From a bacterium D16-76 (GTDB lineage: Bacteria; Bacillota; Clostridia; Oscillospirales; Acutalibacteraceae): a stretch of DNA of 64,000 nucleotides. The stretch is from positions 1 to 64,000 of the forward strand of contig QZEE01000006.1 of the NCBI GenBank assembly GCA_009917445.1, in the 5' to 3' direction. Within the stretch, counting starts at the first letter, position 1. Each line of letters starts with the position of its first letter. A program made the translations under genes and the position numbers. Below are positions 1 to 64,000 of this stretch, piece after piece. Under the pieces are notes generated by a model. The model saw nothing but the letters and a program-made list of their open reading frames with translations, was not told the origin of the DNA and made no database searches.

Positions 1-115
1 GCGGTTCCCTTTTTGAGAATCGCTATTGTTTTCTTCATGCTGTGAGGGTTCATATCTATTTTACGCTTACTGCCATCCACGTTTTCGCACTTTCGAAATC
101 CAGGCTTCCGGGCAT

Positions 116-147
116 CAAAAAACCGCGCCACAGCGCGGTTTTTTGAG
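116..147 (-). terminator. Bidirectional Rho-independent terminator
   Basis: A GC-rich stem (CCGCG/CGCGG) is flanked by A-rich and T-rich runs, so it can end transcription on both strands. On the minus strand it lies just downstream of the tRNA-Arg gene and closes that transcript. Confidence 0.8.
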
Positions 148-173
148 CGAATATCTTTTTTATATCCACAGGA

Positions 174-248
174 TGGCACCCCCTGGGGGAATCGAACCCT
201 CAACCCGCCCTTAGGAGGGGCGTATTATATCCATTTAACTAAGGAGGC
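174..248 (-). tRNA. tRNA-Arg (CCU anticodon)
   Basis: The minus strand reads as a full cloverleaf. The acceptor starts GCCTCCT and pairs (with G-T wobbles) to AGGGGGT before the discriminator and an encoded CCA at the 3' end. The D stem is GTTA/TAAT. The anticodon stem is CGCCC/GGGCG around the loop CTCCTAA, giving anticodon CCU, which reads AGG. The T loop is TTCGATT; its stem has one apparent mismatch. It is the last unit of a transcript that also carries two tRNA-Arg 5' halves upstream, and is followed by a terminator at 116-147. Isotype identity is secure from the anticodon; the exact T-stem pairing is less clean. Confidence 0.93.
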
Positions 249-302
249 ATAATAAAAATTTTCAGTTGTAAATAGGGCTTAAAAGGGATAACATGAAGTT
301 CT

Positions 303-342
303 CTTAGGAGGCGGTCGCTCTATCCAACTGAGCTACGGAAAC
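303..342 (-). pseudogene. Truncated tRNA-Arg(CCU), 5' half only (canonical body)
   Basis: The minus strand gives acceptor strand GTTTCCG, a D arm GCTC...GAGC, and the 5' anticodon stem ACCGC with loop CTCCTAA. It stops immediately after the loop: the sequence continues into AT-rich DNA with no 3' anticodon strand, T arm or acceptor partner. The body differs from the intact tRNA at 174-248 and resembles the common bacterial tRNA-Arg(CCU), so it may be the original chromosomal gene whose 3' half was lost by recombination in the anticodon loop. Confidence 0.8.
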
Positions 343-416
343 ATTTATAAAAACTATGAAATTGTAGAACTCGCAACATTTTCCTTGTCCTCCCAAGGCG
401 AGCGTTGGAACACTTT

Positions 417-455
417 CTTAGGAGGGGCGTGTTATATCCATTTAACTAAGGAGGC
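417..455 (-). pseudogene. Truncated tRNA-Arg(CCU), 5' half only (copy of intact tRNA)
   Basis: The minus strand begins GCCTCCTTAGTTAAATGG and matches the 5' half of the intact tRNA at 174-248 almost base for base. It then stops at the same nucleotide after the anticodon loop (CTCCTAAG) as the other half at 303-342. The 74 bases between the two halves show no convincing T arm. A sigma-A promoter at 502-530 lies directly upstream, so this half should be the first element of the transcript. Confidence 0.8.
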
Positions 456-501
456 ACAATAAAAAACTTCAATTCCACACAAAACAAAACCTGCTTTCCC
501 T

Positions 502-530
502 ATTTTACAACACCCTCGTGGATTTGTCAA
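502..530 (-). promoter_or_regulatory. Sigma-A promoter for the tRNA-Arg transcript
   Basis: Minus strand TTGACA, 17-base spacer, TAAAAT. It points into the two tRNA 5' halves and the intact tRNA, with the terminator at 116-147 closing a transcript of about 380 bases. Confidence 0.7.
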
Positions 531-550
531 GAACCCCCGCTCAAAACACA

Positions 551-582
551 AAAAACAGCAGGGTCATCGGCCCTGCTGTTTT
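551..582 (-). terminator. Rho-independent terminator of the 49-residue membrane peptide
   Basis: AAAACAGCAGGG pairs with CCCTGCTGTTTT around a 7-base loop. On the minus strand it continues into a T-rich tract and lies 18 bases after the stop codon of the small gene at 600-749. Confidence 0.85.
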
Positions 583-599
583 CAGGTTTTGCAGGTTGT

Positions 600-749
600 T
601 CACTGAATCGAGCAGTCCAAATAGTGTTCCAGCTCCTCGTCGTCCCTTTTTTTATCGAGATAAAGAAGGAGGGCGGAGATAGAGGCCACTACCGCGGCAA
701 TGGCTGCCACCACCCCAACGAGTATCGCCAGCTTGCTTCCTTTTTTCAT
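600..749 (-). CDS. Small single-pass membrane peptide, 49 aa
   Basis: The 49-residue product starts MKKGSKLAILVG. It has a short positively charged N-terminus, one hydrophobic helix of about 22 residues (residues 7-30, rich in A and V), then a charged tail KKRDDEELEH ending in LDCSIQ. Topology is probably N-in/C-out or tail-facing cytoplasm; this cannot be settled. The start is supported by GGAGGTG about 9 bases upstream, and a good terminator follows, so it looks like a monocistronic gene. No family was recognised. Plausible roles for such peptides include regulating a membrane complex or acting as a stress peptide, but nothing here indicates which. Confidence 0.7.
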   Translation of the reverse strand: MKKGSKLAILVGVVAAIAAVVASISALLLYLDKKRDDEELEHYLDCSIQ

Positions 750-875
750 ACAACGGCCACCTCCAAAAGTAGTATGCTTTTTGCTCTTCTAATCATACCC
801 AATTTTGCCCCAAAAGTCAACTATTATCCTTGCCGCCCCAAGGCTTTTTTGCCCATCCCTCTCAAAACAGCAAAA

Positions 876-900
876 GCCGGCGCTGAAACCTAGCACCGGC
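876..900 (-). terminator. Terminator of the BlaI-like gene
   Basis: On the minus strand GCCGGTGCT pairs with AGCGCCGGC (one G-T) and is followed by TTTTGCTGTTTTG. It starts a few bases after the stop codon. Confidence 0.75.
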
Positions 901-906
901 CTCCCC

Positions 907-1323
907 TCAATACGCCGTAACAACCTGCCCGGCCTGTTCCTCTATCTTGCTGAGCACCATAGTGGTATCGTCCACCTCGGCATATTCCAGCAGCGAGCAC
1001 ACAATATCCGGGATATCCATAGGCCCCACATTGCCAGACCGGACGATCTGCAGGGCAAAGTGCTGGTTGCGTGTCAGGGTAGGGGCATAGCTACGGGCAT
1101 GCTTGCGGCCCCGGCCTGTGCCGGTAGCCACCCGGATGTACCCCTTTCCCAGCAGCTCGTTCACCAGCAGATGGAAAGAGCTGACGGCAAACAGGGGTTC
1201 CCCTTTCTCGTTCACGGCGGCAGAGATGATCTCAGGCCTGCAGAGAGGGTGGTCGGCTTCCCATAAGATTTCCATCAGCACCAATTCAGAATTTGTCAAC
1301 TGGTATGCTTTTTTTCGTTTCAT
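907..1323 (-). CDS. BlaI/MecI-family winged-helix repressor
   Basis: The 138-residue product has the N-terminal winged helix typical of BlaI/MecI/CopY repressors: LTNSELVLMEILWEADHPL corresponds to the first helix and the recognition region follows at about residues 25-65. The C-terminal part (about 90-135) would form the dimerisation helices. In the family the regulator binds operators as a dimer and is inactivated by proteolysis by a BlaR1/MecR1 sensor or by copper. No BlaR1-type sensor, beta-lactamase or CopA lies nearby, so its target is unknown; autoregulation is likely because the family usually controls its own promoter. It is transcribed alone from the promoter at 1462-1490 with a leader of about 130 bases. 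Confidence 0.8.
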   Translation of the reverse strand: MKRKKAYQLTNSELVLMEILWEADHPLCRPEIISAAVNEKGEPLFAVSSFHLLVNELLGKGYIRVATGTGRGRKHARSYAPTLTRNQHFALQIVRSGNVGPMDIPDIVCSLLEYAEVDDTTMVLSKIEEQAGQVVTAY

Positions 1324-1461
1324 AAAGCGACAACTCCTTTAAATCTGAGAAATGGAAGGCCCCCTGGCCTCCCAATACCCTGCCGCAAAGCAGGGGCAAT
1401 GTGTTTCTCTGCCTGGCCTGCCGGGGCGGGGTACACTCCCCCCCGGGTCAGTCTTTCATAT

Positions 1462-1490
1462 ATTTTATAATATATTTTCGAAGTTGTCAA
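1462..1490 (-). promoter_or_regulatory. Promoter of the BlaI-like repressor gene
   Basis: Minus strand TTGACA, 17 bases, TAAAAT. The AT-rich spacer (AATATATTATAAAATATATG region) is partly palindromic and could hold a repressor operator; that is inference. Confidence 0.65.
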
Positions 1491-1561
1491 TGCGATTTTC
1501 TAAAAAACAGCAGAAAAATTCTCAGTAAGAACAATTTATAAATACAGAAATTCTATGTTTT

Positions 1562-2617
1562 TTACTTAATGTTTTCCCCCAATTCCTCCCGCAGCCGCTT
1601 CCGGCGGTAGAAAAACTGGTCGGCCACCACCAGCAGGGCCCCGGCAATCACCACCAGGTAATAGGTGAAAAACCGCCACACCATCACCGCGGCGTACAAA
1701 TCGTTGTGGACGAAATACCCCCGGAAGAAAGAGGAAAACCCCAGCTCCTGGGCACCCGAGGCCCCCGGCATGGGCATAAAGGACACCGAGACTTGCAGGA
1801 GGCTCTGCACCGCCACCACCTCCCAATAGCCGATCCCCCCATAGCCAAAAGCCCTGAAAATGAAGAAGATCACGCTCATCTGCAAAAAGAACTGGGGGAT
1901 AGACAGCAGGATCCCCCACAGCACACTGCCCTTTTTCTCCTTAAAGTTGTCGGTAAAGCTGCCAAAGTCCGCCTCAAACTTGTCAATGACATCCACCATC
2001 CGGAACCGCTCCCGCAAAAACCGGAACCGACCGGCCAGCCATTTGGCAAAGCGGCAAATCACATGGAACACCGGCTTGATAAACAGCGAGGCGAAAAACA
2101 GAATAGACCCCCCGTTAATGATGAGCCCTACCACGATCAGCGGCAAAATGCCCGGGTTTTCGGCCCGCAGCTTCCCCAGCATCATCATGTAGAACACCGC
2201 CGAGCACAGCACAAAGGCGCACTGGTAGCAGAAAAACTTCATCAGCAGCACCGCCGTAGAAAGGCCTACCGGTATGTTGTCCCGCCGCAGGTAAGCCGCC
2301 TGCATAGGCTGTCCGCCCGTAGAGCTGGGGGTGATGTACGAATAGTAAATGCCAATAAGCCCAATCTTCAAGCTGTTCCCCCAGGTTATAGGGATGTGCT
2401 GGCTGCGCATCAAAAGCCGGATAATGCCGCCCTCAAACCCAAAAAAGACCACGGTGATCCCCACCGCTAACGCCAGCCATCCCGGGGCAAGCCCGGCCAT
2501 AGTGGCAAACACATGGCCAAACTGCTGGTTAAACACACCAAACAGCACCACCGCCACAATGGTAGCGGCAATGTACAGCAGGCCCCACGGTATCTTCCTC
2601 TTCTTTTTTTCCAACAT
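1562..2617 (-). CDS. Flippase-like integral membrane protein (LPG_synthase_TM / UPF0104 family)
   Basis: The 351-residue product starts MLEKKKRKIPWGLLY, with a basic N-terminus and about eight hydrophobic segments. It matches the lysylphosphatidylglycerol synthase transmembrane region family (YbhN/AglD-like): the motif SSTGGQPMQA near the second third and PMPGASGAQE near the C-terminus are characteristic. Members form the flippase half of MprF or act as stand-alone lipid or polyprenol-sugar transporters; no cytoplasmic aminoacyltransferase domain is present here. A longer reading frame exists upstream, but the ATG at 2617 has a GAGGAA ribosome site about 8 bases before it and the extra 66 residues cross a terminator hairpin. 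Substrate unknown. Confidence 0.85.
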   Translation of the reverse strand: MLEKKKRKIPWGLLYIAATIVAVVLFGVFNQQFGHVFATMAGLAPGWLALAVGITVVFFGFEGGIIRLLMRSQHIPITWGNSLKIGLIGIYYSYITPSSTGGQPMQAAYLRRDNIPVGLSTAVLLMKFFCYQCAFVLCSAVFYMMMLGKLRAENPGILPLIVVGLIINGGSILFFASLFIKPVFHVICRFAKWLAGRFRFLRERFRMVDVIDKFEADFGSFTDNFKEKKGSVLWGILLSIPQFFLQMSVIFFIFRAFGYGGIGYWEVVAVQSLLQVSVSFMPMPGASGAQELGFSSFFRGYFVHNDLYAAVMVWRFFTYYLVVIAGALLVVADQFFYRRKRLREELGENIK

Positions 2618-2748
2618 AGCCACGTTCCTCTTCCCATGAAATTTCTTACAGGGGAAATTATAGCATACCCCAACCCTGGTGTAAACCCGCCGCCCCCCGT
2701 CCAGCCCCATCCCTAAGAAAAACGTAAGAAAGCCCCCCAAAAAACCGC

Positions 2749-2886
2749 AAAAAGTGTGGGGGACTGGGCCACTGGCCCAGTCCCCCATACTCACTCTAAA
2801 TTTACAATTACCCAATTGTTGTCCGCGTGTGGTGGAAACCCCTGGCAGAAAAGCCGAAAAGCTTTCCGGCCCCGGACTTCTTTTGT
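2749..2886 (-). ncRNA. Candidate structured small RNA of unknown family
   Basis: A complete transcription unit without a reading frame lies between ilvE and the flippase gene. A strong promoter (2893-2922) is followed by about 140 bases that can fold into a closing stem GTCCG/CGGAC, an internal hairpin GCCGGAAA/TTTTCGGC, a small hairpin CAATT-GGGT-AATTG and a very strong terminator at 2757-2787 followed by TTTTT. It does not match the conserved cores of 4.5S, 6S, tmRNA, RNase P or common riboswitches that I know. It could also be an attenuated leader of the flippase gene at 1562-2617, whose ATG lies about 130 bases further downstream. Confidence 0.5.
2757..2787 (-). terminator. Strong terminator hairpin ending the 2.8-kb small RNA
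   Basis: TGGGGGACTGGGCCA and TGGCCCAGTCCCCCA are perfect complements separated by one base. On the minus strand the stem is followed by CAC and TTTTT. It sits upstream of the flippase gene, so readthrough would be needed for that promoter to serve the gene. Confidence 0.75.
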
Positions 2887-2892
2887 GAAAAG

Positions 2893-2922
2893 ATTATACC
2901 ACTTTTTTGTACGATTTGTCAA
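2893..2922 (-). promoter_or_regulatory. Strong sigma-A promoter of the 2.8-kb small RNA
   Basis: Minus strand consensus TTGACA, 18-base spacer, extended TGGTATAAT. Both hexamers are perfect, which is unusual in this window and implies high expression. Confidence 0.8.
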
Positions 2923-2961
2923 GGCTTTGCCGCCGGAAATCTATGGATAGTAGGGAACCCC

Positions 2962-4032
2962 TTATTCCACCTCAACAACCCAGCCAAAGGTGTCTTCCAC
3001 CTTGCCGGTCTGTATGCCGGTGACTGTGTCGTACAGCTTCTGGCTTACCGGGCCAATGCCCCCGCCAGAAATCTCCATGACCTCGTCGCCAAAGCGCAGG
3101 GCCCCTACCGGCGAGATCACCGCCGCCGTGCCGCTGCCCCAGCACTCTTCCAAAGAGCCGTCTTTGGCGGCGGCCACCAGCTCGTCTACCGACACCCGGC
3201 GCTCTTCCACCTCCATGCCCCAGTGCCTGCACAGGTCAAGGCACGACGCCCGGGTAACGCCAGGCAATATGCTGCCGTTAAGCACCGGCGTGACCACCTT
3301 GCCCTTTATCTTGAAGAAGATGTTCATAGCCCCCACCTCTTCAATGTACTTGCGCTCCACGCCGTCCAGCCACAGCACCTGGGAGTATCCCTCGTCGTGG
3401 GCCTTCATCTGGGCCTTCAGGCTGGCCACGTAGTTGCCGCCGGTCTTGGCCTCGCCAATGCCGCCCCGCACGGCCCGCACGTAGTCATCCTCAATCCAGA
3501 TTTTCACCGGGTCCAGCCCGCTTTCATAGTACGCGCCAGAGGGCGACAAAATAATCATAAACAAATACGTATCCGAAGGCCGCACCCCCAGGAAGGGGTC
3601 GGTAGCAATAATAAACGGCCGGATATACAGGGAAGTCCCCGGCGCCGTGGGTATCCAATCCTTCTCGATGCCCACCAGGGTCTTCAAGCCGTTCATAAAG
3701 TCGTCCACCGGCACCTCGGGTATGCAGATGCGCCGGTTAGAGTTGTTGGCCCTGGCAATGTTCCGGTCCGGCCGGAACAGCAGGGTGCGCCCGTCCTCCG
3801 TGCGGTAAGCCTTCATGCCCTCAAACATCTCCTGGCCATAGTGGAACACCATGGCCGAGGGGTCCAGCTCAATACTGTGGTAAGGCTCAATGCGGGGGTC
3901 GTGCCAGCCCCTTTCCTTGTCATAGGGCATAATGTACATATGGTCGGTAAAAATCTTGCCAAAGCCCAGCTTCGATTGATTCGTAGGCTTTGCCTTAGGG
4001 CTTTCCGTCAACGTGATTTTAATTTCCTGCAT
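2962..4032 (-). CDS. ilvE: Branched-chain amino acid aminotransferase (BCAT type II)
   Basis: The 356-residue PLP fold-type IV enzyme transfers amino groups between glutamate and the 2-oxo acids of leucine, isoleucine and valine, the last step of their synthesis or first step of their breakdown. Recognisable blocks are FHYGQEMFEGMKAYR (about 63-77), the PLP lysine K196 in GEAKTGGNY, QVLWLDG, and the phosphate-binding GSGTAAVISPVG near the C-terminus. Length and blocks match the eukaryote-like BCAT subgroup. The ribosome site before the ATG is weak. It lies 106 bases after the SprA-like gene on the same strand and no dedicated promoter was seen, so the two may be co-transcribed. Confidence 0.95.
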   Translation of the reverse strand: MQEIKITLTESPKAKPTNQSKLGFGKIFTDHMYIMPYDKERGWHDPRIEPYHSIELDPSAMVFHYGQEMFEGMKAYRTEDGRTLLFRPDRNIARANNSNRRICIPEVPVDDFMNGLKTLVGIEKDWIPTAPGTSLYIRPFIIATDPFLGVRPSDTYLFMIILSPSGAYYESGLDPVKIWIEDDYVRAVRGGIGEAKTGGNYVASLKAQMKAHDEGYSQVLWLDGVERKYIEEVGAMNIFFKIKGKVVTPVLNGSILPGVTRASCLDLCRHWGMEVEERRVSVDELVAAAKDGSLEECWGSGTAAVISPVGALRFGDEVMEISGGGIGPVSQKLYDTVTGIQTGKVEDTFGWVVEVE

Positions 4033-4138
4033 GTGAATACACCGCTTTCTTGTACCCGCCAGGCCGCCAGCCTGTACCGGGCTGATTTTTTACCGCCCCG
4101 CCGCCCCGTCCAAACACCGGCGGCAGGGGCCTGGGGCG

Positions 4139-4960
4139 TTACGCCGCCTGCTCCGGCTCTTCCTCCTGGGGCTGCTGGGCCGGCTCCTGGGGGTTGGCCT
4201 TAGTGACGGTACGGGTGGTGCCGCCAGAAATATAAGACTTGCCGCACTCCGGGCAGATGTCGGTATGCAGGGTCACGCTCTGGCTGACGACCTTGCGGTC
4301 TTCCCGCTGGGCCCTGGCCTGCTCGTGGGCCACGTGCTCCATCTCATGGCCCCGCACAGCAGAAGCCGCCATGTCCGGGTCAATGCGGGTAGGGCTCTGG
4401 TACGACACACTAACGTCGTCCGAGCCATCCTGGTACTTGCGCTGTTCGCAGGTCTCGCACTTGCCCTCTTCCAAAGCCTCCTGGGCGGCTACCGCGCCGG
4501 TTTCCTGATTTTCCAAAGCCTGGGCGCCTTCCGCCCCCTGGCCGGGGTACTGTATGCGCATGCGCACCAGGGTCTCGGCAGCGTCAGCCCCCGGCCAGCT
4601 GGGCAGCTGGGGCCCGGCAGTTTCTGGGGCCTGGGCGGCCCCTTGCTGGGCGGCAGGCTGGCCCTGGGGGTATTCTACCCGTGCGCGGTTGGCCAGCTCA
4701 GCCCCATAGCTTTGGGGCAGGACGGGCATAGCATAAGACGAAAACTCACTGGGCAAACGGCTGCTGTAGACCGTAGGCTGGGCCTCCCCAGCCGTAGGGG
4801 TGGGTACGGCTTTAACCGGCTGCACAGGGGCCTCTGGCGCGGCCCGGCCGCTGCGCATGACCCCCGTGCCGGCCCCCGCGCCATATGCGCGGGAAACCCC
4901 GGAAACACCATAAAAATTCACGCCGAAGAGGCCGCCAACACCTGCAATGCCTCCGACCAT
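4139..4960 (-). CDS. SprA-related putative zinc metallopeptidase
   Basis: The 273-residue product has a low-complexity, A/P/Q-rich N-terminal two thirds and a conserved C-terminal domain: CETCEQRKYQDGSDD (CxxC at 168-171), then the HExxH-like zinc motif HEMEH at 205-209, then CPECGKSYISGGTT. This combination is typical of the SprA-related family, predicted metalloproteases of unknown substrate, often near the cell surface or in spores. No clear signal peptide; the glycine-rich start MVGGIAGVGGLFG is mildly hydrophobic. I chose the ATG at 4960 because GGGAGG lies 9 bases upstream; a second in-frame ATG three codons earlier directly abuts that site. The tail (QEPAQQPQEEEPEQAA) is acidic and disordered. 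Confidence 0.8.
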   Translation of the reverse strand: MVGGIAGVGGLFGVNFYGVSGVSRAYGAGAGTGVMRSGRAAPEAPVQPVKAVPTPTAGEAQPTVYSSRLPSEFSSYAMPVLPQSYGAELANRARVEYPQGQPAAQQGAAQAPETAGPQLPSWPGADAAETLVRMRIQYPGQGAEGAQALENQETGAVAAQEALEEGKCETCEQRKYQDGSDDVSVSYQSPTRIDPDMAASAVRGHEMEHVAHEQARAQREDRKVVSQSVTLHTDICPECGKSYISGGTTRTVTKANPQEPAQQPQEEEPEQAA

Positions 4961-5144
4961 AAATATCATCCTCCCGCGCCTGGGCCGCAGAGAAGCCCAG
5001 GCAAATTTGCTTTCATAATATTATAGCATATTTTGTGAAAAAGGCAAGGGGGAAACCGGGAAAATGGGCCTTAAGCCATCCCCAAACGCAGGTAGGGGAG
5101 ATTAGCAAAATGCAGGATAGCCTGGCTCAACTTGCAAAACCGCT

Positions 5145-5221
5145 GGTTACAAATTCGTTACAAACGGTCTTTTTTGGCAGCTTTTTGTAAGAAAAGGCCG
5201 TTTTGTAAACGATCCGTAACC
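5145..5221. repeat. Large imperfect inverted repeat with GTTACAAA units
   Basis: The arms at 5145-5169 and 5195-5221 are imperfect inverted complements built around GTTAC/GTAAC units, with an inner AAACGGTCTTTT/GAAAAGGCCGTTT pairing. Further GTAAC and GTTAC units follow at 5225-5240. It lies in the divergent 457-base gap between the SprA-like gene and the first esterase, which otherwise holds only the esterase promoter. It may be a regulator binding region or a cruciform. Confidence 0.5.
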
Positions 5222-5336
5222 CTTGTAACCTTTTTGTTACACTCGGGGATTCAAAAACCAGCACCCCCGCCAAGCCCAGGCAGGCGGCTCACAGCCCAAA
5301 CCTCTCTTCAAAGACGGGCGCGCACCCAGGTTATGC

Positions 5337-5365
5337 TTGCGCTGGGGGCGGTAGGGGGGTATAAT
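5337..5365 (+). promoter_or_regulatory. Promoter of esterase 1
   Basis: TTGCGC, 17-base spacer, TATAAT, about 50 bases before the esterase start. Confidence 0.65.
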
Positions 5366-5417
5366 AGTAGATAAGCCGGGGCGCCCGGCCAATCTTATGC
5401 ATGGAGGATGTATGTTT

Positions 5418-6260
5418 ATGGCTTTGTTGCAATGCAATTTTTTCTCAAGCTGCCTTAACCGCACGGTGCCCATCCAGGTGGTGCTGCCTACGGACAAGCG
5501 GGTATTCGGGCCCGGCGGCGCGCCGGCCCTGCAGGCCGAGAAGCCCTTTAAGACGCTGTATCTGCTGCACGGTCTTTTTGGCAACTACACCGACTGGGTC
5601 AGCGGCACCCGGGTGCAGGCCTGGGCCCAGGACCACGACCTGGCCGTCGTGTGCCCCAGCGGCGACAACAGCTTTTACGTGGATAACGTGAAAGCCGGCA
5701 ACCTGTACAGCACCTTCATCGGCCAAGAGCTGGTGGAGTTTACCCGCCGCACTTTCCCCCTTTCCCGCCAGCGGGAGGACACCTTTATCGGCGGGCTTTC
5801 CATGGGCGGCTATGGGGCCACCATCAACGGGCTGCGGTTTACGGATACCTTTAGCCACGTGGTAGCGTTGTCTTCGGCCTATGTGCTGGAAAGCAATTTC
5901 CTCAGCGCCGCCGAGTACACCGACAACATCTTTACCAACAAGGGCTACGGCGAGTCTATTTTCAACGACCTGTCCACCGTAAAAGGCGGCCCCTGGGACT
6001 ATAACGCCCTGGCGGAGAAAACCGCCCAGGTCCCCCATAAGCCCAAGTTCTACATGGCCTGCGGGACAGAGGACGGCTTGATCGGCTCTAACCGGGAGTA
6101 CCGGGACCTGCTGCTTTCCCTGGGTTATGAGGTCGCCTGGCACGAGGGGCCCGGCGGGCACGACTGGGTGTTCTGGGACAAGCACATAGGGGAGTGCATG
6201 GATTGGCTGCCCCTGGGCGGGCCCGTAGAAGGGCTGGGCTCGGGGCATATTGGGGAGTAA
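5418..6260 (+). CDS. Alpha/beta-hydrolase esterase, tributyrin esterase/esterase D-like (paralogue 1)
   Basis: The 280-residue cytoplasmic alpha/beta hydrolase belongs to the putative esterase family (PF00756). Seen: oxyanion region LYLLHGLFGNYTDW, nucleophile S128 in GLSMGGYG, and the terminal histidine in GPGGHDWVFWDKHI. Family members cleave short-chain acyl esters or S-formylglutathione; bacterial tributyrin esterases are the nearest type. No signal peptide, so the substrate is intracellular. Three ATGs compete for the start: GGAGG at 5403-5407 is 4 bases from 5412 and 10 from 5418. I chose 5418 because it aligns with the MAL start of the second esterase, which follows 76 bases later in the same direction and has its nucleophile at the same residue number, a tandem duplication. 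Confidence 0.85.
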   Translation: MALLQCNFFSSCLNRTVPIQVVLPTDKRVFGPGGAPALQAEKPFKTLYLLHGLFGNYTDWVSGTRVQAWAQDHDLAVVCPSGDNSFYVDNVKAGNLYSTFIGQELVEFTRRTFPLSRQREDTFIGGLSMGGYGATINGLRFTDTFSHVVALSSAYVLESNFLSAAEYTDNIFTNKGYGESIFNDLSTVKGGPWDYNALAEKTAQVPHKPKFYMACGTEDGLIGSNREYRDLLLSLGYEVAWHEGPGGHDWVFWDKHIGECMDWLPLGGPVEGLGSGHIGE

Positions 6261-6266
6261 GGGGCA

Positions 6267-6309
6267 TCTGCATATGTTTTTTGCGGGGCCTGATCTGCAC
6301 ATGTTTTTT
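6267..6309 (+). promoter_or_regulatory. Two direct copies of TCTGCAYATGTTTTTT between the esterase genes
   Basis: TCTGCATATGTTTTTT (6267-6282) and TCTGCACATGTTTTTT (6294-6309) are spaced 27 bases apart. The same motif recurs upstream of and inside the start of the Fic-like gene (7246-7273, 7374-7386). It looks like an operator shared by these three genes. Confidence 0.5.
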
Positions 6310-6336
6310 ATTTAGACTGAAAAGGAGGCTGCTTTT

Positions 6337-7191
6337 ATGGCACTGGCCCATTTTAACTTTGAAAGCGAATACCTGGCCACCAACACCGATGTAAACATCA
6401 TCCTGCCGGACAAGCCCCGGGAGAAGACCCCGGCGCAGTTTTACGGCAGCGGCCAAAAATACAAGGTGCTGTGGCTGCTGCACGGCACCTTTGGGGACTA
6501 CACCGACTGGATACGCAAAAGCAACATCGAGGTGTACGCCTGCGAGCGGGACTTGATTGTGGTGATGCCCAGCGCCAACAACTCAAATTATGTAAACTGG
6601 CCCAACTTCTGCACCGGCTACAACGCCTGGGACTACCTCTTTGAAGAGCTGATGCCCCTGGTGCACAGCTGGTTCCCAGCGTCGGACAAGCGGGAGGACA
6701 ATTTCATTGCCGGGCTTTCTATGGGCGGCAGCGGGGCGATACAGTACGCCATTGGCCACCCAGAGAAATTTGCCGGGGCCGCCAGCCTCTCCAACGCCCC
6801 TACAGACCTGAAGCAGATGAAGGAACCTGCCTATGACGGTTCAGCCGACGGCAGCGCCCAGGCGGCCTTTAACCGGCGGGTGCAGAACGTGGTGGCGGCC
6901 TTTGGCGGGCTGGAAGCTTACAAAAACTCGGTTGTGAACGTGTGGGACAAACTGCCCCAGCTGATGGAGGCCGGCGCCCTGCCCAAGCTCTACTTCTGCT
7001 GCGGCACCCAGGACACGCTGATTTGGAAGCGGTACTGCGACTTTAAGGCTTACGCGGAAAAGATCGGCCTGCCCGCCACCTTTGAGGAGTGCGAGGGATT
7101 TACCCACGAGTGGCGCTTCTGGGACCTGTTCATCCAAAAGGCTCTGGATTTCTTTGGCATTACGGCTGGGGGGCAGGGCAACCCCTTCTAG
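6337..7191 (+). CDS. Alpha/beta-hydrolase esterase, tributyrin esterase/esterase D-like (paralogue 2)
   Basis: The 284-residue paralogue of the preceding gene has the same architecture: WLLHGTFGDYTDW, nucleophile S128 in GLSMGGSG, and catalytic histidine in EGFTHEWRFWDLF. AAGGAGG sits 8 bases before the ATG. The two esterases share the promoter upstream of the first and a terminator after this gene. Divergence in the regions around the active site (for example GNYTDW versus GDYTDW, and the loop after NSNYVNW) suggests different acyl or alcohol preferences rather than a recent copy. The flanking operator-like motifs may couple the pair to the Fic-like regulator downstream. Confidence 0.87.
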   Translation: MALAHFNFESEYLATNTDVNIILPDKPREKTPAQFYGSGQKYKVLWLLHGTFGDYTDWIRKSNIEVYACERDLIVVMPSANNSNYVNWPNFCTGYNAWDYLFEELMPLVHSWFPASDKREDNFIAGLSMGGSGAIQYAIGHPEKFAGAASLSNAPTDLKQMKEPAYDGSADGSAQAAFNRRVQNVVAAFGGLEAYKNSVVNVWDKLPQLMEAGALPKLYFCCGTQDTLIWKRYCDFKAYAEKIGLPATFEECEGFTHEWRFWDLFIQKALDFFGITAGGQGNPF

Positions 7192-7203
7192 GGGCATCTG
7201 CCT

Positions 7204-7237
7204 AAAAGCGGCGCGGGGCAGCCTGCGCCGCTTTTTT
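7204..7237 (+). terminator. Terminator after the esterase pair
   Basis: GCGGCGC pairs with GCGCCGC and is followed by six Ts. Confidence 0.85.
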
Positions 7238-7245
7238 GCGTTTTT

Positions 7246-7273
7246 TCTGCATATGTTTTTAAATATGTGCAGA
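7246..7273. promoter_or_regulatory. Inverted operator-like site upstream of the Fic-like gene
   Basis: TCTGCATATGTTTTT (7246-7260) is followed by its inverted partner AAATATGTGCAGA (7261-7273), ending 6 bases before the -35 element at 7280. Position and symmetry suit a dimeric regulator acting at this promoter. Confidence 0.55.
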
Positions 7274-7279
7274 TAACCC

Positions 7280-7308
7280 TTGCTTTCTGTCAAAAGGGGA
7301 TGTATACT
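7280..7308 (+). promoter_or_regulatory. Promoter of the Fic-like gene
   Basis: TTGCTT, 17-base spacer, TATACT; the start codon lies about 50 bases after the expected transcription start. Confidence 0.65.
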
Positions 7309-7365
7309 AGATGTTGTGTTTTGGGGCTTTTGCGCCCATATACCCCGGGAAAGGCTGGCGGACCT

Positions 7366-8319
7366 ATGGAAAATCTGCATATGTTTGACTACACCTTTTT
7401 ACAGGACAAGCCCCCCCAGGGCGTGGCCCTGCTGTTGGAAGAAATAAAGCGCAGCCAGGAGCGGCTGCGGGATTACCGGCGCGCCTACCCCGGCATTTAC
7501 AGTGCGGTAGAGCGGGCGGGCCGGGTGCGTTCGCTGCTGGCGGCCTGCGGGGGCGGCGGCAGCGAAGGGCGGGCTGGGGAGATCTGCGCCCGGAACTCGC
7601 CGCCCATTACCGATGGGGAAAAGGAGATGGCCGCTTACCGGGACGCCCTGTTTGAAATCCAGCTGGGCCACCCGGCCTTGGGGCCCTGCCGCCGGGACCT
7701 GCTGCGCCTGTACGGGCTGGCGCTGCCCCGGCGGGCGGGCACAGGGGGCTATTACCGGGAGGGCGCGGGGGGATCCCCCCTGCCGCCGGAGGAAGTGGAA
7801 GGGGCTATGGAGGCCTGGGAGCAGGCCGCCCAAGAAGACAGCCTGCTGGCCGTGCCCTGCCTGCTGGCCGATTTTGCCCGCATAGAGCCCTTCTCTCCCG
7901 GCGGGCGGCGGATGGGGTGCCTAGTGGCCCGTATGCTGCTGCAGCGGGCCGGGGTGGCGCTGCCGTCCTCTTGGGAGGAAACGGCGGGCCGGTATGGGGG
8001 CCTTTGCCGGGCGGCTTTGGGGCGGATAGGGGAGGAGGGCTACTGGCCCTTTATCCAGTGCTTTTTTATGCTGCTTTACTTGTGCGGGCAGCAGGCAGAA
8101 AAGGCGTTTTCCTTGCTGCCGGGGCGGCGGATGACAAAAAAATCCCGGGTAGAGGCGGTGGTGGCGGGCAGCCTTATGCCAATCTCCAAGGGGGAGATTT
8201 GCCGGATTCTGCCGGACGTGAGCCCCACCACAGTTGAGGCGGCTTTGGGGGAACTGGTGAAGGGCGGCGTAGTTGTGCGCCACGGCCCGGCACGGACGGC
8301 CCGTTACGGCCTGGCATAA
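7366..8319 (+). CDS. Degenerate Fic-family protein with C-terminal winged helix (probable pseudoenzyme/regulator)
   Basis: The 317-residue product follows the layout of clostridial Fic proteins: an N-terminal FDYTFLQ segment, a YRDALFEI region, a PPEEVEGAMEAW region before the core, then the Fic loop and a C-terminal winged helix (about 265-317, ISKGEICRILPDVSPTTVE). The active-site loop, normally HPFxDGNGR, reads EPFSPGGRR (174-182): the catalytic histidine is glutamate and the DGN is PGG. The usual SxxIEG inhibitory helix is also absent. AMP transfer is therefore unlikely; DNA binding through the winged helix remains plausible. The ribosome site is weak. A copy of the repeated TCTGCATATGTTT motif overlaps codons 3-7, consistent with autoregulation (inference). 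Confidence 0.7.
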   Translation: MENLHMFDYTFLQDKPPQGVALLLEEIKRSQERLRDYRRAYPGIYSAVERAGRVRSLLAACGGGGSEGRAGEICARNSPPITDGEKEMAAYRDALFEIQLGHPALGPCRRDLLRLYGLALPRRAGTGGYYREGAGGSPLPPEEVEGAMEAWEQAAQEDSLLAVPCLLADFARIEPFSPGGRRMGCLVARMLLQRAGVALPSSWEETAGRYGGLCRAALGRIGEEGYWPFIQCFFMLLYLCGQQAEKAFSLLPGRRMTKKSRVEAVVAGSLMPISKGEICRILPDVSPTTVEAALGELVKGGVVVRHGPARTARYGLA

Positions 8320-8368
8320 GGGAGGGTGGCTGCCTGGCCTATAAGGGTATTCAAGTCCAGGCGCGGAG

Positions 8369-8420
8369 AAGCGCCGGGAAGCTTTGGTTTAAAAAGGCTT
8401 CCCGGCGCTTTTTTATTTTT
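8369..8420 (+). terminator. Terminator after the Fic-like gene
   Basis: AAGCGCCGGGAAGC pairs with GCTTCCCGGCGCTT around a 14-base loop, followed by TTTTTTATTTTT. It lies between convergent genes and may also slow minus-strand transcription. Confidence 0.85.
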
Positions 8421-8434
8421 AAGGTATGAAGAGC

Positions 8435-11074
8435 TTACCACAGCAGCTGGCCCAGGCTGCCCAGGTCCCCTTGGCTGAGGGAGCCCAGGGGGGCGTCCAG
8501 CAGGGATTGGCGCATGTCCCACAGCAGGTCCCCGGCCTGGCCGGAGTCCCGCAGGGCCTGGCGGTAGGGCTGGGGGCTGGGGCCTTGCTCCAGCTGGCTG
8601 TACAGGGCGCTGTAAGCCCCCTGGATTTGGGCCACCCGCCGCTTGCCGGCTGCCAGGGCTTCTACGGCGGACCGGGCGGCTTCCCTGGTGGAGATGTCCA
8701 GGGCGTTAAGCCCCAGGGCCTGCAAGGGGGGATGAGGCAGGGGCAGGGGGGGCGGGGGTTCGCTGCCAGAGGAGCGGAGCTTGGGGCTTTCTACAGCGCC
8801 GCCGGTGGCAGTGACGGTGCCGCCCCGGATCAGGATGGGGGCGGTCTGCTGGCGGCCTACGCCGCTGTCGCGGCCAATGCCCAGGCTGCCCGCGCCCCCG
8901 GTGGCGGTAAGGGCGCCAGGGGTGCCGGCGCCGCCCTTTACACGGTCGATGCACAGGGAGGTACCGTCCCCCAAAGAGATGCCCGCGCAGCCGGGGCCGC
9001 TTTCAAAGAGGTTGTGGGTATCGTCGGGCAGCAGCAGGGTGACCTGGTTGCCGCGCCCCAGGTTAAAGGCCCGGCCAGAGGTTACCTGGCAGGCCACCCC
9101 GTCCAGGGTAAGGGACACGGGGCCGATGCCGTCGGCCAGGGCCAGCCGGCCGCTGAAGGGCTGTTGGTTTAAGTCGGTGCCAGAGCCGCCGGACACGGCG
9201 TCCACCTGGCCGGTGAGGATGCGCAGGGACTGGCTTTCTTCCTCGTAGCGCCAGTCCAGGTCGGCCTCGCCGCCGGTAACGGTAAAGGGGTTGGGGTACA
9301 GGGGGGCTTGCTGGAAGCCGCCTTCCCGCTGGCTCCACAGCAAATATACGTAGCGGGTCCGCAGCCGCCCGGCTTCGTCCCGCCCGTGCAGGACCACGGT
9401 GTGGGACGGGAACCCCTGGGAGGGGTCGCCCTTGGGCAGCCAGAGCCGGGCCAGCTCCTGGCGGCCGCCTTTTGCCAGGTTCATCTGCACCTGCCTGCCG
9501 TCTACAGCCAGGGAGGTAAGGGTGTTAAAGCCCGGCACCAGGGCTTTCCATAGCAGGTCAAAGGGCTTTACGGGCTCCCCCTGGGGCGTGTGGACTGTGG
9601 CCTGGCCAGTGGAAAGCAGGAAGGACATGCCCCCCAGCACCACGGGGACGGGCTGGCTGGGGGAGGCTTCCTCGCCCAGCGCCAGGGCGGCCCCTTGCAG
9701 GCGCAGGGTGCTGCCGGTGCCCCCGTGCAGGGAGCTGACGTGCAGCACGCCGCCGCCCTCTACGGTGAGGGAAGCGCCGGGGGCCAGGTGCAGCTGGCCC
9801 AGCTGGCAGGGGCCTTGTGCGTACAGGCGGGCTTGGGGGGCGCCTACGCCCAGCTGGGGGGAGGAAAAGCCCTGCAGGGCCAGCATGCCCGGGCCGGTAA
9901 GGCGCAGGGCGGGCCCTTGCCCGCCGTCCCCTTGCAGGAGAAGGGGGAGGCTGCCGCTTATGGTGAAGGTGCCGGCAGAGGGGTCAAAGGCCGCGCCGGA
10001 AAGGCTGGGGCCTACGGCGCGGGCGCCGGGCAGCGTTAGGGCCTGCCCCTGGGGAGTAGGGCCCTGCCCCTGGCCTGCCGTCTGGCCGGCAGTGTGGGAG
10101 GCGCCGGGGAGGGGGAAGGGCAGGGCGGTACCTTCGCCGCCTAGGACGGGCAGGGTCTCCAGGCCTTCCAGGGAGGCCAGCAGGCCCAGCAGCAGGGCGG
10201 TGCCGTCCCCAGCGCCTTCGGGCAGGAGGAGGGGGGGCAGGCCGGGCATGGAGGGGGTGTTGTCCCCGGGCAGCAGGAGGCCGGTAAGGAAGGGTTCCAG
10301 CCCTGGGGCCGTGCCGGCGGTGAACTGCTCTTGAAAATCGGCCAGGCTGGCGAATTTGCCGCCGGTAAGGCTTTTCAGCGCATCATCTGGGGCAGCGCCC
10401 TGGGCAATGGCGTCCAGCAGCTGGCGCAGGCCCTCTGCGGCCTGGGCGGGGTCGTCGCTGCCGGCAATGACAGAGCCTAAATAGAGGGAGGCCAGGTAGC
10501 CGGAAGCGGGGTTTTCGTCCAAGGGCAGGCGGCTGAGGGCGGCTAAAAGCTCGGGGCCGGTGGCGTCGGGGGGCAGGCCCAGGGCGGCCAGAAGCGTTTC
10601 TTTGTCTGGGGGCGTGCCGGTAAGCCCCCCTAAAAGCCAGGCGGGCAAATCGTTAGCGCCGTCTGTCCCGCCGGCGGGAGGGGCGTCTTGGAAGAAGCCA
10701 GCGTCCACGGCGCTTTGGATGACCCGGTCTACCTGCTCGCAGAGCTCCTTCAGCTGGGCCTGCAGGGCGCCGGTGTCTTCTGTAGAGCCTTCGGCGGCTT
10801 TCTGGGCCAGCTGGGCCATGCGTCCCAGATCCTCCTGGACTTCGGCCAGGGCGGCTTCCCCGCCCAGCAGGCTGCGTTTGGCCTGCTGCACCTGCCCCGC
10901 AGACTGGCTGAGCCGCGCGGCCAGCTGCCGGAGGGTCTCGGCCACGGCCACCCCCGGCTTGGGGGCCGCTGCCTGCCGGGTGGGGGCGGCGCCCGCCTGT
11001 TTTTCCGCTTTGCCGGTGGTTTCATACCGGGGGGGCGCAAAGCTTCTGTTCCTGCGCACCTTTAAATCACCCAT
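8435..11074 (-). CDS. Flagellin-derived chimera: flagellin-like helices flanking a large beta-rich insert
   Basis: The 879-residue product has a disordered basic start (1-40), then a helical stretch (about 43-125) with the flagellin D1 signature pattern EAALAEVQEDLGRMAQLAQKA and KELCEQVDRVI. The C-terminus (about 790-830) reads LDISTREAARSAVEAL...RRVAQIQGAYSALYSQLEQ, like the flagellin C-terminal helix, followed by a 50-residue tail. Between them are about 650 residues of P/G/L-rich and beta-repeat sequence, including adhesin-like GGSG/TATGGAGSLGIGRDSG turns. The terminal D0 helices of true flagellin are missing. No flagellar genes or signal peptide are present. AAGGAGG 8 bases upstream supports the ATG at 11074. 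It may be a surface filament or wall-associated protein; assignment rests on motif resemblance. Confidence 0.6.
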   Translation of the reverse strand: MGDLKVRRNRSFAPPRYETTGKAEKQAGAAPTRQAAAPKPGVAVAETLRQLAARLSQSAGQVQQAKRSLLGGEAALAEVQEDLGRMAQLAQKAAEGSTEDTGALQAQLKELCEQVDRVIQSAVDAGFFQDAPPAGGTDGANDLPAWLLGGLTGTPPDKETLLAALGLPPDATGPELLAALSRLPLDENPASGYLASLYLGSVIAGSDDPAQAAEGLRQLLDAIAQGAAPDDALKSLTGGKFASLADFQEQFTAGTAPGLEPFLTGLLLPGDNTPSMPGLPPLLLPEGAGDGTALLLGLLASLEGLETLPVLGGEGTALPFPLPGASHTAGQTAGQGQGPTPQGQALTLPGARAVGPSLSGAAFDPSAGTFTISGSLPLLLQGDGGQGPALRLTGPGMLALQGFSSPQLGVGAPQARLYAQGPCQLGQLHLAPGASLTVEGGGVLHVSSLHGGTGSTLRLQGAALALGEEASPSQPVPVVLGGMSFLLSTGQATVHTPQGEPVKPFDLLWKALVPGFNTLTSLAVDGRQVQMNLAKGGRQELARLWLPKGDPSQGFPSHTVVLHGRDEAGRLRTRYVYLLWSQREGGFQQAPLYPNPFTVTGGEADLDWRYEEESQSLRILTGQVDAVSGGSGTDLNQQPFSGRLALADGIGPVSLTLDGVACQVTSGRAFNLGRGNQVTLLLPDDTHNLFESGPGCAGISLGDGTSLCIDRVKGGAGTPGALTATGGAGSLGIGRDSGVGRQQTAPILIRGGTVTATGGAVESPKLRSSGSEPPPPLPLPHPPLQALGLNALDISTREAARSAVEALAAGKRRVAQIQGAYSALYSQLEQGPSPQPYRQALRDSGQAGDLLWDMRQSLLDAPLGSLSQGDLGSLGQLLW

Positions 11075-11187
11075 ATCCTGGGCCTCCTTCCCGCGTGCCG
11101 CCTTGTGCGGCTGTTCTATAGGTATCATCGTCCTGATAGGGGGAAAAGTTAAGCGCGGCGTGGCGGGTTGATTTTCGGGCGCAAAAA

Positions 11188-11226
11188 GCCCCGGCGCGCC
11201 GGAATGGTGCCAGGCTGCGCCGGGGC
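11188..11226 (-). terminator. Terminator of the glycerate kinase gene
   Basis: GCCCCGGCGC and GCGCCGGGGC pair, and on the minus strand are followed by TTTTTG. It separates the kinase from the flagellin-like gene. Confidence 0.85.
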
Positions 11227-11236
11227 CGCCCCCGTT

Positions 11237-12466
11237 TTATCTTAGGAGGCCTACGGCTACGTCGTTGACATTGGTGCCGGTTGGGCCGGTGATGAGCAGC
11301 CCCCCCACCTGCTGCAAGGCGTGGTAGGCGTCGTTTTCCTTTAAGACGCTGGGGACGGACAGCCCCGCTTGGGCCAGGGCGTGGGCGGAATTGCCGTCTA
11401 CATAGCCGCCGGCGGCGTCGGTGGGGCCGTCGGTGCCGTCGCTGCCCAGGGAGAACAGGGCCGCGTTGAGCCCGGCAATGTGGGGGGCCGCGGCCAGGGC
11501 CAGCTCTTGGTTGCGGCCCCCCAGGCCCTGGCCGGTCAGGTGGACCACGGTTTCGCCGCCGGCAATAAAGGCCAGGGGCTTTTGGGGGGCGGCGTGGCTT
11601 TTTAAGATGCTGCCCAAAAAGCTACCGGCCTCCCTGGCCTCGCAGCAGAGGCAGTCGGTGAGGACGATGGGGGAGTAGCCCAGCTTTTCGCACTCCTGGG
11701 CGGCGCTGGCGCAAAGCTCCCGCACGCTGCCGGTAATGTGGGTCTCCACGTTGGTCAAGGCCTTGGGGGTTTCTTCGGCTAAAAGCCCGGCGGCCTGGGG
11801 GGAGAGGTCCAGGTGGTATTTCTCGGCCACGGCCTGGGCCTGCTGGCAGGTGCTGGCGTCGGGGTAGGCGGGGCCGCTGGCGATCATGTCCAGGGGGTCG
11901 CCAATAATGTCGCTGAGGACAACGCTGAACACCTGGGCCGGGGCGCAGGCCAGGGCAAACCGCCCGCCCTTTACGGCGCTTAAACGCTTGCGCAGGGTGT
12001 TCATTTCCACAATGTCCGCGCCGCTGGCCAACAGCTGCTGGGTGATGCTTTGCAGCTGGTCCCCAGGCAGGAGGGGGCTTTCGAACAGGGCGCTGCCGCC
12101 GCCGGAAAGCAGGAAGAGCACGGTGTCCTGGGAGGAAAGGCCTGAAACCAGGCCGAGGGCCTGGCGGGTGGCGGCAAAGCTGTTTTCGTCCGGCACGGGG
12201 TGGCCGGCTTCGAAGCAGCAAAGGCCGGGCAAATCCCCCATGACGTGGCCGTACTTGGTGATAACAACGCCGCCGTCTACATGGCCCAGGGTCTGCAGGG
12301 CGGCATGGGCCATCTGCCAGGCGGCCTTGCCGGCGGCTACCAGCAGGTTCTTGCCGCCCCGGGGGGTGTAGCCTGCCAGGGCCCGGGCTACGGCCTGGTC
12401 GGGCAGGACGGCGTTAAGGCTTGCGCGGATAATCTGCTGTGCGTCTTGGTGCAGCTGTGTGTTCAT
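11237..12466 (-). CDS. Glycerate 2-kinase (GckA/TtuD, DUF4147 family)
   Basis: The 409-residue kinase phosphorylates D-glycerate to 2-phosphoglycerate, feeding glycolysis from serine, tartrate or glyoxylate routes. Family blocks seen: an N-terminal Rossmann-like half with GGKNLLVAAGKAAWQMA, the substrate loop LLSGGGSALFE, the lysine-bearing NTLRKRLSAVKGG, SDIIGDPLDMIASGP, and a C-terminal half with GGETVVHLTGQGLGGRNQE and SLGSDGTDGPTDAAG. Length is typical. It is monocistronic: a strong promoter with a palindrome at the transcription start lies upstream and a terminator follows, suggesting dedicated regulation. No tartrate or hydroxypyruvate genes are adjacent. Confidence 0.93.
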   Translation of the reverse strand: MNTQLHQDAQQIIRASLNAVLPDQAVARALAGYTPRGGKNLLVAAGKAAWQMAHAALQTLGHVDGGVVITKYGHVMGDLPGLCCFEAGHPVPDENSFAATRQALGLVSGLSSQDTVLFLLSGGGSALFESPLLPGDQLQSITQQLLASGADIVEMNTLRKRLSAVKGGRFALACAPAQVFSVVLSDIIGDPLDMIASGPAYPDASTCQQAQAVAEKYHLDLSPQAAGLLAEETPKALTNVETHITGSVRELCASAAQECEKLGYSPIVLTDCLCCEAREAGSFLGSILKSHAAPQKPLAFIAGGETVVHLTGQGLGGRNQELALAAAPHIAGLNAALFSLGSDGTDGPTDAAGGYVDGNSAHALAQAGLSVPSVLKENDAYHALQQVGGLLITGPTGTNVNDVAVGLLR

Positions 12467-12510
12467 GGATACCCTGTCCCTTCTGACATCCTTATTTTTA
12501 TATAGAAAGA

Positions 12511-12560
12511 GCAGGCAGGCCTGCTGCCTGTATCATACCATAGGGGGGCGGGGTTGTCAA
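12511..12560 (-). promoter_or_regulatory. Glycerate kinase promoter with start-site palindrome
   Basis: Minus strand TTGACA (12555-12560), 17 bases, TATGAT (12532-12537). Immediately downstream, 12511-12530 is an imperfect palindrome of CAGGCAG/CTGCCTG halves placed where a repressor would block initiation. Confidence 0.6.
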
Positions 12561-12757
12561 ACGGCTGGGGCCGGTGCGCGGCCACAAAATTTGCGGGGAA
12601 GAAAAGGCCGGGTCGGCGGTGGGTTTTTTGGCTTTTCTGTTTCATACTAAAAAATAAGGGAAGGGCTTTTGGAGACATCCAAAGTGCGTGGTTTAAGAAA
12701 AAGTGGGACACGCAAAAGCCGCGCGTTAGCGTTGCTTCGGGGGTTTTTAGAGGGAGA

Positions 12758-12794
12758 GGGGTAAACGTATTGCTGCGCCAAACGTTTACGCCCC
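12758..12794. repeat. Hairpin GGGGTAAACGT / ACGTTTACGCCCC
   Basis: A strong inverted repeat with a 13-base loop lies in the 509-base gap between the divergent glycerate kinase and glycan operon. It has no T-tract. The half-site resembles a LacI-type operator core, but its function is unknown. The rest of the gap holds only the two promoters. Confidence 0.5.
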
Positions 12795-12879
12795 GAGCCG
12801 GCAGGCGAGACTCAAAGCCCCTAAACCGCCAGAGGCATAAAACGCGCCTTTGGACACTCCCCCCTCTTTTGGGAAAGCC

Positions 12880-12908
12880 TTGCATTTTGGGGCTGTGTAT
12901 GGTATTAT
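12880..12908 (+). promoter_or_regulatory. Promoter of the glycan operon
   Basis: TTGCAT, 17-base spacer, TATTAT preceded by TGG (extended -10). Seven overlapping genes to 21638 follow without an internal terminator. Confidence 0.65.
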
Positions 12909-12975
12909 GTCTAATAAATACGGGATAAGCGTGCCGGGCGCGCCGCTTCGGGCCCGGGCTTTAGGAGGTTTTTTC

Positions 12976-14106
12976 GTGGAAAAACGGGACAAGGTGATGA
13001 TCGGCGCGGGGCTTTACGGGCTTTACTCGGCGCTGTTCTGCGGCCAGAGGGGCCAGCGCGTTACGGTGCTGGAATGTGACGGCCGGCCTTTTGGGCGGGC
13101 TACTTATATCAACCAGGCCCGGGTGCACCAGGGATACCACTACCCCCGGTCGCTGTCTACGGCCATGAAATCCGCCGGGTACTTCCAGCGGTTTAATGAG
13201 GACTTTGGCTTTGCCATCAACCGGGAATTTGAGAAGGTGTACGCTACCTCCCGGCAGTTTTCCTGGTCGGATGGGGCGCAGTTTAAGAAGTTCTGCCAAA
13301 TGGCGGGCATACCCTGTGAAGAGCTGCACCCGGAGCGTTTCTTTAAAAAGGGCATGTGCGACGGGGCCTTTTTAACCCGGGAGTACACCTATGACGCGGC
13401 GATTTTGCGGGACTATTACCTGGAAAAGCTCAAGGGCCTGCCTAACGTGGAGATCTTATACAACGTGGATATCCAGTCTATTGAAAAGCACAGCGGCTGC
13501 TACCGGGTCTTTACGGCGGAAAGCGGGGATTTTGAAACGGGCTTCCTGCTAAACGCCACCTATGCCGGGGCCAACCAGGTGCTGGACATGCTGGGGTTTG
13601 AGAAGTTTAAGATCAAGTACGAGCTGTGCGAAATCATTTTGTGCGAGGCAGGCGACAAGCTGAGGCCCTATGGCTTTACGGTGATGGACGGGCCTTTCTT
13701 CTCCATTATGCCCTTTGGCAAGACCGGGGACCACTCCTTGACCTCGGTGACCTTTACCCCCCACACCACCAGCTATGACCCGGTGCCCACCTTCCCCTGC
13801 CAGGCCAGGAGCGGGGGGCACTGTTCGCCCCGGCGGCTGGGCAACTGCAACGACTGCCCCGCCAAGCCCCCCAGCGCTTTCCCCTATATGGCCAACCTGG
13901 CCCGCAAATACCTGAAGGACGAATATGCGTTTACCTATAAGGGGTCCCTGTTCTCCATGAAGCCCATCCTGATGAGCTCGGAGATCGACGACAGCCGGCC
14001 TACGGTGGTGCGCAGCTACTCCGAAAAGCCCACCTTTGTGGCGGTGCTTTCGGGTAAGATTAACACAGTCTACGATTTGGATGAGGTGCTCAGCCATGAA
14101 GAATAG
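12976..14106 (+). CDS. FAD-dependent oxidoreductase (DAO-like), first gene of the glycan operon
   Basis: The 376-residue product starts from GTG, with TTAGGAGG 7 bases upstream. The dinucleotide motif GAGLYGLYSA is followed by an acidic strand end VTVLECD, typical of FAD binding in the DAO/GlpD superfamily. The segment INQARVHQGYHYPRS recurs in oxidoreductases encoded within polysaccharide clusters. A Cys-rich stretch (CSPRRLGNCNDCPAK region) precedes the C-terminal third. The exact reaction is unknown; a modified-sugar oxidation or mutase-like role is a guess from context. It overlaps the next gene by 11 bases, so the two are translationally coupled. Confidence 0.75.
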   Translation: MEKRDKVMIGAGLYGLYSALFCGQRGQRVTVLECDGRPFGRATYINQARVHQGYHYPRSLSTAMKSAGYFQRFNEDFGFAINREFEKVYATSRQFSWSDGAQFKKFCQMAGIPCEELHPERFFKKGMCDGAFLTREYTYDAAILRDYYLEKLKGLPNVEILYNVDIQSIEKHSGCYRVFTAESGDFETGFLLNATYAGANQVLDMLGFEKFKIKYELCEIILCEAGDKLRPYGFTVMDGPFFSIMPFGKTGDHSLTSVTFTPHTTSYDPVPTFPCQARSGGHCSPRRLGNCNDCPAKPPSAFPYMANLARKYLKDEYAFTYKGSLFSMKPILMSSEIDDSRPTVVRSYSEKPTFVAVLSGKINTVYDLDEVLSHEE

Positions 14107-15034
14107 AGAGAAAAATTTTGCTTCCGCCGTGGTGTATGTCCACAACGCGGCCGGACGGGTAGGAGCTTTTTTAAGTTCGCTGATCGGGGTGCTGGAAGAG
14201 AACTTCGACCACTCGGAGATTGTGTGCGTCAACGACAGCTCGGAGGACGGCAGCGTGCAGGCCATACGGGCTGCCAGCGCCAAGGCCGCCCGCACCAGCG
14301 TTTCGGTGCTGAATATGAGCTACTTCCATGGGCTGGAGCGGGCCATGAACGCCGGCATGGACCTGGCCATTGGCGACTTTGTGTTTGAGTTTGACTCGAC
14401 GGTAATGGACTATGGGCCGGAGGAAATTATGAAGGTGTACCGCCGGGCGCTGGAAGGGTACGACATTGTCAGCGCCGGACCGGACCGGAAGCAGAAGGTT
14501 TCTTCCAGCCTGTTTTATTGGCTTTTCCATAAGTTTTCAGACAGCCCCCGGCCTATGGCTACCGAGAGCTTCCGGGTGCTCAGCCGCCGGGCCATTAACC
14601 GGGTGGCGAGCATGAACAAGACCGTGCCCTACCGGAAGGTGGTCTATGCCGGGTGCGGGCTGAAAACGGACATGCTGAAATACCCCTGCCAGGGCGCGGG
14701 GGGCGCCGGGGCCGACAAGCGGGAGAGGGGCTACCGCAAGGGCCTGGCCGCGGACGCTCTGCTGCTGTTTACCAACGCGGGGTACCGCTTTTCGGCGGCC
14801 ATGACGGTGCTGATGATGGCGGTGGCCCTGTTTATGGGGGTGTACTCCCTGGTGGTGTACGGCACCGGCGCGCCGGTGGAGGGGTGGACCACCACCATCC
14901 TGTTTTTGTCGGCGGGGTTCTTTGGGCTGTTTGCCATTTTGACTATTGTCATAAAATATTTGCAGCTGCTTATTGAGCTGATACACAAGCGCAAGACCTA
15001 CAGCTTTGAAAGCATTGAAAAACTCACCAAATAA
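14096..15034 (+). CDS. Family 2 glycosyltransferase with two C-terminal membrane helices (GtrB/DPM1-like)
   Basis: The 312-residue product has an N-terminal GT2 domain with VCVNDSSEDGS (nucleotide-sugar binding) and FEFDSTVMD in the position of the DxD region. Two hydrophobic segments lie at about 235-260 and 265-290, followed by a basic tail. This is the architecture of polyprenyl-phosphate sugar synthases (GtrB, ArnC, dolichol-phosphate mannose synthase), which load a sugar onto undecaprenyl phosphate. The DxD-like motif is unusual (DST) and could affect metal use. GAGGTG precedes the ATG, which lies inside the end of the upstream gene. Confidence 0.82.
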   Translation: MKNREKNFASAVVYVHNAAGRVGAFLSSLIGVLEENFDHSEIVCVNDSSEDGSVQAIRAASAKAARTSVSVLNMSYFHGLERAMNAGMDLAIGDFVFEFDSTVMDYGPEEIMKVYRRALEGYDIVSAGPDRKQKVSSSLFYWLFHKFSDSPRPMATESFRVLSRRAINRVASMNKTVPYRKVVYAGCGLKTDMLKYPCQGAGGAGADKRERGYRKGLAADALLLFTNAGYRFSAAMTVLMMAVALFMGVYSLVVYGTGAPVEGWTTTILFLSAGFFGLFAILTIVIKYLQLLIELIHKRKTYSFESIEKLTK

Positions 15035-15047
15035 TAAGGAGGCCGCC

Positions 15048-15971
15048 ATGACCGCACTGGTAGGATACACGGGGTTTGTGGGCTCGAACCTGTACGCCGC
15101 GGGGGGGATTGACCGGGCTTATAACTCGAAAAACATTGAGGAGGCTTACGGCACGGCCCCGGGCCTGCTGGTTTATGCGGGCCTGCCTGCGGCGAAATAT
15201 TTGGCCAACCACGCCCCGGAAAAGGACATGGACGTGATTAGGGGGGCCCAGCGCAATATTGAGGCCATTGGGCCCCAAAAGCTGGTGCTGATTTCCACCA
15301 TCGATGTGTTCCAGGCCCCCAGTGGGGTGGATGAGGATACGCCGGTGGAAACCGAGGGCCTGCACCCCTATGGCTACAACCGCTACCAGTTGGAGCTGTG
15401 GGTGCGGCAGCATTACCCGGACGCGCTGGTTGTGCGGCTGCCGGGGCTGTTTGGGGCGAACCTAAAAAAGAATTTCCTTTATGACTTTATGAACCCGGTG
15501 CCCTCTATGCTGACAGAGGCCAAGCTGAAGGAGCTGGGGGAGAGGGATGGGGGCATCGCCAGGTATTACGGGGCGCCCCAGGAAGGCTTCTGCCGGCTGA
15601 AACCCCTTAGCGGGGAGGAAAAGGCCCGGCTGGGCGGGAAGCTGAAGGCCCTGGGTTTTACGGCCCTTAACTTTACGGACAGCCGCAGCGTGTACCAGTT
15701 TTACCCCCTTTACCGGCTTTGGGGGGACATACAAACGGCCCTTAGCCACGGCCTTACCCTGTGGCACCCGGCTACCGAGCCGGTTTCCGCCGCCCAGGTG
15801 TACCGGTATTTGACCGGGGAGGAGTTCTGCAACCACCTGCCCGGCGTCCCGGCGGCCTATGACTACCGCACCCGCTACGCGCCGTTTTTTGGCGGCAGGG
15901 ATGGGTATATTTGCGACAAAGCCGCGGTTTTAAAGGAGATAAAGGATTATGTCTCAGGAGAAAAAGGTTAG
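15048..15971 (+). CDS. NAD-dependent sugar epimerase/dehydratase (extended SDR)
   Basis: The 307-residue product starts with a short Rossmann strand and glycine motif GYTGFVG (residues 5-11). The usual Ser/Tyr catalytic region is visible as VLISTIDVF and YGYNRYQLE (YxxxR in place of YxxxK). The C-terminal half carries substrate-binding residues. The nucleotide-sugar substrate is unknown. The atypical N-terminus, missing the usual beta-alpha-beta length before the adenine site, and the YxxxR variant suggest a divergent member. AAGGAGG lies 7 bases before the ATG. It overlaps the next gene by 23 bases. Confidence 0.75.
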   Translation: MTALVGYTGFVGSNLYAAGGIDRAYNSKNIEEAYGTAPGLLVYAGLPAAKYLANHAPEKDMDVIRGAQRNIEAIGPQKLVLISTIDVFQAPSGVDEDTPVETEGLHPYGYNRYQLELWVRQHYPDALVVRLPGLFGANLKKNFLYDFMNPVPSMLTEAKLKELGERDGGIARYYGAPQEGFCRLKPLSGEEKARLGGKLKALGFTALNFTDSRSVYQFYPLYRLWGDIQTALSHGLTLWHPATEPVSAAQVYRYLTGEEFCNHLPGVPAAYDYRTRYAPFFGGRDGYICDKAAVLKEIKDYVSGEKG

Positions 15972-17784
15972 GCGCCCCAAAAAGCACGGGGCTTTTGCAG
16001 CCATGACAATGCTCATGGCTCTTTTGCTGGTGCCGGTGCTGCTGCACACGTTTACGCTGGGGTTTTTCTGCGACGAGACAGCCTATGGCCCTATGCCCCC
16101 GAAAGGGGTAGAAAATTATATAGATTTAGGGCAGGGGGATTATACGGTCACGTTTTCCCCTTTACAGGAGCACCTGGCAGGGTTTGAGCTGGCTTTGGCC
16201 AACCAGCCGGCAGGGAACACGGGCAGCTTGCTGCTTTATGTCTACGGCGAGGATGGTACGCCCTTAGATTGCATTACCGTGGACTTGGGCCGGATAGAAT
16301 CGAACCGGTGGCACAAGGTAAAGCTGCACAAGGAGCTGCCCATGGGGCCGGTATACACCCTGGTGCTTTCCGCCAAATACTGCGGAACCTACCCCTGGCT
16401 GCAGGAGGCCCCTGCGGGGTGCCTGGCGCCGGAGACCCTTACTGGGGGGGTGCTGCTGGGGTATGGCTATGCTTCGGCGGCTTATTCTTGGCTTGTAAAG
16501 GCGGGGGTGTTTTTCCTGCTTTTGCTAGTGTGGGGGTTTGTGGCCAGCCAGTTGTTTTGGGGGCAGCGGAAGAAGCGCCTGGTACGGCAGGTATGCGGGT
16601 GTGTGCTGCTGGGGCTGGTGCTGGCCTCTAACTACACCCTGTGCTATATGGATGGGGAAGACGCCGTAGGCCCGGGCTTTGACCCGCCCAGCCAGAAGCT
16701 GGTGGTAGACGCCATGAACGCATATGCCGGCGGCGCCGCCCAGGGGCCCTACGGGCTGGGGGATTATATAGACGGGGCCTTTAGGCCCTATGTAAGCCAG
16801 ATCGGGCTGCAGGGGCATGTGTTCCAGGTGCTGGGGCAGCTGGGGGGGCCGCGGGCCTTGGGGCTGCTGTGCGCGCTGGCGGCGGCCGCAGTGTTTATGG
16901 GGCTGGTGCTGGTTATCTACCAGAAATACAATGCTCTCATGGCGGGGTGCTTTTATGTGGCTTTCTGGCTTTCGCCCTGGGTGGTGAATTTTGCCGCCCA
17001 CCTGTATTGGCTGGAATTTACCTGGTTCCTGCCTATGCTGGTGGGGCTTGTGTGCCTGTGGAAAATCGACAGCCAAAGGGCCCGGGCCTTGTGCTATGGG
17101 GGGGCCTTTGCGTCCATCTTCATCAAGTGCCTGTGCGGGTATGAGTATATCTCGGCGGTGATGGTGGGGCTGGTGCTCTTCCCCCTGGCCGAGCTGCTGG
17201 GGGCCTGGGCCGAAAAGGACAGGCAGCGGGTAAGGCGGCTGTTTTTCGCGGTGCTTTTTTTGGGGTGCTGCGCGTTGGGCGGGGTTTTTGCGGCTCTGCT
17301 GATCCATGCCGGTGTGCGGGGCGAGGGGGATTTTATGGCCGGGGCCAGGCTGATTATCCAGCAGGACGTGCTGCGCCGCACCAATGGGGGCGACATGAGC
17401 CAGTTTGACCCGGTGTACTGGCCCTCCCTGAACGCCTCGGCTTTCGAGACGGTGGGAAAATACCTGCGGTTTGACACCCAGATCATCACCGGCCTGCCGG
17501 GGGACCTTTTCCCGCTGTTGTGTGTGCTGCCCCTGATGGCCTTTGCCTGGGACTGGCACAAGGGGCGGCTGTCTGTGCGGGACGCCGCGCTGTATGGGGT
17601 TTCCGCTTTGGGGGCGGTTTCCTGGTTTGTGCTGGCAAAGTCCCACTCGTTTATACACACCCACTTGAATTTTGTCTTGTGGTATTTTGGCTTTGTGCAG
17701 GTGTGCTTTTATGTGATTGTTTATAAGCTTGCGGCCTGGGTGCGCCCGGGCCCCCAGAAGCGGAGAAAGGGGAAAGGGACATGA
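15949..17784 (+). CDS. Large polytopic membrane protein with extracytoplasmic beta domain (glycan operon)
   Basis: The 611-residue product has a basic N-terminus, one hydrophobic helix at about 18-38, then about 130 residues of predicted extracytoplasmic beta-sandwich-like sequence, then around ten further hydrophobic segments. The second part resembles GT-C type polyprenyl-phosphate-sugar-dependent glycosyltransferases in overall form: long loops with Asp/Glu residues after early helices (YMDGEDAVGPGFDPPS). No specific family was recognised. Together with the GtrB-like enzyme in this operon it could be the transferase that moves the lipid-linked sugar onto an external acceptor (inference). 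Confidence 0.7.
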   Translation: MSQEKKVRRPKKHGAFAAMTMLMALLLVPVLLHTFTLGFFCDETAYGPMPPKGVENYIDLGQGDYTVTFSPLQEHLAGFELALANQPAGNTGSLLLYVYGEDGTPLDCITVDLGRIESNRWHKVKLHKELPMGPVYTLVLSAKYCGTYPWLQEAPAGCLAPETLTGGVLLGYGYASAAYSWLVKAGVFFLLLLVWGFVASQLFWGQRKKRLVRQVCGCVLLGLVLASNYTLCYMDGEDAVGPGFDPPSQKLVVDAMNAYAGGAAQGPYGLGDYIDGAFRPYVSQIGLQGHVFQVLGQLGGPRALGLLCALAAAAVFMGLVLVIYQKYNALMAGCFYVAFWLSPWVVNFAAHLYWLEFTWFLPMLVGLVCLWKIDSQRARALCYGGAFASIFIKCLCGYEYISAVMVGLVLFPLAELLGAWAEKDRQRVRRLFFAVLFLGCCALGGVFAALLIHAGVRGEGDFMAGARLIIQQDVLRRTNGGDMSQFDPVYWPSLNASAFETVGKYLRFDTQIITGLPGDLFPLLCVLPLMAFAWDWHKGRLSVRDAALYGVSALGAVSWFVLAKSHSFIHTHLNFVLWYFGFVQVCFYVIVYKLAAWVRPGPQKRRKGKGT

Positions 17785-18560
17785 AGCTGGCAGTTTCCAA
17801 CATTGCGTGGGAGAGGGAGGAAAGCGGGGAAGCCTATGGCCTTATGGAGCGGTATGGGTTTACGGGGCTGGAGATCGCCCCTACGGCCCTTTTCCCCCAG
17901 GAGCCCTATGCCCATTTGGAGGAGGCCCGGGCCTGGCGGCAGGGGCTGGGCTTTCAGGTGCCGTCCATACAGTCCATTTGGTATGGGCGCACGGAAAAGC
18001 TTTTTGGCGGGGAGGGGGAAAGGCGGGCTTTGCTGGGCTACACCAAGGCCGCCATCGATTTTGCCGCGGCCATTGGCTGCGGGAACCTGGTGTTTGGCTG
18101 CCCCCGCAACCGCAGCTTGCCCCAGGGCGGGGACCCGGCCCTGGCCCTGGGCTTTTTTAAAGAGCTGGGGGACTATGCCCACGCAAAGGGCACGGCCATT
18201 GGGCTGGAAGCGAACCCGCCTATTTACAACACCAACTTTATCAACACCACGGAAGAGGCCTTGGGGCTTATAGAGGCGGTAAACTCCCCGGGGTTCCTTT
18301 TAAACCTGGATGTGGGAACTATGGTGGAAAACGGCGAATCCCCGGCGATGCTTTTGGGCAGGGTGGGGCTTATCCGCCATGTGCATATCAGCGAACCCGG
18401 CCTGCCGCCTATTGAGCCCCGGCCCCTGCATGAAAAGCTGCGGGAAGTTTTGGAGGCCGGGGGTTACGGGGGCTGGGTGTCTATTGAGATGGGCAAGGCC
18501 GGGGGCCTGGGCGCGGTGGAAAAGGCTATGGATTATGTAAAGGGGGTATTCTATGGGTAA
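17781..18560 (+). CDS. Sugar phosphate isomerase/epimerase-like TIM barrel (AP_endonuc_2 family)
   Basis: The 259-residue product begins MKLAVSNIAWEREES and carries metal-site acidic residues of xylose-isomerase-like barrels: GLEIAPTALF, IGLEANPPIYN, LNLDVGTM, HVHISEPGL and WVSIEMGK. Family members isomerise or epimerise sugars or inositols using a divalent metal bound by Glu, Asp, His and Glu; these four are present in order. It starts within the stop of the upstream gene (ATGA overlap) and overlaps the next gene by 8 bases. In this operon it probably makes or edits a sugar precursor. Confidence 0.85.
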   Translation: MKLAVSNIAWEREESGEAYGLMERYGFTGLEIAPTALFPQEPYAHLEEARAWRQGLGFQVPSIQSIWYGRTEKLFGGEGERRALLGYTKAAIDFAAAIGCGNLVFGCPRNRSLPQGGDPALALGFFKELGDYAHAKGTAIGLEANPPIYNTNFINTTEEALGLIEAVNSPGFLLNLDVGTMVENGESPAMLLGRVGLIRHVHISEPGLPPIEPRPLHEKLREVLEAGGYGGWVSIEMGKAGGLGAVEKAMDYVKGVFYG

Positions 18561-20835
18561 GCTTCTGGAGAGGCTGAAACGGGTGAGGGCCGGGACCTGG
18601 CTTTTGTGGGGGCAGGCGGCGCTGCTGCTGGCCGTGTGCCTGGTGCACGCCATAGAGGAGGGGCGCTATGCCGACTTTTACCCCATCAACGGCACGTTCC
18701 AGAATTATAACCCGGTGCGCCGCCTGCTTGCTGGGCAGGCGCCGTTTGTGGATTTCCAGGATTACCTGGGCCTGGGGCACCTGTTTGCGGGGGCCCTTGC
18801 CACCCTGCTTTTTGGGGGCAGCTACCGGTCCAGCCTGATGGCTTTTACCTTCCTCACCCTGGCTGCGGTGGTCATGTTGTGCGTGGTTTTGGGGCGGTCT
18901 ATTGTGAAAAAGTGGCCGGTGGTGCTGTGCGCCGCTAACCTTATGCTGTTTTTGATTTTGGTACAGCCCGCCTTTTTCACAAATGGCCTGGCCTGGTGCT
19001 GGGAGATGAAGGAGGCCTTGACCTACGCCGCCAGCGCGGGGAACTCGGCCCGGTTTATCCGGGGCATGGTGCTGCCCCTGTGCTGCCTGCTGTATGGGGC
19101 CGGGGGGCCCCTATTGCAAAGATTAGAGGGGAAGTGGCCGGGGGCCGGGCGGTACCGGGGGCTTATTAGCTTGGGCCTGGCCGGGGCCCTGGGGGGCTTT
19201 GCTTTTTTGTGGAGCAACGATTACGGCATTGTCACCTGGCTGTGCCTGGGGATCATGGTGTTTTTGGTTGCCTGGCGGCGCGTCGGGAAGCTTTACAAGG
19301 CTTTGCTGGGGGGGCTTTTGTATGGGGCGGCTTCGGCTATAACGGCGGTGCTGCTGGTGCTGGCGGTTTCCCGGGGGCGCTTGGATTTGTGGCTGGAGGG
19401 CACCTTTGGGGCCGGGGGGTACCAGGGCTGGTACTTTAACACCGGAGAGAAGAGCCATTACCTATTTGACGTGGATTTTACGCTGCCCATGATGATTCAG
19501 GCTTTGGTGTGCCTGGTGTACCTGATCCGGCTGCTGGTAGACAAGGCCACCCCCCAGGCGGTAAGGCGCTGGGGCATACCGGCTTTTGTGAACATGACGG
19601 GCTTTGCGGCGGTAAACGCCTATAAGCTCATCAGCTGCGGCAATTCTTTTGAGGTGGCGCTTACGGCCCTTTTCATCACCCTGCTGTTTGAGGGGCTGGG
19701 CCTGGCGGCCAGGTTAGCGGCCCAGGTGAAGAATAAGGCCCTGCCCATGCATATAGCGGTGTTTGTCATGTGCTTTGCCTGGGTGCTTTCCACAGCAAAA
19801 GAAGAGGTAATCGGCTGGGCGGCGGCCCCTTACCAGGGGGTGTATTTTTCTGAAATGGGGGGCGTTGTCACCAGCCGGGGCCAGGATTTGGAAGACGCCC
19901 GCGCCTTTTTGCAGGGGGAAAGCTTCTTTTCCACCTATGCCTCGGCCCAGGAGCTGGTGGAGGGGAAGTTCCAGCCCTCGGGCACGGATTACATTATACA
20001 CGTGCTGGGGGACGAAAAACGGGAAGGGTATGTGGACGCCTTCTTAAACGGCGGCTTTACCTATGCCGCCACCATGTGGGAGGAAACAGACCCCTGGATC
20101 ACCTGGGAGACCCGGGCGGACTGGTATTTTTACCGCTTGCTGTATGAGGGCTGGCAGCCGGTTTTTGCCAACGGCTACGAGCTTTACTGGCAGCGGGGGG
20201 AAAGCAGCGCCCTGCCCGATACCCCTTCGGTGCAGGTGGTAGATGTGGATGCCGGCACGAAAAAGCTGGTGGTACAGGCGGACCCGTCTGTAAACGGCAT
20301 AGCGGACCTTTATGTGGATTATACGACGGAAAAGGCCCCGGGGCTGCGGGGGGCTTTGGCTTTCCAGCCTATGGTGCGGGCGGCCAATACGGGCACGGTG
20401 TACCTGTATGGGCAGGCGCTGAACACCGGGCAGGTCGAATATTACGACAGCAACTACCTGCGGCCCCAAAGCCAGGAGTATATACCGGTAAACGTGGTAG
20501 ACGGCTATGGTGAGATTACCATTAGCGCCAAGCCGGAGGGGTGCTGCTCTTTTGCCTCTTTAGAGGCCCGGTGCGAGGCCCTGTACACGGCGCCCTTTGA
20601 CTATGTAAAGGCTGAAGAGGCCGCAGACGGCCGGGTGCGGGTAAAGGCCCACGACAAGAACCGCCAGTGCCTGCAAGGGGCCAAGGGGCTGGAAATACAG
20701 GGGAAGCGGTACGGGATCGTGGGGATGGAGGAAGAAGGGGAGGAAGCGGGGGCTTCTTTCTGGATCACGTTGGATGGCGGGGGAATCCCCCCGGAAGCGC
20801 TGCAAAAGGGGAATATGCTGCATATTGTGAGGTAA
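18553..20835 (+). CDS. GT-C-like polytopic membrane protein with large C-terminal soluble domain
   Basis: The 760-residue product has about ten hydrophobic segments in the first 420 residues, then about 330 residues of soluble sequence with beta-rich C-terminal part. The first long loop, YADFYPINGTFQNYNPV...FVDFQDYLGLGH, contains the Asp residues expected of a GT-C (PMT/ArnT-like) active site. The soluble domain (from about EVIGWAAAPY onward) is likely outside the membrane and could bind the acceptor. No exact family recognised. It is one of two large membrane proteins in the operon, suggesting two sequential external sugar additions. Confidence 0.7.
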   Translation: MGKLLERLKRVRAGTWLLWGQAALLLAVCLVHAIEEGRYADFYPINGTFQNYNPVRRLLAGQAPFVDFQDYLGLGHLFAGALATLLFGGSYRSSLMAFTFLTLAAVVMLCVVLGRSIVKKWPVVLCAANLMLFLILVQPAFFTNGLAWCWEMKEALTYAASAGNSARFIRGMVLPLCCLLYGAGGPLLQRLEGKWPGAGRYRGLISLGLAGALGGFAFLWSNDYGIVTWLCLGIMVFLVAWRRVGKLYKALLGGLLYGAASAITAVLLVLAVSRGRLDLWLEGTFGAGGYQGWYFNTGEKSHYLFDVDFTLPMMIQALVCLVYLIRLLVDKATPQAVRRWGIPAFVNMTGFAAVNAYKLISCGNSFEVALTALFITLLFEGLGLAARLAAQVKNKALPMHIAVFVMCFAWVLSTAKEEVIGWAAAPYQGVYFSEMGGVVTSRGQDLEDARAFLQGESFFSTYASAQELVEGKFQPSGTDYIIHVLGDEKREGYVDAFLNGGFTYAATMWEETDPWITWETRADWYFYRLLYEGWQPVFANGYELYWQRGESSALPDTPSVQVVDVDAGTKKLVVQADPSVNGIADLYVDYTTEKAPGLRGALAFQPMVRAANTGTVYLYGQALNTGQVEYYDSNYLRPQSQEYIPVNVVDGYGEITISAKPEGCCSFASLEARCEALYTAPFDYVKAEEAADGRVRVKAHDKNRQCLQGAKGLEIQGKRYGIVGMEEEGEEAGASFWITLDGGGIPPEALQKGNMLHIVR

Positions 20836-20840
20836 CAAGG

Positions 20841-21638
20841 ATGGTTTATGAAAAGCAGCCGGGGGTGCCCCGGTTTACGTGTGAGGAATATGGGGGGAAG
20901 TCCCGGGACTATGTGGTGCTGATCCCCGTTATCAACGAAGGGGAACGCATTATACGGGAGCTGAGGCGGGCCCAGGCTGCCGGGGTGCCGGGGGCGGCGG
21001 ATATTGTGCTGTGCGACGGGGGGTCTACCGACGGCAGCATGCAGGAAAGGCTTTTGCGGCCCCTGGGGGTGAACGCCCTGTTGACCAAGCAGGACCTGGG
21101 CAAGCAGGGGGCCCAGCTGCGCATGGGCATGTGGTGGGCCCTGCAGCGGGGCTATAAGGGCGTTATCACCATTGACGGCAACGACAAGGACAGCATTGAG
21201 GACGTGCCCCGGTTTATTCAGAAGCTGCAGGAGGGCTACGACTTGGTGCAGGGGTCGCGGTTTGTGAAGGGGGGGCGGGCGGTCAATACCCCGCCGGTGC
21301 GTCTGCTTTCGGTCAGGCTGATCCACGCGCCGGTCATCTCTTTGACGGCCCGCAAGCGCTTTACCGACACCACCAACGCCTATAGGGCTTACTCGGCCCG
21401 GTACCTTACCGACCCCCGGGTGCAGCCCTTGCGGGAGGTCTTTATGACCTATGAGCTGCTGGCCTACCTTTCGGTGCGGGCCACCCAGCTGGGGTATAAG
21501 GCCTGTGAGATCCCGGTGACCCGGGCGTATCCTAAGGCCGGGAAGACGCCTACGAAAATCAGCTTCTTTAAGGGCAACAGCGAGCTCATGAAGATTCTGG
21601 TGAAAAATGCTTTTGGGGCCTACAGCCCCAAGCCCTAA
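20841..21638 (+). CDS. Family 2 glycosyltransferase, last gene of the glycan operon
   Basis: The 265-residue product has a GT-A fold with strand VVLIPVINEGERI, the UDP-sugar motif VLCDGGSTDGS and the metal-binding TIDGNDKDS in the DxD position. No membrane helices at the C-terminus, unlike the earlier GT2. Family role: transfer of sugar from a nucleotide donor, possibly to a lipid carrier. The ATG at 20841 follows the stop of the upstream gene by 5 bases with GAGG about 8 bases before. A longer frame upstream overlaps the previous gene in a different frame and was not used. Confidence 0.85.
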   Translation: MVYEKQPGVPRFTCEEYGGKSRDYVVLIPVINEGERIIRELRRAQAAGVPGAADIVLCDGGSTDGSMQERLLRPLGVNALLTKQDLGKQGAQLRMGMWWALQRGYKGVITIDGNDKDSIEDVPRFIQKLQEGYDLVQGSRFVKGGRAVNTPPVRLLSVRLIHAPVISLTARKRFTDTTNAYRAYSARYLTDPRVQPLREVFMTYELLAYLSVRATQLGYKACEIPVTRAYPKAGKTPTKISFFKGNSELMKILVKNAFGAYSPKP

Positions 21639-21650
21639 AAGACAAAAAAC

Positions 21651-21685
21651 AAGCCGCCGGCCTTTGCTGCCAGCGGCTTTCCTGT
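21651..21685. terminator. Bidirectional terminator between glycan operon and DUF3892 gene
   Basis: AAGCCGC and GCGGCTT pair; T-rich sequence follows on the plus strand and GTTTTTTG on the minus strand. Confidence 0.75.
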
Positions 21686-21687
21686 TT

Positions 21688-22005
21688 TTAATCAAAGGAG
21701 CGGGGCCCTTGGGGCATGCTGGGCAGGTCGCCCAGGTTGTTGCTTTCGTCGCCGTCCGGCAGGGAGCGCAGGTATTCGCTGCCGCCCCGGCTGGCAATGG
21801 CCACCCCCCGTATGCCCCCCTGCTTGGCCAGGGCCACGCCCTCGCGCTTGGAGAGCACGGCGCCGTCGGAAAGCTCGTAGCCGGAGACCTTGCCGTCCTT
21901 GCGCACCAGCTTTACAATGGAGCGGGCATCTTTATTGGGTACGGGGTTCATAATATTGATGTTGGCGGGCATGGCCCCCACCCGGCCCTTTTTTTCCTTG
22001 CTCAT
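21688..22005 (-). CDS. DUF3892 family protein
   Basis: The 105-residue product has the compact DUF3892 domain: IVKLVRKDGKVSGYELSDG followed by LSKREGVALAKQGGIRGVAIAS and EYLRSLPDG...NNL. Such proteins are small, common in Firmicutes and of unknown function. No signal peptide or membrane segment. GGGAAAGGAAG lies upstream of the ATG. It ends next to the bidirectional terminator. Confidence 0.85.
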   Translation of the reverse strand: MSKEKKGRVGAMPANINIMNPVPNKDARSIVKLVRKDGKVSGYELSDGAVLSKREGVALAKQGGIRGVAIASRGGSEYLRSLPDGDESNNLGDLPSMPQGPRSFD

Positions 22006-22089
22006 GGCAAAACTTCCTTTCCCTGTGTGAAAATGTAGGCTAGGGTTATTTTGCCGCCATAGGCTTTCAAATATGCGGGGGGACGCCCT

Positions 22090-22542
22090 TTACAGGAAGT
22101 TTACCACCCCATAAACCAGATGGCAGGCCGTAAAAACAGCCAGGGGCACAAGGGCCGGGCTGTTTTTACGGGCCAGGCAGAAGGAAAGCAGGGAAAGGCA
22201 GGGGGGCAGGGTCAACAAAAGGATGGCCCAGGGGCCGGCCTGCCCCTGGTAATAAAGGGCCCAGCCCAGATAGTAGAGAAGCAGGAAGCCCAGGGCGGCC
22301 CACGCCCAGCGGGAGAGAGACGGCAGGCCTTCTTTGCGCCTGAGGAGGATAAGCGCTGCTATAGCCAGCATCTGGCAGGCAGAGGCCAGGGCGTCCAGGG
22401 CCGGGGTGGCGGAGGGCTTTTGGAGCACATCGGCTGGGGCGGGGAAAGCGGCCCAGAAAAGGTTGGGGGCCATAAGGGCTGAAAACAGGGCTAGGGCCCA
22501 GGGGTCAAAGCCCAGGCGGTAGTTTTTTAGGGGGCCCCTCAT
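22090..22542 (-). CDS. Hypothetical multipass membrane protein
   Basis: The 150-residue, very hydrophobic product has about five membrane segments with short charged loops (LLRRKEGLPSLSRW; LARKNSPALV). No family recognised. Its ATG overlaps the TGA of the MmcQ/YjbR gene by 4 bases, so it is translationally coupled to it. Confidence 0.7.
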   Translation of the reverse strand: MRGPLKNYRLGFDPWALALFSALMAPNLFWAAFPAPADVLQKPSATPALDALASACQMLAIAALILLRRKEGLPSLSRWAWAALGFLLLYYLGWALYYQGQAGPWAILLLTLPPCLSLLSFCLARKNSPALVPLAVFTACHLVYGVVNFL

Positions 22543-22901
22543 TCCCCCAGGACCTCCTTCTGCTTTTTCTTGGGGAGCCCGGAAAGCACCAGGCGGTAGG
22601 ATTTCTCCGCCATTTCCCGCACCAGGCTGTCGGGCACCTGGCCGTCGGCCCGCAGGGAGTTCCAGTGCTCTTTATTCATGTAGTAGCCGGGCAGGATGTC
22701 TTCGTACTGCTCCCGGAAAAAACGGCCTTCTGCGGGGTCCAGCTTCAGGGTGATAAGGGCGTCGGCCCCGTCCTCCCCTTTGCAGATGGCGGCAAACATT
22801 TTGCCCCCTACCAGAAAGCGCGTCCACTGCCATTCCTCCTTAAAATCCTGGGTGACGCCGGGCTTTTGGGCCAATTCTTCGTAGAGCCAGGGGTATTTCA
22901 T
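22539..22901 (-). CDS. MmcQ/YjbR family DNA-binding-like protein
   Basis: The 120-residue product starts MKYPWLYEELAQKPG and contains family blocks: FLVGGKMFAAI, ITLKLDPAEG, YMNKEHWNSL and SYRLVLSGLPKKK. The fold resembles a double wing and DNA binding has been suggested for YjbR, but cellular function is unclear. The ATG at 22901 has AAGGAGG 7 bases upstream; the longer frame upstream has no ribosome site. It is first of a two-gene unit with the membrane protein. Confidence 0.88.
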   Translation of the reverse strand: MKYPWLYEELAQKPGVTQDFKEEWQWTRFLVGGKMFAAICKGEDGADALITLKLDPAEGRFFREQYEDILPGYYMNKEHWNSLRADGQVPDSLVREMAEKSYRLVLSGLPKKKQKEVLGE

Positions 22902-22987
22902 AGGGGTGCCTCCTTGCAAGGTTAATGGTAATACAATCAGTATAACATAAAATAGGGGGGATGCACAAGTTATAGTGAAAATCCCGG

Positions 22988-23016
22988 TTGCTTTTTTTGG
23001 CAAAATACGATACAAT
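22988..23016 (+). promoter_or_regulatory. Promoter of the transketolase operon
   Basis: TTGCTT, 17-base spacer, TACAAT, about 55 bases before the transketolase start. Confidence 0.6.
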
Positions 23017-23073
23017 TGACCCGGAACGCTTTTAGGCACCCATCACCCAACAGCGAAAGGACGGTTTTTAAGC

Positions 23074-23916
23074 ATGAATGTCCAGGAACGCAAAGAGCTA
23101 CAGATCACGGCGGAGAAGGTGCGCCAGCACATTATTGAGGGCGTGTACCACGCCAAGTCCGGGCACCCGGGCGGTTCTCTTTCCTCCGCTGAAATTTTCA
23201 CCTATTTATATTTTAAAGAGATGAACGTGGACCCTAAAAACCCCCAGGCCCCCGGCCGGGACCGCTTTGTGCTGTCCAAGGGCCACTGTGCCCCGGGCTG
23301 GTACGGCACCCTGGCCCAGCGGGGGTACTTTGACCCCAGCGAGATGCAGAGGCTGCGGCACATTGGCGCCATGCTGCAGGGCCACCCGGACATGAAGGGC
23401 ACCCCTGGGGTGGACATGAGCACCGGGTCTTTGGGCCAGGGCATTTCGGCGGCGGTGGGCATGGCCCTGGCCGGGAAAATGGACAAGGCCCCCTACAGGG
23501 TGTACACCCTGCTGGGCGACGGGGAGATTGAGGAAGGCCAGGTGTGGGAGGCCGCTATGTTTGCGGGGCACCATAACCTGGACAACCTGTGCGTCCTTGT
23601 GGATTTTAATGGCCTGCAGATCGACGGGCCCATAGCCGAGGTGGCTGGGCCGGAGCCCATTGACAAAAAATTTGAAGCCTTTGGTTTTGAGGTCATGACC
23701 ATAGACGGCAACGATTTTGATGAGATCGAAAAGGCCATGGAAGCCGCCAGGGCCTGCAAGGGCAAGCCCTTTGCCATCATTGCCAAGACCATAAAGGGCA
23801 AGGGCGTCTCGTTTATGGAGGGCCAGGCGGGCTGGCACGGCAAGGCCCCTAATGGGGAGGAATACGAGAAGGCCATGCAGGAATTGAAGGAGCGTTTGGC
23901 AGGTATGCAGGCATGA
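23074..23916 (+). CDS. Transketolase, N-terminal (TPP-binding) subunit
   Basis: The 280-residue product is the N-terminal half of a split transketolase, which with its partner moves two-carbon units between sugar phosphates in the non-oxidative pentose pathway. Seen: GHPGGSLSSAEI, LSKGHCAPGWYGTLA, GSLGQGISAAVG and the thiamine diphosphate motif GDGEIEEGQVWEAA. The partner subunit follows at 24284, separated by a VOC gene that overlaps this stop by 4 bases. The ribosome site (AAAGGA) is rather far from the ATG. Confidence 0.96.
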   Translation: MNVQERKELQITAEKVRQHIIEGVYHAKSGHPGGSLSSAEIFTYLYFKEMNVDPKNPQAPGRDRFVLSKGHCAPGWYGTLAQRGYFDPSEMQRLRHIGAMLQGHPDMKGTPGVDMSTGSLGQGISAAVGMALAGKMDKAPYRVYTLLGDGEIEEGQVWEAAMFAGHHNLDNLCVLVDFNGLQIDGPIAEVAGPEPIDKKFEAFGFEVMTIDGNDFDEIEKAMEAARACKGKPFAIIAKTIKGKGVSFMEGQAGWHGKAPNGEEYEKAMQELKERLAGMQA

Positions 23917-24266
23917 AGCTGCGCTGTATCAACCTTGTCTCTCAGAAGCCGGAGGGGCTGGCAGGGTTCTACCAGAAGGTATTGGGCGGCACGGTACAGG
24001 AAATCGTGCCGGGCCGGTGGGAGCTGCCGGCCGGGGGCGTGGCCCTGGTGTTTACCCACACCTGTGAAGAGGTGCGCGTCCCTACGGAAAGCTGCGGGCT
24101 GGAGTTCCAGGTGGCAAACGCGGACGGGGAATATGCCCGGCTGCAGGGGGCAGGGGTCCCGGTGGAAGCCCCGCCGGCAACGTACCCCTGGCAGTGGCGG
24201 GGCTTTGGGGTAAAAGACCCGGATGGCAATAACCTGGACTTTGTACAATATGTGGGCGACAAATAG
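23913..24266 (+). CDS. VOC (glyoxalase/bleomycin-resistance fold) protein inside the transketolase operon
   Basis: The 117-residue single VOC domain starts MKLRCINLVSQKPEGL and ends with FGVKDPDGNNLDFVQY, the usual C-terminal strand. The family includes glyoxalase I, dioxygenases and drug-binding proteins, which use paired beta-alpha-beta-beta-beta units; this protein would function as a dimer. Metal ligands expected (His, Glu) are only partly obvious. It is coupled to the upstream subunit by an ATGA overlap and precedes the C-terminal subunit, so it is co-expressed with transketolase. A role in removing a reactive sugar by-product such as methylglyoxal is speculation. Confidence 0.85.
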   Translation: MKLRCINLVSQKPEGLAGFYQKVLGGTVQEIVPGRWELPAGGVALVFTHTCEEVRVPTESCGLEFQVANADGEYARLQGAGVPVEAPPATYPWQWRGFGVKDPDGNNLDFVQYVGDK

Positions 24267-24283
24267 AAAGGATGGCTGTGGAA

Positions 24284-25228
24284 ATGGCTGAGAAAATAAA
24301 GAAAGCGACAAGGGAAAGCTTTGGCGAGGCGGTAGCGGCCCTGGCAGAACAGGACCCCAACATTGTGGTGCTGGACGCCGACCTGGCGGAAGCCACCAAG
24401 ACCACCATATTTAAGAAGAAATTCCCCGAGAGGTTTGTGGACTGCGGCATTGCGGAAGCCAACATGGTGGGCATTGCGGCGGGCCTGGCTACCTGCGGCA
24501 AGGTGCCTTTTGCGGCGTCCTTTGCCATGTTCTCGGCGGGGCGGGCTTATGAGCAGGTGCGTAACTCGGTGGGCTACCCCCACTTGAACGTCAAGATTGT
24601 GGGCTCCCACGCGGGCATTTCGGTGGGGGAGGACGGGGCCACCCACCAGTGCTGCGAGGATATTGCGCTGATGCGCACCATACCCGGCATGGTGGTGCTG
24701 AACCCCTGCGACCACTATGAAATGATAGAGGCTGTAAAAGCCGCCGCCGCCCACAAGGGCCCTGTGTACCTGCGACTGGGCCGCCTGGCGGTGGAAAGCT
24801 GCACCGAAAATATCACCGGGCCCTTTGAGCTGGGCAAGGGCCGCACCCTGCGGGACGGCAAGGACATTACCATTGTGGCCACGGGCCTGCTGGTGCAGGA
24901 AGCCATAAAAGCCGCTGAAGCCCTGGAAGCGGCGGGCATTGACGCGCGGGTCCTGGACATCCATACGATCAAGCCCTTGGACAAGGAGCTGGTTGTGAAG
25001 GCGGCCAGGGAGACCGGGCGCATTGTCACGGTGGAAGAGCACAACATTATTGGCGGCTTGGGTGAGGCGGTTTGCGCCTGCCTTAGTGAAGAACTGCCCA
25101 CGCCAGTCACGCGCATTGGCGTGAACGACAGGTTTGGGCACTCGGGCCCGGCGGCAGAGCTGCTGAAGGAGTTTGGCTTGAGCGCTGAAAACATCGAAGC
25201 CACGGTAAAGCGTGTGCTGGGTAAATAA
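24284..25228 (+). CDS. Transketolase, C-terminal (pyrimidine-binding) subunit
   Basis: The 314-residue product contains IVVLDADLAEATKT, the catalytic region FVDCGIAEANMVGIAAG, SHAGISVGEDGATHQ and the C-terminal domain with DIHTIKPLDKELV and GHSGPAAELL. Together with the N-terminal subunit it forms the transketolase active site at the dimer interface. Start choice is uncertain: AAAGG directly abuts an ATG at 24272, is 6 bases from a GTG at 24278 and 12 from the ATG at 24284; I used 24284 because MAEK matches the usual start of this subunit. Confidence 0.95.
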   Translation: MAEKIKKATRESFGEAVAALAEQDPNIVVLDADLAEATKTTIFKKKFPERFVDCGIAEANMVGIAAGLATCGKVPFAASFAMFSAGRAYEQVRNSVGYPHLNVKIVGSHAGISVGEDGATHQCCEDIALMRTIPGMVVLNPCDHYEMIEAVKAAAAHKGPVYLRLGRLAVESCTENITGPFELGKGRTLRDGKDITIVATGLLVQEAIKAAEALEAAGIDARVLDIHTIKPLDKELVVKAARETGRIVTVEEHNIIGGLGEAVCACLSEELPTPVTRIGVNDRFGHSGPAAELLKEFGLSAENIEATVKRVLGK

Positions 25229-25250
25229 TCTCTAAAAATGTGGCCCTGCC

Positions 25251-25270
25251 CCTAGAGTCTGTTTTAAAAC
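25251..25270. repeat. Possible insertion-sequence end, CCTAGAGTCTGTTTTAAAAC
   Basis: This 20-base sequence recurs almost exactly as one arm of the palindrome at 46278-46307. It lies in the AT-rich stretch between the transketolase and GNAT genes, with no transposase reading frame nearby, so it looks like a relic of a mobile element end. Confidence 0.45.
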
Positions 25271-25362
25271 CGGAGATATGCCAGGATTTTTGTCTAAAAT
25301 GGAACGGAATCAAGAAAAAAACCGCAAAAAAGGCTGTGGAGGCTGCGGAAGGGGAGGCTGTT

Positions 25363-25797
25363 ATGGAAATCGTCATAAGAGAGGCAAGGGCTGGGGACGC
25401 GGAAGCCCTTGCCAAACTGAACCGGGAAGAGATGGGGTACGACTACCCTGCGGATAGGGTGGGGGAGAAGCTGGGAAAGCTGCTGGCCGGGGGGAAGGAC
25501 AAAATCCTGATAGCCGAGCTGGACGGGCAGGCGGTGGGCTATGTGCATCTAAATGGCTATGACGTGCTGTATGCGGATCATATGAAAAACATTATGGGCA
25601 TTGCCGTAAGCCGCCAGCACCGGCGCATGGGCATAGGCGGCAAGCTGCTGCGGGCGGCAGAGGCTTGGGCCCGGGAAGACGGGGCGAGCGGGGTACGGCT
25701 GGTATCTGGGGAAAGCCGCAAGGGGGCCCATGCGTTTTACCGCTCGTTAGGATACGAGGGGGACAAAAAACAGCTGAACTTAAAGAAGCCTCTCTAA
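25363..25797 (+). CDS. GNAT-family N-acetyltransferase
   Basis: The 144-residue product has the acetyl-CoA fold: N-terminal IVIREARAGDAEAL, beta-strand MGIAVSRQHRRMGIGGKLL containing the Q/RxxGxG/A pyrophosphate loop (RRMGIGG), and C-terminal HAFYRSLGYEGDKK. Substrate unknown. GGGGAGG lies 5 bases before the ATG. The frame is open 41 codons further upstream but that part spans the possible insertion-sequence end and is low in complexity, so it is probably not translated. Confidence 0.88.
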   Translation: MEIVIREARAGDAEALAKLNREEMGYDYPADRVGEKLGKLLAGGKDKILIAELDGQAVGYVHLNGYDVLYADHMKNIMGIAVSRQHRRMGIGGKLLRAAEAWAREDGASGVRLVSGESRKGAHAFYRSLGYEGDKKQLNLKKPL

Positions 25798-25829
25798 AAG
25801 GGCGAATCCCCCAAAAACAAAAAACAAAA

Positions 25830-25867
25830 AGAGAGCGGACGCGTAAAAACGTACCGCTCTCTTTCTT
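25830..25867 (+). terminator. Terminator after the GNAT gene
   Basis: AGAGAGCGG pairs with CCGCTCTCT, with an inner ACG-CGT-like pairing, followed by TTCTTT. Confidence 0.8.
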
Positions 25868-25880
25868 TATGCCGGCTATG

Positions 25881-25955
25881 TCCGCCGGAGGGGAGTCCAG
25901 AGGACCCGCGGTCTTCTGGCAGGGTGCAGGGACAGAGTCCCTGCCCGCCGGAGGC
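25881..25955. repeat. Double hairpin with two CCGCCGGAGG boxes
   Basis: CCGCCGGAGG occurs at 25882-25891 and 25945-25954. Between them are hairpins CCAGA-GACC/GGTC-TCTGG (25897-25919) and GCAGGGAC/GTCCCTGC (25926-25944). The second hairpin plus box resembles the ends of the repeats at 44831-44892 and 60205-60267. Confidence 0.5.
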
Positions 25956-27266
25956 CTACAGGAGATGGGCGATGTTCTGGCAGAACCGGGTAAGGATGGC
26001 CGCCACTTGGGCGCGGGTTGCGCTGCCCTGGGGTTCCAGCCGGTTTTCGCCAACGCCGTTTATGAGGCCGCAGCCGACGGCCCAGGGCATAGAGCTTTGG
26101 GCGAAGCCGGAAAGGTGGGATGCATCGGAGAACTGGGTGAGGTCGGCGGAGGCGGAAAGGTCGTAGCCCTTTGCCTGGGCGTAGCGATGGAGGATGGTCA
26201 CCATCTGCTCGCGGGTGATCACGTCGCCGGGGCCGAAGCGGCCGTCGCCATAGCCCAGCACAATGCCGTTTTCGGCTGCCCAGGCTACGGAGTCCTCATA
26301 CCAGGAGCCGGGGGTTACGTCGCTGAAGGTGTTGTTCCCGCTCTTGGGTGAGCCCTCCAGGCGGTGGAGGATAGTCACGATCATACCGCGGCTGGTAGGG
26401 GTGCCGGGGGAGAAGGTGGTGTCGTCCATGCCGTTCATCATGCCGTGCTCGTATACATACTGCACATAGGGGTAAGCCCAGTCGTCCGGGCCCATGTCTG
26501 TAAAGGGCAGGTAAATGCCGGTGGTTACGAAGATGGCTTCCAGGGTCACGTCTGCGCCGGGCATGCAGAAGGTGTACTGGCCGCCGCCCATATCCAGCAG
26601 GGGCACGTGCCTGCCCTGGGAGGTGACGGTCAAGGCCGCAAGCTTATAGCCCGGGTCTGGCTGGACGTAAACGGTAACCACCTGGTTCTCACGGGCCGTG
26701 GGAAGCACCTGGTAGACACCGTGGGGCGACTGGGGGGCGTGGATGTTGTAGCTGTCCCCAAAGGGCAGGTCTGAGCCGCCGGTGGGCTGTACCACCGGTA
26801 CGGTCTCAAAAGAAGCGCTGCCCAGGCCGCCGGTCAAGGCGTCGGAATCCATCAAAAGCACCTTGGCATTTTCGGGTATAACGCCCATGCCGCCGGCAGA
26901 AAGGGCCCCCAGGGTAAGGGTAGAGCCGTTATTCAAGGCCAGGCTGGAAACCAGGTAGACCGTGGCGGTGGTCTTGCCGCCGCTGGTAGAGACCTGGGAG
27001 CCATAGGACGGGCTGTAGTTCAAGGGGTCTGCGGGGGTAAGGGAAATCTGCGCGGGGGTGTAGGTGCCGGGCAGGGTGACCTGCAGGGCTACACCGTACA
27101 GGACCGAACCGCTGGGAAGCCCCTCAAGGCCCAGGACCACCTGGCCGTTGGCCGTCTGGCTGTAGGTGAGGGAAACCCCCGCCGCCGCAGCCGCGTGCAG
27201 GGGCAGGGCCCCTATGAGAAGGGCGCAGGCCAACAGCAGCCCTACCCATCTTTTTCCTTTTTTCAT
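25956..27266 (-). CDS. SLH-domain surface protein
   Basis: The 436-residue product has a signal peptide (MKKGKRWVGLLLACALLIG...AAA), an N-terminal cohesin-like beta domain (about 30-180, VSLTYSQTANGQVVLGLEGL), a small beta domain (about 185-245) and three S-layer homology repeats (about 255-436) with FTDMGPDDWAYPYVQYVYEHG, FSDVTPGSWYEDSVAWAAENGI and a third copy. SLH repeats anchor proteins to pyruvylated secondary wall polymers. GGGAGG lies 8 bases before the ATG. It follows the M60 peptidase gene by 14 bases and is probably co-transcribed. The N-terminal domain has the length and VALQVTL feel of a cohesin, which would fit the dockerin in the peptidase; this is a hypothesis. Confidence 0.9.
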   Translation of the reverse strand: MKKGKRWVGLLLACALLIGALPLHAAAAAGVSLTYSQTANGQVVLGLEGLPSGSVLYGVALQVTLPGTYTPAQISLTPADPLNYSPSYGSQVSTSGGKTTATVYLVSSLALNNGSTLTLGALSAGGMGVIPENAKVLLMDSDALTGGLGSASFETVPVVQPTGGSDLPFGDSYNIHAPQSPHGVYQVLPTARENQVVTVYVQPDPGYKLAALTVTSQGRHVPLLDMGGGQYTFCMPGADVTLEAIFVTTGIYLPFTDMGPDDWAYPYVQYVYEHGMMNGMDDTTFSPGTPTSRGMIVTILHRLEGSPKSGNNTFSDVTPGSWYEDSVAWAAENGIVLGYGDGRFGPGDVITREQMVTILHRYAQAKGYDLSASADLTQFSDASHLSGFAQSSMPWAVGCGLINGVGENRLEPQGSATRAQVAAILTRFCQNIAHLL

Positions 27267-27280
27267 GTGGTTTTCCTCCC

Positions 27281-30200
27281 TTATTTCAGCTGGATCACCG
27301 GCAGGTCGCTGCCGCCGGGGCTATCCATCCACAGGGTTTGGGCGGTGACGCGCTTGCCGCCTGTGCCGTCGGCGTTATCGGTGCGGTACATTTCTACCAT
27401 GACCTGGCTGGGCAACAGGTTGGCGCCGTCGCAATGGGTGACGTCCTGCAGCTCGGCTTCTTTCTGCACGTTGGGCACAAAGAGGAACAGCCCGTCGCTG
27501 ATATCGCTTACCTTTTGGTCTTCGGGTATCTCGGCGAACATTAAGGCGTAGCCGTCGATAGCCCGTACTTCTTCCGAAACCAGCAGGGTTTCTGTGCCGT
27601 TTGCGTCTACGTTGACTTTAGTCGTGGTGAACTTGCCCTTTACCTGCAGGGTGTTGAACACGGGGTCGCCACGGTAGGTACCCACAATCACCAGGGTGTC
27701 CGCGGGGATAGTGCCGTCGCCGTAGTCGTAATCGCTTTCTAAGCGGCCCATAAAGCCGCCCTCATCGGTAAGGAAGGAGACGTCGTCCCCGGCGTAGCTG
27801 ATAAGCTGGATGTCCTCATTCTTCATATTCTCCGGCACGCCGGTTATGGTGACGGATTTGGCGTCGTAGGTCCATACGCGGGTGTCGGTGCTGCCGGTGC
27901 CGGGCTTGTTGAGGTAAGTCAAGTAGCTGTTCTTATCGTCAATGGCCTGGTTGCCGGAAGAGAAGTCGCCGGTGCGGGCGGTGATGCTGGCGTTCGCGTT
28001 ATCCGCCGTGGTAACGGTGACGGTGTAAGCGCCGCTTTTGGGGATGTTGGCCCCTTTGAATTTGACACCGGAAACACTGGTCTCACTATTTAACTTGAAG
28101 GTGATTTCTTTAGCCTCGTAGTTGCGTTCGACAGAATAAGCATTGGCGGGCACGGTCTTGTCGTAGGCCACGCGCACCTGCCCGGCCTGGGCTGTGCCGA
28201 TTTCATTGCCCAAGGTGCTATAGGCTTTTACAGAATAGGTAAAGGCCAGGTGGTTGCCAGAGCCGATAAAGTCGGTATAGACGTAGTTGTCGGCTTTGCC
28301 ACGGATGTGGGGCACAAAGGCAATGGGCTTGCCGTCCCGCAAAATCTCGTAGCCCTGGATGTACGATACACTGGGGGGCGTAATGGTGATTTCGATTTCG
28401 TTATCGCTGCCGGCCTTTTTAGCGGCTGTGGCAGTAAAGCTGCCCTGCTGATTGCTGGGGACGCCTGCCAGGCGGTCCCGGCGGCTCTGGTCGTTCAGGT
28501 ACCAGATGGCGCGCTCTTCTTTGGGGTAATTGGAAAGCTGCCTGCGGGCAGAATCCCCCAGCACAAAGCCCCAGCGGGTGAAGAACTCGGTAAGGTCGCG
28601 GCCTGCCACGCCGGCGGCGGTAAGGGCTACTTTTTCGTCATAGGTTGTAGCACCCTGGAAGTAGGTGCCGGCCTTCCAGGCCTTGAAGAACTTGTTATAG
28701 AACGCCGTGGGATCAGCATCGTCATAGGCCAGATGCAGCTGCCAGTACAGCCCCAGCTGTACGAATACGTCGTTGGAGGCCCCCGGCAGGCCGCGGGCTA
28801 CCTTGTTGAAGATGCCGGCATATTTGCCGCTCTTTTCCAGGCGGGAGGGCAGGGTGGCCTTATCGCCGTCCCAGGTCTGCACCATCAGGGCGTAAAGGTT
28901 GTTGGTGATTTCCGCACGGCCCAGCTTATCCATGTTGTGGCCGATCTCGTGGGCAATGCCCCAGCCAAAGAGGTTATTGACCTGGGCCCCGCTGGGAAGC
29001 TGGGAAATGGGCTTGCCGGTGCACATGCCCGCGCAGGATCCGTAGCCGATGCCGATATGGCTGCCGGCGGCGTACATGAACGCCCCGGAGAACATCTGCA
29101 TGCAGCGCACGTTCTGGCGGGTCTGCAGGGCACCGTCAATGCCCTGGGTGGTGTTGCAGATGCGGATGATATCCTCCCAGGCCAGCACGGTGTTGTAGAG
29201 GTTGTTGGCCAGCTCTGCCGCGGGGGCGCTGTTCTTGACCGCCAGGGCGGGCAGGGAGAGCAGCACACTGGGGGTGGAGATTTCGGTGACATTCAAGCAG
29301 TTGGTGGTCTTGTTGGACTCGGTAACGCCAGCCTTGGATATGTAAGCGTTCAGCTCGTCTACATAGCGGCGGATGGCCTCCTTGCGGGCAGAGTCGTCCA
29401 TGCTTCCCCAATCCGAAAGCTCCAGCATAGGGATATCGGTGGCGCGGCGCACATGGAGCTGGATCATAGAAGCGTTTGCGCCGTTGTAGGACACATAGAG
29501 GCTTCCGCCCCGGTCGGTGGCCTGGCTGCCGATTTTCGGCACGGTAAAGGTGTTGCGGCCGTTAGAGAGGGTGCCCATCTGCGACAGCCAGGTAGAGGCT
29601 TCCGCGTTGAACTGGCTGGCATACACGGTAACCGTTTCCCCGCTGGGGATGCCGGTGGCGTATATGGTGATCTCCTGCCCGGCCTTTGCCGCCGCGCCCA
29701 AAGGCTGCAGCTGGCTGCCAGACTGCTGATAGGCCTGGCTGTCGGCGGCGGCGCTGCGGCTTTGCAGGCCCTGGGCCACCACGCCGGTGCTGGGGCCGGA
29801 GAGAAGCTCCTGGGCCAAGGCCAGCTCGTCTTTCAGGGTGTTGGTGTCCAGGTAGTAGAAGCGCTCGTCGCTGTTGAGGCGGGCGCGCAGGGCCTCAATC
29901 TTCTGCAGGGTGACGCCTGTGTTCAGCTGGGTGCGCAGCTCGTTGGAGAACAGGCCGGCGATCTCGTCGGGCAGGCAGTGGGCCGGGTCGTACTCCATAA
30001 AGGAGATTTCCGAACAGCTGGTGATGTTGTAGGCGTCCTGCTCTACCGCCACGCTGATCTGCTTGACCTTGCGCTGGGCCCCAAAGGGCAGTATGGCAAA
30101 CTTAGTGGTGGGGATGGCGGATTTATTGGGGATGTTGGGCCAGGTGAAGACATCGCCGCCGTTGGTGCTGCCGTTGTTGTCCTGGCCGCCCTTTTCGGGG

Positions 30201-32299
30201 TCCGGCACAATCAGGTGGCCGGGGCCGCTAAGGTCTTCGCCGTCGTACCACACCTGGATGCTGTAGGCCCGCAGGAAGCGGGGGTAGTTGCCGTCCAGCC
30301 GGGGGGACCACAGCACGGCCTGCAAATCTACCGGCTGGGTAAAGGTGGTGATAACGTGCTCGTTGCCGTACCAGCTGGCGGCGGTCCAGTGGGTGCGGTA
30401 GTCGCCGTCAATCATGTTTTCGGCTGAGAAGGGCTTATCCGAGCTGTATTCGCCCTGGGCGTAGTTGCCGGGGGCGGCCAGGCGTATGCTCTCGATCTTG
30501 TCGCGGCCCAAAAGCCCAGAGGTGGGCAGGCCTGCGGGGCGGTCGTAGACAACAGCCTTTGGGGTGCCCTCGGCAATGCGGGAGGCGCCGCTCTTCCCGG
30601 CGTCGTTGCCAGCCACCACATAGATCTGGTAGGCGGTGCCGTTTTTCAAACTGGAAATGTTGGTGCTGGTGGTGCGCAGGCTGCCGCCCACCCGCTGGTA
30701 GGGCTGGCTGGCATCCTTTTCCTTATAATAGACCTCGTAATAGGTGGCGGACTTAGCCTGCTTCCAGGAGACGCCCAAGGCCCCTTCCAGCTCGGTCACC
30801 TGCACCATGTCCGGGGCGTCCGGGCGCTTGCTGGGCTGGGGGGTGGCCTCTATGGGGGCGCAGGTCTCACCGGTCCAGCCGTCGGCGGTGGGGGTGACGT
30901 TAAAGAAGTATTTCTTCAGGTTTTCCAGGCCTGTTATCTCGGCGTAAGGCACCGAGACGTGCAGGCTCTTTTTGGCGGACTCTTTGCCCTCTGCCCAGTA
31001 GTCCACCCGGTAGCCGGTGACATTGGGCAGCTCGCGCCATTTCAGGGTGGCCTTTTCGTGGCCGGCCGAGGCCGTAAGGCCCGTTACCAGGCGGTTAGGG
31101 GCCACCGGGTTTTCGGGTACGATGTCCTTTAAGAACTGGATGGTCTCAATGGTGACGTAGTTGCTGCCAACCTTGTCTACGGTAATGGTGACCTTCTTTA
31201 CAGGCACCCGCTTGCCCAGCTCCAGGGTAATGGTGCGCACACCCTCCTCTTGGGGGAGCAGGTACACGCCCGCCGGCGCGGCGGCCTGGATAGGCAGGCT
31301 CTCGCTGCTGCCGTCGGTGTACTCTACCAAAGCGCTGCCGGTTTCAAAGCCGCCGGCTTCGGGGGTGCGGATGACCATTTGGGTCATCTCAACGGGGCTG
31401 GCGCTCAAATCAATGGGCAGGGAAAGGGAGTCGTCCGGAAAGCTTAGGGAGACAGACGTGCCGTTGTCGGTGAACAGGTCTGCCAAAGCCCCTTCAGACC
31501 CTTCGGAAAGCGTAACGCTGTTTCTTAAAACCTGCATGTCCACCGGGGGCTCGATAAGGGCGGTGTCCTTTACCTCTGCTTCACCCTGGACGCCCAGGTT
31601 CTGGTTAACGTACACCAGGTCGGCAAGGCCAATGGAGCCGTCACCGTCCAGGTCGTAGGTGGGGTAGAGGCTCTGGTCCCCAGAGCCCAGGTACTGGGAA
31701 AGCTTATCCCGGTCGGCTTCATTGACATAGCCGTCACCGTTTACATCGCCCAGGGTAAAGGTGCTGTCGCCGGTGCCCAGAATCAGGTGCTGGGAATAGC
31801 TTTGCAGGGGGATGCTGTGGGCATAGGTACGGTACCCCAGCCCCGTAAACTGCAGCACATAGTCGCCCTGGGGCAAGCCCCCTATGGTAAGGGTGACATA
31901 CCGGGGCCAGCCAGAGGTGTCCTCACCGCCATCGGCGTTTTTCAGCCGCACCGAGGCAGGGTAAGCGCCCACCCGCTGGGTGGCCGCGTCCCCTAGGGAC
32001 GCTTCCCCTAAAAGGGTGCCGTCCCGGTACAGGCCTGCTTTTACGTTGTGGTTTTGCAGGGCGGTAAGCCTTTGGGCGTAGTCCAGGCGCAGGGTGGCCT
32101 GGATTTCCCCCAGGGGCACAGCGGCTTCTAGGGAAGGCTGGGCCTCTGGCAGCTGCTCATCCTCTGGATGCTGTTCGTCTTCCAGCGCCTGGGCGGCCTC
32201 TGGCGGCAGTTCATCCTCCAGCGCCAGGGCAGGCGCGCAGCAGGAAACAGCCAGCACAAGGGCCAGCAGCACAGAAAGAATGCGGTTGGAAAGCTTCAT
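27281..32299 (-). CDS. Secreted multidomain M60 (enhancin-like) metallopeptidase with dockerin
   Basis: The 1672-residue product is exported: signal peptide about 1-26, acidic linker to about 60, a carboxypeptidase-regulatory-like beta domain (about 65-175), a type I dockerin (about 183-236: GDVNGDGYVNEADR and DLDGDGSIGLADL), a discoidin-like domain (about 260-400), two FN3 domains (about 405-590), a discoidin (F5/8C) domain (about 600-760) and the M60 peptidase domain with zinc motif HEIGH (H1117, E1118, H1121). Further beta domains fill the C-terminus. M60 enzymes cleave O-glycosylated proteins such as mucin; the flanking discoidin and FN3 domains would bind glycans. AAGGAGA lies upstream of the ATG. 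It leads the two-gene unit with the SLH protein. Confidence 0.9.
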   Translation of the reverse strand: MKLSNRILSVLLALVLAVSCCAPALALEDELPPEAAQALEDEQHPEDEQLPEAQPSLEAAVPLGEIQATLRLDYAQRLTALQNHNVKAGLYRDGTLLGEASLGDAATQRVGAYPASVRLKNADGGEDTSGWPRYVTLTIGGLPQGDYVLQFTGLGYRTYAHSIPLQSYSQHLILGTGDSTFTLGDVNGDGYVNEADRDKLSQYLGSGDQSLYPTYDLDGDGSIGLADLVYVNQNLGVQGEAEVKDTALIEPPVDMQVLRNSVTLSEGSEGALADLFTDNGTSVSLSFPDDSLSLPIDLSASPVEMTQMVIRTPEAGGFETGSALVEYTDGSSESLPIQAAAPAGVYLLPQEEGVRTITLELGKRVPVKKVTITVDKVGSNYVTIETIQFLKDIVPENPVAPNRLVTGLTASAGHEKATLKWRELPNVTGYRVDYWAEGKESAKKSLHVSVPYAEITGLENLKKYFFNVTPTADGWTGETCAPIEATPQPSKRPDAPDMVQVTELEGALGVSWKQAKSATYYEVYYKEKDASQPYQRVGGSLRTTSTNISSLKNGTAYQIYVVAGNDAGKSGASRIAEGTPKAVVYDRPAGLPTSGLLGRDKIESIRLAAPGNYAQGEYSSDKPFSAENMIDGDYRTHWTAASWYGNEHVITTFTQPVDLQAVLWSPRLDGNYPRFLRAYSIQVWYDGEDLSGPGHLIVPDPEKGGQDNNGSTNGGDVFTWPNIPNKSAIPTTKFAILPFGAQRKVKQISVAVEQDAYNITSCSEISFMEYDPAHCLPDEIAGLFSNELRTQLNTGVTLQKIEALRARLNSDERFYYLDTNTLKDELALAQELLSGPSTGVVAQGLQSRSAAADSQAYQQSGSQLQPLGAAAKAGQEITIYATGIPSGETVTVYASQFNAEASTWLSQMGTLSNGRNTFTVPKIGSQATDRGGSLYVSYNGANASMIQLHVRRATDIPMLELSDWGSMDDSARKEAIRRYVDELNAYISKAGVTESNKTTNCLNVTEISTPSVLLSLPALAVKNSAPAAELANNLYNTVLAWEDIIRICNTTQGIDGALQTRQNVRCMQMFSGAFMYAAGSHIGIGYGSCAGMCTGKPISQLPSGAQVNNLFGWGIAHEIGHNMDKLGRAEITNNLYALMVQTWDGDKATLPSRLEKSGKYAGIFNKVARGLPGASNDVFVQLGLYWQLHLAYDDADPTAFYNKFFKAWKAGTYFQGATTYDEKVALTAAGVAGRDLTEFFTRWGFVLGDSARRQLSNYPKEERAIWYLNDQSRRDRLAGVPSNQQGSFTATAAKKAGSDNEIEITITPPSVSYIQGYEILRDGKPIAFVPHIRGKADNYVYTDFIGSGNHLAFTYSVKAYSTLGNEIGTAQAGQVRVAYDKTVPANAYSVERNYEAKEITFKLNSETSVSGVKFKGANIPKSGAYTVTVTTADNANASITARTGDFSSGNQAIDDKNSYLTYLNKPGTGSTDTRVWTYDAKSVTITGVPENMKNEDIQLISYAGDDVSFLTDEGGFMGRLESDYDYGDGTIPADTLVIVGTYRGDPVFNTLQVKGKFTTTKVNVDANGTETLLVSEEVRAIDGYALMFAEIPEDQKVSDISDGLFLFVPNVQKEAELQDVTHCDGANLLPSQVMVEMYRTDNADGTGGKRVTAQTLWMDSPGGSDLPVIQLK

Positions 32300-32398
32300 A
32301 AAAATGCCATCTCCTTTTCCATGTTGCCATGGTTATGTAAAGTGGTTACGGTAAACGCCTCCCAAAAGCAGGGGCGTACGCGTCCAATATGTATGGAT

Positions 32399-32427
32399 AT
32401 TATAGCAATATTCCCAGAAAAAGGCAA
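32399..32427 (-). promoter_or_regulatory. Promoter of the M60-SLH operon
   Basis: Minus strand TTGCCT, 17-base spacer, TATAAT. The leader of about 90 bases contains a hairpin ACGCC...GGCGT. Confidence 0.65.
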
Positions 32428-32535
32428 GATTTTTTCAAAAACCAACAGAAAAAAGACACGGGTCCATAATCCCCGGGAAACCACGCCCCAAAGCCCGAAA
32501 CCGCCTGGGGGCTGTGTAAATTCTTCCTGCGGGCC

Positions 32536-32564
32536 TTGCTTTTCTCCTGCGCCCATGCTAGAAT
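32536..32564 (+). promoter_or_regulatory. Promoter of the DUF362 gene
   Basis: TTGCTT, 17-base spacer, TAGAAT, about 65 bases before the start codon. It diverges from the M60 promoter. Confidence 0.6.
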
Positions 32565-32634
32565 ATCAATAGAAAAGGGGCGCGCGCCAGGCCCGCGGTA
32601 AACCATGACAAACGGAAAGGAACGTGTGAGCAGC

Positions 32635-33504
32635 ATGAGTGCAAAAGTATATTTCTCGAGGACCATCACCCCGGAAAAGGTGTTGGAGCTTTTTAAGATG
32701 CTGGGCAAAGAGCTGCCCGGCAAGACCGCCATTAAGGTACATTCCGGCGAGGTGGGCAATCAGAACTTCCTGCGCCCGGATTTCTGGAAGCCGGTAGTAG
32801 ATTTTGTGGGCGGCACCGTCACCGAGTGCAACACTGCTTACGACGGCCAGCGCAACACCACCGAGAAACATTTGAAGGCCATCTCCCTGCACGGCTGGGA
32901 TGAGTATTTCGACTTTGATCTTCTGGACGCCGAAGGGCCGGATCTGGAGCTGGACATCCCGGGGGGCCAGCAGATCCAGAAGAACTATGTGGGCAAAAAC
33001 CTGAAAAACTATGAGTCCATGTTGGTGCTGTCCCACTTTAAGGGCCACCCCATGGGCGGCTACGGCGGGGCTATCAAGCAGTTGTCTATTGGCGTGGCTT
33101 CCTCCTTTGGCAAGGCGTACATCCATGGCGCCGGGGAGCCGGAGAAGATCTGGACGGCGGATCACGATTCCTTCCTGCGCTCCATGGCCGACGCGGCCGC
33201 TTCGGTAGTGGGTTTCTTCAAAGGCAATGTAGCTTATGTGAACGTCATGAAGAATATGTCTGTTGACTGCGACTGCTGCGCCGTGGCCGAAGACCCTTGC
33301 ATGAAGGACATCGGCATCCTGGTGTCTACAGACCCGGTGGCCATTGACCAGGCCTGCCTTGACCTGGTCTACGCCGCTAAGGACGACCCCGGCCAGGGCC
33401 ATCTGTTAGAGCGCATTGAGAGCCGCAACGGTGTGCTGACCATTGAGGCGGCCGCCAAACTGGGCTATGGCAGCCGTGAGTATGAGCTGGTAGAAGTGGA
33501 ATAA
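32635..33504 (+). CDS. DUF362 domain protein
   Basis: The 289-residue product starts MSAKVYFSRTITPEKV, the usual start of this family, and carries AIKVHSGEVGNQNFLRP, LSHFKGHPMGGYGGAIKQ and a cysteine cluster VDCDCCAVAEDPCMKDIG in the C-terminal half. DUF362 proteins are often linked to iron-sulfur centres; here the four Cys could bind a metal, but no ferredoxin motif CxxCxxC is present. GTG at 32626 is an alternative start. It is monocistronic with a terminator. Confidence 0.85.
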   Translation: MSAKVYFSRTITPEKVLELFKMLGKELPGKTAIKVHSGEVGNQNFLRPDFWKPVVDFVGGTVTECNTAYDGQRNTTEKHLKAISLHGWDEYFDFDLLDAEGPDLELDIPGGQQIQKNYVGKNLKNYESMLVLSHFKGHPMGGYGGAIKQLSIGVASSFGKAYIHGAGEPEKIWTADHDSFLRSMADAAASVVGFFKGNVAYVNVMKNMSVDCDCCAVAEDPCMKDIGILVSTDPVAIDQACLDLVYAAKDDPGQGHLLERIESRNGVLTIEAAAKLGYGSREYELVEVE

Positions 33505-33517
33505 CCGGCAAAAACAG

Positions 33518-33555
33518 GAAGCCGGCAGGGCGTTCAAGCGCTGCCGGCTTCTTTA
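33518..33555 (+). terminator. Terminator after the DUF362 gene
   Basis: GAAGCCGGCAG pairs with CTGCCGGCTTC and is followed by TTTAA. Confidence 0.8.
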
Positions 33556-33664
33556 ATGTCTGCGAAAGAGGTGGATGGGGAAGGGAGCCTTTTGGTTCTG
33601 GCGCTGTTGAATCCTCACAAACGCCGGCCCTGTCCCCATTCGTTCTTAAATGGGCGGGGCCCGT

Positions 33665-34534
33665 TTACCGCCGCTGCCCTAAAAAGAACAGCGCTACCGT
33701 GCCAGGCCCCGAGTGGGCGCCAATGACGGGCCCAATAAAATTCAGGTAAAACTTCTGGGCGCCCAGCTTTTCCTGTATGCGGCGCTGGACGTACTGGGCG
33801 TCTTCCAGGCAGTCGCCGTGGCTGATAAACACCGTCTGGCTGGCGGGGTCTATGGCGGTTTCTTCCATTTTGCGCACCAGCTCGTCTAAAGCGGGCTTGC
33901 GGCCCCGCACCTTGGAAACGGGGATCAGGTGCCCTTCATCGTCTACATGCAGCACCGGCTTGATGCCCAGCATGGTGCCCACCAGGGCCGTAGCCGCGGA
34001 CACCCGCCCGCCCCGCTTCAAATGGTTCAGGTCGTCTACGGTGAACCAGTGGCACAGGTGCAGCACGTTTTCCTTCAGCCATCCCAGCAGCCCGTCCAAA
34101 TCCAGCCCGGCCCGCTGCCGCTGCACAGCCAGATATACCAAAAGCCCTTCGCCCATGCTGGCGGAAAGGGAGTCAAACACCTCTACGCGCCTTTGGGGGT
34201 ACTGCTCTTCCAGCTGCCGCTTGGCGATCATAGCGCTTTGGCAGGTGCCGCTTAAGCCCGAAGAGAAGGCGATATACAGCACGTCCCGCCCGCTTTCCAG
34301 TATGGGCGTAAAGGTTTCTATAAACTCCTCGGCGTTTACCTGGGCCGTGGTGGACATGGCCCCGCCCCTGAGCTTTTCATAAAAGCCCTCAATGGGCATG
34401 CCGCCCTGGGGCACGTCCCGGTGCGTGGCCCCTTCCAGGGTAAAGCACAAGGGGATGACCACCAGCCCACAATCCTCTATCATTTCCGCTGTTATATCCG
34501 TAGTAGAATCCGTAACGATCTGATACCCCGCCAT
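33665..34534 (-). CDS. DegV family fatty-acid-binding protein
   Basis: The 289-residue product begins with the DegV strand YQIVTDSTTDI (S/T-binding loop for the lipid carboxylate) and carries LYIAFSSGLSGTCQSA, HLKRGGRVSAATALVG and HSGPGTVALFFLG at the C-terminus. DegV/FakB proteins bind fatty acids for phosphorylation by FakA; no fakA gene is present here. GGGAGG lies upstream of the ATG. Promoter at 34595-34623. Confidence 0.93.
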   Translation of the reverse strand: MAGYQIVTDSTTDITAEMIEDCGLVVIPLCFTLEGATHRDVPQGGMPIEGFYEKLRGGAMSTTAQVNAEEFIETFTPILESGRDVLYIAFSSGLSGTCQSAMIAKRQLEEQYPQRRVEVFDSLSASMGEGLLVYLAVQRQRAGLDLDGLLGWLKENVLHLCHWFTVDDLNHLKRGGRVSAATALVGTMLGIKPVLHVDDEGHLIPVSKVRGRKPALDELVRKMEETAIDPASQTVFISHGDCLEDAQYVQRRIQEKLGAQKFYLNFIGPVIGAHSGPGTVALFFLGQRR

Positions 34535-34594
34535 ACTGCGCCCTCCCGCGTGTGGATGCGCCTTTACCGGCGCATCCCGCTCAATTTTTAGTAT

Positions 34595-34623
34595 AGTATA
34601 CTATAAATTTGCCTATATGTAAA
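34595..34623 (-). promoter_or_regulatory. Promoter of the DegV gene
   Basis: Minus strand TTTACA, 17-base spacer, TATACT; the surrounding TATAGTATACTATA is palindromic. Confidence 0.55.
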
Positions 34624-34701
34624 CCTTTTTTTGGCAAGGGGACGGCGGCTGCCCTTTCTGCCAAGGGCAGGGGAATGAACATTCATCCCTGTGCGGCTCT
34701 A

Positions 34702-34731
34702 TTGACACTAAATGGTACAGAATGGTATAAT
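34702..34731 (+). promoter_or_regulatory. Promoter of the histidine kinase operon
   Basis: TTGACA, 18-base spacer, TATAAT, both perfect hexamers. Confidence 0.7.
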
Positions 34732-34832
34732 ATATAAGTACGGCAGGCATCAAGCAGAAAGCCATGCAGCTGGCCCGGGCCGCCCCGGCTTTTGGCGGCT
34801 GCGGGGCGCGTGGACCGAAATGAGGAATCTGG

Positions 34833-37391
34833 ATGAAAAAATGGGTGAACAAAGGCCGCCGGAACACCGGCCTCACATTGTTGCTTTCCATTATGCTGGT
34901 TTTTGTCTTTATGGGCGGCGTGGTTTTCTGGATATCCCAGAAGATCACGCGGGAAATGTCGGATTCCGCTATCCAAAACCTCAGTGAAAGCCTGGACCTG
35001 ATCCAGTGCACCATCGAAAGCATCCTGCGCAACGGGGCGGAGTTCCAGCAGCTGGTAGCCCGGGACGTGGCCGCGGCAGAGGACCCAGAGGAATACGTGC
35101 GCACCTATGTGAAAAATACTACCATGGTCAAGCTTTCCCTGGTGCTTTCCGGGGAGGGCCAGGGGGTTTCCAGCACGGGGGAGGCTTTTGACCCCGCCAG
35201 CCTGGATTTTTCCGCCGGGGGGGAGATCGGCGGGCTGCCGGTGTCCCATTCTTATGTAAACTACATGGGCACCTGGGCCTATACCCTGAAATGCCCGGTG
35301 GAGCGGGACGGCCAGGAGATCGGCGTCCTGTACGCGGAATATGTCTACGATTCCCTGGACCGCTCTTTGCCCGAGGGCTTTTACAATAAACAGGCTATGC
35401 TATATATTATGGATGCCGGGAACAGCCGTTTTGTCTTAAAGCCTAAGGGCATGGGCCAGCGCAGCGCCGGCCACCTGAACCTGTCGGATTTCTACCGGGC
35501 CAACTCCATCACCGACCCGGGCCTGCAGGAAGAGGTGTCCCAGTGTTTGGAGGACGGCACCAATATCTTGTTTTACCACGATATCCGGGAAAAGAACTCT
35601 TTAAACTATATGTGGGCCGTAAACGGCGGCACCCTCTTCTTGGTGGGCTATGTGCCGGTTGAGGCTATCCAGCAGGAAGGGGATACGGTAAACCAGAACA
35701 TCACCATTGTGGTGATGGTTATGCTGGTGGCCTTTTTCCTGTGCTTTTTGGTGTACCTGATCAACCAGCGCCAGCAGGAAAAGGACCGCCGGGAGCGGGA
35801 GGCGGAACGGGAGCTGCACAGCCGCCAGCTGGCCGAGGCTTTGCAGGCCGCGCAGATCGCCAGCCAGTCGAAAACCATGTTTTTATCCAATATGTCCCAC
35901 GATATCCGCACCCCCATGAACGCTGTGCTGGGCTTTACCACCCTGCTGGCCCTGGATGCCGAAGACCCGGTAAAGGTGCGGGAGTATACCAAGAAGATCA
36001 CCGCCTCGGGCCAGCACCTGTTAAGCCTGATTAACGATGTGCTGGACGTGTCTAAGATTGAAAGCGGCAAGGTGGTGCTGAATATTGAGGAATTTTCCTT
36101 AAGCAGCCTGATGGCTTCGGTGCGGGCCATCATCCAGCCCATGGCCGATGCCAAGGGCCAGGCGTTCCACATAGAGGCCGCCGGCATACGCCACGAGTAC
36201 CTTTTGGGCGACCAGACCCGCATGGACCAGGTCTTGATCAACCTTTTGTCCAATGCCGTCAAGTATACCCAGGCCGGGGGCAGCATCTGGCTGCGCATCC
36301 TGGGGCTGGAGCAACGGTCCAGCCAGTATGCGCGCCTGCGTATTGAGGTAGAGGACAACGGCTACGGCATGACGCCCGAATACCTGGAAACTATCTTTGA
36401 CGCTTTTACCCGGGCGGAGAACAGCACCACCAACAAGGTACAGGGCACGGGCCTGGGCATGGCCATTACCAAAAGCATTGTAGAGCTTATGGGCGGCACC
36501 ATTGAGGTGCAAAGCCAGGTAGACAAGGGCAGCCTGTTCCGGGTAGAAATGGAATTCCGCATACCCGAGCGCCAGGCGGACCTGGCCTTTTGGAAGGAAA
36601 GCGGCATCTCCCGCATTTTGGCGGTGGGTTGCGGCCTGGAAGACCTGATGGATATGCAGGCCCTGCTGGAAGGCGCGGGCATAGCGGTGGTGTCGGCCCG
36701 CACCTGCCCAGACGCCCTGCGCCTGTTAAGCGGCGGGGAGGCTGGGTTCCAGGCGGTTTTGTTAGATTGGGAAAGCCAGGGCCCCGGGGCACTGGCGTCG
36801 GCCCAGCAGCTGCGGCAGGCGTTGCCGGCCCCGTCGCCCCTGCTGCTTTTATCAGGGGACGAAGGGATGGGGGAAGCCCGGGGCCTGGAAAACACGGGGG
36901 TGCTGGCAAAGCCCTTCTTTGTCTCGGCCCTGAAAGAAAAGCTGATGGAGATGCAGGCAGGCCCGGTGCCCCCCCGGCCCGATGGGGAGGGCCCTTCCTT
37001 GGAGGGGCTTTGCTTCCTGGCCGCGGAGGACAACGAGATCAACGCCGAGATACTGGTAGAGCTGCTGGAGCTGGACGGCGCCGCCTGCCAGGTGGTGGAA
37101 AACGGCCAGCTGGCTGTAGAGCGCTTTGCGGCCTGCGCCCCCGGGGAGTTTGACGCGATTTTAATGGACGTGCAGATGCCGGTTATGAACGGCTATGAAG
37201 CCACCCGGGCCATCCGGGCCCTGCCCCGTGAGGACGCCGGGCGCATACCCATTATTGCCATGACAGCCAACGCCTTTGCCGAGGACGAAAAAGCCGCCCT
37301 GGAAGCCGGCATGGACGCCCATGTGGCAAAGCCTATTGACATTGCCCTGCTGAAACGGGTGGTGCGGCAGTATACAACACGGGAGGAATAG
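34833..37391 (+). CDS. Hybrid sensor histidine kinase with one degenerate and one canonical receiver domain
   Basis: The 852-residue protein has two membrane helices (about 13-34 and 289-310) flanking an extracytoplasmic sensor of about 250 residues, a coiled stretch, then HisKA with H356 in SNMSHDIRTPMNAV, HATPase with NAVKYT, EDNGYGM and GTGLGMAI, a divergent receiver domain (about 590-705, with LLDWES in place of the usual phospho-site) and a canonical C-terminal receiver with D779 in ILMDVQMPVMNG. No DNA-binding output is attached. The next gene, a solute-binding lipoprotein 3 bases downstream, may deliver the ligand to the sensor domain. Confidence 0.92.
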   Translation: MKKWVNKGRRNTGLTLLLSIMLVFVFMGGVVFWISQKITREMSDSAIQNLSESLDLIQCTIESILRNGAEFQQLVARDVAAAEDPEEYVRTYVKNTTMVKLSLVLSGEGQGVSSTGEAFDPASLDFSAGGEIGGLPVSHSYVNYMGTWAYTLKCPVERDGQEIGVLYAEYVYDSLDRSLPEGFYNKQAMLYIMDAGNSRFVLKPKGMGQRSAGHLNLSDFYRANSITDPGLQEEVSQCLEDGTNILFYHDIREKNSLNYMWAVNGGTLFLVGYVPVEAIQQEGDTVNQNITIVVMVMLVAFFLCFLVYLINQRQQEKDRREREAERELHSRQLAEALQAAQIASQSKTMFLSNMSHDIRTPMNAVLGFTTLLALDAEDPVKVREYTKKITASGQHLLSLINDVLDVSKIESGKVVLNIEEFSLSSLMASVRAIIQPMADAKGQAFHIEAAGIRHEYLLGDQTRMDQVLINLLSNAVKYTQAGGSIWLRILGLEQRSSQYARLRIEVEDNGYGMTPEYLETIFDAFTRAENSTTNKVQGTGLGMAITKSIVELMGGTIEVQSQVDKGSLFRVEMEFRIPERQADLAFWKESGISRILAVGCGLEDLMDMQALLEGAGIAVVSARTCPDALRLLSGGEAGFQAVLLDWESQGPGALASAQQLRQALPAPSPLLLLSGDEGMGEARGLENTGVLAKPFFVSALKEKLMEMQAGPVPPRPDGEGPSLEGLCFLAAEDNEINAEILVELLELDGAACQVVENGQLAVERFAACAPGEFDAILMDVQMPVMNGYEATRAIRALPREDAGRIPIIAMTANAFAEDEKAALEAGMDAHVAKPIDIALLKRVVRQYTTREE

Positions 37392-37394
37392 ACC

Positions 37395-38711
37395 ATGAAG
37401 CCCCTCAAGACCCTTTCTAAGAGACTCACGGCCTTATTATTGCTGGCGGCTTTCTTAACGCTGGCGCTGGCCTCCTGTGAAGCTGAAAAGGGAAACAACA
37501 ACCTGTACACCGCGGATAAGCCCAACGCCCGGGTGGTGAACCTTTTCAGCCCCATGGAGAAAACCGACCCCGATGCTGAAAACGTGGCCCGCAGCGCTAC
37601 CGACCAGACCGTGGCCTATGCCGAGGAACAAACGGGGGCCTCGGTGGCCTACCGCACCTATACGGCAGAGGATTACCAGGACGCTACCTATGATGATGTG
37701 ACGTTGGACCGGGCTCGCAACGATATGGACGATATCTACCTGTTAAACCCCGACGTAATCCTGGCTTTAGGGGCCGAAGGGGCGTTGGCGGATCTTTCCG
37801 GTTTAGAATGTACCCAAAACCTGCGGGATACCGTCCGCGTGGCCAACACGGTAGACGGCAAGCTGGTGGCCATCCCCCAGGAGGTGGTGGCCTATGGCCT
37901 TTTTATCAACGAGGATATGTTTAAAGAGCACCATTTAGCCCTGCCGGAAACCCCGGAGGAGTTTTTGGAGTGCTGCCGCGTCTTTAAGGAGGCCGGGGTC
38001 GAGACCCCCGTTGGGGCCAACCGCTGGTGGCTGGAAACCTTTGTGCTGGCCCAGGCCTATGCCGACCTGTATAACGGCGGCGGCACCGAGGCCGAGATTG
38101 CCGCCCTGAACAGCGGCGAAGCCAAGTACAGCGACTATATGCGCCCGGGCTTCGAGTTTTTGCAGGAGCTTATAGACAAGGGCTACGTGGATGCGGAAAA
38201 GGCCCTGGTAAGCGAAGCCATTGAAGGGGAGGGGGCGGACTTCCTGGCAGGCGAGACGCCCATTGTCATGGCCTACTGGGGCGCGGCCAACACCGATACC
38301 GCTTATGGCAGGGCCGATTTTACCATGAAGGTCATCGGCTTCCCCAGCAGCCGGGGGCAGATTCCCATTATAACCATGACCGGCCTGGGCGTGGGCGCAA
38401 ACGCCCAGCATAAGGAGGATGCCCTGGCGGTGCTGGATTATATGCTTTCAGATGAGGCCCTGCAAATGTATTCGGAAACCAACAGGGTCATTTCCCCTTC
38501 TAAAAACGTAGAGGTGGAGTGCGTAGAGGCCCTAAAGCCCTTAAACGACCGGATACAGGAAAATGTGTACGTCTTGGGCTCTAACGCCAGCATGAAGGTG
38601 GAACAGTGGGGCAACACCTGCCTTATTGTGCGGGATTTGCTGGCAGGTGCCAGCGTAGACGAATGTATGGAGAAATTCGACCGGCTGCAAGAGGAAGCCC
38701 TGGCGGGCTAG
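37395..38711 (+). CDS. Extracellular solute-binding lipoprotein (family 1)
   Basis: The 438-residue product has a lipoprotein signal with lipobox LALASC (Cys near residue 32), then a family 1 periplasmic-type binding fold: VNLFSPME, DDIYLLNPDVILALG, VAIPQEVVAYGLFINEDMF and AYWGAANTDTA. Such proteins usually feed ABC sugar permeases, but none lies here; the only partner is the hybrid kinase upstream, 3 bases away. It therefore probably acts as the ligand-binding part of the sensing system. A strong terminator follows at 38726. Confidence 0.85.
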   Translation: MKPLKTLSKRLTALLLLAAFLTLALASCEAEKGNNNLYTADKPNARVVNLFSPMEKTDPDAENVARSATDQTVAYAEEQTGASVAYRTYTAEDYQDATYDDVTLDRARNDMDDIYLLNPDVILALGAEGALADLSGLECTQNLRDTVRVANTVDGKLVAIPQEVVAYGLFINEDMFKEHHLALPETPEEFLECCRVFKEAGVETPVGANRWWLETFVLAQAYADLYNGGGTEAEIAALNSGEAKYSDYMRPGFEFLQELIDKGYVDAEKALVSEAIEGEGADFLAGETPIVMAYWGAANTDTAYGRADFTMKVIGFPSSRGQIPIITMTGLGVGANAQHKEDALAVLDYMLSDEALQMYSETNRVISPSKNVEVECVEALKPLNDRIQENVYVLGSNASMKVEQWGNTCLIVRDLLAGASVDECMEKFDRLQEEALAG

Positions 38712-38725
38712 CCCAGCGGCAGGCC

Positions 38726-38770
38726 AGCCCGGCGGCCCGGACAGTTGCAGGGGCCGCCGGGCTGTGTTTT
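38726..38770 (+). terminator. Terminator after the solute-binding protein gene
   Basis: AGCCCGGCGGCCC pairs with GGGCCGCCGGGCT, then TGTGTTTT. Confidence 0.8.
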
Positions 38771-38783
38771 CCCCGGCCATGGC

Positions 38784-38832
38784 GGCGTTTCTTCACTCCC
38801 TACGCGGGGAGAAAAGGGACGCCGCTTTTTTT
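38784..38832 (+). terminator. Second terminator-like hairpin
   Basis: GCGGCGT pairs with ACGCCGC, with inner CTCCC/GGGAG, followed by seven Ts. It lies 14 bases after the first terminator, an unusual pair with no gene between. Confidence 0.7.
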
Positions 38833-39160
38833 GCATAAAGGCGCTTGCGCCTGCTGCATTGCCCTCTTGTTACGCAGCAGGGGCATAAGGAGCCTTGCGC
38901 CATGCGGCTTTTCGGGCGCGGTTTTGGGGGGCGGGGCGTTTCGTTTATACCTGACCCCTCAAAATTGCGCTTCTCAGCTTTAGGGAATACGTTGACCCGT
39001 TTACGGGTAGTGGGATCAAGAAGGCATAAGGAAGGGCCGCTTTTGCGGCGGCCCGTAAATCGTAGTGCGGTTTTATAGACTTTCAGTACCTCTTGAGAGG
39101 TAGCCGGTACCATGCCTTTTAGGGCTTGTGCATACCACGCATTTCACGCGTGGTTTTGAT
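38833..39160 (+). other. Hairpin-rich intergenic region, possible structured RNA
   Basis: This 330-base gap before recJ has no convincing gene. It contains many inverted repeats: GGCGC-TT-GCGCC, CTGCTGC...GCAGCAG, CCCGTTTACGGG, GGGCCGC...GCGGCGGCCC, ACCTCTTGAGAGGT, and a final CCACGC...GCGTGG followed by TTTTG at 39133-39157, which could be a terminator. No clear promoter was seen upstream (TTGCGC at about 38967 has a poor -10). It could be a non-coding RNA or a decayed element; I do not recognise it. Confidence 0.4.
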
Positions 39161-39218
39161 TCGCCGCCAAATGGCCAATTTTCCCCCCACTCCAGCCCAC
39201 CCAAAGGAGCCAAGGGGC

Positions 39219-39247
39219 TTGCAAGTTAGGGGAATCAATGATAAAAT
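39219..39247 (+). promoter_or_regulatory. Promoter of recJ
   Basis: TTGCAA, 17-base spacer, TAAAAT. Transcription would start about 28 bases before the TTG chosen as recJ start, which excludes upstream in-frame starts. Confidence 0.65.
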
Positions 39248-39281
39248 AAGGATAGAATTTTTAAAATGGGGTGGGTATGGT

Positions 39282-41321
39282 TTGAATATCAGGAGATGGG
39301 AGGTGGCGGCGCTGGACAAAGCCCGTGCGGCGCGCCTTTCCGAAGAATACGGCCTGCCCGCTTTTTTGGGGATGCTGCTGGATATCCGGGGCTTCCACAC
39401 CAAGGAGGATTTGGAAAGCCTCCTGCAAGGCGGCGCTTTGGCAGACCCTTACCGGATGAAGGACATGGATAAGGCCGTAGAGCGCATCCGCCGGGCCATA
39501 GAAGACTTTGAAAAAATCGCGGTCTACGGCGACTACGATGCCGACGGCGTAACAGCCACCTCTATGCTGTTCTCCTACCTGCAGGCTATGGGGGCCGACG
39601 TGCTCTACTACATCCCCCAGCGGGAGGGCGAGGGCTACGGCATGAACCGTGGGGCCGTAGAGACCCTTCATCAGCGGGGCGTCAGCCTGATCGTCACCGT
39701 AGACAACGGTATTTCCTCCATAGAGGAAGTAGAGCTGGCCCGGGAGCTGGGTATGGACGTGGTGATCACCGACCACCACCGCCCCCACGACCGCCTCCCC
39801 GCCGCCTTTGCCGTAGTGGACGCCCACCGCCCCGATGACCACAGCCCTTTCCGGGAGCTTTCCGGGGCCGGGGTAGTCTTAAAGCTCTTAGTGGCCCTAG
39901 AAGACGGGGACGCCGGCCAGGTGGCCAGCGAGTACGGCGACCTGGCGGCCCTGGGCACCATTGGCGACGTGGTACCCATATGCGGCGAAAACCGTACCAT
40001 CGTCCAAGCCGGCCTGCGGGTGCTGGAAAAAGGCGGCAGGCCCGGCATAGCGGCCCTGCTGGGGGAAAGCCACGGGGCCGTAACCGCCACATCCCTGGCT
40101 TTTTCGGTAATCCCCTGCATCAACGCCACCGGCCGCATGGGCGCGCCAGAACGTGCCGTAGAGCTGCTTACCTGCGAAGAGGAAGACGCCGCCCGCCGCA
40201 TAGCCGAAGAGATACTAGATGACAACCGCCGCCGGCGCGAAATCGAAAGCGGGATCAGCGCCCAGGCTATGGCCGCGATTGAAGCCGACCCCCAGCTGCG
40301 CTACGCACGCGTGGTTGTGGTCAGCGGCCAAGGCTGGCACCACGGGGTGGTGGGCATTGTAGCAGCCCGGGTGACCGAACGGTACGGCAAGCCCTGCTTT
40401 GTCATTTCCCAAGACCAAAACGAGGCCCGGGGCAGCGGCCGCAGTGTAGAGGGCTTTTCCCTGTTTGAAGCCGTTTCCCATTGCGCCGACTTGCTCACCC
40501 GTTTTGGCGGGCACCCTATGGCGGCAGGGGCCACCATGCCCGTGGAAAACGTAGACGCATTCCGGGAGAAAATTAACGAATACGCCCGCATCAAGCACCC
40601 CGCCATGCCCGCCCAGTTCCTGCGCCTGGACTGCAAGCTCAGGCCCGCTGTCCTTTCCCCAGAGCTGCCCAAGGCCCTTTCCCCCCTGGAGCCCTTTGGC
40701 AGCGGCAGCCCCCAGCCGGTTTTCGGCCTTTACGGGGTCGAACTGCGGGAGATCGTCCCGGTAGGCGGCGGCCAGCACCTGCGGCTCACCCTCTCCCGGG
40801 ACGGCGTAAGCCTGCGGTGCATGCGCTTCCGGGTAAAGCCAGAGGAATTCCCCTACAGCCCCGGGGAAAAGCTAGACCTGGCGGTAACTTTAGAGGCCCG
40901 GGTGTTCCGGGGGGAAGAGCAGCTGAGCATCCTAATAAAAGATATCAAACCCATGGGGCTCGACACCGGGGCGTGTATCGAAAGCTACCGCTTGTATGAA
41001 AAGCTCCGCCGCGGGGAACCCCTATCCCAAGGGGAAGCCAGCGCCCTTACGCCAGACCGGCCCTGGCTGGCGGCGCTGTACCGGCTGTTAGGCGCCCGGC
41101 AGGGGAGAGGCGCCAGCCCCCTGGCCCTATTAGGCGCCTTGGGGGACGAAGGGCCGGGCCTGGGCCGGCTGCTGGCGTCCCTGGATATGCTGGAAGAGCG
41201 GGGCCTTATCACCTGCGGCCGCAGTGGCGAGGCCATGCATATTGCCCTAATGCCTACCCAGGGCAAAGTGGATATTTTTGCCTCGCCGGTATACCGGCAG
41301 CTGGCAGGGGCCGCTACGTAA
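39282..41321 (+). CDS. recJ: Single-stranded-DNA-specific exonuclease RecJ
   Basis: The 679-residue DHH-family nuclease degrades single-stranded DNA 5' to 3' in recombination and repair. Motifs seen: VYGDYDADGVTA, VTVDNGISS, VITDHHRP (DHH), CINATGRMGAPERA and the DHHA1 block GSGRSVEGFSLFEA...FGGHPMAAG. The OB-like domain and a C-terminal extension of about 130 residues follow. The start is a TTG, supported by the promoter position and GGGGTGGG about 8 bases upstream; the next in-frame GTG is at about 39303. It is followed by rel 49 bases later, probably in one operon. Confidence 0.93.
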   Translation: MNIRRWEVAALDKARAARLSEEYGLPAFLGMLLDIRGFHTKEDLESLLQGGALADPYRMKDMDKAVERIRRAIEDFEKIAVYGDYDADGVTATSMLFSYLQAMGADVLYYIPQREGEGYGMNRGAVETLHQRGVSLIVTVDNGISSIEEVELARELGMDVVITDHHRPHDRLPAAFAVVDAHRPDDHSPFRELSGAGVVLKLLVALEDGDAGQVASEYGDLAALGTIGDVVPICGENRTIVQAGLRVLEKGGRPGIAALLGESHGAVTATSLAFSVIPCINATGRMGAPERAVELLTCEEEDAARRIAEEILDDNRRRREIESGISAQAMAAIEADPQLRYARVVVVSGQGWHHGVVGIVAARVTERYGKPCFVISQDQNEARGSGRSVEGFSLFEAVSHCADLLTRFGGHPMAAGATMPVENVDAFREKINEYARIKHPAMPAQFLRLDCKLRPAVLSPELPKALSPLEPFGSGSPQPVFGLYGVELREIVPVGGGQHLRLTLSRDGVSLRCMRFRVKPEEFPYSPGEKLDLAVTLEARVFRGEEQLSILIKDIKPMGLDTGACIESYRLYEKLRRGEPLSQGEASALTPDRPWLAALYRLLGARQGRGASPLALLGALGDEGPGLGRLLASLDMLEERGLITCGRSGEAMHIALMPTQGKVDIFASPVYRQLAGAAT

Positions 41322-41370
41322 GGCGGCGCGTTTGGCAAGGCCAAAGGCATCAAAAGGAGGAAGACGGAAG

Positions 41371-43575
41371 ATGGCGGATATTATCCAGATCAGCTCCTAT
41401 GAAGAATTGCAGAAGAGCATAGCAGAAAGCGGCAAAGAATACGACCGGGAGCGCATTACAGAAGCGTACCGGCTGGCAGAAGAAAAGCACCGGGAACAGC
41501 GGCGCAGCTCAGGTGAACCCTATATCATCCACCCCCTGTCCGTAGCGGCCATTTTGGTAGAGCTGGGCATGGACTCCCAATCGGTCATGGCCGGGCTCCT
41601 TCACGACGTGGTAGAGGACACCGACTGCACCATCGAAGACATTACAGCCCGGTTCGGCCATGAAGTGGCCCTGCTTATCGACGGGGTGACAAAGCTGGAT
41701 AAAATCCCTTATTCCTCCCGGGAAGAGCAGCAGGCCGAGAACCTGCGCAAAATGCTCATGGCCATGGCCGAGGACATCCGGGTCATCATCATCAAGTTTG
41801 CCGACCGCATGCACAACCTTTCCACTTTAGAGTATGTCTCCCCCCAAAAGCAGCGGGACAAGGCCCGTGAGTGCCTGGAGGTCTACGCCCCCATAGCCCA
41901 CCGCCTAGGTATGCGCACAGTAAAGGAGTGCATGGAGGACATCTCCCTAAAATACCTGGACCCCTCTGCCTACCACGAGGTAGAAGAGGCCCTGGCGTCC
42001 CGCAGCAAAAGCCGAGACGAATTTATCGCCAACATGAAAAAGCAGATCAAAGACCGCATCGGCCCTGCCGTACCCGATGTGTACATCGAGGGCCGTGTCA
42101 AAAGCATCTACAGCATCTACCGCAAAATGTTCATCCAGGGCAAGATCTTCGAGGAGATCTACGACGTCTTTGCCCTGCGGGTGATTGTAGACACCATCAG
42201 CGACTGCTACAACGTCCTGGGCGTCGTCCACGATACCTTCCAGCCCCTGCCCAACCGTTTCAAAGACTATATCTCCCTGCCCAAGCCTAATATGTACCAG
42301 TCCCTGCATACCACTGTCATCAATAAATCCGGCGTCCCCTTCGAGGTGCAGATCCGCACCTGGGAAATGCATTACACAGCGGAATACGGCATAGCGGCCC
42401 ACTGGAAGTATAAGCTGGGCATGTCGAAAAAGCAGGCGGACAACCGCTCCATGGACGACCGCTTGGCCTGGGTGCGCCAAATGCTGGAAAACCAGGCCGG
42501 CAGCGAAGACATCACCGACCTGGTACACTCCATCAAAAGCGACCTGATCCCCGAGGAAGTCTTTGTCTTTACCCCCAAAGGTGATGTGCGCAACCTGCCC
42601 ATGGGCTCCACGGTTATCGATTTTGCCTACGCCATCCACAGCGCCGTAGGCAACCGGATGATCGGCGCCAAGGTAGACCAGCGCATCGTACCCCTGGATT
42701 ATAAGGTAAAGACCGGGGAGATCATCGAGATCCTCACCACCAAAGAAGTAGGCAAGGGCCCCAACCGGGACTGGCTCACCCTGGTGCGCACCAGCGAAGC
42801 CCGCAACAAGATACGGGCCTGGTTCAAAAAAGAGAAGCGGGAAGAGAACATTGTAGAAGGCAAAGCCGAGCTGGAGCGCGAGTTCCGCCGCAGCGGCATG
42901 GCCATGAGCCCCGAGCTGATGGCCTACATGGTAGAAAGCGTAGGCAAGCGCCACAACTGCAGCAGCGAAGAGGACCTGTACGCCGCCATCGGCTACGGCG
43001 GCATACAGTTGTGGAAGGTGCTTCCCCGCATCAAAGAGGAATACCAGCGCCTCCACAAATCTGTAAGCCCCGAAGAGCCCTCCCAGCTGCCGCCCCCCAC
43101 CGCCCCCCGCAAGCAGAAGGTAGCAAGCGGCGTACTGGTAGAGGGCATGGACAACTGCCTGGTAAAGCTCTCCCGCTGCTGCAACCCCCTTCCCGGGGAC
43201 GACATCGTCGGTTTCATCACCCGCGGCTTCGGGGTGTCCATCCACAAGCGGAACTGTTCCAACGTCCCCCAGGACTTGACCCAATGCCCCGAGCCGGAGC
43301 GCTGGGTAAACGCTTACTGGGAAGGGGATGTAAAAGATGACTTCAAGTCTACCCTGCACATTGTGGCCACCGACCGCGCCGGCCTTTTAGCCGACGTGAC
43401 CATGCAGCTCTCCAACATGAAGATTTTCATCCATTCCCTAAACTCCCGCCAGGAGAAGGGTGGCGTCAACGCCGTAATTTCCGCCACCATCTCCATCAAC
43501 GGCCTGCCCCAACTGCAAAACATCATCGACCGCCTCTCAAAAATCAAAGGCGTACTGTCCATCGACCGCACTTAG
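41371..43575 (+). CDS. rel: Bifunctional (p)ppGpp synthetase/hydrolase, Rel type
   Basis: The 734-residue protein makes and degrades ppGpp in the stringent response. Domains: HD hydrolase (H54 in YIIHP, H78-D79 in LLHDVVEDT), RelA/SpoT synthetase (about 220-340, with the G-loop region IYSIYRKM and PKPNMYQSLHT), TGS (about 390-450), helical and zinc-finger region with CCNPLPGDDIVGFITRG, and a C-terminal ACT domain ending SIDRT. Both catalytic centres look intact. GGAGG lies 9 bases before the ATG. The stop codon is embedded in the repeat hairpin at 43572. Confidence 0.96.
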   Translation: MADIIQISSYEELQKSIAESGKEYDRERITEAYRLAEEKHREQRRSSGEPYIIHPLSVAAILVELGMDSQSVMAGLLHDVVEDTDCTIEDITARFGHEVALLIDGVTKLDKIPYSSREEQQAENLRKMLMAMAEDIRVIIIKFADRMHNLSTLEYVSPQKQRDKARECLEVYAPIAHRLGMRTVKECMEDISLKYLDPSAYHEVEEALASRSKSRDEFIANMKKQIKDRIGPAVPDVYIEGRVKSIYSIYRKMFIQGKIFEEIYDVFALRVIVDTISDCYNVLGVVHDTFQPLPNRFKDYISLPKPNMYQSLHTTVINKSGVPFEVQIRTWEMHYTAEYGIAAHWKYKLGMSKKQADNRSMDDRLAWVRQMLENQAGSEDITDLVHSIKSDLIPEEVFVFTPKGDVRNLPMGSTVIDFAYAIHSAVGNRMIGAKVDQRIVPLDYKVKTGEIIEILTTKEVGKGPNRDWLTLVRTSEARNKIRAWFKKEKREENIVEGKAELEREFRRSGMAMSPELMAYMVESVGKRHNCSSEEDLYAAIGYGGIQLWKVLPRIKEEYQRLHKSVSPEEPSQLPPPTAPRKQKVASGVLVEGMDNCLVKLSRCCNPLPGDDIVGFITRGFGVSIHKRNCSNVPQDLTQCPEPERWVNAYWEGDVKDDFKSTLHIVATDRAGLLADVTMQLSNMKIFIHSLNSRQEKGGVNAVISATISINGLPQLQNIIDRLSKIKGVLSIDRT

Positions 43576-43619
43576 GGGGCTTTTTGTAAAAAGCCCCCTA
43601 AGGACCCCCAAAAACTTTT
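43572..43619 (-). repeat. Dispersed hairpin repeat, copy 1 (minus orientation)
   Basis: TTAGGGGGCTTTTT pairs with AAAAAGCCCCCTAA around GT, followed by GGACCCCCAAAAACTTTT. In minus orientation it matches the repeats at 44831 and 60205 (AAAGTTTTT, then a hairpin built on CTTTTT/AAAAAG), without the CCGCCGGAGG tail. It overlaps the rel stop codon. Confidence 0.55.
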
Positions 43620-43696
43620 GCTTGGTTAGGCTGGCGGCCTGGGGCGGGGTATGGGGGCCTCTGGGTGAAGGATTATTTTAAGGAGGGTGAAAATTT

Positions 43697-44764
43697 ATGG
43701 AGATATTGGAAACAAAGCGGCTGCGCCTGCGGCCGTGGAGCATGGACGATATAGAGAGCTTTTACCGGTTGTGTGCGGGCCCGGACATCGGCCCTGCCGC
43801 CGGGTGGAAGCCTCATGAGAGCTTGGAGGAATCCCAGGGGATTTTAGAGAAGTGGATAAGCGGGGAGGGCGGGCCCGACACGATTTTCGCCATGGAAGAA
43901 AAGGAGACCGGCTCTTTAGTAGGCTCCATTGGCCTGCACCGGGACGTAGTACGCCATGAAAACCCCCGCTGCCGCATGGTGGGGTATTGGGTCGGCAAAG
44001 ACTATTGGGGCCGCGGCTATGCTACCGAGGCCGTAAACGCCGTACTGGACTACGCTTTCCAGCGCCTGCGGGTCTTGCTGGTTTCCGTAGACCACTATAC
44101 CAACAACGAAGGCTCCCGCCGGGTCATAGAAAAATGCGGCTTTACCTATGAAGGCACCCTGCGCCGATCCCTAAAAGGCTATGACGGCACCTACCGCAAT
44201 GCCTGCTTCTATTCGATGACCGCCGCCCAGTACCGCCTGCTTCGGGCTAAAGCGGCAGGGCTCTCCCTTGCCTTGCCAGAAGATGTAGCTAAAGGGGATT
44301 TTCTTTCCTACCACCACGAGTGGGGCGGCGACGGCCCCCGGCTCACCCCTTCCGCCATGGCGCTAAAAGGCCGCAGCTACGAGCAATGGCTCCGCGATGT
44401 CATAACCATGCGGACAAACCCGCCAGCGGGCCTGGTCAGCTCGACCACATATTTCTTCGTAGACCGCGCGGGCCGTGTGCTGGGCGCCGTAGATTTCCGC
44501 CATGAGCTCAACGACTACCTCCTGCACTACGCCGGGCACATCGGCTACGGCATACGCCCCAGCTGCCGCGGCAAAGGCCTTGCGCCCTATATGCTGGCCC
44601 TATGCCTGGAAAAAGCCAAAGAGCGCGGCCTATCCCGCGCACTGGTGACCTGCAGCGACACAAACCTGGCCTCTGCGGCCACCATTGAGGCCTGCGGCGG
44701 CGAACTGGAAAACAAGGTAGAAGAGAACGGCCGTCTAACCCGCCGGTACTGGATCGAACTATAA
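43697..44764 (+). CDS. Fused double GNAT acetyltransferase
   Basis: The 355-residue product carries two acetyltransferase domains. The first (about 1-175) is RimJ/RimL-like: ETKRLRLRPWSMDDIESF, YWGRGYATEAVNAVL and NNEGSRRVIEKCGFTYEGTLRR. The second (about 190-355) is a different GNAT type with YGIRPSCRGKGLAPYMLALCLE and SDTNLASAATIEACGG. Fusions of two distinct GNATs are uncommon; it may modify two targets or use one domain structurally. GGAGGG lies 7 bases before the ATG. Monocistronic with a terminator. Confidence 0.88.
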   Translation: MEILETKRLRLRPWSMDDIESFYRLCAGPDIGPAAGWKPHESLEESQGILEKWISGEGGPDTIFAMEEKETGSLVGSIGLHRDVVRHENPRCRMVGYWVGKDYWGRGYATEAVNAVLDYAFQRLRVLLVSVDHYTNNEGSRRVIEKCGFTYEGTLRRSLKGYDGTYRNACFYSMTAAQYRLLRAKAAGLSLALPEDVAKGDFLSYHHEWGGDGPRLTPSAMALKGRSYEQWLRDVITMRTNPPAGLVSSTTYFFVDRAGRVLGAVDFRHELNDYLLHYAGHIGYGIRPSCRGKGLAPYMLALCLEKAKERGLSRALVTCSDTNLASAATIEACGGELENKVEENGRLTRRYWIEL

Positions 44765-44767
44765 AAG

Positions 44768-44803
44768 AAAGCAGCTGCCTCCCAAAAGGCAGCTGCTTTT
44801 TAT
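44768..44803 (+). terminator. Terminator after the double GNAT gene
   Basis: AGCAGCTGCC pairs with GGCAGCTGCT, followed by TTTTT. Confidence 0.85.
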
Positions 44804-44830
44804 AAAATCCCCCCAAAACCCAACCGGCGC

Positions 44831-44892
44831 AAAGTTTTTTGAAGGGTCCAGGGGGACTTTTTTCCAAAAAAGTCCCCCTGGCCGCCGGAGGC
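44831..44892 (+). repeat. Dispersed hairpin repeat, copy 2
   Basis: AAAGTTTTTTGAAGGGT precedes the hairpin CCAGGGGGACTTTTTT/AAAAAAGTCCCCCTGG and ends GCCGCCGGAGGC. Same layout as 60205-60267. Confidence 0.7.
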
Positions 44893-44901
44893 ATAGCGCC
44901 C

Positions 44902-45495
44902 CTAAAAGTAATAAGCATGCCCAGTCTTCTTGCGCCGGTCGGTAGGTAAAAGGGAATAGAGGCTCAAATCTACAATGCCCTTGTCAGGCCAGATAAAACC
45001 CTCCCGGATGGTGCCCTCCTTCAAAAAGCCGCAGCGCTCCAGCACCAAGACGCCCCGGTAGTTAGTAGGCAGTACATACGCCTGTATCCGGTGCACACCA
45101 ATAGTGCCGAATAAATAGTCCACCGTGGCCCGTAGGGCCGAGGTCGCGTACCCCATGCCCGTGCAGTCCCGATGCAGGGTAAAGCGGACGGTCACCGCCT
45201 GTATGCGGGGGTCAATGCCATAAATCTCCAAAAAACCAGCCAGGCGGTTTTCCCGGCCGTTAGGGTATATCCCCAGGGTAATAGCTACCCGGTCCTTAAA
45301 CATGGCCTCAATCTGCCGCAGCTTCAAGCCACATTCTGTTGGGGTGCGCAAAGCGGCGGTGGGGGCAAAACGGTAGTTTTCTTCGTCCCCCATGATTTCC
45401 CACATGGCGTTCAAATCCAATTCTGTCATGCGGGTCAGGGTGACCTTTTCACTGGCAATAAAAGGGAAGCTGGAAAACAGCAGGCTGGTTTTCAT
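44902..45495 (-). CDS. GNAT-family (RimJ/RimL-type) acetyltransferase
   Basis: The 197-residue product has EKVTLTRMTELDLNAMW, RDCTGMGYATSALRATVDYLF (acetyl-CoA loop) and YRGVLVLERCGFLKEGTIREGF. Usual for protein or small-molecule N-acetyltransferases; substrate unknown. The ATG at 45495 has AAAGGAGAG upstream though with a long spacer; the frame extends further but without a ribosome site. Confidence 0.87.
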   Translation of the reverse strand: MKTSLLFSSFPFIASEKVTLTRMTELDLNAMWEIMGDEENYRFAPTAALRTPTECGLKLRQIEAMFKDRVAITLGIYPNGRENRLAGFLEIYGIDPRIQAVTVRFTLHRDCTGMGYATSALRATVDYLFGTIGVHRIQAYVLPTNYRGVLVLERCGFLKEGTIREGFIWPDKGIVDLSLYSLLPTDRRKKTGHAYYF

Positions 45496-45565
45496 AGGCG
45501 GTTGTCTCTCCTTTCCTGGGGATTTGCCGGTCAAGGGCCGCGATTCCAAGCGAATATGGGCCCGG

Positions 45566-46189
45566 CTACTTTATCAACTCCAACAGCTCCACTGGCTTGT
45601 GTATAGCCGTAACGCCCTCTATCGTCCCAAAGCCGTATGCAGCATGGATAAAAGGTACCCCCGCCTGCTGGGCAGCTTCATAGTCCAACCGGGTGTCGCC
45701 AACATATACCGGGGCTTGCAGGTGGTTGCGCTCTACCACCAGCCGGATGTTCTCTCCTTTAGGCAGACCCGTGCGGCCGCTGCACTCCCAGTCGGTAAAA
45801 TACCCCTCCATATGGTGGGCCTTCAAAAAACACGGGGCATACTCCGTGTTGCAGTTGCTAACAATGGCCGTAACCGCCTGCCCTCCAATAGCCCGCAGCA
45901 GGTCTTCTATCCCCTCATAAAGCTGCCCGCCGTGCTGCAGCAGGTATTCATTTTCCACCTGGCAGCAGCGCTCAAAAAGCTCAGCACCCCGCTGGGGGGT
46001 AATGTAAGGGAACAGTGTTGCCATCAGCTGTTCCCCCGTCATACCCATCACGCCCTCCAATTCCTTAACGGTAGGGGCGCGGGGGATGTCCGGGGCATCC
46101 TTCAAAGCAATCTGCCAAGATATGGCAATAGCTTCTGTGGCGTTCCACAGGGTCCCGTCCAGGTCAAATAAAATGCCGTCATATTTCAT
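45566..46189 (-). CDS. HAD-superfamily phosphatase (phosphoglycolate phosphatase-like)
   Basis: The 207-residue product has HAD motif I DLDGTLWN (D9 nucleophile, D11), motif II TAIVSNCNTEY and motif IV VGDTRLDYEAA. The four-helix cap is of the PGP/beta-phosphoglucomutase type. Physiological substrate unknown. GGAAAGG lies upstream of the ATG and a good promoter at 46230-46258. Confidence 0.9.
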   Translation of the reverse strand: MKYDGILFDLDGTLWNATEAIAISWQIALKDAPDIPRAPTVKELEGVMGMTGEQLMATLFPYITPQRGAELFERCCQVENEYLLQHGGQLYEGIEDLLRAIGGQAVTAIVSNCNTEYAPCFLKAHHMEGYFTDWECSGRTGLPKGENIRLVVERNHLQAPVYVGDTRLDYEAAQQAGVPFIHAAYGFGTIEGVTAIHKPVELLELIK

Positions 46190-46229
46190 GGTACACTACC
46201 TTTCCATTTTGTTCTTCTTTCCTGTTACT

Positions 46230-46258
46230 ATTATAGCGGGCTTGAAAGGGAAAATCAA
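46230..46258 (-). promoter_or_regulatory. Promoter of the HAD phosphatase gene
   Basis: Minus strand TTGATT, 17-base spacer, TATAAT. Confidence 0.65.
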
Positions 46259-46277
46259 GGCGGCAGGGGAGATTCAT

Positions 46278-46307
46278 CCTAGAGTCTGTTTTGAAACAGA
46301 CTCTAGG
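46278..46307. repeat. Perfect palindrome CCTAGAGTCTGTTT-TG-AAACAGACTCTAGG
   Basis: Arms of 14 bases are exact complements with a 2-base spacer. One arm matches 25251-25270. It looks like two inverted element ends joined together, or a short non-autonomous element, between two divergent promoters. Confidence 0.6.
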
Positions 46308-46351
46308 GAAGCAAATCGTAAGAATTTTGTGAGGAAGCTTACATATTAGTC

Positions 46352-46380
46352 TTGCGCGGCAGGGGCCGGTGTGCTATACT
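46352..46380 (+). promoter_or_regulatory. Promoter of the MATE exporter gene
   Basis: TTGCGC, 17-base spacer, TATACT. Confidence 0.65.
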
Positions 46381-46445
46381 ATAAACATTAGTTGCAGCTG
46401 AAACTATATTGCCCGGGGGAACGGGCCGGAGAGGATGGGAAAATT

Positions 46446-47822
46446 TTGGAAGGGAAGCAAAGCGTTCTACAGAAAATCAAACCCTATTTAGGGGACAAGG
46501 CCTTTTACAAGCAGGTGGCGGCCATTGCGCTGCCCATCTCCCTGCAAAGCCTGATTACCATTGGCGTAAATATGATGGACACCATCATGCTGGGCCGGCT
46601 GGGTGAAACCGCCCTGTCGGCGTCGTCCTTAGCCAACCAGTTTATCAACATATTCCATATCTGCTGCATGGGCATGGGCATGGGGGCCTCGGTGCTTACC
46701 TCCCGTTTTTGGGGCATGCAGGATAAGCACTCCCTGCGCAAAGCCATCACCATTATGCTGCGGCTGTGCTTTGCCATTGGTATGCTTTTCACCCTGGCCA
46801 CGATCCTCACCCCCCAGGGCCTAATGCGCATCTACACCGTAGAAGAACCCATTATCCAAGCCGGGGCAGGGTACTTCCGCTGGTCCATCCCCTGCTACCT
46901 CCTGCTGGGCTTTTCCTTGACCTGCACCATCGTCCTGCGCAGCGTGGGGCAGGTGACGCTGCCGTTGATCAGCTCCATTGCCGCATTCTTCATCAACATC
47001 TTCTTTAACTATATGTTCATATTCGGCAAATTCGGCGCCCCAGCCATGGGCGTAGAGGGCGCGGCCCTTGGCACACTGATCTCCCGCCTGTTCGAGTTCA
47101 TCTTTATCTGCGGGTATTTCTTCCTGGCTGACAAAAAAATCGGCTACCGGGTAAAGCACCTGTTCATGAAGTGCGGCGACCTGGTAAAAGACTACCTGCG
47201 CATCAGCATCCCAGTGCTTGTCAGCGACGCCTTTTTGGCCTTTGGCAACAGCGCGGTAGCCATGGTCATGGGGCGCATCGGGGCCAGCTTTGTTTCGGCC
47301 AACGCCATTACGATGGTAACCCAGCAGCTGAGCACCGTGTTTATCCAGGGCATTGGCAACGCCAGCTCCATTGTCACCGGCCACACCCTGGGCCGCGGCG
47401 AAGTAGAAAAAGCCCAGCGCCAGGGCTTCACCTTCTGGGGGCTGGGTACAGTCATCGGTATATTAGCCGGCGGTTTTATCCTGGCCATCAGCGACCTGGT
47501 CATCGGCGCCTATAACATCAACGCTGAGACCCAGGCCATCGCCCAGCAGCTCATGGCCGCCGTAGGCGTCATTGTAGTCTTCCAGTCCATGAACTCCATC
47601 TTGACAAAAGGCGTGCTCCGCGGCGGCGGCGACACCAAATTCCTCATGCTGGCAGACGTGCTGTTCCTGTGGGTAGCCTCCATCCCCTTGGGGTACCTGG
47701 CGGGGCTGGTGTGGCACCTGCCCGCCTTCTGGGTCTATACGCTGCTGAAAATCGACCAGTTTATCAAGGCCGTCTGGTGCATTTTCCGCTTGAGCAGCCG
47801 GAAGTGGATTAAGCGGATTTAA
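46446..47822 (+). CDS. MATE-family multidrug/metabolite exporter
   Basis: The 458-residue product has about 12 membrane segments in two MATE repeats (IALPISLQSLITIGVNMMDTIMLGRLGE; second repeat from ISIPVLVSDAFLAFGNSAVAMVMGRIG). Such proteins export organic cations or other compounds with Na+ or H+ gradients; substrate not inferable. The start is probably a TTG at 46446, about 10 bases after GGAGAGG; an upstream in-frame TTG at 46392 lies too close to the expected transcription start. Confidence 0.9.
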   Translation: MEGKQSVLQKIKPYLGDKAFYKQVAAIALPISLQSLITIGVNMMDTIMLGRLGETALSASSLANQFINIFHICCMGMGMGASVLTSRFWGMQDKHSLRKAITIMLRLCFAIGMLFTLATILTPQGLMRIYTVEEPIIQAGAGYFRWSIPCYLLLGFSLTCTIVLRSVGQVTLPLISSIAAFFINIFFNYMFIFGKFGAPAMGVEGAALGTLISRLFEFIFICGYFFLADKKIGYRVKHLFMKCGDLVKDYLRISIPVLVSDAFLAFGNSAVAMVMGRIGASFVSANAITMVTQQLSTVFIQGIGNASSIVTGHTLGRGEVEKAQRQGFTFWGLGTVIGILAGGFILAISDLVIGAYNINAETQAIAQQLMAAVGVIVVFQSMNSILTKGVLRGGGDTKFLMLADVLFLWVASIPLGYLAGLVWHLPAFWVYTLLKIDQFIKAVWCIFRLSSRKWIKRI

Positions 47823-47841
47823 CAAAAAGCCGGAAAAGCCC

Positions 47842-47870
47842 TTGCGGAAGCAGGCACTTTCCTGTATAAT
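47842..47870 (+). promoter_or_regulatory. Promoter of the 111-residue protein gene
   Basis: TTGCGG, 17-base spacer, TATAAT. Confidence 0.65.
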
Positions 47871-47928
47871 GAAAGGGGGAGGGGCCAGAGGGGTGCCCTG
47901 CCCCTATTATGTAAAAGGAGGCTAAGGC

Positions 47929-48264
47929 ATGGCACGTACAATCAGCGATTTTCAAGCGACCCGCCCAGATGACCAGGTAAGGCAGATTGTCATGGATTAT
48001 TTGGGCAAAGAGGGCTTCAAATACACCACAGTAAAAGGCGAGCCCGTATGGAAAAAAGGCGTGGGGATGCTGGCGGCACCCCAATTTATGAAAGTAGAAT
48101 GTCAAAACGGCCGCGTCCACATGGAAGCCTGGGTCAAAATGGCCCTGCTGCCCGGCGTATATATAGGGGAGATGGCCCTAAAAGGCTTTGTAGCCGTTGC
48201 GGTGAAAAAGCCGCTGCAAAACCGTGTAAATACCCTTACAGCCATACTCACCCAAACCGCTTAA
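47929..48264 (+). CDS. Hypothetical 111-residue protein
   Basis: Small soluble protein starting MARTISDFQATRPDDQVRQIV. A central strand pair GEPVWKKGVGMLAAPQFMKVE and a hydrophobic stretch MEAWVKMALLPGVYIGEMALKGF suggest a compact domain that I believe recurs at the start of larger membrane-linked proteins in Clostridia, but I cannot name it. GGAGG 6 bases before the ATG. Own promoter and terminator, so probably a real, regulated gene. Confidence 0.75.
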   Translation: MARTISDFQATRPDDQVRQIVMDYLGKEGFKYTTVKGEPVWKKGVGMLAAPQFMKVECQNGRVHMEAWVKMALLPGVYIGEMALKGFVAVAVKKPLQNRVNTLTAILTQTA

Positions 48265-48302
48265 AAAAAGCCGGTACGCTTACCGCGTATCGGCTTTTTT
48301 GC
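48263..48302. terminator. Bidirectional terminator
   Basis: AAAAAAGCCG-TACGC pairs with GCGTA-CGGCTTTTTT; serves the converging 111-residue and APH-like genes. Confidence 0.85.
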
Positions 48303-48316
48303 AGGGGGATTCGCCC

Positions 48317-49219
48317 TTAAGCCAGCTTGTGCAAAAGGAAATCCCTGACATCGCAAAGCGTAGTGAAGGGCGGCGCCCCTTCCCGCAGGGGGGCGTCCCG
48401 CAGCATGTGCGCACCAAAATCGTGCAGGCATACCGCGTCCAGCACCTGCTCAATAAAGGCATCCCGATCTTCACCCGCAAAAAGGCGTAGCAAATCCCCC
48501 TGGCACTGGAAAAGCTCAAACACAATGGGGGCCAGCTCATACCAAGCCGGGGCCAGGCAAGCATCGGCGCAGTCAATAAGCATCAATTTGCCATCGCCGT
48601 CCACCAAAAGGTTTTCCCCCGTAAGGTCGCCATGAACCAGCACCGGGCATCCCAAGTCCAAGCCCTGGGCACGGGCGCACATCTCTTTTTGCAGGGAAGG
48701 GGCCAACGCCCGCAGCCGGGGGTTCGTTACCGCGCGCTCCACCAGGTCAACATAGGCAATAAGCCCCTGGGCAGGGCGGTTCAGCCCTTGCAGCAAGCCT
48801 TTCAGCTGGCGCACAAACGCAGCCTTTCCTTCCGGCAAAGCCATTTCCAGCCAAGGCCCCGCCTCTTTCCCAGGGAAATAGCGGGTAATAAGATAATAAA
48901 ACGTGTACTTATCCTCTATCATCCCCTGTGCCACCAAAGGCGGCGTAGGGATGCCCCACCGGGTCACCTGGCCGCAGACAGCCGCCTCGTTCTCAAAATC
49001 CGGCCGGGGATTCACACCAGACTCCTTCGGGAAAAAAATCTTCACTACATAAGGCCCGCTGCGGAAAACACCGTTGGTGCCAGGGGTAAGGGGCCCCAAC
49101 GGCGCAAACGGCAGCCCCTCCCGGCGGAAAATCTCTTGGGCCAGGGCCTCAAAAGCGCCGCGGGACTGGAACACCCGCCCCCAGTCCTCCCAGTTTGCAA
49201 TGGTCTCATGAAATAACAT
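48317..49219 (-). CDS. APH-family phosphotransferase (aminoglycoside/choline-kinase fold)
   Basis: The 300-residue product has the kinase-like catalytic loop VLVHGDLTGENLL and LMLIDCADA (the DFG-equivalent Asp, here DC). N-terminal lobe with YVVKIFFP supplies the ATP-site lysine. Aminoglycoside, choline, fructosamine and homoserine kinases share this fold; substrate cannot be told. AGGAGG 5 bases before the ATG supports 49219; the longer frame upstream lacks a ribosome site. The leader forms a hairpin just before the ribosome site (see 49232-49261). Confidence 0.82.
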   Translation of the reverse strand: MLFHETIANWEDWGRVFQSRGAFEALAQEIFRREGLPFAPLGPLTPGTNGVFRSGPYVVKIFFPKESGVNPRPDFENEAAVCGQVTRWGIPTPPLVAQGMIEDKYTFYYLITRYFPGKEAGPWLEMALPEGKAAFVRQLKGLLQGLNRPAQGLIAYVDLVERAVTNPRLRALAPSLQKEMCARAQGLDLGCPVLVHGDLTGENLLVDGDGKLMLIDCADACLAPAWYELAPIVFELFQCQGDLLRLFAGEDRDAFIEQVLDAVCLHDFGAHMLRDAPLREGAPPFTTLCDVRDFLLHKLA

Positions 49220-49231
49220 GGCGTCCTCCTG

Positions 49232-49261
49232 GCTCCGTGTGTTCGTCAGGACACATGGAGC
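49232..49261 (-). promoter_or_regulatory. Leader hairpin before the APH-like gene
   Basis: GCTCC-TGTGT pairs with ACACA-GGAGC around an 8-base loop, placed directly upstream of the AGGAGG site with no T-tract. It could modulate translation. The leader upstream (to about 49330) contains another GCCCC/GGGGC hairpin. Confidence 0.4.
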
Positions 49262-49337
49262 TACAACAATTCTATCCAGAGTCCCCGGCGCCCCTTCGCA
49301 GCAGGGGGCAAGCGTACTCCCAAGTGTTCTTGCAAAC

Positions 49338-49367
49338 ATTATACCATACCGCTGCACACTCCCGCAA
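49338..49367 (-). promoter_or_regulatory. Promoter of the APH-like gene
   Basis: Minus strand TTGCGG, 18-base spacer, TATAAT, giving a leader of about 110 bases. Confidence 0.6.
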
Positions 49368-49396
49368 GCGGAAACCAAAAGAAAGAAGGCAACCCT

Positions 49397-50182
49397 ATGA
49401 TCCTCCACGTACTGGGCAGCTGCTCCGGCACAGAGCCCTACCCCGCCCGCCACCACACCAGTGTCACCCTGGAAACCGAAGGCTCCCTTTACTTTTTTGA
49501 CGCTGGGGAAAACTGCTGTTATACCTCCTACACAATGGGTCTGGACCAGTTAAGCACCCAAGGCATCTTCATCTCCCACACCCACATGGATCACACAGGC
49601 GGCCTGCCCCACCTGCTGTGGAACCTGCGCAAGCTATGCCTTATCGACCCCGCCAACAAAGCCCGCATGCAGGGCCGCAAAATCCCCGTATATATCCCAG
49701 ACCTGTCGGTGTTCGAGGGCATCTACCAAATGCTTCTGGGCAGCGAGGGCCACTACGAGACTGTCTTTGAGCTGGAACCCCATCTCATTGCCGACGGCCC
49801 CCTGTGCGAAAAGGGGTTAAAGGTAGAAGCGTTCCACAACCTCCACCTGGGCCAGCCCAGCGCCGGCGAGCCTTGGAAGAGCTTTTCCTTTACCGCCCAG
49901 GCCGAGGGGAGGAAAATCCTCTATTCCGGCGACTTCGGCCAGCTGCCCGAGCTGCTGCCCCACGCCCACCAAGCCGACCTGCTCTTTTTAGAGACCGGCC
50001 ACCACCGCGCATGCGACCTGTGCCGGGAGCTGCTGGAAAGCCGTGTAGATTTCGGCAAGGTAGTATTTTACCATCACGGCGTAGAAATCCTGCAAGATTT
50101 CGAAGGCGAGCTCGCTTTGGCCAAACAGGTGCTGGGTGACCGCGTCCTCTTCACCAACGACGGCAGCCGCATCGAAGTATAA
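49397..50182 (+). CDS. MBL-fold metallo-hydrolase (RNase Z/beta-CASP-like group)
   Basis: The 261-residue product begins MILHVLGSCSGTEPYP and has the dinuclear metal motif HTHMDH at 61-66, plus GDFGQ (Asp ligand) and late histidines (HH in YHHGVEI). Similar proteins are RNase Z-like or glyoxalase II-like hydrolases; substrate unknown. GAAGG lies 7 bases before the ATG. Single gene with a terminator. Confidence 0.87.
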   Translation: MILHVLGSCSGTEPYPARHHTSVTLETEGSLYFFDAGENCCYTSYTMGLDQLSTQGIFISHTHMDHTGGLPHLLWNLRKLCLIDPANKARMQGRKIPVYIPDLSVFEGIYQMLLGSEGHYETVFELEPHLIADGPLCEKGLKVEAFHNLHLGQPSAGEPWKSFSFTAQAEGRKILYSGDFGQLPELLPHAHQADLLFLETGHHRACDLCRELLESRVDFGKVVFYHHGVEILQDFEGELALAKQVLGDRVLFTNDGSRIEV

Positions 50183-50191
50183 AAAGAGACA

Positions 50192-50226
50192 AAAATGCCC
50201 CCGGCTTCGCGGCTGTGGGCATTTTA
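50192..50226. terminator. Bidirectional terminator
   Basis: AAAATGCCC pairs with GGGCATTTT; lies between converging MBL and MFS genes. Confidence 0.75.
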
Positions 50227-50240
50227 ACAGCTAAGACAGT

Positions 50241-51467
50241 TCAACGGGCGTTCTGCTTACGCATGCGGTTCAGCACAAAGAGCATAGCCAGGTTAGCGGC
50301 CTGTATCACAATAGAACCCAAAAGTACCAAATCACAGCTGCCCGTCATATCGTATACAATGCCAATGACCGTCAAAGCCAGCGCGCCGCCGCCGTTTGCA
50401 AAAACCTGTACAATCGAGTAAGCGACCGTATATTGTTCATGGCCAAAAACACGCCGGGTAAGCAGCGGGAACCCTACCGCCGAAACCGAATACACCGCCC
50501 CATAGAAGAACGCCGACCCAATAGCCACCGCCGGTACGCCGCTGGGCAATCGGAGCAGCACCCCCAGGGCCAGGACATTGACAAGGATCATAACCGTGCT
50601 GGCGAAAAAAGCCCCCTTGTGGTCGCTAAGCAGGCCGATAATAAACTTTGAGACAATGTTGCCCACCATGCCCGCCGAAATCATCATAGCGCCCACCTGG
50701 GCAGAGAACCCGGCGGCTTCCGCCACAGAGGGAAAATGCTGCCCTACGCTGGTAGTGCCTGTCAAAAGAAGGGAAAAAACGCACATCAGCACCAGGGCAG
50801 GCATGTACAGCTTGGCCTTGCCCTTTTCAGACACCCCAGAGGCCGAAGGCATAGAAATCCCCTGGCCGCCATAAGGGGCCATAGAGCACTCCTGGGGGGT
50901 AAGGCGCAGGGTGAGCACCCCGGGCAGGGCCAGCAGCAGGGTAAAGGCCGCCATACAGCCCAAAGCAACCCGCCACCCAAAGCCTTCAATAATAGCGGTA
51001 AACAAGGGGCTGAAAATAGCCCCGCAAAGCCCGCTGAAGGAAAGGGCGACCCCCACAGCCAGCCCATGGTTTTTAAAAAACCAGTTGCTGATAATGGTGG
51101 TTACAGCGATAATCCCAAAAAACGTAATGCCAACGCCCTTAACGACCCCCAAAATGTAGAAAGCCCATATATTGGTAGAAAAAGACAGCGCAAACGTAGC
51201 GCCCACGCTTAATACCGTGCCCAGCCCCAGGTAAAGCCGGAGGGGGACTCTCGTAAGAAGCTTGGCCGCAAGAGGGGATAGGAACGCAATAGTCAGCATA
51301 GACAAGGTAGCGTGCATGGCAATGGCCCCGCGCCCAACCCCCAGCCCGGCAGAAACCGGGGAGTAAAACACCCCCATAGAGTTAGTCAGGATACCAATCG
51401 AGCTGCCGGTAAGCCCGCAGCAGGAGATCAACGTCATCCAATAACGGAAATTCGAGCTTTTTTGCAT
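50241..51467 (-). CDS. MFS transporter (OFA oxalate/formate antiporter-like group)
   Basis: The 408-residue product has 12 predicted membrane segments. GSSIGILTNSMGVFYSPV in helix 1 and the GRGAIAMHATLSM region resemble OFA-family carboxylate antiporters. Substrate unproven; a small carboxylate is likely, which would fit its place next to lactate dehydrogenase (inference). Promoter TTGACA/TATACT at 51504-51533. Confidence 0.85.
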   Translation of the reverse strand: MQKSSNFRYWMTLISCCGLTGSSIGILTNSMGVFYSPVSAGLGVGRGAIAMHATLSMLTIAFLSPLAAKLLTRVPLRLYLGLGTVLSVGATFALSFSTNIWAFYILGVVKGVGITFFGIIAVTTIISNWFFKNHGLAVGVALSFSGLCGAIFSPLFTAIIEGFGWRVALGCMAAFTLLLALPGVLTLRLTPQECSMAPYGGQGISMPSASGVSEKGKAKLYMPALVLMCVFSLLLTGTTSVGQHFPSVAEAAGFSAQVGAMMISAGMVGNIVSKFIIGLLSDHKGAFFASTVMILVNVLALGVLLRLPSGVPAVAIGSAFFYGAVYSVSAVGFPLLTRRVFGHEQYTVAYSIVQVFANGGGALALTVIGIVYDMTGSCDLVLLGSIVIQAANLAMLFVLNRMRKQNAR

Positions 51468-51503
51468 GGTTACACATCCTCTTCCTCATTCCTGTACAAA
51501 AGT

Positions 51504-51533
51504 AGTATAGCATGGGCTCAGACATTTTGTCAA
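51504..51533 (-). promoter_or_regulatory. Promoter of the MFS gene
   Basis: Minus strand TTGACA, 18-base spacer, TATACT. Confidence 0.7.
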
Positions 51534-51676
51534 ATATTGCAAGTGAAATGTAAAGAGATTTTATTAACTTTTACGCCCTCCTTCAAAGCTTCCCCAGGAA
51601 ATCCCCACAAGGTGGGATAGGCCGGCCCAAACCCGGCACACTAAAAGCAGGCAGCCACAAGAAAAGGAGGGCGCAT

Positions 51677-52630
51677 ATGTTTGTAAACAAAAGGAAGGTG
51701 GTGCTGGTAGGCACCGGCATGGTAGGCATGAGCTTTGCCTACTGCGCGCTGAACCAGGCCCTGTGCGATGAGCTGGTGCTGGTAGACATTGACAAAAAGC
51801 GTGCCATGGGGGAGGCCATGGACCTAAACCACGGCCTGGCCTTTTCAAAGGCCAGCATGAAAATCTACGCCGGCGAATACGAGGACTGCGCCGACGCGGA
51901 CATCGTAGCCATCTGCGCCGGGGTAAACCAAAAGCCCGGCGAATCCCGCCTGGATCTGCTGCGCCGCAACGCAAAGGTCTTCCAATCCATTGTAGGGCCG
52001 GTGGTAGAATCCGGCTTTGGGGGCATCTTCCTGGTGGCCACCAACCCCGTAGATATTATGACCCGGGTAACCTATGAGCTATCCGGCTTCAACTCTTCCC
52101 GGGTATTAGGCACCGGTACTACCCTGGACACCGCCCGCCTGCGCTACCTCTTAGGCGAGTATTTTTCCGTAGACCCCCGCAACGTCCACGCCTATGTCAT
52201 GGGCGAGCACGGGGACAGCGAGTTTGTCCCATGGAGCCAAGCCGTGCTGGCCACAAAACCCGTCACCGCCATCTGTAAAGATTCCGGCGGCAAATTCTGC
52301 ATAGAAGAGATGCAGAAAATCAGCTGCCAGGTGCGGGACGCCGCCCAGCAGATTATTGACGCCAAAAGCGCCACCTATTACGGCATCGGCATGGCCATGG
52401 TGCGCATCGTGCGGGCCATCCTCTCCCACGAAAACAGTGTGCTCACCGTGTCCGCCCGCCTGTGGGGGGAATACGGCCAAAAGGACGTATACGCCGGGGT
52501 CCCCTGCATTGTAAACCAGGGCGGCGTAGACCGGGTGCTGGAGCTGTGCCTGGAGCCCCAAGAGCAGGAAAGCTTTTCCGCCTCCTGCAAAATCCTGCGG
52601 GAGTGCTACGAGGGCCTAAAGCTTTCATAA
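51677..52630 (+). CDS. ldh: L-lactate dehydrogenase
   Basis: The 317-residue enzyme reduces pyruvate to L-lactate with NADH, regenerating NAD in fermentation. Rossmann motif GTGMVGMSFA (about 12-21), the specificity loop AGVNQKPGESR with Q85 (lactate rather than malate specificity), catalytic H178 in GEHGDSE and ATNPVDIMT are all present. AAGGAGG lies 7 bases before the ATG. No clear promoter was seen; the preceding 140 bases are AT-rich. Confidence 0.96.
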   Translation: MFVNKRKVVLVGTGMVGMSFAYCALNQALCDELVLVDIDKKRAMGEAMDLNHGLAFSKASMKIYAGEYEDCADADIVAICAGVNQKPGESRLDLLRRNAKVFQSIVGPVVESGFGGIFLVATNPVDIMTRVTYELSGFNSSRVLGTGTTLDTARLRYLLGEYFSVDPRNVHAYVMGEHGDSEFVPWSQAVLATKPVTAICKDSGGKFCIEEMQKISCQVRDAAQQIIDAKSATYYGIGMAMVRIVRAILSHENSVLTVSARLWGEYGQKDVYAGVPCIVNQGGVDRVLELCLEPQEQESFSASCKILRECYEGLKLS

Positions 52631-52642
52631 GATTCCAAAAAG

Positions 52643-52674
52643 AAAAGCCCCCGGCCACCCGGAGGCTTTTTTGC
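52643..52674. terminator. Bidirectional terminator after ldh
   Basis: AAAGCC-CCGG pairs with CCGG-GGCTTT and has T runs on both strands. Confidence 0.75.
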
Positions 52675-52681
52675 GCGTTGG

Positions 52682-54046
52682 CTAGGCAGACGCACCCTTT
52701 CCCAGCTCCCGCACCCTTTTGTGGTACACACGGTAATAAGATATCCCCAACAGCAGCGCGGCCCCCAGCCAGCCCAAGGGGCTGGCCAAGTACACAGCCC
52801 AGCGGCCCAAAAGCCCCGGCAGCGCCAGCACAGAAAACAGCCGCATGCCCAGCTCCACAAAGCCAGAGAGGGTAGGGGCAAAGGTGCTGCCCATGCCCTG
52901 CAGGCCTGAGCGGTACATGCACAGCAAGAACATCAGCTGGATAGTAAGGGCCAGCGCCAGCAAATATTCATAGCCCGCCTGGGTGATTTGTTCCAGGTCC
53001 CCTGGTTCCCCAGCCACTAGCAGGCCCACCAGTTGCCGGCCAAACAGCGCCAGCAGCGCGGCCATACATACAGAGCTGGTGGTGCTCAGCCATATGCAGC
53101 ACCGTAACCCAGCCTTTATGCGCCCCATTTCGCCCGCCCCGTAGTTCTGGGCACTGTAGGTGGCAAAAGCGCCATCCAGGGCGCTGCCGGCAATGGTAAT
53201 AAGGCCGAAATACTTTTCCGCTGCCGCCATGCCAGCCACAAACAGCTTGCCATAGCCGTTGATAGCCGCCTGTACAAAAAGCCCTCCTACAGCAATCGCC
53301 CCGTTGCGGAAAGCCATAGGCCCGCCCATCCGGACCAGCTCACGGAGATGTACAGGGGAGAGGGCAAAATCCTGCCGAGCCACCCGTACCTCTGGGATGG
53401 CCAGCAGCCTCCAAAAGCAGAAGGCAAAAGAGCCCACCTGGGCCAAAATAGTAGCCGCCGCCGCGCCGGGTACGCCCCAACGGAACACCCCCACAAAAAG
53501 CAGATCCAAAAGGATGTTCAGCACACAAGAAGCCACATTGGCCGTAACAGGGGTGCTACTGTTGCCAACCGCCATCAGCAGCGTACCAGAAAGCCGGTTC
53601 GCCAGGGTGACCACAGCGCCGCCGTACATCCAATAGACATAGGTGAGGGTGCTGCTGTAAATATCCCCTGGGGTGCCCATAAGGGTCAGGACCGGCCCGG
53701 CACAGAACAGCCCGGCCACAGTCAATATAAGGCAAGCCCCAGCCCCCAGCAAAATCGACATAGCAACAGCCCGGCGCAGGCCCTGGCCGTCCTTTTTGCC
53801 GAACAGCTGGGAGAAGACCACCCCAAAGCCCTGCACCAAGCCGATAATGATCTCAAAGACCAGCCAGCTCAGGAAGTTCGCCGCGCCTATAGCCGCGAAA
53901 GCGTCCACTCCAACCAGCCGCCCCACTACCGCGCTGTCTGCCGTAGTGTAAAGCAGCTGGCATAAGCTGCCCAGCATAAGGGGCACGGCAAACCCCAAGA
54001 GCAGGCCCATAGGCTTGCCCTGTGTCATATCAGTCGTTTTTTTCAT
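52682..54046 (-). CDS. MATE-family exporter
   Basis: The 454-residue product starts MKKTTDMTQGKPMGLLLGFAVPLMLG, then 12 membrane segments in two MATE repeats (second from MGGPMAFRNGAIAVGGLFVQ). It is of the NorM/DinF-like group and not closely similar to the MATE at 46446. GGAAAGAGG lies before the ATG. The 234 bases upstream to 54280 hold no gene that I can support. Confidence 0.9.
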   Translation of the reverse strand: MKKTTDMTQGKPMGLLLGFAVPLMLGSLCQLLYTTADSAVVGRLVGVDAFAAIGAANFLSWLVFEIIIGLVQGFGVVFSQLFGKKDGQGLRRAVAMSILLGAGACLILTVAGLFCAGPVLTLMGTPGDIYSSTLTYVYWMYGGAVVTLANRLSGTLLMAVGNSSTPVTANVASCVLNILLDLLFVGVFRWGVPGAAAATILAQVGSFAFCFWRLLAIPEVRVARQDFALSPVHLRELVRMGGPMAFRNGAIAVGGLFVQAAINGYGKLFVAGMAAAEKYFGLITIAGSALDGAFATYSAQNYGAGEMGRIKAGLRCCIWLSTTSSVCMAALLALFGRQLVGLLVAGEPGDLEQITQAGYEYLLALALTIQLMFLLCMYRSGLQGMGSTFAPTLSGFVELGMRLFSVLALPGLLGRWAVYLASPLGWLGAALLLGISYYRVYHKRVRELGKGASA

Positions 54047-54280
54047 CTGTAAAGCCTCTTTCCTTTATGAAATAAAGAATGAAAACAGATAAGAGGCCCG
54101 AAAAGTGCCTAATCGAATACGCCTTCCGCCTTGGGTCCCGCCCCAAAGAGGCCTTCTGCCTGGCCGCCCTTTCAGGCCCGGAAGGCGCAAACACCGGGTA
54201 AACCCGCAGAGGCCAAAGGCCCGGCTTTGTACCAAAATCGTAAAGGCTTCATACAAACTTCCCCCATTTTCCTTAATTTT

Positions 54281-54706
54281 TCAGCCCAGCACGCCGTCCC
54301 CGGCCTCGGCAATAAGCGCCATGATGTGCCCCATGTTGCCGTGCCCAGCAAAGCGGGAAACATCAAACATATCCTCCCGGATATCGCCCCAATAAAGCTC
54401 ATTTTCGTCCCCAGCCACCGGGCAGGGCCCCTTCAGCTTCCCCACATAGACTTCCAACCAACAAGGCTCATTAGGCGCGTTATAGTAATAGGTAAAATCC
54501 ATAAAATGGTTAAGGACAATCCCTTCTTGCGAGATCCCCGTTTCTTCCCACAGTTCCCGATAAGCGGCATGCAGCCCCTCTTCACCGGGCTCAATTTTCC
54601 CGCCTACAAAGTTAGACAGCCCCTTATAAGGGCTTTTGCGGCGCCTGCACAGCAGTACCTTTTCTTTCTTTTCGTCAAACACCACAATGATGTTGTATCC
54701 CTGCAT
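54281..54706 (-). CDS. Nudix hydrolase (MutT-like)
   Basis: The 141-residue product has a Nudix box GKIEPGEEGLHAAYRELWEE running into TGI (the REx2EE core is intact) and starts MQGYNIIVVFDEKKEKVLLCRR. Such enzymes cleave nucleoside diphosphates linked to other groups; the substrate is likely an oxidised or unusual nucleotide. AGGAGG lies 7 bases before the ATG and overlaps the end of the histidine phosphatase gene 11 bases upstream. Confidence 0.92.
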   Translation of the reverse strand: MQGYNIIVVFDEKKEKVLLCRRRKSPYKGLSNFVGGKIEPGEEGLHAAYRELWEETGISQEGIVLNHFMDFTYYYNAPNEPCWLEVYVGKLKGPCPVAGDENELYWGDIREDMFDVSRFAGHGNMGHIMALIAEAGDGVLG

Positions 54707-54717
54707 GCCCCAGCCTC

Positions 54718-55305
54718 CTAGCAAATTTCTTTTATAACCCCGGTAAAAAGATCCACCTCTTCCACCCGCAGGCACTGCCGGCCCGCAAAAGAGAAATGTA
54801 CCCCCCAAGGCATCTGGCGGCGTATGCGGGCAAAATCCTCATAACCAGAAGAAGGCCGCAAACTGTGCACCAATACGCTCAGCGCCGTACCATGCGACCC
54901 CACCGCAATCCTCCTGCCCCCGTACTTTTCCAATATCCCGTCCAGGCAGGCCGCCATGCGCTCCTGTACTTCCCCCAGGGATTCGCCGTCCGAAAGCTTA
55001 TAAGAAAAATCAGCCCATTGCCTGCGGGTAAACCCCTCAAAATCTTCGATCCACCCGCTGTCCACTCGGCGTTCCCGCAGGCCGTCCATGGTAGCGACCG
55101 CAAGACCCGCGCCTTTGGCAAAAGGCCCCACTGTGTCCACCGCCCGCTTAAAAGGGCTGGACAGCACCATGTCGATCCCCTTGTCCCGCAGATAAGCCGT
55201 CACCAGCCCCGTGTCAGCCTGTCCCTTTGGGGTCAGCTCCCGCAAAGCGTCCACATGGTTGTCATAATTCGGCTCACAGTGCCGGATATAATATAACTCA
55301 GCCAC
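54718..55305 (-). CDS. Histidine phosphatase family protein (phosphoglycerate-mutase-like)
   Basis: The 195-residue product carries the catalytic start YYIRHCEP (H9; the usual RHG is RHC) and the second histidine in VGSHGTALSVLVHSL. Family members are phosphatases or cofactor-dependent mutases; without the mutase lid this is likely a phosphatase of a small metabolite. Co-transcribed with the Nudix gene. Confidence 0.88.
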   Translation of the reverse strand: MAELYYIRHCEPNYDNHVDALRELTPKGQADTGLVTAYLRDKGIDMVLSSPFKRAVDTVGPFAKGAGLAVATMDGLRERRVDSGWIEDFEGFTRRQWADFSYKLSDGESLGEVQERMAACLDGILEKYGGRRIAVGSHGTALSVLVHSLRPSSGYEDFARIRRQMPWGVHFSFAGRQCLRVEEVDLFTGVIKEIC

Positions 55306-55346
55306 AGCACCCTCCCTTCCTCATACTTCACGCAAGCAAAATCCCT

Positions 55347-56399
55347 TTACAGCCTGCTGCCAGCCGCCCTTATGTCCTCCATAAGCGCCCGCACGTTTTC
55401 TTCCCGTGTAGCCCAGCTTGTACAGATGCGCACCGCCGTGCGCCCCTCATCCACCTTTTCCCAGAAAGAGAAGTGGTACTTTGCCTCCAACTGCCGGAGC
55501 ACAGGGTCCGGGAAGACAAAAAACTGCTGATTAGTAGGGGAAGGGGCATACTCTGTAAAGCCTGCACCCTTGCAGGCATCGGCAATCTGATACGCCAGCT
55601 GGTTAGCCCTCCCGCAAATTTCAAAATACAGCCCGTCCCGGAACAGCTCTAGAAATTGCAGCCCCAGCAAACGGCCCTTGGCCAGCATGCCGCCGTTCTG
55701 CTTCACAGCATAGCCAAAGCCCTCCGAAAGCTCCGGGTTCACCAGCACCACAGCCTCCCCAAACAAAGCCCCGCACTTGGTGCCGCCAATGGTAAAGGCG
55801 TCGCACAGCCGCGCCATATCTTCCAGCGTCACATCCGCCCCCTTAGCGGTAAGGCCATAGCCCATGCGTGCCCCGTCAACAAAAAGGTACAGCCCCCATT
55901 TTTGACAGGCCCCGTGCAGGGCTTCCAGCTCAGCCAAAGAGTATACCGCCCCATTTTCCGTAGATTGGGAAATATAAACCATCTTCGGCTGCACCATATG
56001 TACAGGGGGCATGCTGCCCGCAAAGTGTTCAGCGGCAGCCTTTTCCACCTGGGCCGCTGTCAATTTCCCCTCAATGCCGCAGGGCAGGGCCAGTATTTTG
56101 TGGCCAGTAGCCTCTACCGCGCCGGTCTCATGTACATGTATGTGCCCTGTTTCCGGTGCGATAACCCCCTGATGCGCCCGCAGCGCCCATCGTATGACCG
56201 TAAAGTTAGCCTGGGTGCCGCCCACCAGGAAATGCACCTGGGCTTCCGGCGCGGCGCAGGCCTGCAAAATCAGCCGGGCCGCCTGTTCACAGTAAATATC
56301 CTGGCCATACCCTGGGGTCTGTTCCAGGTTGGTGCCGGCCAATTTTTCCAATATCCGGGGGTGCGCACCCTCTGTATAATCACAATTAAAGTAAACCAT
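55347..56399 (-). CDS. Low-specificity threonine aldolase-type PLP lyase
   Basis: The 350-residue fold-type I PLP enzyme has FLVGGTQANFTVIRW, a stacking histidine in HIHVHETGA, DGARMGYGL and the PLP lysine K208 in TIGGTKCGALFGE. The family splits threonine to glycine and acetaldehyde, or acts on other beta-hydroxy amino acids. It heads a three-gene minus-strand cluster with the phosphatase and Nudix genes. Promoter TTTACT/TACAAT at 56451-56479. Confidence 0.88.
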   Translation of the reverse strand: MVYFNCDYTEGAHPRILEKLAGTNLEQTPGYGQDIYCEQAARLILQACAAPEAQVHFLVGGTQANFTVIRWALRAHQGVIAPETGHIHVHETGAVEATGHKILALPCGIEGKLTAAQVEKAAAEHFAGSMPPVHMVQPKMVYISQSTENGAVYSLAELEALHGACQKWGLYLFVDGARMGYGLTAKGADVTLEDMARLCDAFTIGGTKCGALFGEAVVLVNPELSEGFGYAVKQNGGMLAKGRLLGLQFLELFRDGLYFEICGRANQLAYQIADACKGAGFTEYAPSPTNQQFFVFPDPVLRQLEAKYHFSFWEKVDEGRTAVRICTSWATREENVRALMEDIRAAGSRL

Positions 56400-56450
56400 T
56401 TCCTCAGTCCCCTTTTGTGGATTCGCCCAGGGCAGCCCCCAAGCCTATAT

Positions 56451-56479
56451 ATTGTAGCACAAGGCCCCGCAAAAGTAAA
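56451..56479 (-). promoter_or_regulatory. Promoter of the threonine aldolase gene
   Basis: Minus strand TTTACT, 17-base spacer, TACAAT. Confidence 0.55.
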
Positions 56480-56501
56480 TGAGAAAAAACTGCCCCGCCT
56501 G

Positions 56502-56530
56502 TTGACAAACCCGCCCGGCTCATGTATAAT
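56502..56530 (+). promoter_or_regulatory. Promoter of the ylxM-ffh operon
   Basis: TTGACA, 17-base spacer, TATAAT, perfect consensus. Confidence 0.8.
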
Positions 56531-56580
56531 AGAGAAGCTGTAAAGAGAACCCCTTTACACAGTCCTAAAGGAAACGGCAG

Positions 56581-56958
56581 GTGTCCACAGTGGCAAAAGA
56601 TCTGAAAATTTCATATCTGCTGGATTTTTACGGGGACATGCTCACCGAAAAGCAGCAGGAGGTCATAGACGCCTACTATAACGAAGACCTGTCTTTGGCC
56701 GAGATCGCAGAGGACTGGGGCATTACCCGCCAAGGGGTGCGGGACGCCATCAAGCGGGCTGAGCAGCAGCTTACCGAAATGGAAGAAAGGCTGGGGCTTG
56801 CCCGGCGCTTCCAAGGGATACAAGGGGCGCTGGCCGCTATATGCGACTGTGCGCTGAATATACAGGAGCAAAACGCCCAGAACGGGCAGGTGCCCGAGAT
56901 CGATGACAACGCCGCTATCATTTTGGAAAAGGCGGAAGAGATCGCCGGGGAAAGCTGA
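56581..56958 (+). CDS. ylxM: YlxM-type HTH protein upstream of ffh
   Basis: The 125-residue protein has a sigma-factor region-4-like helix-turn-helix (LTEKQQEVIDAYYNEDLSLAEIAEDWGITRQGVRDAIKRA). YlxM regulates or assists the signal recognition particle genes. The start is a GTG with AAAGGA about 8 bases upstream; a second GTG three codons later is an alternative. Next gene is ffh 21 bases downstream. Confidence 0.93.
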   Translation: MSTVAKDLKISYLLDFYGDMLTEKQQEVIDAYYNEDLSLAEIAEDWGITRQGVRDAIKRAEQQLTEMEERLGLARRFQGIQGALAAICDCALNIQEQNAQNGQVPEIDDNAAIILEKAEEIAGES

Positions 56959-56979
56959 TCAGGTAAGGAGGGCTGCGCT

Positions 56980-58320
56980 GTGGCATTTGAAGGCTTAGCG
57001 GAAAAACTCAGCAATTCTTTTAAAAGGCTGCGCAGTAAGGGCAAGCTTAACGAAGCAGATGTAAAGGAAGCCATGCGCGAAGTGCGCCTGGCGCTGCTGG
57101 AAGCCGACGTAAACTACAAGGTGGCCAAGGAGTTTACCGGCCGGGTAACCGAGCGGGCTATCGGCGCCGAAGTCATGGAGAGCCTGACGCCGGCCCAGAT
57201 GGTGGTTAAAATCGTAAATGAAGAGCTGTGCGGCCTTATGGGCGGCGCAGAGGAAAGGCTTAAAATGCCGGCCCACCCCCCGGCTGTTATTATGATGTGC
57301 GGCCTGCAGGGCGCAGGCAAAACCACCCATGCCGCCAAGCTGGCCCATATGCTGAAAACCCAGGGCCACAGGCCCCTTTTGGTGGCGGGGGATATTTACC
57401 GCCCAGCAGCCATCAAGCAGTTACAGGTGGTGGCGGAGAAGGCCGGGGCCCCGGTATATGAAAAGGGCACCCAAGACCCGGTAGCCACCGCGAAAGAGGC
57501 GGTCCGCCACGCCAGGGACTACGGCAACGATTACGTCATCATCGATACCGCAGGCCGTCTGCAGATCGACGAAGAGCTGATGGAAGAGCTCCGCCGCATT
57601 AAAGAAGCAGTAGAGCCCACAGACATCCTGCTGGTGGTAGACTCCATGACCGGCCAGGAAGCCGTAAACGTAGCCAAATCCTTTGACGATCTGTTAGATA
57701 TCAGCGGCGTCATCCTCACCAAGCTGGACGGCGATACCCGCGGCGGCGCGGCGCTGTCCGTCAAGGCCGTAACAGGCAAGCCCATCAAGTTTGCAGGCAC
57801 AGGCGAAAAGCTGGGGGACTTAGAGGTCTTCCACCCAGACCGCATGGCCGGCCGCATCCTGGGCATGGGGGACGTGCTGTCCCTCATCGAAGACGCCCAG
57901 CTGAAAATGGACGAAAAGCAAGCCGCCAAAACAGCCGAGCGGCTGATGCACAATAAATTGGACTTAAACGACATGTTAGAGCAGTTCGAGCAGGTACGCA
58001 AGATGGGCCCCTTAAAGGGTATCCTGTCCAAGCTGCCAGGCATGGGCAGTAAAGTAGAAGACCTTGATATTGACGAGCGCGTTATGGACCGCACAGCAGC
58101 CATTATCCTTTCCATGACCCCCTACGAGCGTTCCCACCCCGATTGCCTCAACGCCTCCCGCAAGCGGCGGATAGCCGCGGGCTGCGGCCAGAAGGTCGAG
58201 GACGTAAACAGGCTGTTAAACCAGTTTAAGCAGACCCAGAAGCTCATGAAGCAGTTCGGCGGCAAAAAAGGCAAAAAGCTCATGCGGGGCATGGGCGGCA
58301 TGCCGGGTATGCCGTTTTAA
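56980..58320 (+). CDS. ffh: Signal recognition particle protein Ffh
   Basis: The 446-residue GTPase targets membrane proteins to the Sec machinery with 4.5S RNA and FtsY. The N domain is followed by the G domain with P-loop GLQGAGKTT (108-116), DTAGRLQIDEELMEEL and TKLDGDTRGGAALS, then the methionine-rich M domain ending MRGMGGMPGMPF. GTG start with AAGGAGG 9 bases before. No SRP RNA gene was found in the window. Confidence 0.97.
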   Translation: MAFEGLAEKLSNSFKRLRSKGKLNEADVKEAMREVRLALLEADVNYKVAKEFTGRVTERAIGAEVMESLTPAQMVVKIVNEELCGLMGGAEERLKMPAHPPAVIMMCGLQGAGKTTHAAKLAHMLKTQGHRPLLVAGDIYRPAAIKQLQVVAEKAGAPVYEKGTQDPVATAKEAVRHARDYGNDYVIIDTAGRLQIDEELMEELRRIKEAVEPTDILLVVDSMTGQEAVNVAKSFDDLLDISGVILTKLDGDTRGGAALSVKAVTGKPIKFAGTGEKLGDLEVFHPDRMAGRILGMGDVLSLIEDAQLKMDEKQAAKTAERLMHNKLDLNDMLEQFEQVRKMGPLKGILSKLPGMGSKVEDLDIDERVMDRTAAIILSMTPYERSHPDCLNASRKRRIAAGCGQKVEDVNRLLNQFKQTQKLMKQFGGKKGKKLMRGMGGMPGMPF

Positions 58321-58336
58321 AAGGGAAGCGAAGAAA

Positions 58337-58684
58337 ATGAAAATAGGCGAAGTCTGTTTGCTAACAAATGATGTACCCCGGCTGGCCGCGTTCTATAAAG
58401 AGCTGCTGGGGATAACCGATACCGTAGATGACCCCGTGCACCAGACCCTCCTGGCGGAAGAAACCACGTTGACCCTGTATAACGACGGATCCCTTAAAAA
58501 GCGCCAAAACAGGAATATCAGCCTGGCTTTTACCGTAGGGGACATGGACAAAGCCTATGAAAAGGTGCTGCGCCTAGGCGCGCAGGTTATAGAGCCGCCT
58601 GCGGCACGCCCCTGGGGCGCGATGAATATGAGCTTTTACGACCCCGATGGAAACCCCATCTATTTCCGTTGTTTTGTTGACTAG
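58337..58684 (+). CDS. VOC (glyoxalase-fold) protein inserted between ffh and rpsP
   Basis: The 115-residue single VOC domain starts MKIGEVCLLTNDVPRLAAF and ends SFYDPDGNPIYFRCF. The YDPDGN element is typical of the family. Metal ligands are not obvious. ffh and rpsP are normally adjacent, so this insertion is unusual. It starts 16 bases after ffh and is followed by rpsP 54 bases later, and is therefore likely co-transcribed. Confidence 0.82.
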   Translation: MKIGEVCLLTNDVPRLAAFYKELLGITDTVDDPVHQTLLAEETTLTLYNDGSLKKRQNRNISLAFTVGDMDKAYEKVLRLGAQVIEPPAARPWGAMNMSFYDPDGNPIYFRCFVD

Positions 58685-58738
58685 GCCATAAGGCCCTATC
58701 ATATATAACTTACATTATTATTTTGGAGGAAACGAATC

Positions 58739-58981
58739 ATGGCAGTAAAAATCAGACTGAGAAGAATGGGCGCAAAGAAGAACCCCTTTTACCGTATCGT
58801 GGTAGCGGATTCCCGCTTCCCCCGCGACGGCCGCTTCATTGAAGAGATTGGCTACTACAACCCCATGGAAGAGCCCAGCGTAGTAAAGCTGGACCCCGAA
58901 AAGGCAAAAGAGTGGATCGCAAACGGCGCACAGCCCACCGATACCGTGAAGGCACTGTTCAAGAAGCACGGGGTGCTCTAA
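58739..58981 (+). CDS. rpsP: 30S ribosomal protein S16
   Basis: 80 residues; [26 protein letters not shown] is diagnostic in its early half (VKIRLRRMG). Standard length. GGAGG upstream. Confidence 0.98.
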
Positions 58982-59022
58982 GCCCCACATAGAAAAATAT
59001 CCATAGAGAGGACGTTCTAACC

Positions 59023-59253
59023 ATGCAGGATCTATTAAAAGCCATTGCTTCCGGGCTGGTCGAAAAGCCCGAAGAAATCGTGATCACCAGCGAGGAGGCC
59101 GAAAACGGCGCCACTATCTACCACCTCCATGTAGCGGAGGACGACATGGGCCGTGTCATCGGCAAGCAGGGCCGCATTGCTAAGGCGATTCGCGTGGTCA
59201 TGCGTGCCGCCGCCACCCGTAATGACCAGAAGATCATGGTCGAAATCGACTGA
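59023..59253 (+). CDS. khpA: KH-domain RNA-binding protein KhpA
   Basis: 76 residues with GRVIGKQGRIAKAIR, the GxxG RNA-binding loop of KH proteins. KhpA acts with KhpB on RNA processing and cell length in Firmicutes. Next to rpsP as usual. Confidence 0.95.
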   Translation: MQDLLKAIASGLVEKPEEIVITSEEAENGATIYHLHVAEDDMGRVIGKQGRIAKAIRVVMRAAATRNDQKIMVEID

Positions 59254-59278
59254 TCTGGGCAGCGGGAAACCAAAGCTT

Positions 59279-59310
59279 GCGGGCCTTAGGGGGCCCGCAT
59301 TTTGTTTTTA
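59279..59310 (+). terminator. Terminator after khpA
   Basis: GCGGGCC pairs with GGCCCGC, followed by ATTTTGTTTTTA. It splits rpsP-khpA from rimM-trmD. Confidence 0.75.
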
Positions 59311-59410
59311 AAGGCCAGCGTCAAAATACAAAGAAAGGAACGATACCGGGCACCAAAAGCCGCATTTCCCCCGTGCTTTTATGCAACCCCAGTATCGCAA
59401 GGCGATGAAA

Positions 59411-60163
59411 ATGGAGCCCCAGACAAGAGAACGCATAGGCAGCGGCGCCCGGGCGGACGTATACCGCGAGGGCCCCTACGCCCTAAAAATTTTCCATCCA
59501 GGCACAAACCCCGCCCTCATCACCCGAGAAGCCTACATCTGCAAGCTGGTGGCAGAAGCAGGCCTGCCCGTGCCCAAAGCCCACGGCATGGCAGAGCTGC
59601 CGGAAGGCCTTGCCATCAAAATGGAAAACGTGGCAGGGAAGACCCTCCACGACGCCATGGCCGAAAACCCCTCACAGTGGGAAAGCTACATGCAAAATCT
59701 GGCCGCCCTGCAGCATCAAATACACCAAGCGCCGGTCGAGCTTCCCTTCACGCTGTCCGAATGGCTGGAAAGCCGTCTAACAGCCGCCCCCCTGGAAGAA
59801 AGCCTAAAGGCACCCCTTCTCCGCCGGCTAAAAACGATGCCCACAGGCAAAGCCCTGTGCCACGGCGACTTCCACGGAGGCAACGTCCTGACAGACGGCA
59901 CAAATTATACCATTATCGACTGGGCCAACGCCACATCCGGCCCCCCAGAAGCCGACGCCTGCCGGACCTACATCATCTACGCTCTGCACATCCCCGACCT
60001 GGCCGAAGGTTACCTAACCGCCTACTGTGCCTGCGCCCGGCAGCCAAAGGAAGCCGTACGGAGCTGGCTGCCCGTCCTAGCCGGCGCACGTCTCAGCGAA
60101 GGCTTTCCCGAAGAGCGCCAACCCCTCTTATCCTGGATAACCGCCTTCCAAAATGAAAAATAG
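59411..60163 (+). CDS. APH-family phosphotransferase
   Basis: The 250-residue product has glycine-rich start IGSGARADVYREG, ATP lysine region YALKIFHP, catalytic loop LCHGDFHGGNVL and IIDWANA. Substrate unknown. AAGG lies 8 bases before the ATG at 59411; earlier in-frame ATGs at 59381 and 59405 have poor spacing. A second long reading frame overlaps here but lacks family features and is rejected. It interrupts the translation cluster between khpA and rimM. Confidence 0.85.
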   Translation: MEPQTRERIGSGARADVYREGPYALKIFHPGTNPALITREAYICKLVAEAGLPVPKAHGMAELPEGLAIKMENVAGKTLHDAMAENPSQWESYMQNLAALQHQIHQAPVELPFTLSEWLESRLTAAPLEESLKAPLLRRLKTMPTGKALCHGDFHGGNVLTDGTNYTIIDWANATSGPPEADACRTYIIYALHIPDLAEGYLTAYCACARQPKEAVRSWLPVLAGARLSEGFPEERQPLLSWITAFQNEK

Positions 60164-60204
60164 AAAAGCCCCAAAACGTCCGTCCCTATCCCACGCAAAA
60201 CAGG

Positions 60205-60267
60205 AAAAGTTTTTTGAAGATTCTTAAGGGACTTTTTTCCAAAAAAGTCCCTTAAGCCGCCGGAGGC
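60205..60267 (+). repeat. Dispersed hairpin repeat, copy 3
   Basis: AAAAGTTTTTTGAAGATT, then hairpin CTTAAGGGACTTTTTT/AAAAAAGTCCCTTAAG, then GCCGCCGGAGGC. Same layout as 44831-44892. Confidence 0.75.
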
Positions 60268-60295
60268 AAAAACGATGGCCCACAAGGAGGACCCC

Positions 60296-60820
60296 ATGAA
60301 GCAGTATTTAGAAGCCGGGAAAATCGTGCGCACCCACGGGGTGCGGGGGGAGCTGTGCCTAGAACCTTGGGCAGATTCCCCAGAGTTCCTGCAAAAAATG
60401 AAACATTTCTACTTTGACAGCCAGGGCCAGGAGGATGCGGGCCTGCTGGCCTCCCGGGTGCATAAAGGACAGCTGCTCATGCGCCTGCGGGGGGTAGATA
60501 CCGTAGAACAGGGCGACGCCCTGCGGGGCCGGGTGCTCTACCTGAACCGGGCAGATGTACACCTAAAACCCGGCCAGTATTTCCTGCAGGACTTAATCGG
60601 GCTGCAAGCCGTAGACGGCCGTACCGGCCGTGTGTACGGCACCCTAAAAGACGTGCTGCCCACTGGGGCCAACGACGTCTACCGCATTGTCTCCAAAGAA
60701 GGAAAAGAATACCTCTTCCCAGCCGTAGCCCATATGATACAAGAAACCGACATAGCCGGCGGCACCATCCGCCTGCTGCCCATTCCTGGCATCTTTGACA
60801 GCGAGGGGGAAGAAGCCTAA
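60296..60820 (+). CDS. rimM: Ribosome maturation factor RimM
   Basis: 174 residues with RimM N-terminal barrel (LEAGKIVRTHGVRGELCLEPW) and PRC-barrel (YFLQDLIGLQAVD...YGTLKDVLP). Assists 30S assembly with S19. AAGGAGG lies 7 bases before the ATG. The stop directly abuts trmD. Confidence 0.96.
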   Translation: MKQYLEAGKIVRTHGVRGELCLEPWADSPEFLQKMKHFYFDSQGQEDAGLLASRVHKGQLLMRLRGVDTVEQGDALRGRVLYLNRADVHLKPGQYFLQDLIGLQAVDGRTGRVYGTLKDVLPTGANDVYRIVSKEGKEYLFPAVAHMIQETDIAGGTIRLLPIPGIFDSEGEEA

Positions 60821-61564
60821 ATGCGCATAGATATCCTCACCCTGTTCCCCGAGCTCTTCCCGCCGGTGCTGGGGCAGAGCATCGTGGGCCGCGCCCGGAA
60901 AAAAGGCATCCTGCAAATCTGCTGCCACCAGCTGCGGGGCTTCTCCCCAGACCCCCGCGGCCGCATAGACGACACCGTGTTCGGCGGCGGCAAAGGCATG
61001 CTGCTTACAGCCGAGCCCTTTGCCCGCGGCATCGACCGCATACGGGAACATACAGGCATGAAACCGCATATCCTGTATATGTCCCCCCGGGGCCCCGTGC
61101 TCACCCAGCAGAAAGCCCGAGAGCTGGCGGCGCGGCCCCACCTCATCCTGCTGTGCGGCCACTACGAGGGCGTAGACCAACGCCTGTTAGACGAATACAA
61201 AGCCGAAGAGCTCTCCATCGGCGACTACGTGCTCACCGGCGGCGAGCTGCCCGCCATGATTTTAGCCGACGCCGTAAGCCGCATGCTGCCCGGTGTGCTT
61301 GCCGAAGAGGCCTGCTTCACTGAAGAAAGCCACTTTTCCGGCCTGCTGGAATACCCCCAGTACACCCGTCCAGAGGTATGGCGGGGCCGTGCGGCGCCCC
61401 CAGTGCTGCTCAGCGGCCACCACGGCAATATCAAAGCCTGGCGGCAAGAACAGTCTTTCGCCATAACCGCCCGCAACCGCCCCGACCTGCTGGAAAAATA
61501 CCAAAAGGCCCACCCATCCGGCGGCACACATAGCCCTTCCCGTGGGAAACCCTACCATCTATAG
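60821..61564 (+). CDS. trmD: tRNA (guanine-37-N1) methyltransferase TrmD
   Basis: 247 residues; SPOUT methyltransferase with the trefoil knot segments LLCGHYEGVDQRLLD and SIGDYVLTGGELPA. It modifies G37 next to the anticodon of several tRNAs. rplS, its usual neighbour, is not present downstream. Confidence 0.98.
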   Translation: MRIDILTLFPELFPPVLGQSIVGRARKKGILQICCHQLRGFSPDPRGRIDDTVFGGGKGMLLTAEPFARGIDRIREHTGMKPHILYMSPRGPVLTQQKARELAARPHLILLCGHYEGVDQRLLDEYKAEELSIGDYVLTGGELPAMILADAVSRMLPGVLAEEACFTEESHFSGLLEYPQYTRPEVWRGRAAPPVLLSGHHGNIKAWRQEQSFAITARNRPDLLEKYQKAHPSGGTHSPSRGKPYHL

Positions 61565-61688
61565 TGCGCCAAAAGGTACATGCAATCAAAACACTCAAAA
61601 TCTTCTCAACATAATAGTCAAGATACACAAATGTAAGCTTCAATTTTTTTTATAGACTGTTCATGGAAACAAAATTGGGGGAAGCGTG

Positions 61689-61716
61689 TTGACGTGGGCC
61701 GCAAATATGATATAAT
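61689..61716 (+). promoter_or_regulatory. Promoter of the HPr gene
   Basis: TTGACG, 16-base spacer, TATAAT, about 80 bases before the start codon. The rest of the gap from trmD (61565) has no feature. Confidence 0.65.
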
Positions 61717-61804
61717 GAACTTAATTTCCAAAAGCTGTCCGCCTTTTTGACGGATTTTTTCAGAGCCCCACATTGCTTTTAATTTATTAGGAGGGTGAAT
61801 GTAC

Positions 61805-62068
61805 ATGTGTGCTAAGGAAGTTTTGGTTCAGAATCAGGTTGGCCTTCATGCACGTCCAGCAACGTTCTTTATTCAGAAGGCCAACGAGTTCAAGGCGTCT
61901 ATCTGGGTGGAGAAGGAGGAACGCCGGGTGAACGCCAAAAGCCTGTTGGGAGTATTGTCCCTTGGCATCGTAGGTGGCGTCACCATCCGTATCATCGCAG
62001 ACGGCTCTGATGAGCAGGACGCCGTAGACGCGCTGGTCAAGTTGGTAGAGTCCGGCTTTGCAGAGTAA
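61805..62068 (+). CDS. ptsH: HPr phosphocarrier protein
   Basis: 87 residues with catalytic H15 in GLHARPATFF and regulatory S46 in NAKSLLGVLSLG, matching canonical HPr numbering when the ATG at 61805 is used (61799 is the alternative). HPr carries phosphate in the sugar phosphotransferase system and, via Ser46, in catabolite repression. No ptsI lies nearby. AGGAGG is 10 bases before 61805. Confidence 0.93.
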   Translation: MCAKEVLVQNQVGLHARPATFFIQKANEFKASIWVEKEERRVNAKSLLGVLSLGIVGGVTIRIIADGSDEQDAVDALVKLVESGFAE

Positions 62069-62092
62069 ATCATCCGGCTACGACCCAGGATA

Positions 62093-62122
62093 GGCACCGC
62101 GGAATGCGGTGCTTTCTTTTTA
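62093..62122 (+). terminator. Terminator after the HPr gene
   Basis: GGCACCGC pairs with GCGGTGC(T) and is followed by TTCTTTTT. Confidence 0.8.
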
Positions 62123-62150
62123 GTACAGATAAAGAAGGAGGGGGTACCCC

Positions 62151-62738
62151 ATGACACACCTGGGCACAAAAATCATCCAAACACCGCGCCTAACCCTGCG
62201 CCCTTTCCGCTGGGAGGACATGCTCCCCATGTTCCGCAACTGGGAAAGCGACCCTGCCGTAACAGAGTTCCTGCGCTGGCCCACGGCAAAATCCACAGAC
62301 GAGACAAAGCAGGTGCTGGGGGATTGGATATCCTCCTACAGCGACCCCGCCTTTTACCTGTGGGCCATTGTGCCGGGTGATTTAGGCGAGCCTATCGGCT
62401 CCATCAGCGTAGTAGAGCGGGACGACACCGTGAAAAAGGTGCACATCGGCTACTGTATTGGCAGCAAGTGGTGGCACAAGGGCTTTACCAGCGAAGCCTT
62501 TGCCGCCATAATCCCCTTCTTTTTTGAAGAAGTAGGCGTCAACCGCATCGAAAGCCAGCACGACCCCCGCAACCCCCATTCCGGCCACGTAATGGAAAAA
62601 TGCGGCCTAACCTATGAAGGCACCCTGCGCCAAGCCGACCACAGCAACCAGGGCATTGTAGACGCCTGCATGTACAGCATCCTGTCCAGCGAATACTTTG
62701 CCCGCAAAGAAAAAAGCATGCCAGGGCCCGCCAAGTAA
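62151..62738 (+). CDS. GNAT-family (RimJ/RimL-type) acetyltransferase
   Basis: 195 residues: IIQTPRLTLRPFRWEDM, YCIGSKWWHKGFTSEAF and HSGHVMEKCGLTYEGTLRQ. Substrate unknown. GGAGG lies upstream. Precedes uvrC by about 70 bases, possibly co-transcribed. Confidence 0.9.
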   Translation: MTHLGTKIIQTPRLTLRPFRWEDMLPMFRNWESDPAVTEFLRWPTAKSTDETKQVLGDWISSYSDPAFYLWAIVPGDLGEPIGSISVVERDDTVKKVHIGYCIGSKWWHKGFTSEAFAAIIPFFFEEVGVNRIESQHDPRNPHSGHVMEKCGLTYEGTLRQADHSNQGIVDACMYSILSSEYFARKEKSMPGPAK

Positions 62739-62807
62739 AAGCCCCTCTTCTTTTTAGAAAAGACAATCCCTGCGCGCCCCGCCTAAAAATGTGAAAGGAG
62801 CCACCTC

Positions 62808-64000
62808 ATGGACACCGCTTCCCAGCTGGCCGAGAAAAAGAAAGAGCTGCGCAAAAAAGCCATGCAGCTCCCCCTGTCCCCAGGGGTATACATTATGCAC
62901 GACAAAGCCGGGGAGATCATCTACATCGGCAAAGCCAAAGCGCTGAAAAACCGGGTCAGCCAGTATTTCGGCTCCGACCGCAACCATGAGGAAAAAGTGC
63001 GCCGCATGGTGCAAAACGTGGACTGGTTCGAGTACATCGTCACCGACAGCGAGTTTGAAGCCCTGGTGCTGGAAAGCAGCCTCATCAAGCAGAACCAGCC
63101 CAAGTACAACATCCTCCTAAAAGATGACAAGGGCTACAGCTATATCCGCGTCAGCGGCGGCTCCTGGCCCCGTATCACCGAAGTCAAAAAGATCGAAGAC
63201 GACGGCGCCAAATATATCGGTCCCTACCTTAGCTCCTGGTCCATCAAGCAGACCATTGACTCCGCCCGAAAAATCTTCCGCCTGCCCGACTGCAACAAAA
63301 AATTCCCCCAGGATTTCGGCAAAAGCCGCCCCTGCCTCAACTATTATATCAAGCAATGCTGTGCCCCCTGCCGGGGCCGCATGGGGGAGGACGAGTATAA
63401 CGAGGCCTTCCAGCAGGCCCTGGACTTCATCAAAGGCGGCAGCAGCACATCGGTGCGGGCCCTTACCGCCCGCATGGAGGAAGCCGCCGAAAACATGGAG
63501 TTCGAGCTGGCCGCCCGCCTGCGGGACCGCATCAGCGCCATCAACAAAATGAAAGAGCGCCAAAAGGTAGTGGCCAGCCGCGTAGAAGAGCAGGACGTCT
63601 TCGCCCTGGCCCAAGGGGAGACCCACACAGCTTTCGAGGTCTTCCGCTTTACCGGCGGCAAATTAAGCGACCGAGAAAGCTTCCTCACCGAAGGCTGCCA
63701 GCCAGACCCCGAGGCCCGCTCAGAATTTTTGCGCCAATATTACGCCATACGGGACCGTGTGCCCCCCGTGGTGGCCCTGGACGGCGAAATCGAAGACCAG
63801 GGGCTTATAGAGCGCTGGCTCTCCGAAAAGCGCGGCCGTGCGGTGCACATCACCGTGCCCCAGCGGGGCGAACAGCACCAGCTTGTGCAGATGTGCCGCA
63901 CCAACGCCGCCGAAAGCATTGCCCAGCACACCGGCACCGCCGGGCGCGACGCCTCGGCCTTAGACGAGCTGCGCCGTCTTTTGGGCCTGGAAAAAGCCCC
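62808..64000 (+). CDS. uvrC: Excinuclease ABC subunit C (5' part; runs off the window)
   Basis: About 397 residues are visible and the frame is open to the right edge. It starts MDTASQLAEKKKELRKKAM and has the GIY-YIG nuclease block PGVYIMHDKAGEIIYIGKAK (about 25-44), then the UvrB-interacting UVR region and part of the RNase H-like nuclease. UvrC makes the two incisions around a lesion in nucleotide excision repair. AAAGGAG lies about 9 bases before the ATG. Confidence 0.96.
   Translation, partial: MDTASQLAEKKKELRKKAMQLPLSPGVYIMHDKAGEIIYIGKAKALKNRVSQYFGSDRNHEEKVRRMVQNVDWFEYIVTDSEFEALVLESSLIKQNQPKYNILLKDDKGYSYIRVSGGSWPRITEVKKIEDDGAKYIGPYLSSWSIKQTIDSARKIFRLPDCNKKFPQDFGKSRPCLNYYIKQCCAPCRGRMGEDEYNEAFQQALDFIKGGSSTSVRALTARMEEAAENMEFELAARLRDRISAINKMKERQKVVASRVEEQDVFALAQGETHTAFEVFRFTGGKLSDRESFLTEGCQPDPEARSEFLRQYYAIRDRVPPVVALDGEIEDQGLIERWLSEKRGRAVHITVPQRGEQHQLVQMCRTNAAESIAQHTGTAGRDASALDELRRLLGLEKA

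Follow-up and report, generated by a model that had tools for sequence, protein, structure and literature searches.

Two displaced 5' halves of tRNA-Arg(CCU), broken at the same base, precede an intact gene of the same kind in the analysed window (the whole stretch of DNA, 64 kb long), and comparable arrays recur in gut Clostridia. Such an array is, with high probability, the attL-side fossil stack of serial, nested site-specific integration, in which the 5' halves would have stacked because every incoming element supplied a whole replacement tRNA, in most cases from another lineage. The elements concerned are integrative and, as judged by their genes, in one case clearly conjugative.

On the minus strand of the window, a promoter is followed by a 5' half, a spacer, a second 5' half, a second spacer, the intact tRNA-Arg(CCU) and a trailer with a hairpin. 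The promoter-like site, TTGACA-17-TAAAAT at 530-502, precedes all three units, as the preliminary description had stated. The first displaced half (455-417) is of the A type, which is that of the solo gene in relatives, and differs from the 5' half of the intact gene by one base (position 25). It is followed by the 74-base spacer Y1 (416-343) and by a displaced half of B type (342-303; GTTTCCG..ACCGC), which has a canonical D-arm, TAGCTCAGTTGGATAGAGC, and an acceptor strand, GTTTCCG, unlike that of the intact gene. Next come the 54-base spacer Y2 (302-249), with a GAGAAC-type start, the intact A-type gene (248-174) and a host-type 3' trailer (173-74) with a terminator-like hairpin at about 117-146. 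The two spacers are unlike each other, as are the two halves, and both halves end on the same base, at CTCCTAAG. ARAGORN calls a single tRNA in the window, tRNA-Arg(CCT) at 174-248 on the minus strand, and an Rfam search of positions 1-6000 gives a tRNA match of 51.6 bits at the same place; neither 5' half is called as a tRNA by ARAGORN in the window or by Rfam in 1-6000. No other RNA family was found in 1-6000, where tRNA alone exceeds its Rfam gathering score. Exactly three copies of the signature GGATA-N10-CTCCTAAG are present in the 64 kb (232-210, 325-303 and 439-417, all on the minus strand), with none expected from 100 shuffles. The three tRNA-Arg(CCU) units of the preliminary description, two of them cut at one base, are thereby confirmed at the coordinates it gave.

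A conserved 3' half in the gaps, which that description had regarded as speaking against its reading, was looked for by eye and is absent from both (74 and 54 bases); a 3'-half pattern search of the window's genome (G000) matched the intact gene only. When 455-417 is joined to 209-174, ARAGORN calls tRNA-Arg(CCT), the extra stretch inside being 207 bases long. The intact gene itself is identical (75/75) to the solo gene of a relative, G014.

Of 394 genomes of the order, 38 contain a strict array pattern, spread over 33 of 168 genera, and none contains the reversed pattern. A scan of the GTDB collection matched the array pattern in at least 119 stretches; among the 80 matches listed, titles are mostly Clostridia or unspecified uncultured bacteria, with two Erysipelotrichaceae and two outside Bacillota. 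The last two are one Aestuariibacter and one Flavobacteriaceae record. All fetched loci except these two make up 151 sequence-distinct arrays, of which 108, 32, 7, 2 and 2 have two, three, four, five and six units, respectively, counts that give no frequency because loci were fetched mostly as matches. The arrays vary in unit number, order and spacer. A search of 60 relatives with window positions 560-160 recovered the stretch 424-303, comprising the core, spacer Y1 and the B-type half, at 93-100% identity in G010, G020, G004 and (twice) G026, with a further copy of 87% in G020; many more spaced halves also matched. This 122-bp unit is common to species with different neighbours, and intact B-type genes with a matching 3' half (CGGGAAC/GCGGT) are present in the same four genomes. 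Among 398 genomes of the family, spacer Y2 is found at full length in G000 only, and ten others match 18-31 bases of it. A solo A-type gene is present in many relatives, within the 3 kb fetched.

The clearest comparison of a locus with and without halves is that of G014, with a solo gene, and G004, with an array. Collinearity of their left flanks extends over 5.2 kb, with 94.7% identity in the best block of 4,026 bp, and their right flanks rejoin (205 bp, 85%) about 0.74 kb past the G014 tRNA and about 1.47 kb past the last G004 unit. G004 thus looks like an array with a short element remnant left. With the 3'-half pattern, the G004 genome yields no 3' half beyond that of its intact gene. For the window itself, no such pair was found among the relatives compared.

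Integration within the anticodon loop is expected to displace the 3' half of the resident gene as well. We observed orphan 3' halves, consisting of CTCCTAA and a T-arm without a 5' half, in which the sequence up to CTCCTAA is not tRNA. Their fit to the displaced 5' halves was scored as the best match of the acceptor (7) and anticodon (5) stems, wobble allowed, with a maximum of 12, in the 22 genomes that have at least one displaced 5' half and at least one orphan 3' half. The best pairing reaches 12/12 in 19 of the 22 genomes, 11 in G307, 10 in G092 and 8 in G262. At least 11 of 12 is thus reached in 20 genomes, compared with a mean of 7.06 and a maximum of 14 when orphan sets were shuffled 20,000 times among genomes, and 12/12 is also attained in 41 of 462 cross-genome pairings. 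The matches of G032 and G323 say little, because each of these genomes has an intact gene whose pairing with the orphan is just as good (12/12); the orphans of G262 (8/12) and G092 (10/12) are mismatched to their own arrays.

Array and orphan are on one contig in nine genomes, and there the orphan always lies downstream on the same strand, 2-133 kb away: 2 kb in G297, 6 kb in G044, 16 kb in G006, 33 kb in G377, 35 kb in G360, 36 kb in G264, 53 kb in G262, 122 kb in G035, and 70 and 133 kb in G146. Halves match in eight of the nine, the exception being G262. Since array and orphan are on different contigs in 13 of the 22 genomes, linkage is established for the one-contig genomes only. In G146, which has two orphans, the nearer (CGGGGGT/GGGTT) pairs with the second half (GCCTCCG/AGCCC), and the first half (GTCTCTG/ACCGC) is matched by the farther orphan (CAGGGAC/GCGGT). 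The orphans are therefore in the reverse order of the 5' halves, as nesting predicts.

These observations bear directly on the possibility that the halves are truncated copies made by tandem duplication, through slippage or unequal homologous recombination and without an integrase. Neighbouring units with near-identical or identical spacers do occur in G262 and G044 (93 and 81 bp apart), and these may be plain tandem duplications. However, in the window both spacers and halves differ, the units all break at one base, the 122-bp unit is common to species with different neighbours, and matching 3' halves lie kilobases off, behind element genes where these were read. As a general cause, tandem duplication is contradicted by the orphan 3' halves and was rejected; we regard it as extremely improbable. 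In G262, four consecutive units with near-identical spacers were seen at G262:C19:439229-439645, and the only orphan found, 53 kb off, is mismatched.

Displaced 5' halves outnumber the detected 3' halves in G006, G044, G053, G360 and G377, and this surplus in several arrays means that later loss must be assumed. G377 has an extra, slightly altered upstream half for which a 3' partner was not found. Conversely, G009, G049, G042 and G050 have orphan 3' halves, but no displaced 5' half was detected in them; the orphans of G009 and G049 may belong to classical 3'-restoring elements at the same core. Orphans of this kind sit at L053 6220, L058 6077, L062 667 and L067 4653. At the right ends L042 4437, L058 6077, L060 189 and L067 4653, an open frame seems, by eye, to enter the core, TCC TAA reading as Ser-stop.

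An integrase-like ORF begins or ends 199-276 bp past the last core in G044, G035, G036 and G053; in G006 and G360 such an ORF is located at the far right end. Pfam confirms the integrases of G377, G006, G360 and G044 (PF00589), and all eight integrases compared are homologous, at 37-99.6%. In G377, the stretch between the junctions encodes an integrase (PF00589), a relaxase (PF03432), a coupling protein (PF02534) and a TraG P-loop ATPase (PF19044), together with TrbL_2, NlpC/P60 and a CD1107-like protein. With integrase, relaxase, coupling protein and type IV secretion system (T4SS) genes, this element is an integrative and conjugative element (ICE), conjugative by its genes. It resembles the Tn1549/CTn-type ICEs of Bacillota, with which it has in common a relaxase, coupling protein, TraG P-loop ATPase, TrbL/VirB6-like protein, NlpC/P60 and CD1107-like protein. 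The likeness is one of gene content alone; unlike those ICEs, the element here targets the anticodon loop of tRNA-Arg(CCU) and brings a replacement tRNA. The G006 element carries ParA, ParB and a PemK-like protein, and none of the five G006 proteins scanned is a phage structural protein. By eye, the 2-kb stretch in G297 has no integrase-like ORF of at least 90 aa and is probably a remnant. Comparing the locus among relatives, as the preliminary description had suggested, thus turned up elements with integrases and also their matched orphan 3' halves.

The position of the elements also bears on whether the array is maintained for a function, the 5' halves serving either as RNAs or as decoys that draw integration away from the intact gene. 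In favour of this, the D-stem is fully paired in 167 of 175 displaced halves, a proportion similar to that in intact genes (87 of 89), and the units of the window all lie behind one promoter. That free 5' halves may be made as RNA, as the preliminary description suggested, is a conjecture, of which the shared promoter is the plausible part. Paired stems fit either a recent origin or some use, and may reflect recent origin only. Array number, order and spacer are variable, and in eight genomes (G044, G035, G036, G053, G006, G377, G264 and G360) the element comes after the final, intact unit instead of lying between halves, which speaks against decoys. We therefore regard a maintained functional array as very unlikely.

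The anatomy of the arrays, the matched halves, the nesting order in G146, the ICE gene set of G377, the homologous integrases and the position of the promoter were read directly, and a mechanism of serial, nested integration can be proposed around them. The tyrosine integrase of the element would recombine attP with a core of 7-8 bp, CTCCTAA(G), that the resident tRNA-Arg(CCU) carries in its anticodon loop; the integrases described above are the presumed recombinases. With so short a core the resident gene would not be rebuilt: its 5' half would stay on the left, and its 3' half would be moved to the far right end of the element. A complete tRNA-Arg(CCU), placed just inside the left end of the element, usually 50-90 bp past the core, and lacking a recognisable promoter, would then be expressed from the host tRNA promoter. 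This gene would be the remaining intact anticodon-loop target, which the next element would enter, so that 5' halves would accumulate on the left and 3' halves on the right in reverse order. The replacement would presumably be needed by the host, and silent outside the site; tRNA-Arg(CCU) may itself be dispensable, since tRNA-Arg(UCU) can read AGG. The preliminary description had proposed repeated integration and excision at the anticodon loop. Its integration step and the CTCCTAAG core are strongly supported by the integrase elements, the matched orphans and the G004/G014 pair; the replacement tRNA was missing from it.

Several observations point to replacement of the resident gene. At neither junction is the tRNA rebuilt: the left junction consists of a 5' half and spacer, and the right one of non-tRNA sequence, CTCCTAA and a 3' half. 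The acceptor and anticodon stems of intact gene and displaced half mostly differ, a difference that would not arise if an attP fragment had rebuilt the resident gene. Moreover, the last 5' half pairs with the adjoining 3' half, so the element must bring a complete tRNA; from its position immediately within the left end, this replacement takes over as the working gene and also offers the target for the next element. Classical islands, in which an attP fragment restores the 5' side of the tRNA and internal deletions later shrink each element to its ends, would account for the window alone, which is also readable as two such collapsed elements; islands with 5' fragments are known as a minority, 159 of 3919 in the Islander collection (PMC4383910). 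Against this, deletion would have had to occur repeatedly and exactly between the same two ends, and the pairing of the last 5' half with its adjoining 3' half, and of earlier ones with distant 3' halves, indicates that both halves of a new gene arrive together. Collapsed classical islands are thus very improbable, and replacement by a complete incoming gene is the reading followed here.

Of 151 first halves, 70 are preceded by a sigma-70-like promoter with at most one mismatch (0.35 expected from shuffles), whereas 0 of 173 inner spacers contain one (0.05 expected). From these consensus matches, it is most likely the host promoter that drives the replacement gene. The types of half are distributed unevenly as well. 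The A type, the common solo type in the loci read, makes up 40 of 116 first displaced halves and 8 of 58 later ones (Fisher P=0.004), and it is rarer among array-end intact genes (7 of 70) than among first displaced halves (P=0.0002). Enrichment among the first displaced halves is expected if A is mainly the resident type; an array-end gene of A type also occurs, in G036 and G058. A wider reading, in which the spare tRNA is silent on the circle and is switched on by landing behind the host promoter, integration is licensed by promoter capture, the locus is an ordered invasion recorder and a core tRNA gene of gut Clostridia has been repeatedly replaced, is conceivable, though we stop just short of calling it probable.

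The closest known system is the tRNA-dependent lysogeny of temperate phages (Guerrero-Bustamante & Hatfull 2024, PMC10865867). Both systems have a tyrosine integrase and an attB in a tRNA gene, there often at the anticodon loop; the common core is 8-17 bp there and 7-8 bp here; and in both the target tRNA is not rebuilt. A complete cognate tRNA on the element, a feature of tRNA-dependent lysogeny, is found here too. The element with the clearest gene set here is, by its genes, an ICE, whereas those of the paper are temperate phages. Unlike in those phages as described there, the replacement tRNA here lies at the attL edge, seemingly promoterless, behind the host promoter. It also becomes the next target, giving nested insertions and stacked halves, and stacking is not reported in the parts of the paper considered. 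What is new here is conjugative, serial, stacked tRNA-dependent integration. As one of several routes to such a system, the paper proposes that the tRNA is gained first and that the restoring fragment then decays. A decayed 3' half beside a complete new tRNA, which that route predicts, is seen in one spacer class here (CTCCTAAGCGGCAG..GTTCGANTCC). This class starts with CGGCAG and retains GTTCGANTCC, that is, a 3' half that has lost a part before the T-loop, and is present in G262, G377, G264, G220, G012, G002 and others. It suggests that elements of this class once restored the gene as usual, and that the fragment decayed after a complete tRNA was gained.

Islander islands (PMC4383910) likewise have an intact tRNA, a displaced tRNA fragment and an integrase between them, and anticodon-centred crossovers are common among them (2083 of 3919). 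They restore the gene through an attP fragment, whereas here another complete gene replaces it; the Islander table includes four tandems of three or more. Fragments of tRNA genes are discussed in PMC9897764. No description of stacked tRNA halves or of element-borne replacement tRNAs in Clostridia was found in the open-access literature searched, subscription papers being mostly outside the scope of the search. The arrays would extend tRNA-dependent integration from actinobacteriophages to conjugative elements of a large gut-bacterial group. They would also provide an ordered, countable record of past invasions, with horizontal replacement of a core tRNA gene to be seen at the locus. The locus is in addition a source of tRNA fragments, which annotation tools may miscount.

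Applied to the window, the mechanism would assign spacer Y1 to the attP left arm of a first element and the B-type half to the replacement tRNA of that element. Spacer Y2 would be the attP left arm of a second element, which would also have supplied the 5' half of the intact gene, the 3' half (209-174) being native. Recombination of the last core with the outermost right end would later have removed both elements, with the 207 extra bases remaining. In G000, neither the T-arm pattern nor a B-type 3' half with three mismatches allowed revealed an orphan 3' half. From this and the host-type trailer, the window is probably a scar from which both elements are gone; the contig ends in a repeat at base 1, so their absence is deduced and not read directly. 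The preliminary description had counted halves without any element against integration. Such halves do exist, in the window and in G004, but they are not decisive, as the elements have seemingly been lost and the halves kept.

A stretch of 222 bp in the left flank of the window is common with G027 (77%), on the same side and in the same orientation; it is inverted in G006, G012, G019 and G002 and on the other side in G015. Orthology of this flank to the solo and array loci was dropped, since the common stretch is short, inverted four times and once on the other side. The stretch (602-821, with copies of 160-226 bp) overlaps a 49-aa ORF adjoining the array (600..749, minus strand) and recurs near tRNA-Arg(CCU) in six relatives, of which only G027 has it on the same side and in the same orientation; because side and orientation vary, it may itself be mobile or rearranged.

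On the other side, the trailer is 93% identical to that of the G027 solo gene and 85% to that of G014, and the contig ends 173 bp past the tRNA, at window base 1, in a repeat. Trailer sequence lies directly 3' of a tRNA gene in 8 of 11 loci scanned, including Leu, Pro, Arg(ACG) and Tyr. That the downstream repeat is the end of another integrative element was rejected, as it trails tRNA genes of several kinds in the genus. A protein search of G000 with the gene that follows the G027 solo tRNA gave no contig-end match bridging the window contig and was uninformative. The first ~70 bases of the window contig have mismatch-free copies at the start of contig C111 and in C72 of the same genome. In contig C61, near 1.6 kb, a tRNA 3' end that ARAGORN does not call, GGTTCGAATCCCACCGTCTCCGCCA, precedes the same trailer and may be a 3' fragment displaced from a different tRNA; by eye, IS66-like sequence follows the trailer repeat there. 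In another genome, near 34.5 kb of G010:C10, CTCCTAAG directly links the right end of an element to the spacer of a left end and a B-type tRNA, forming a tandem element junction.
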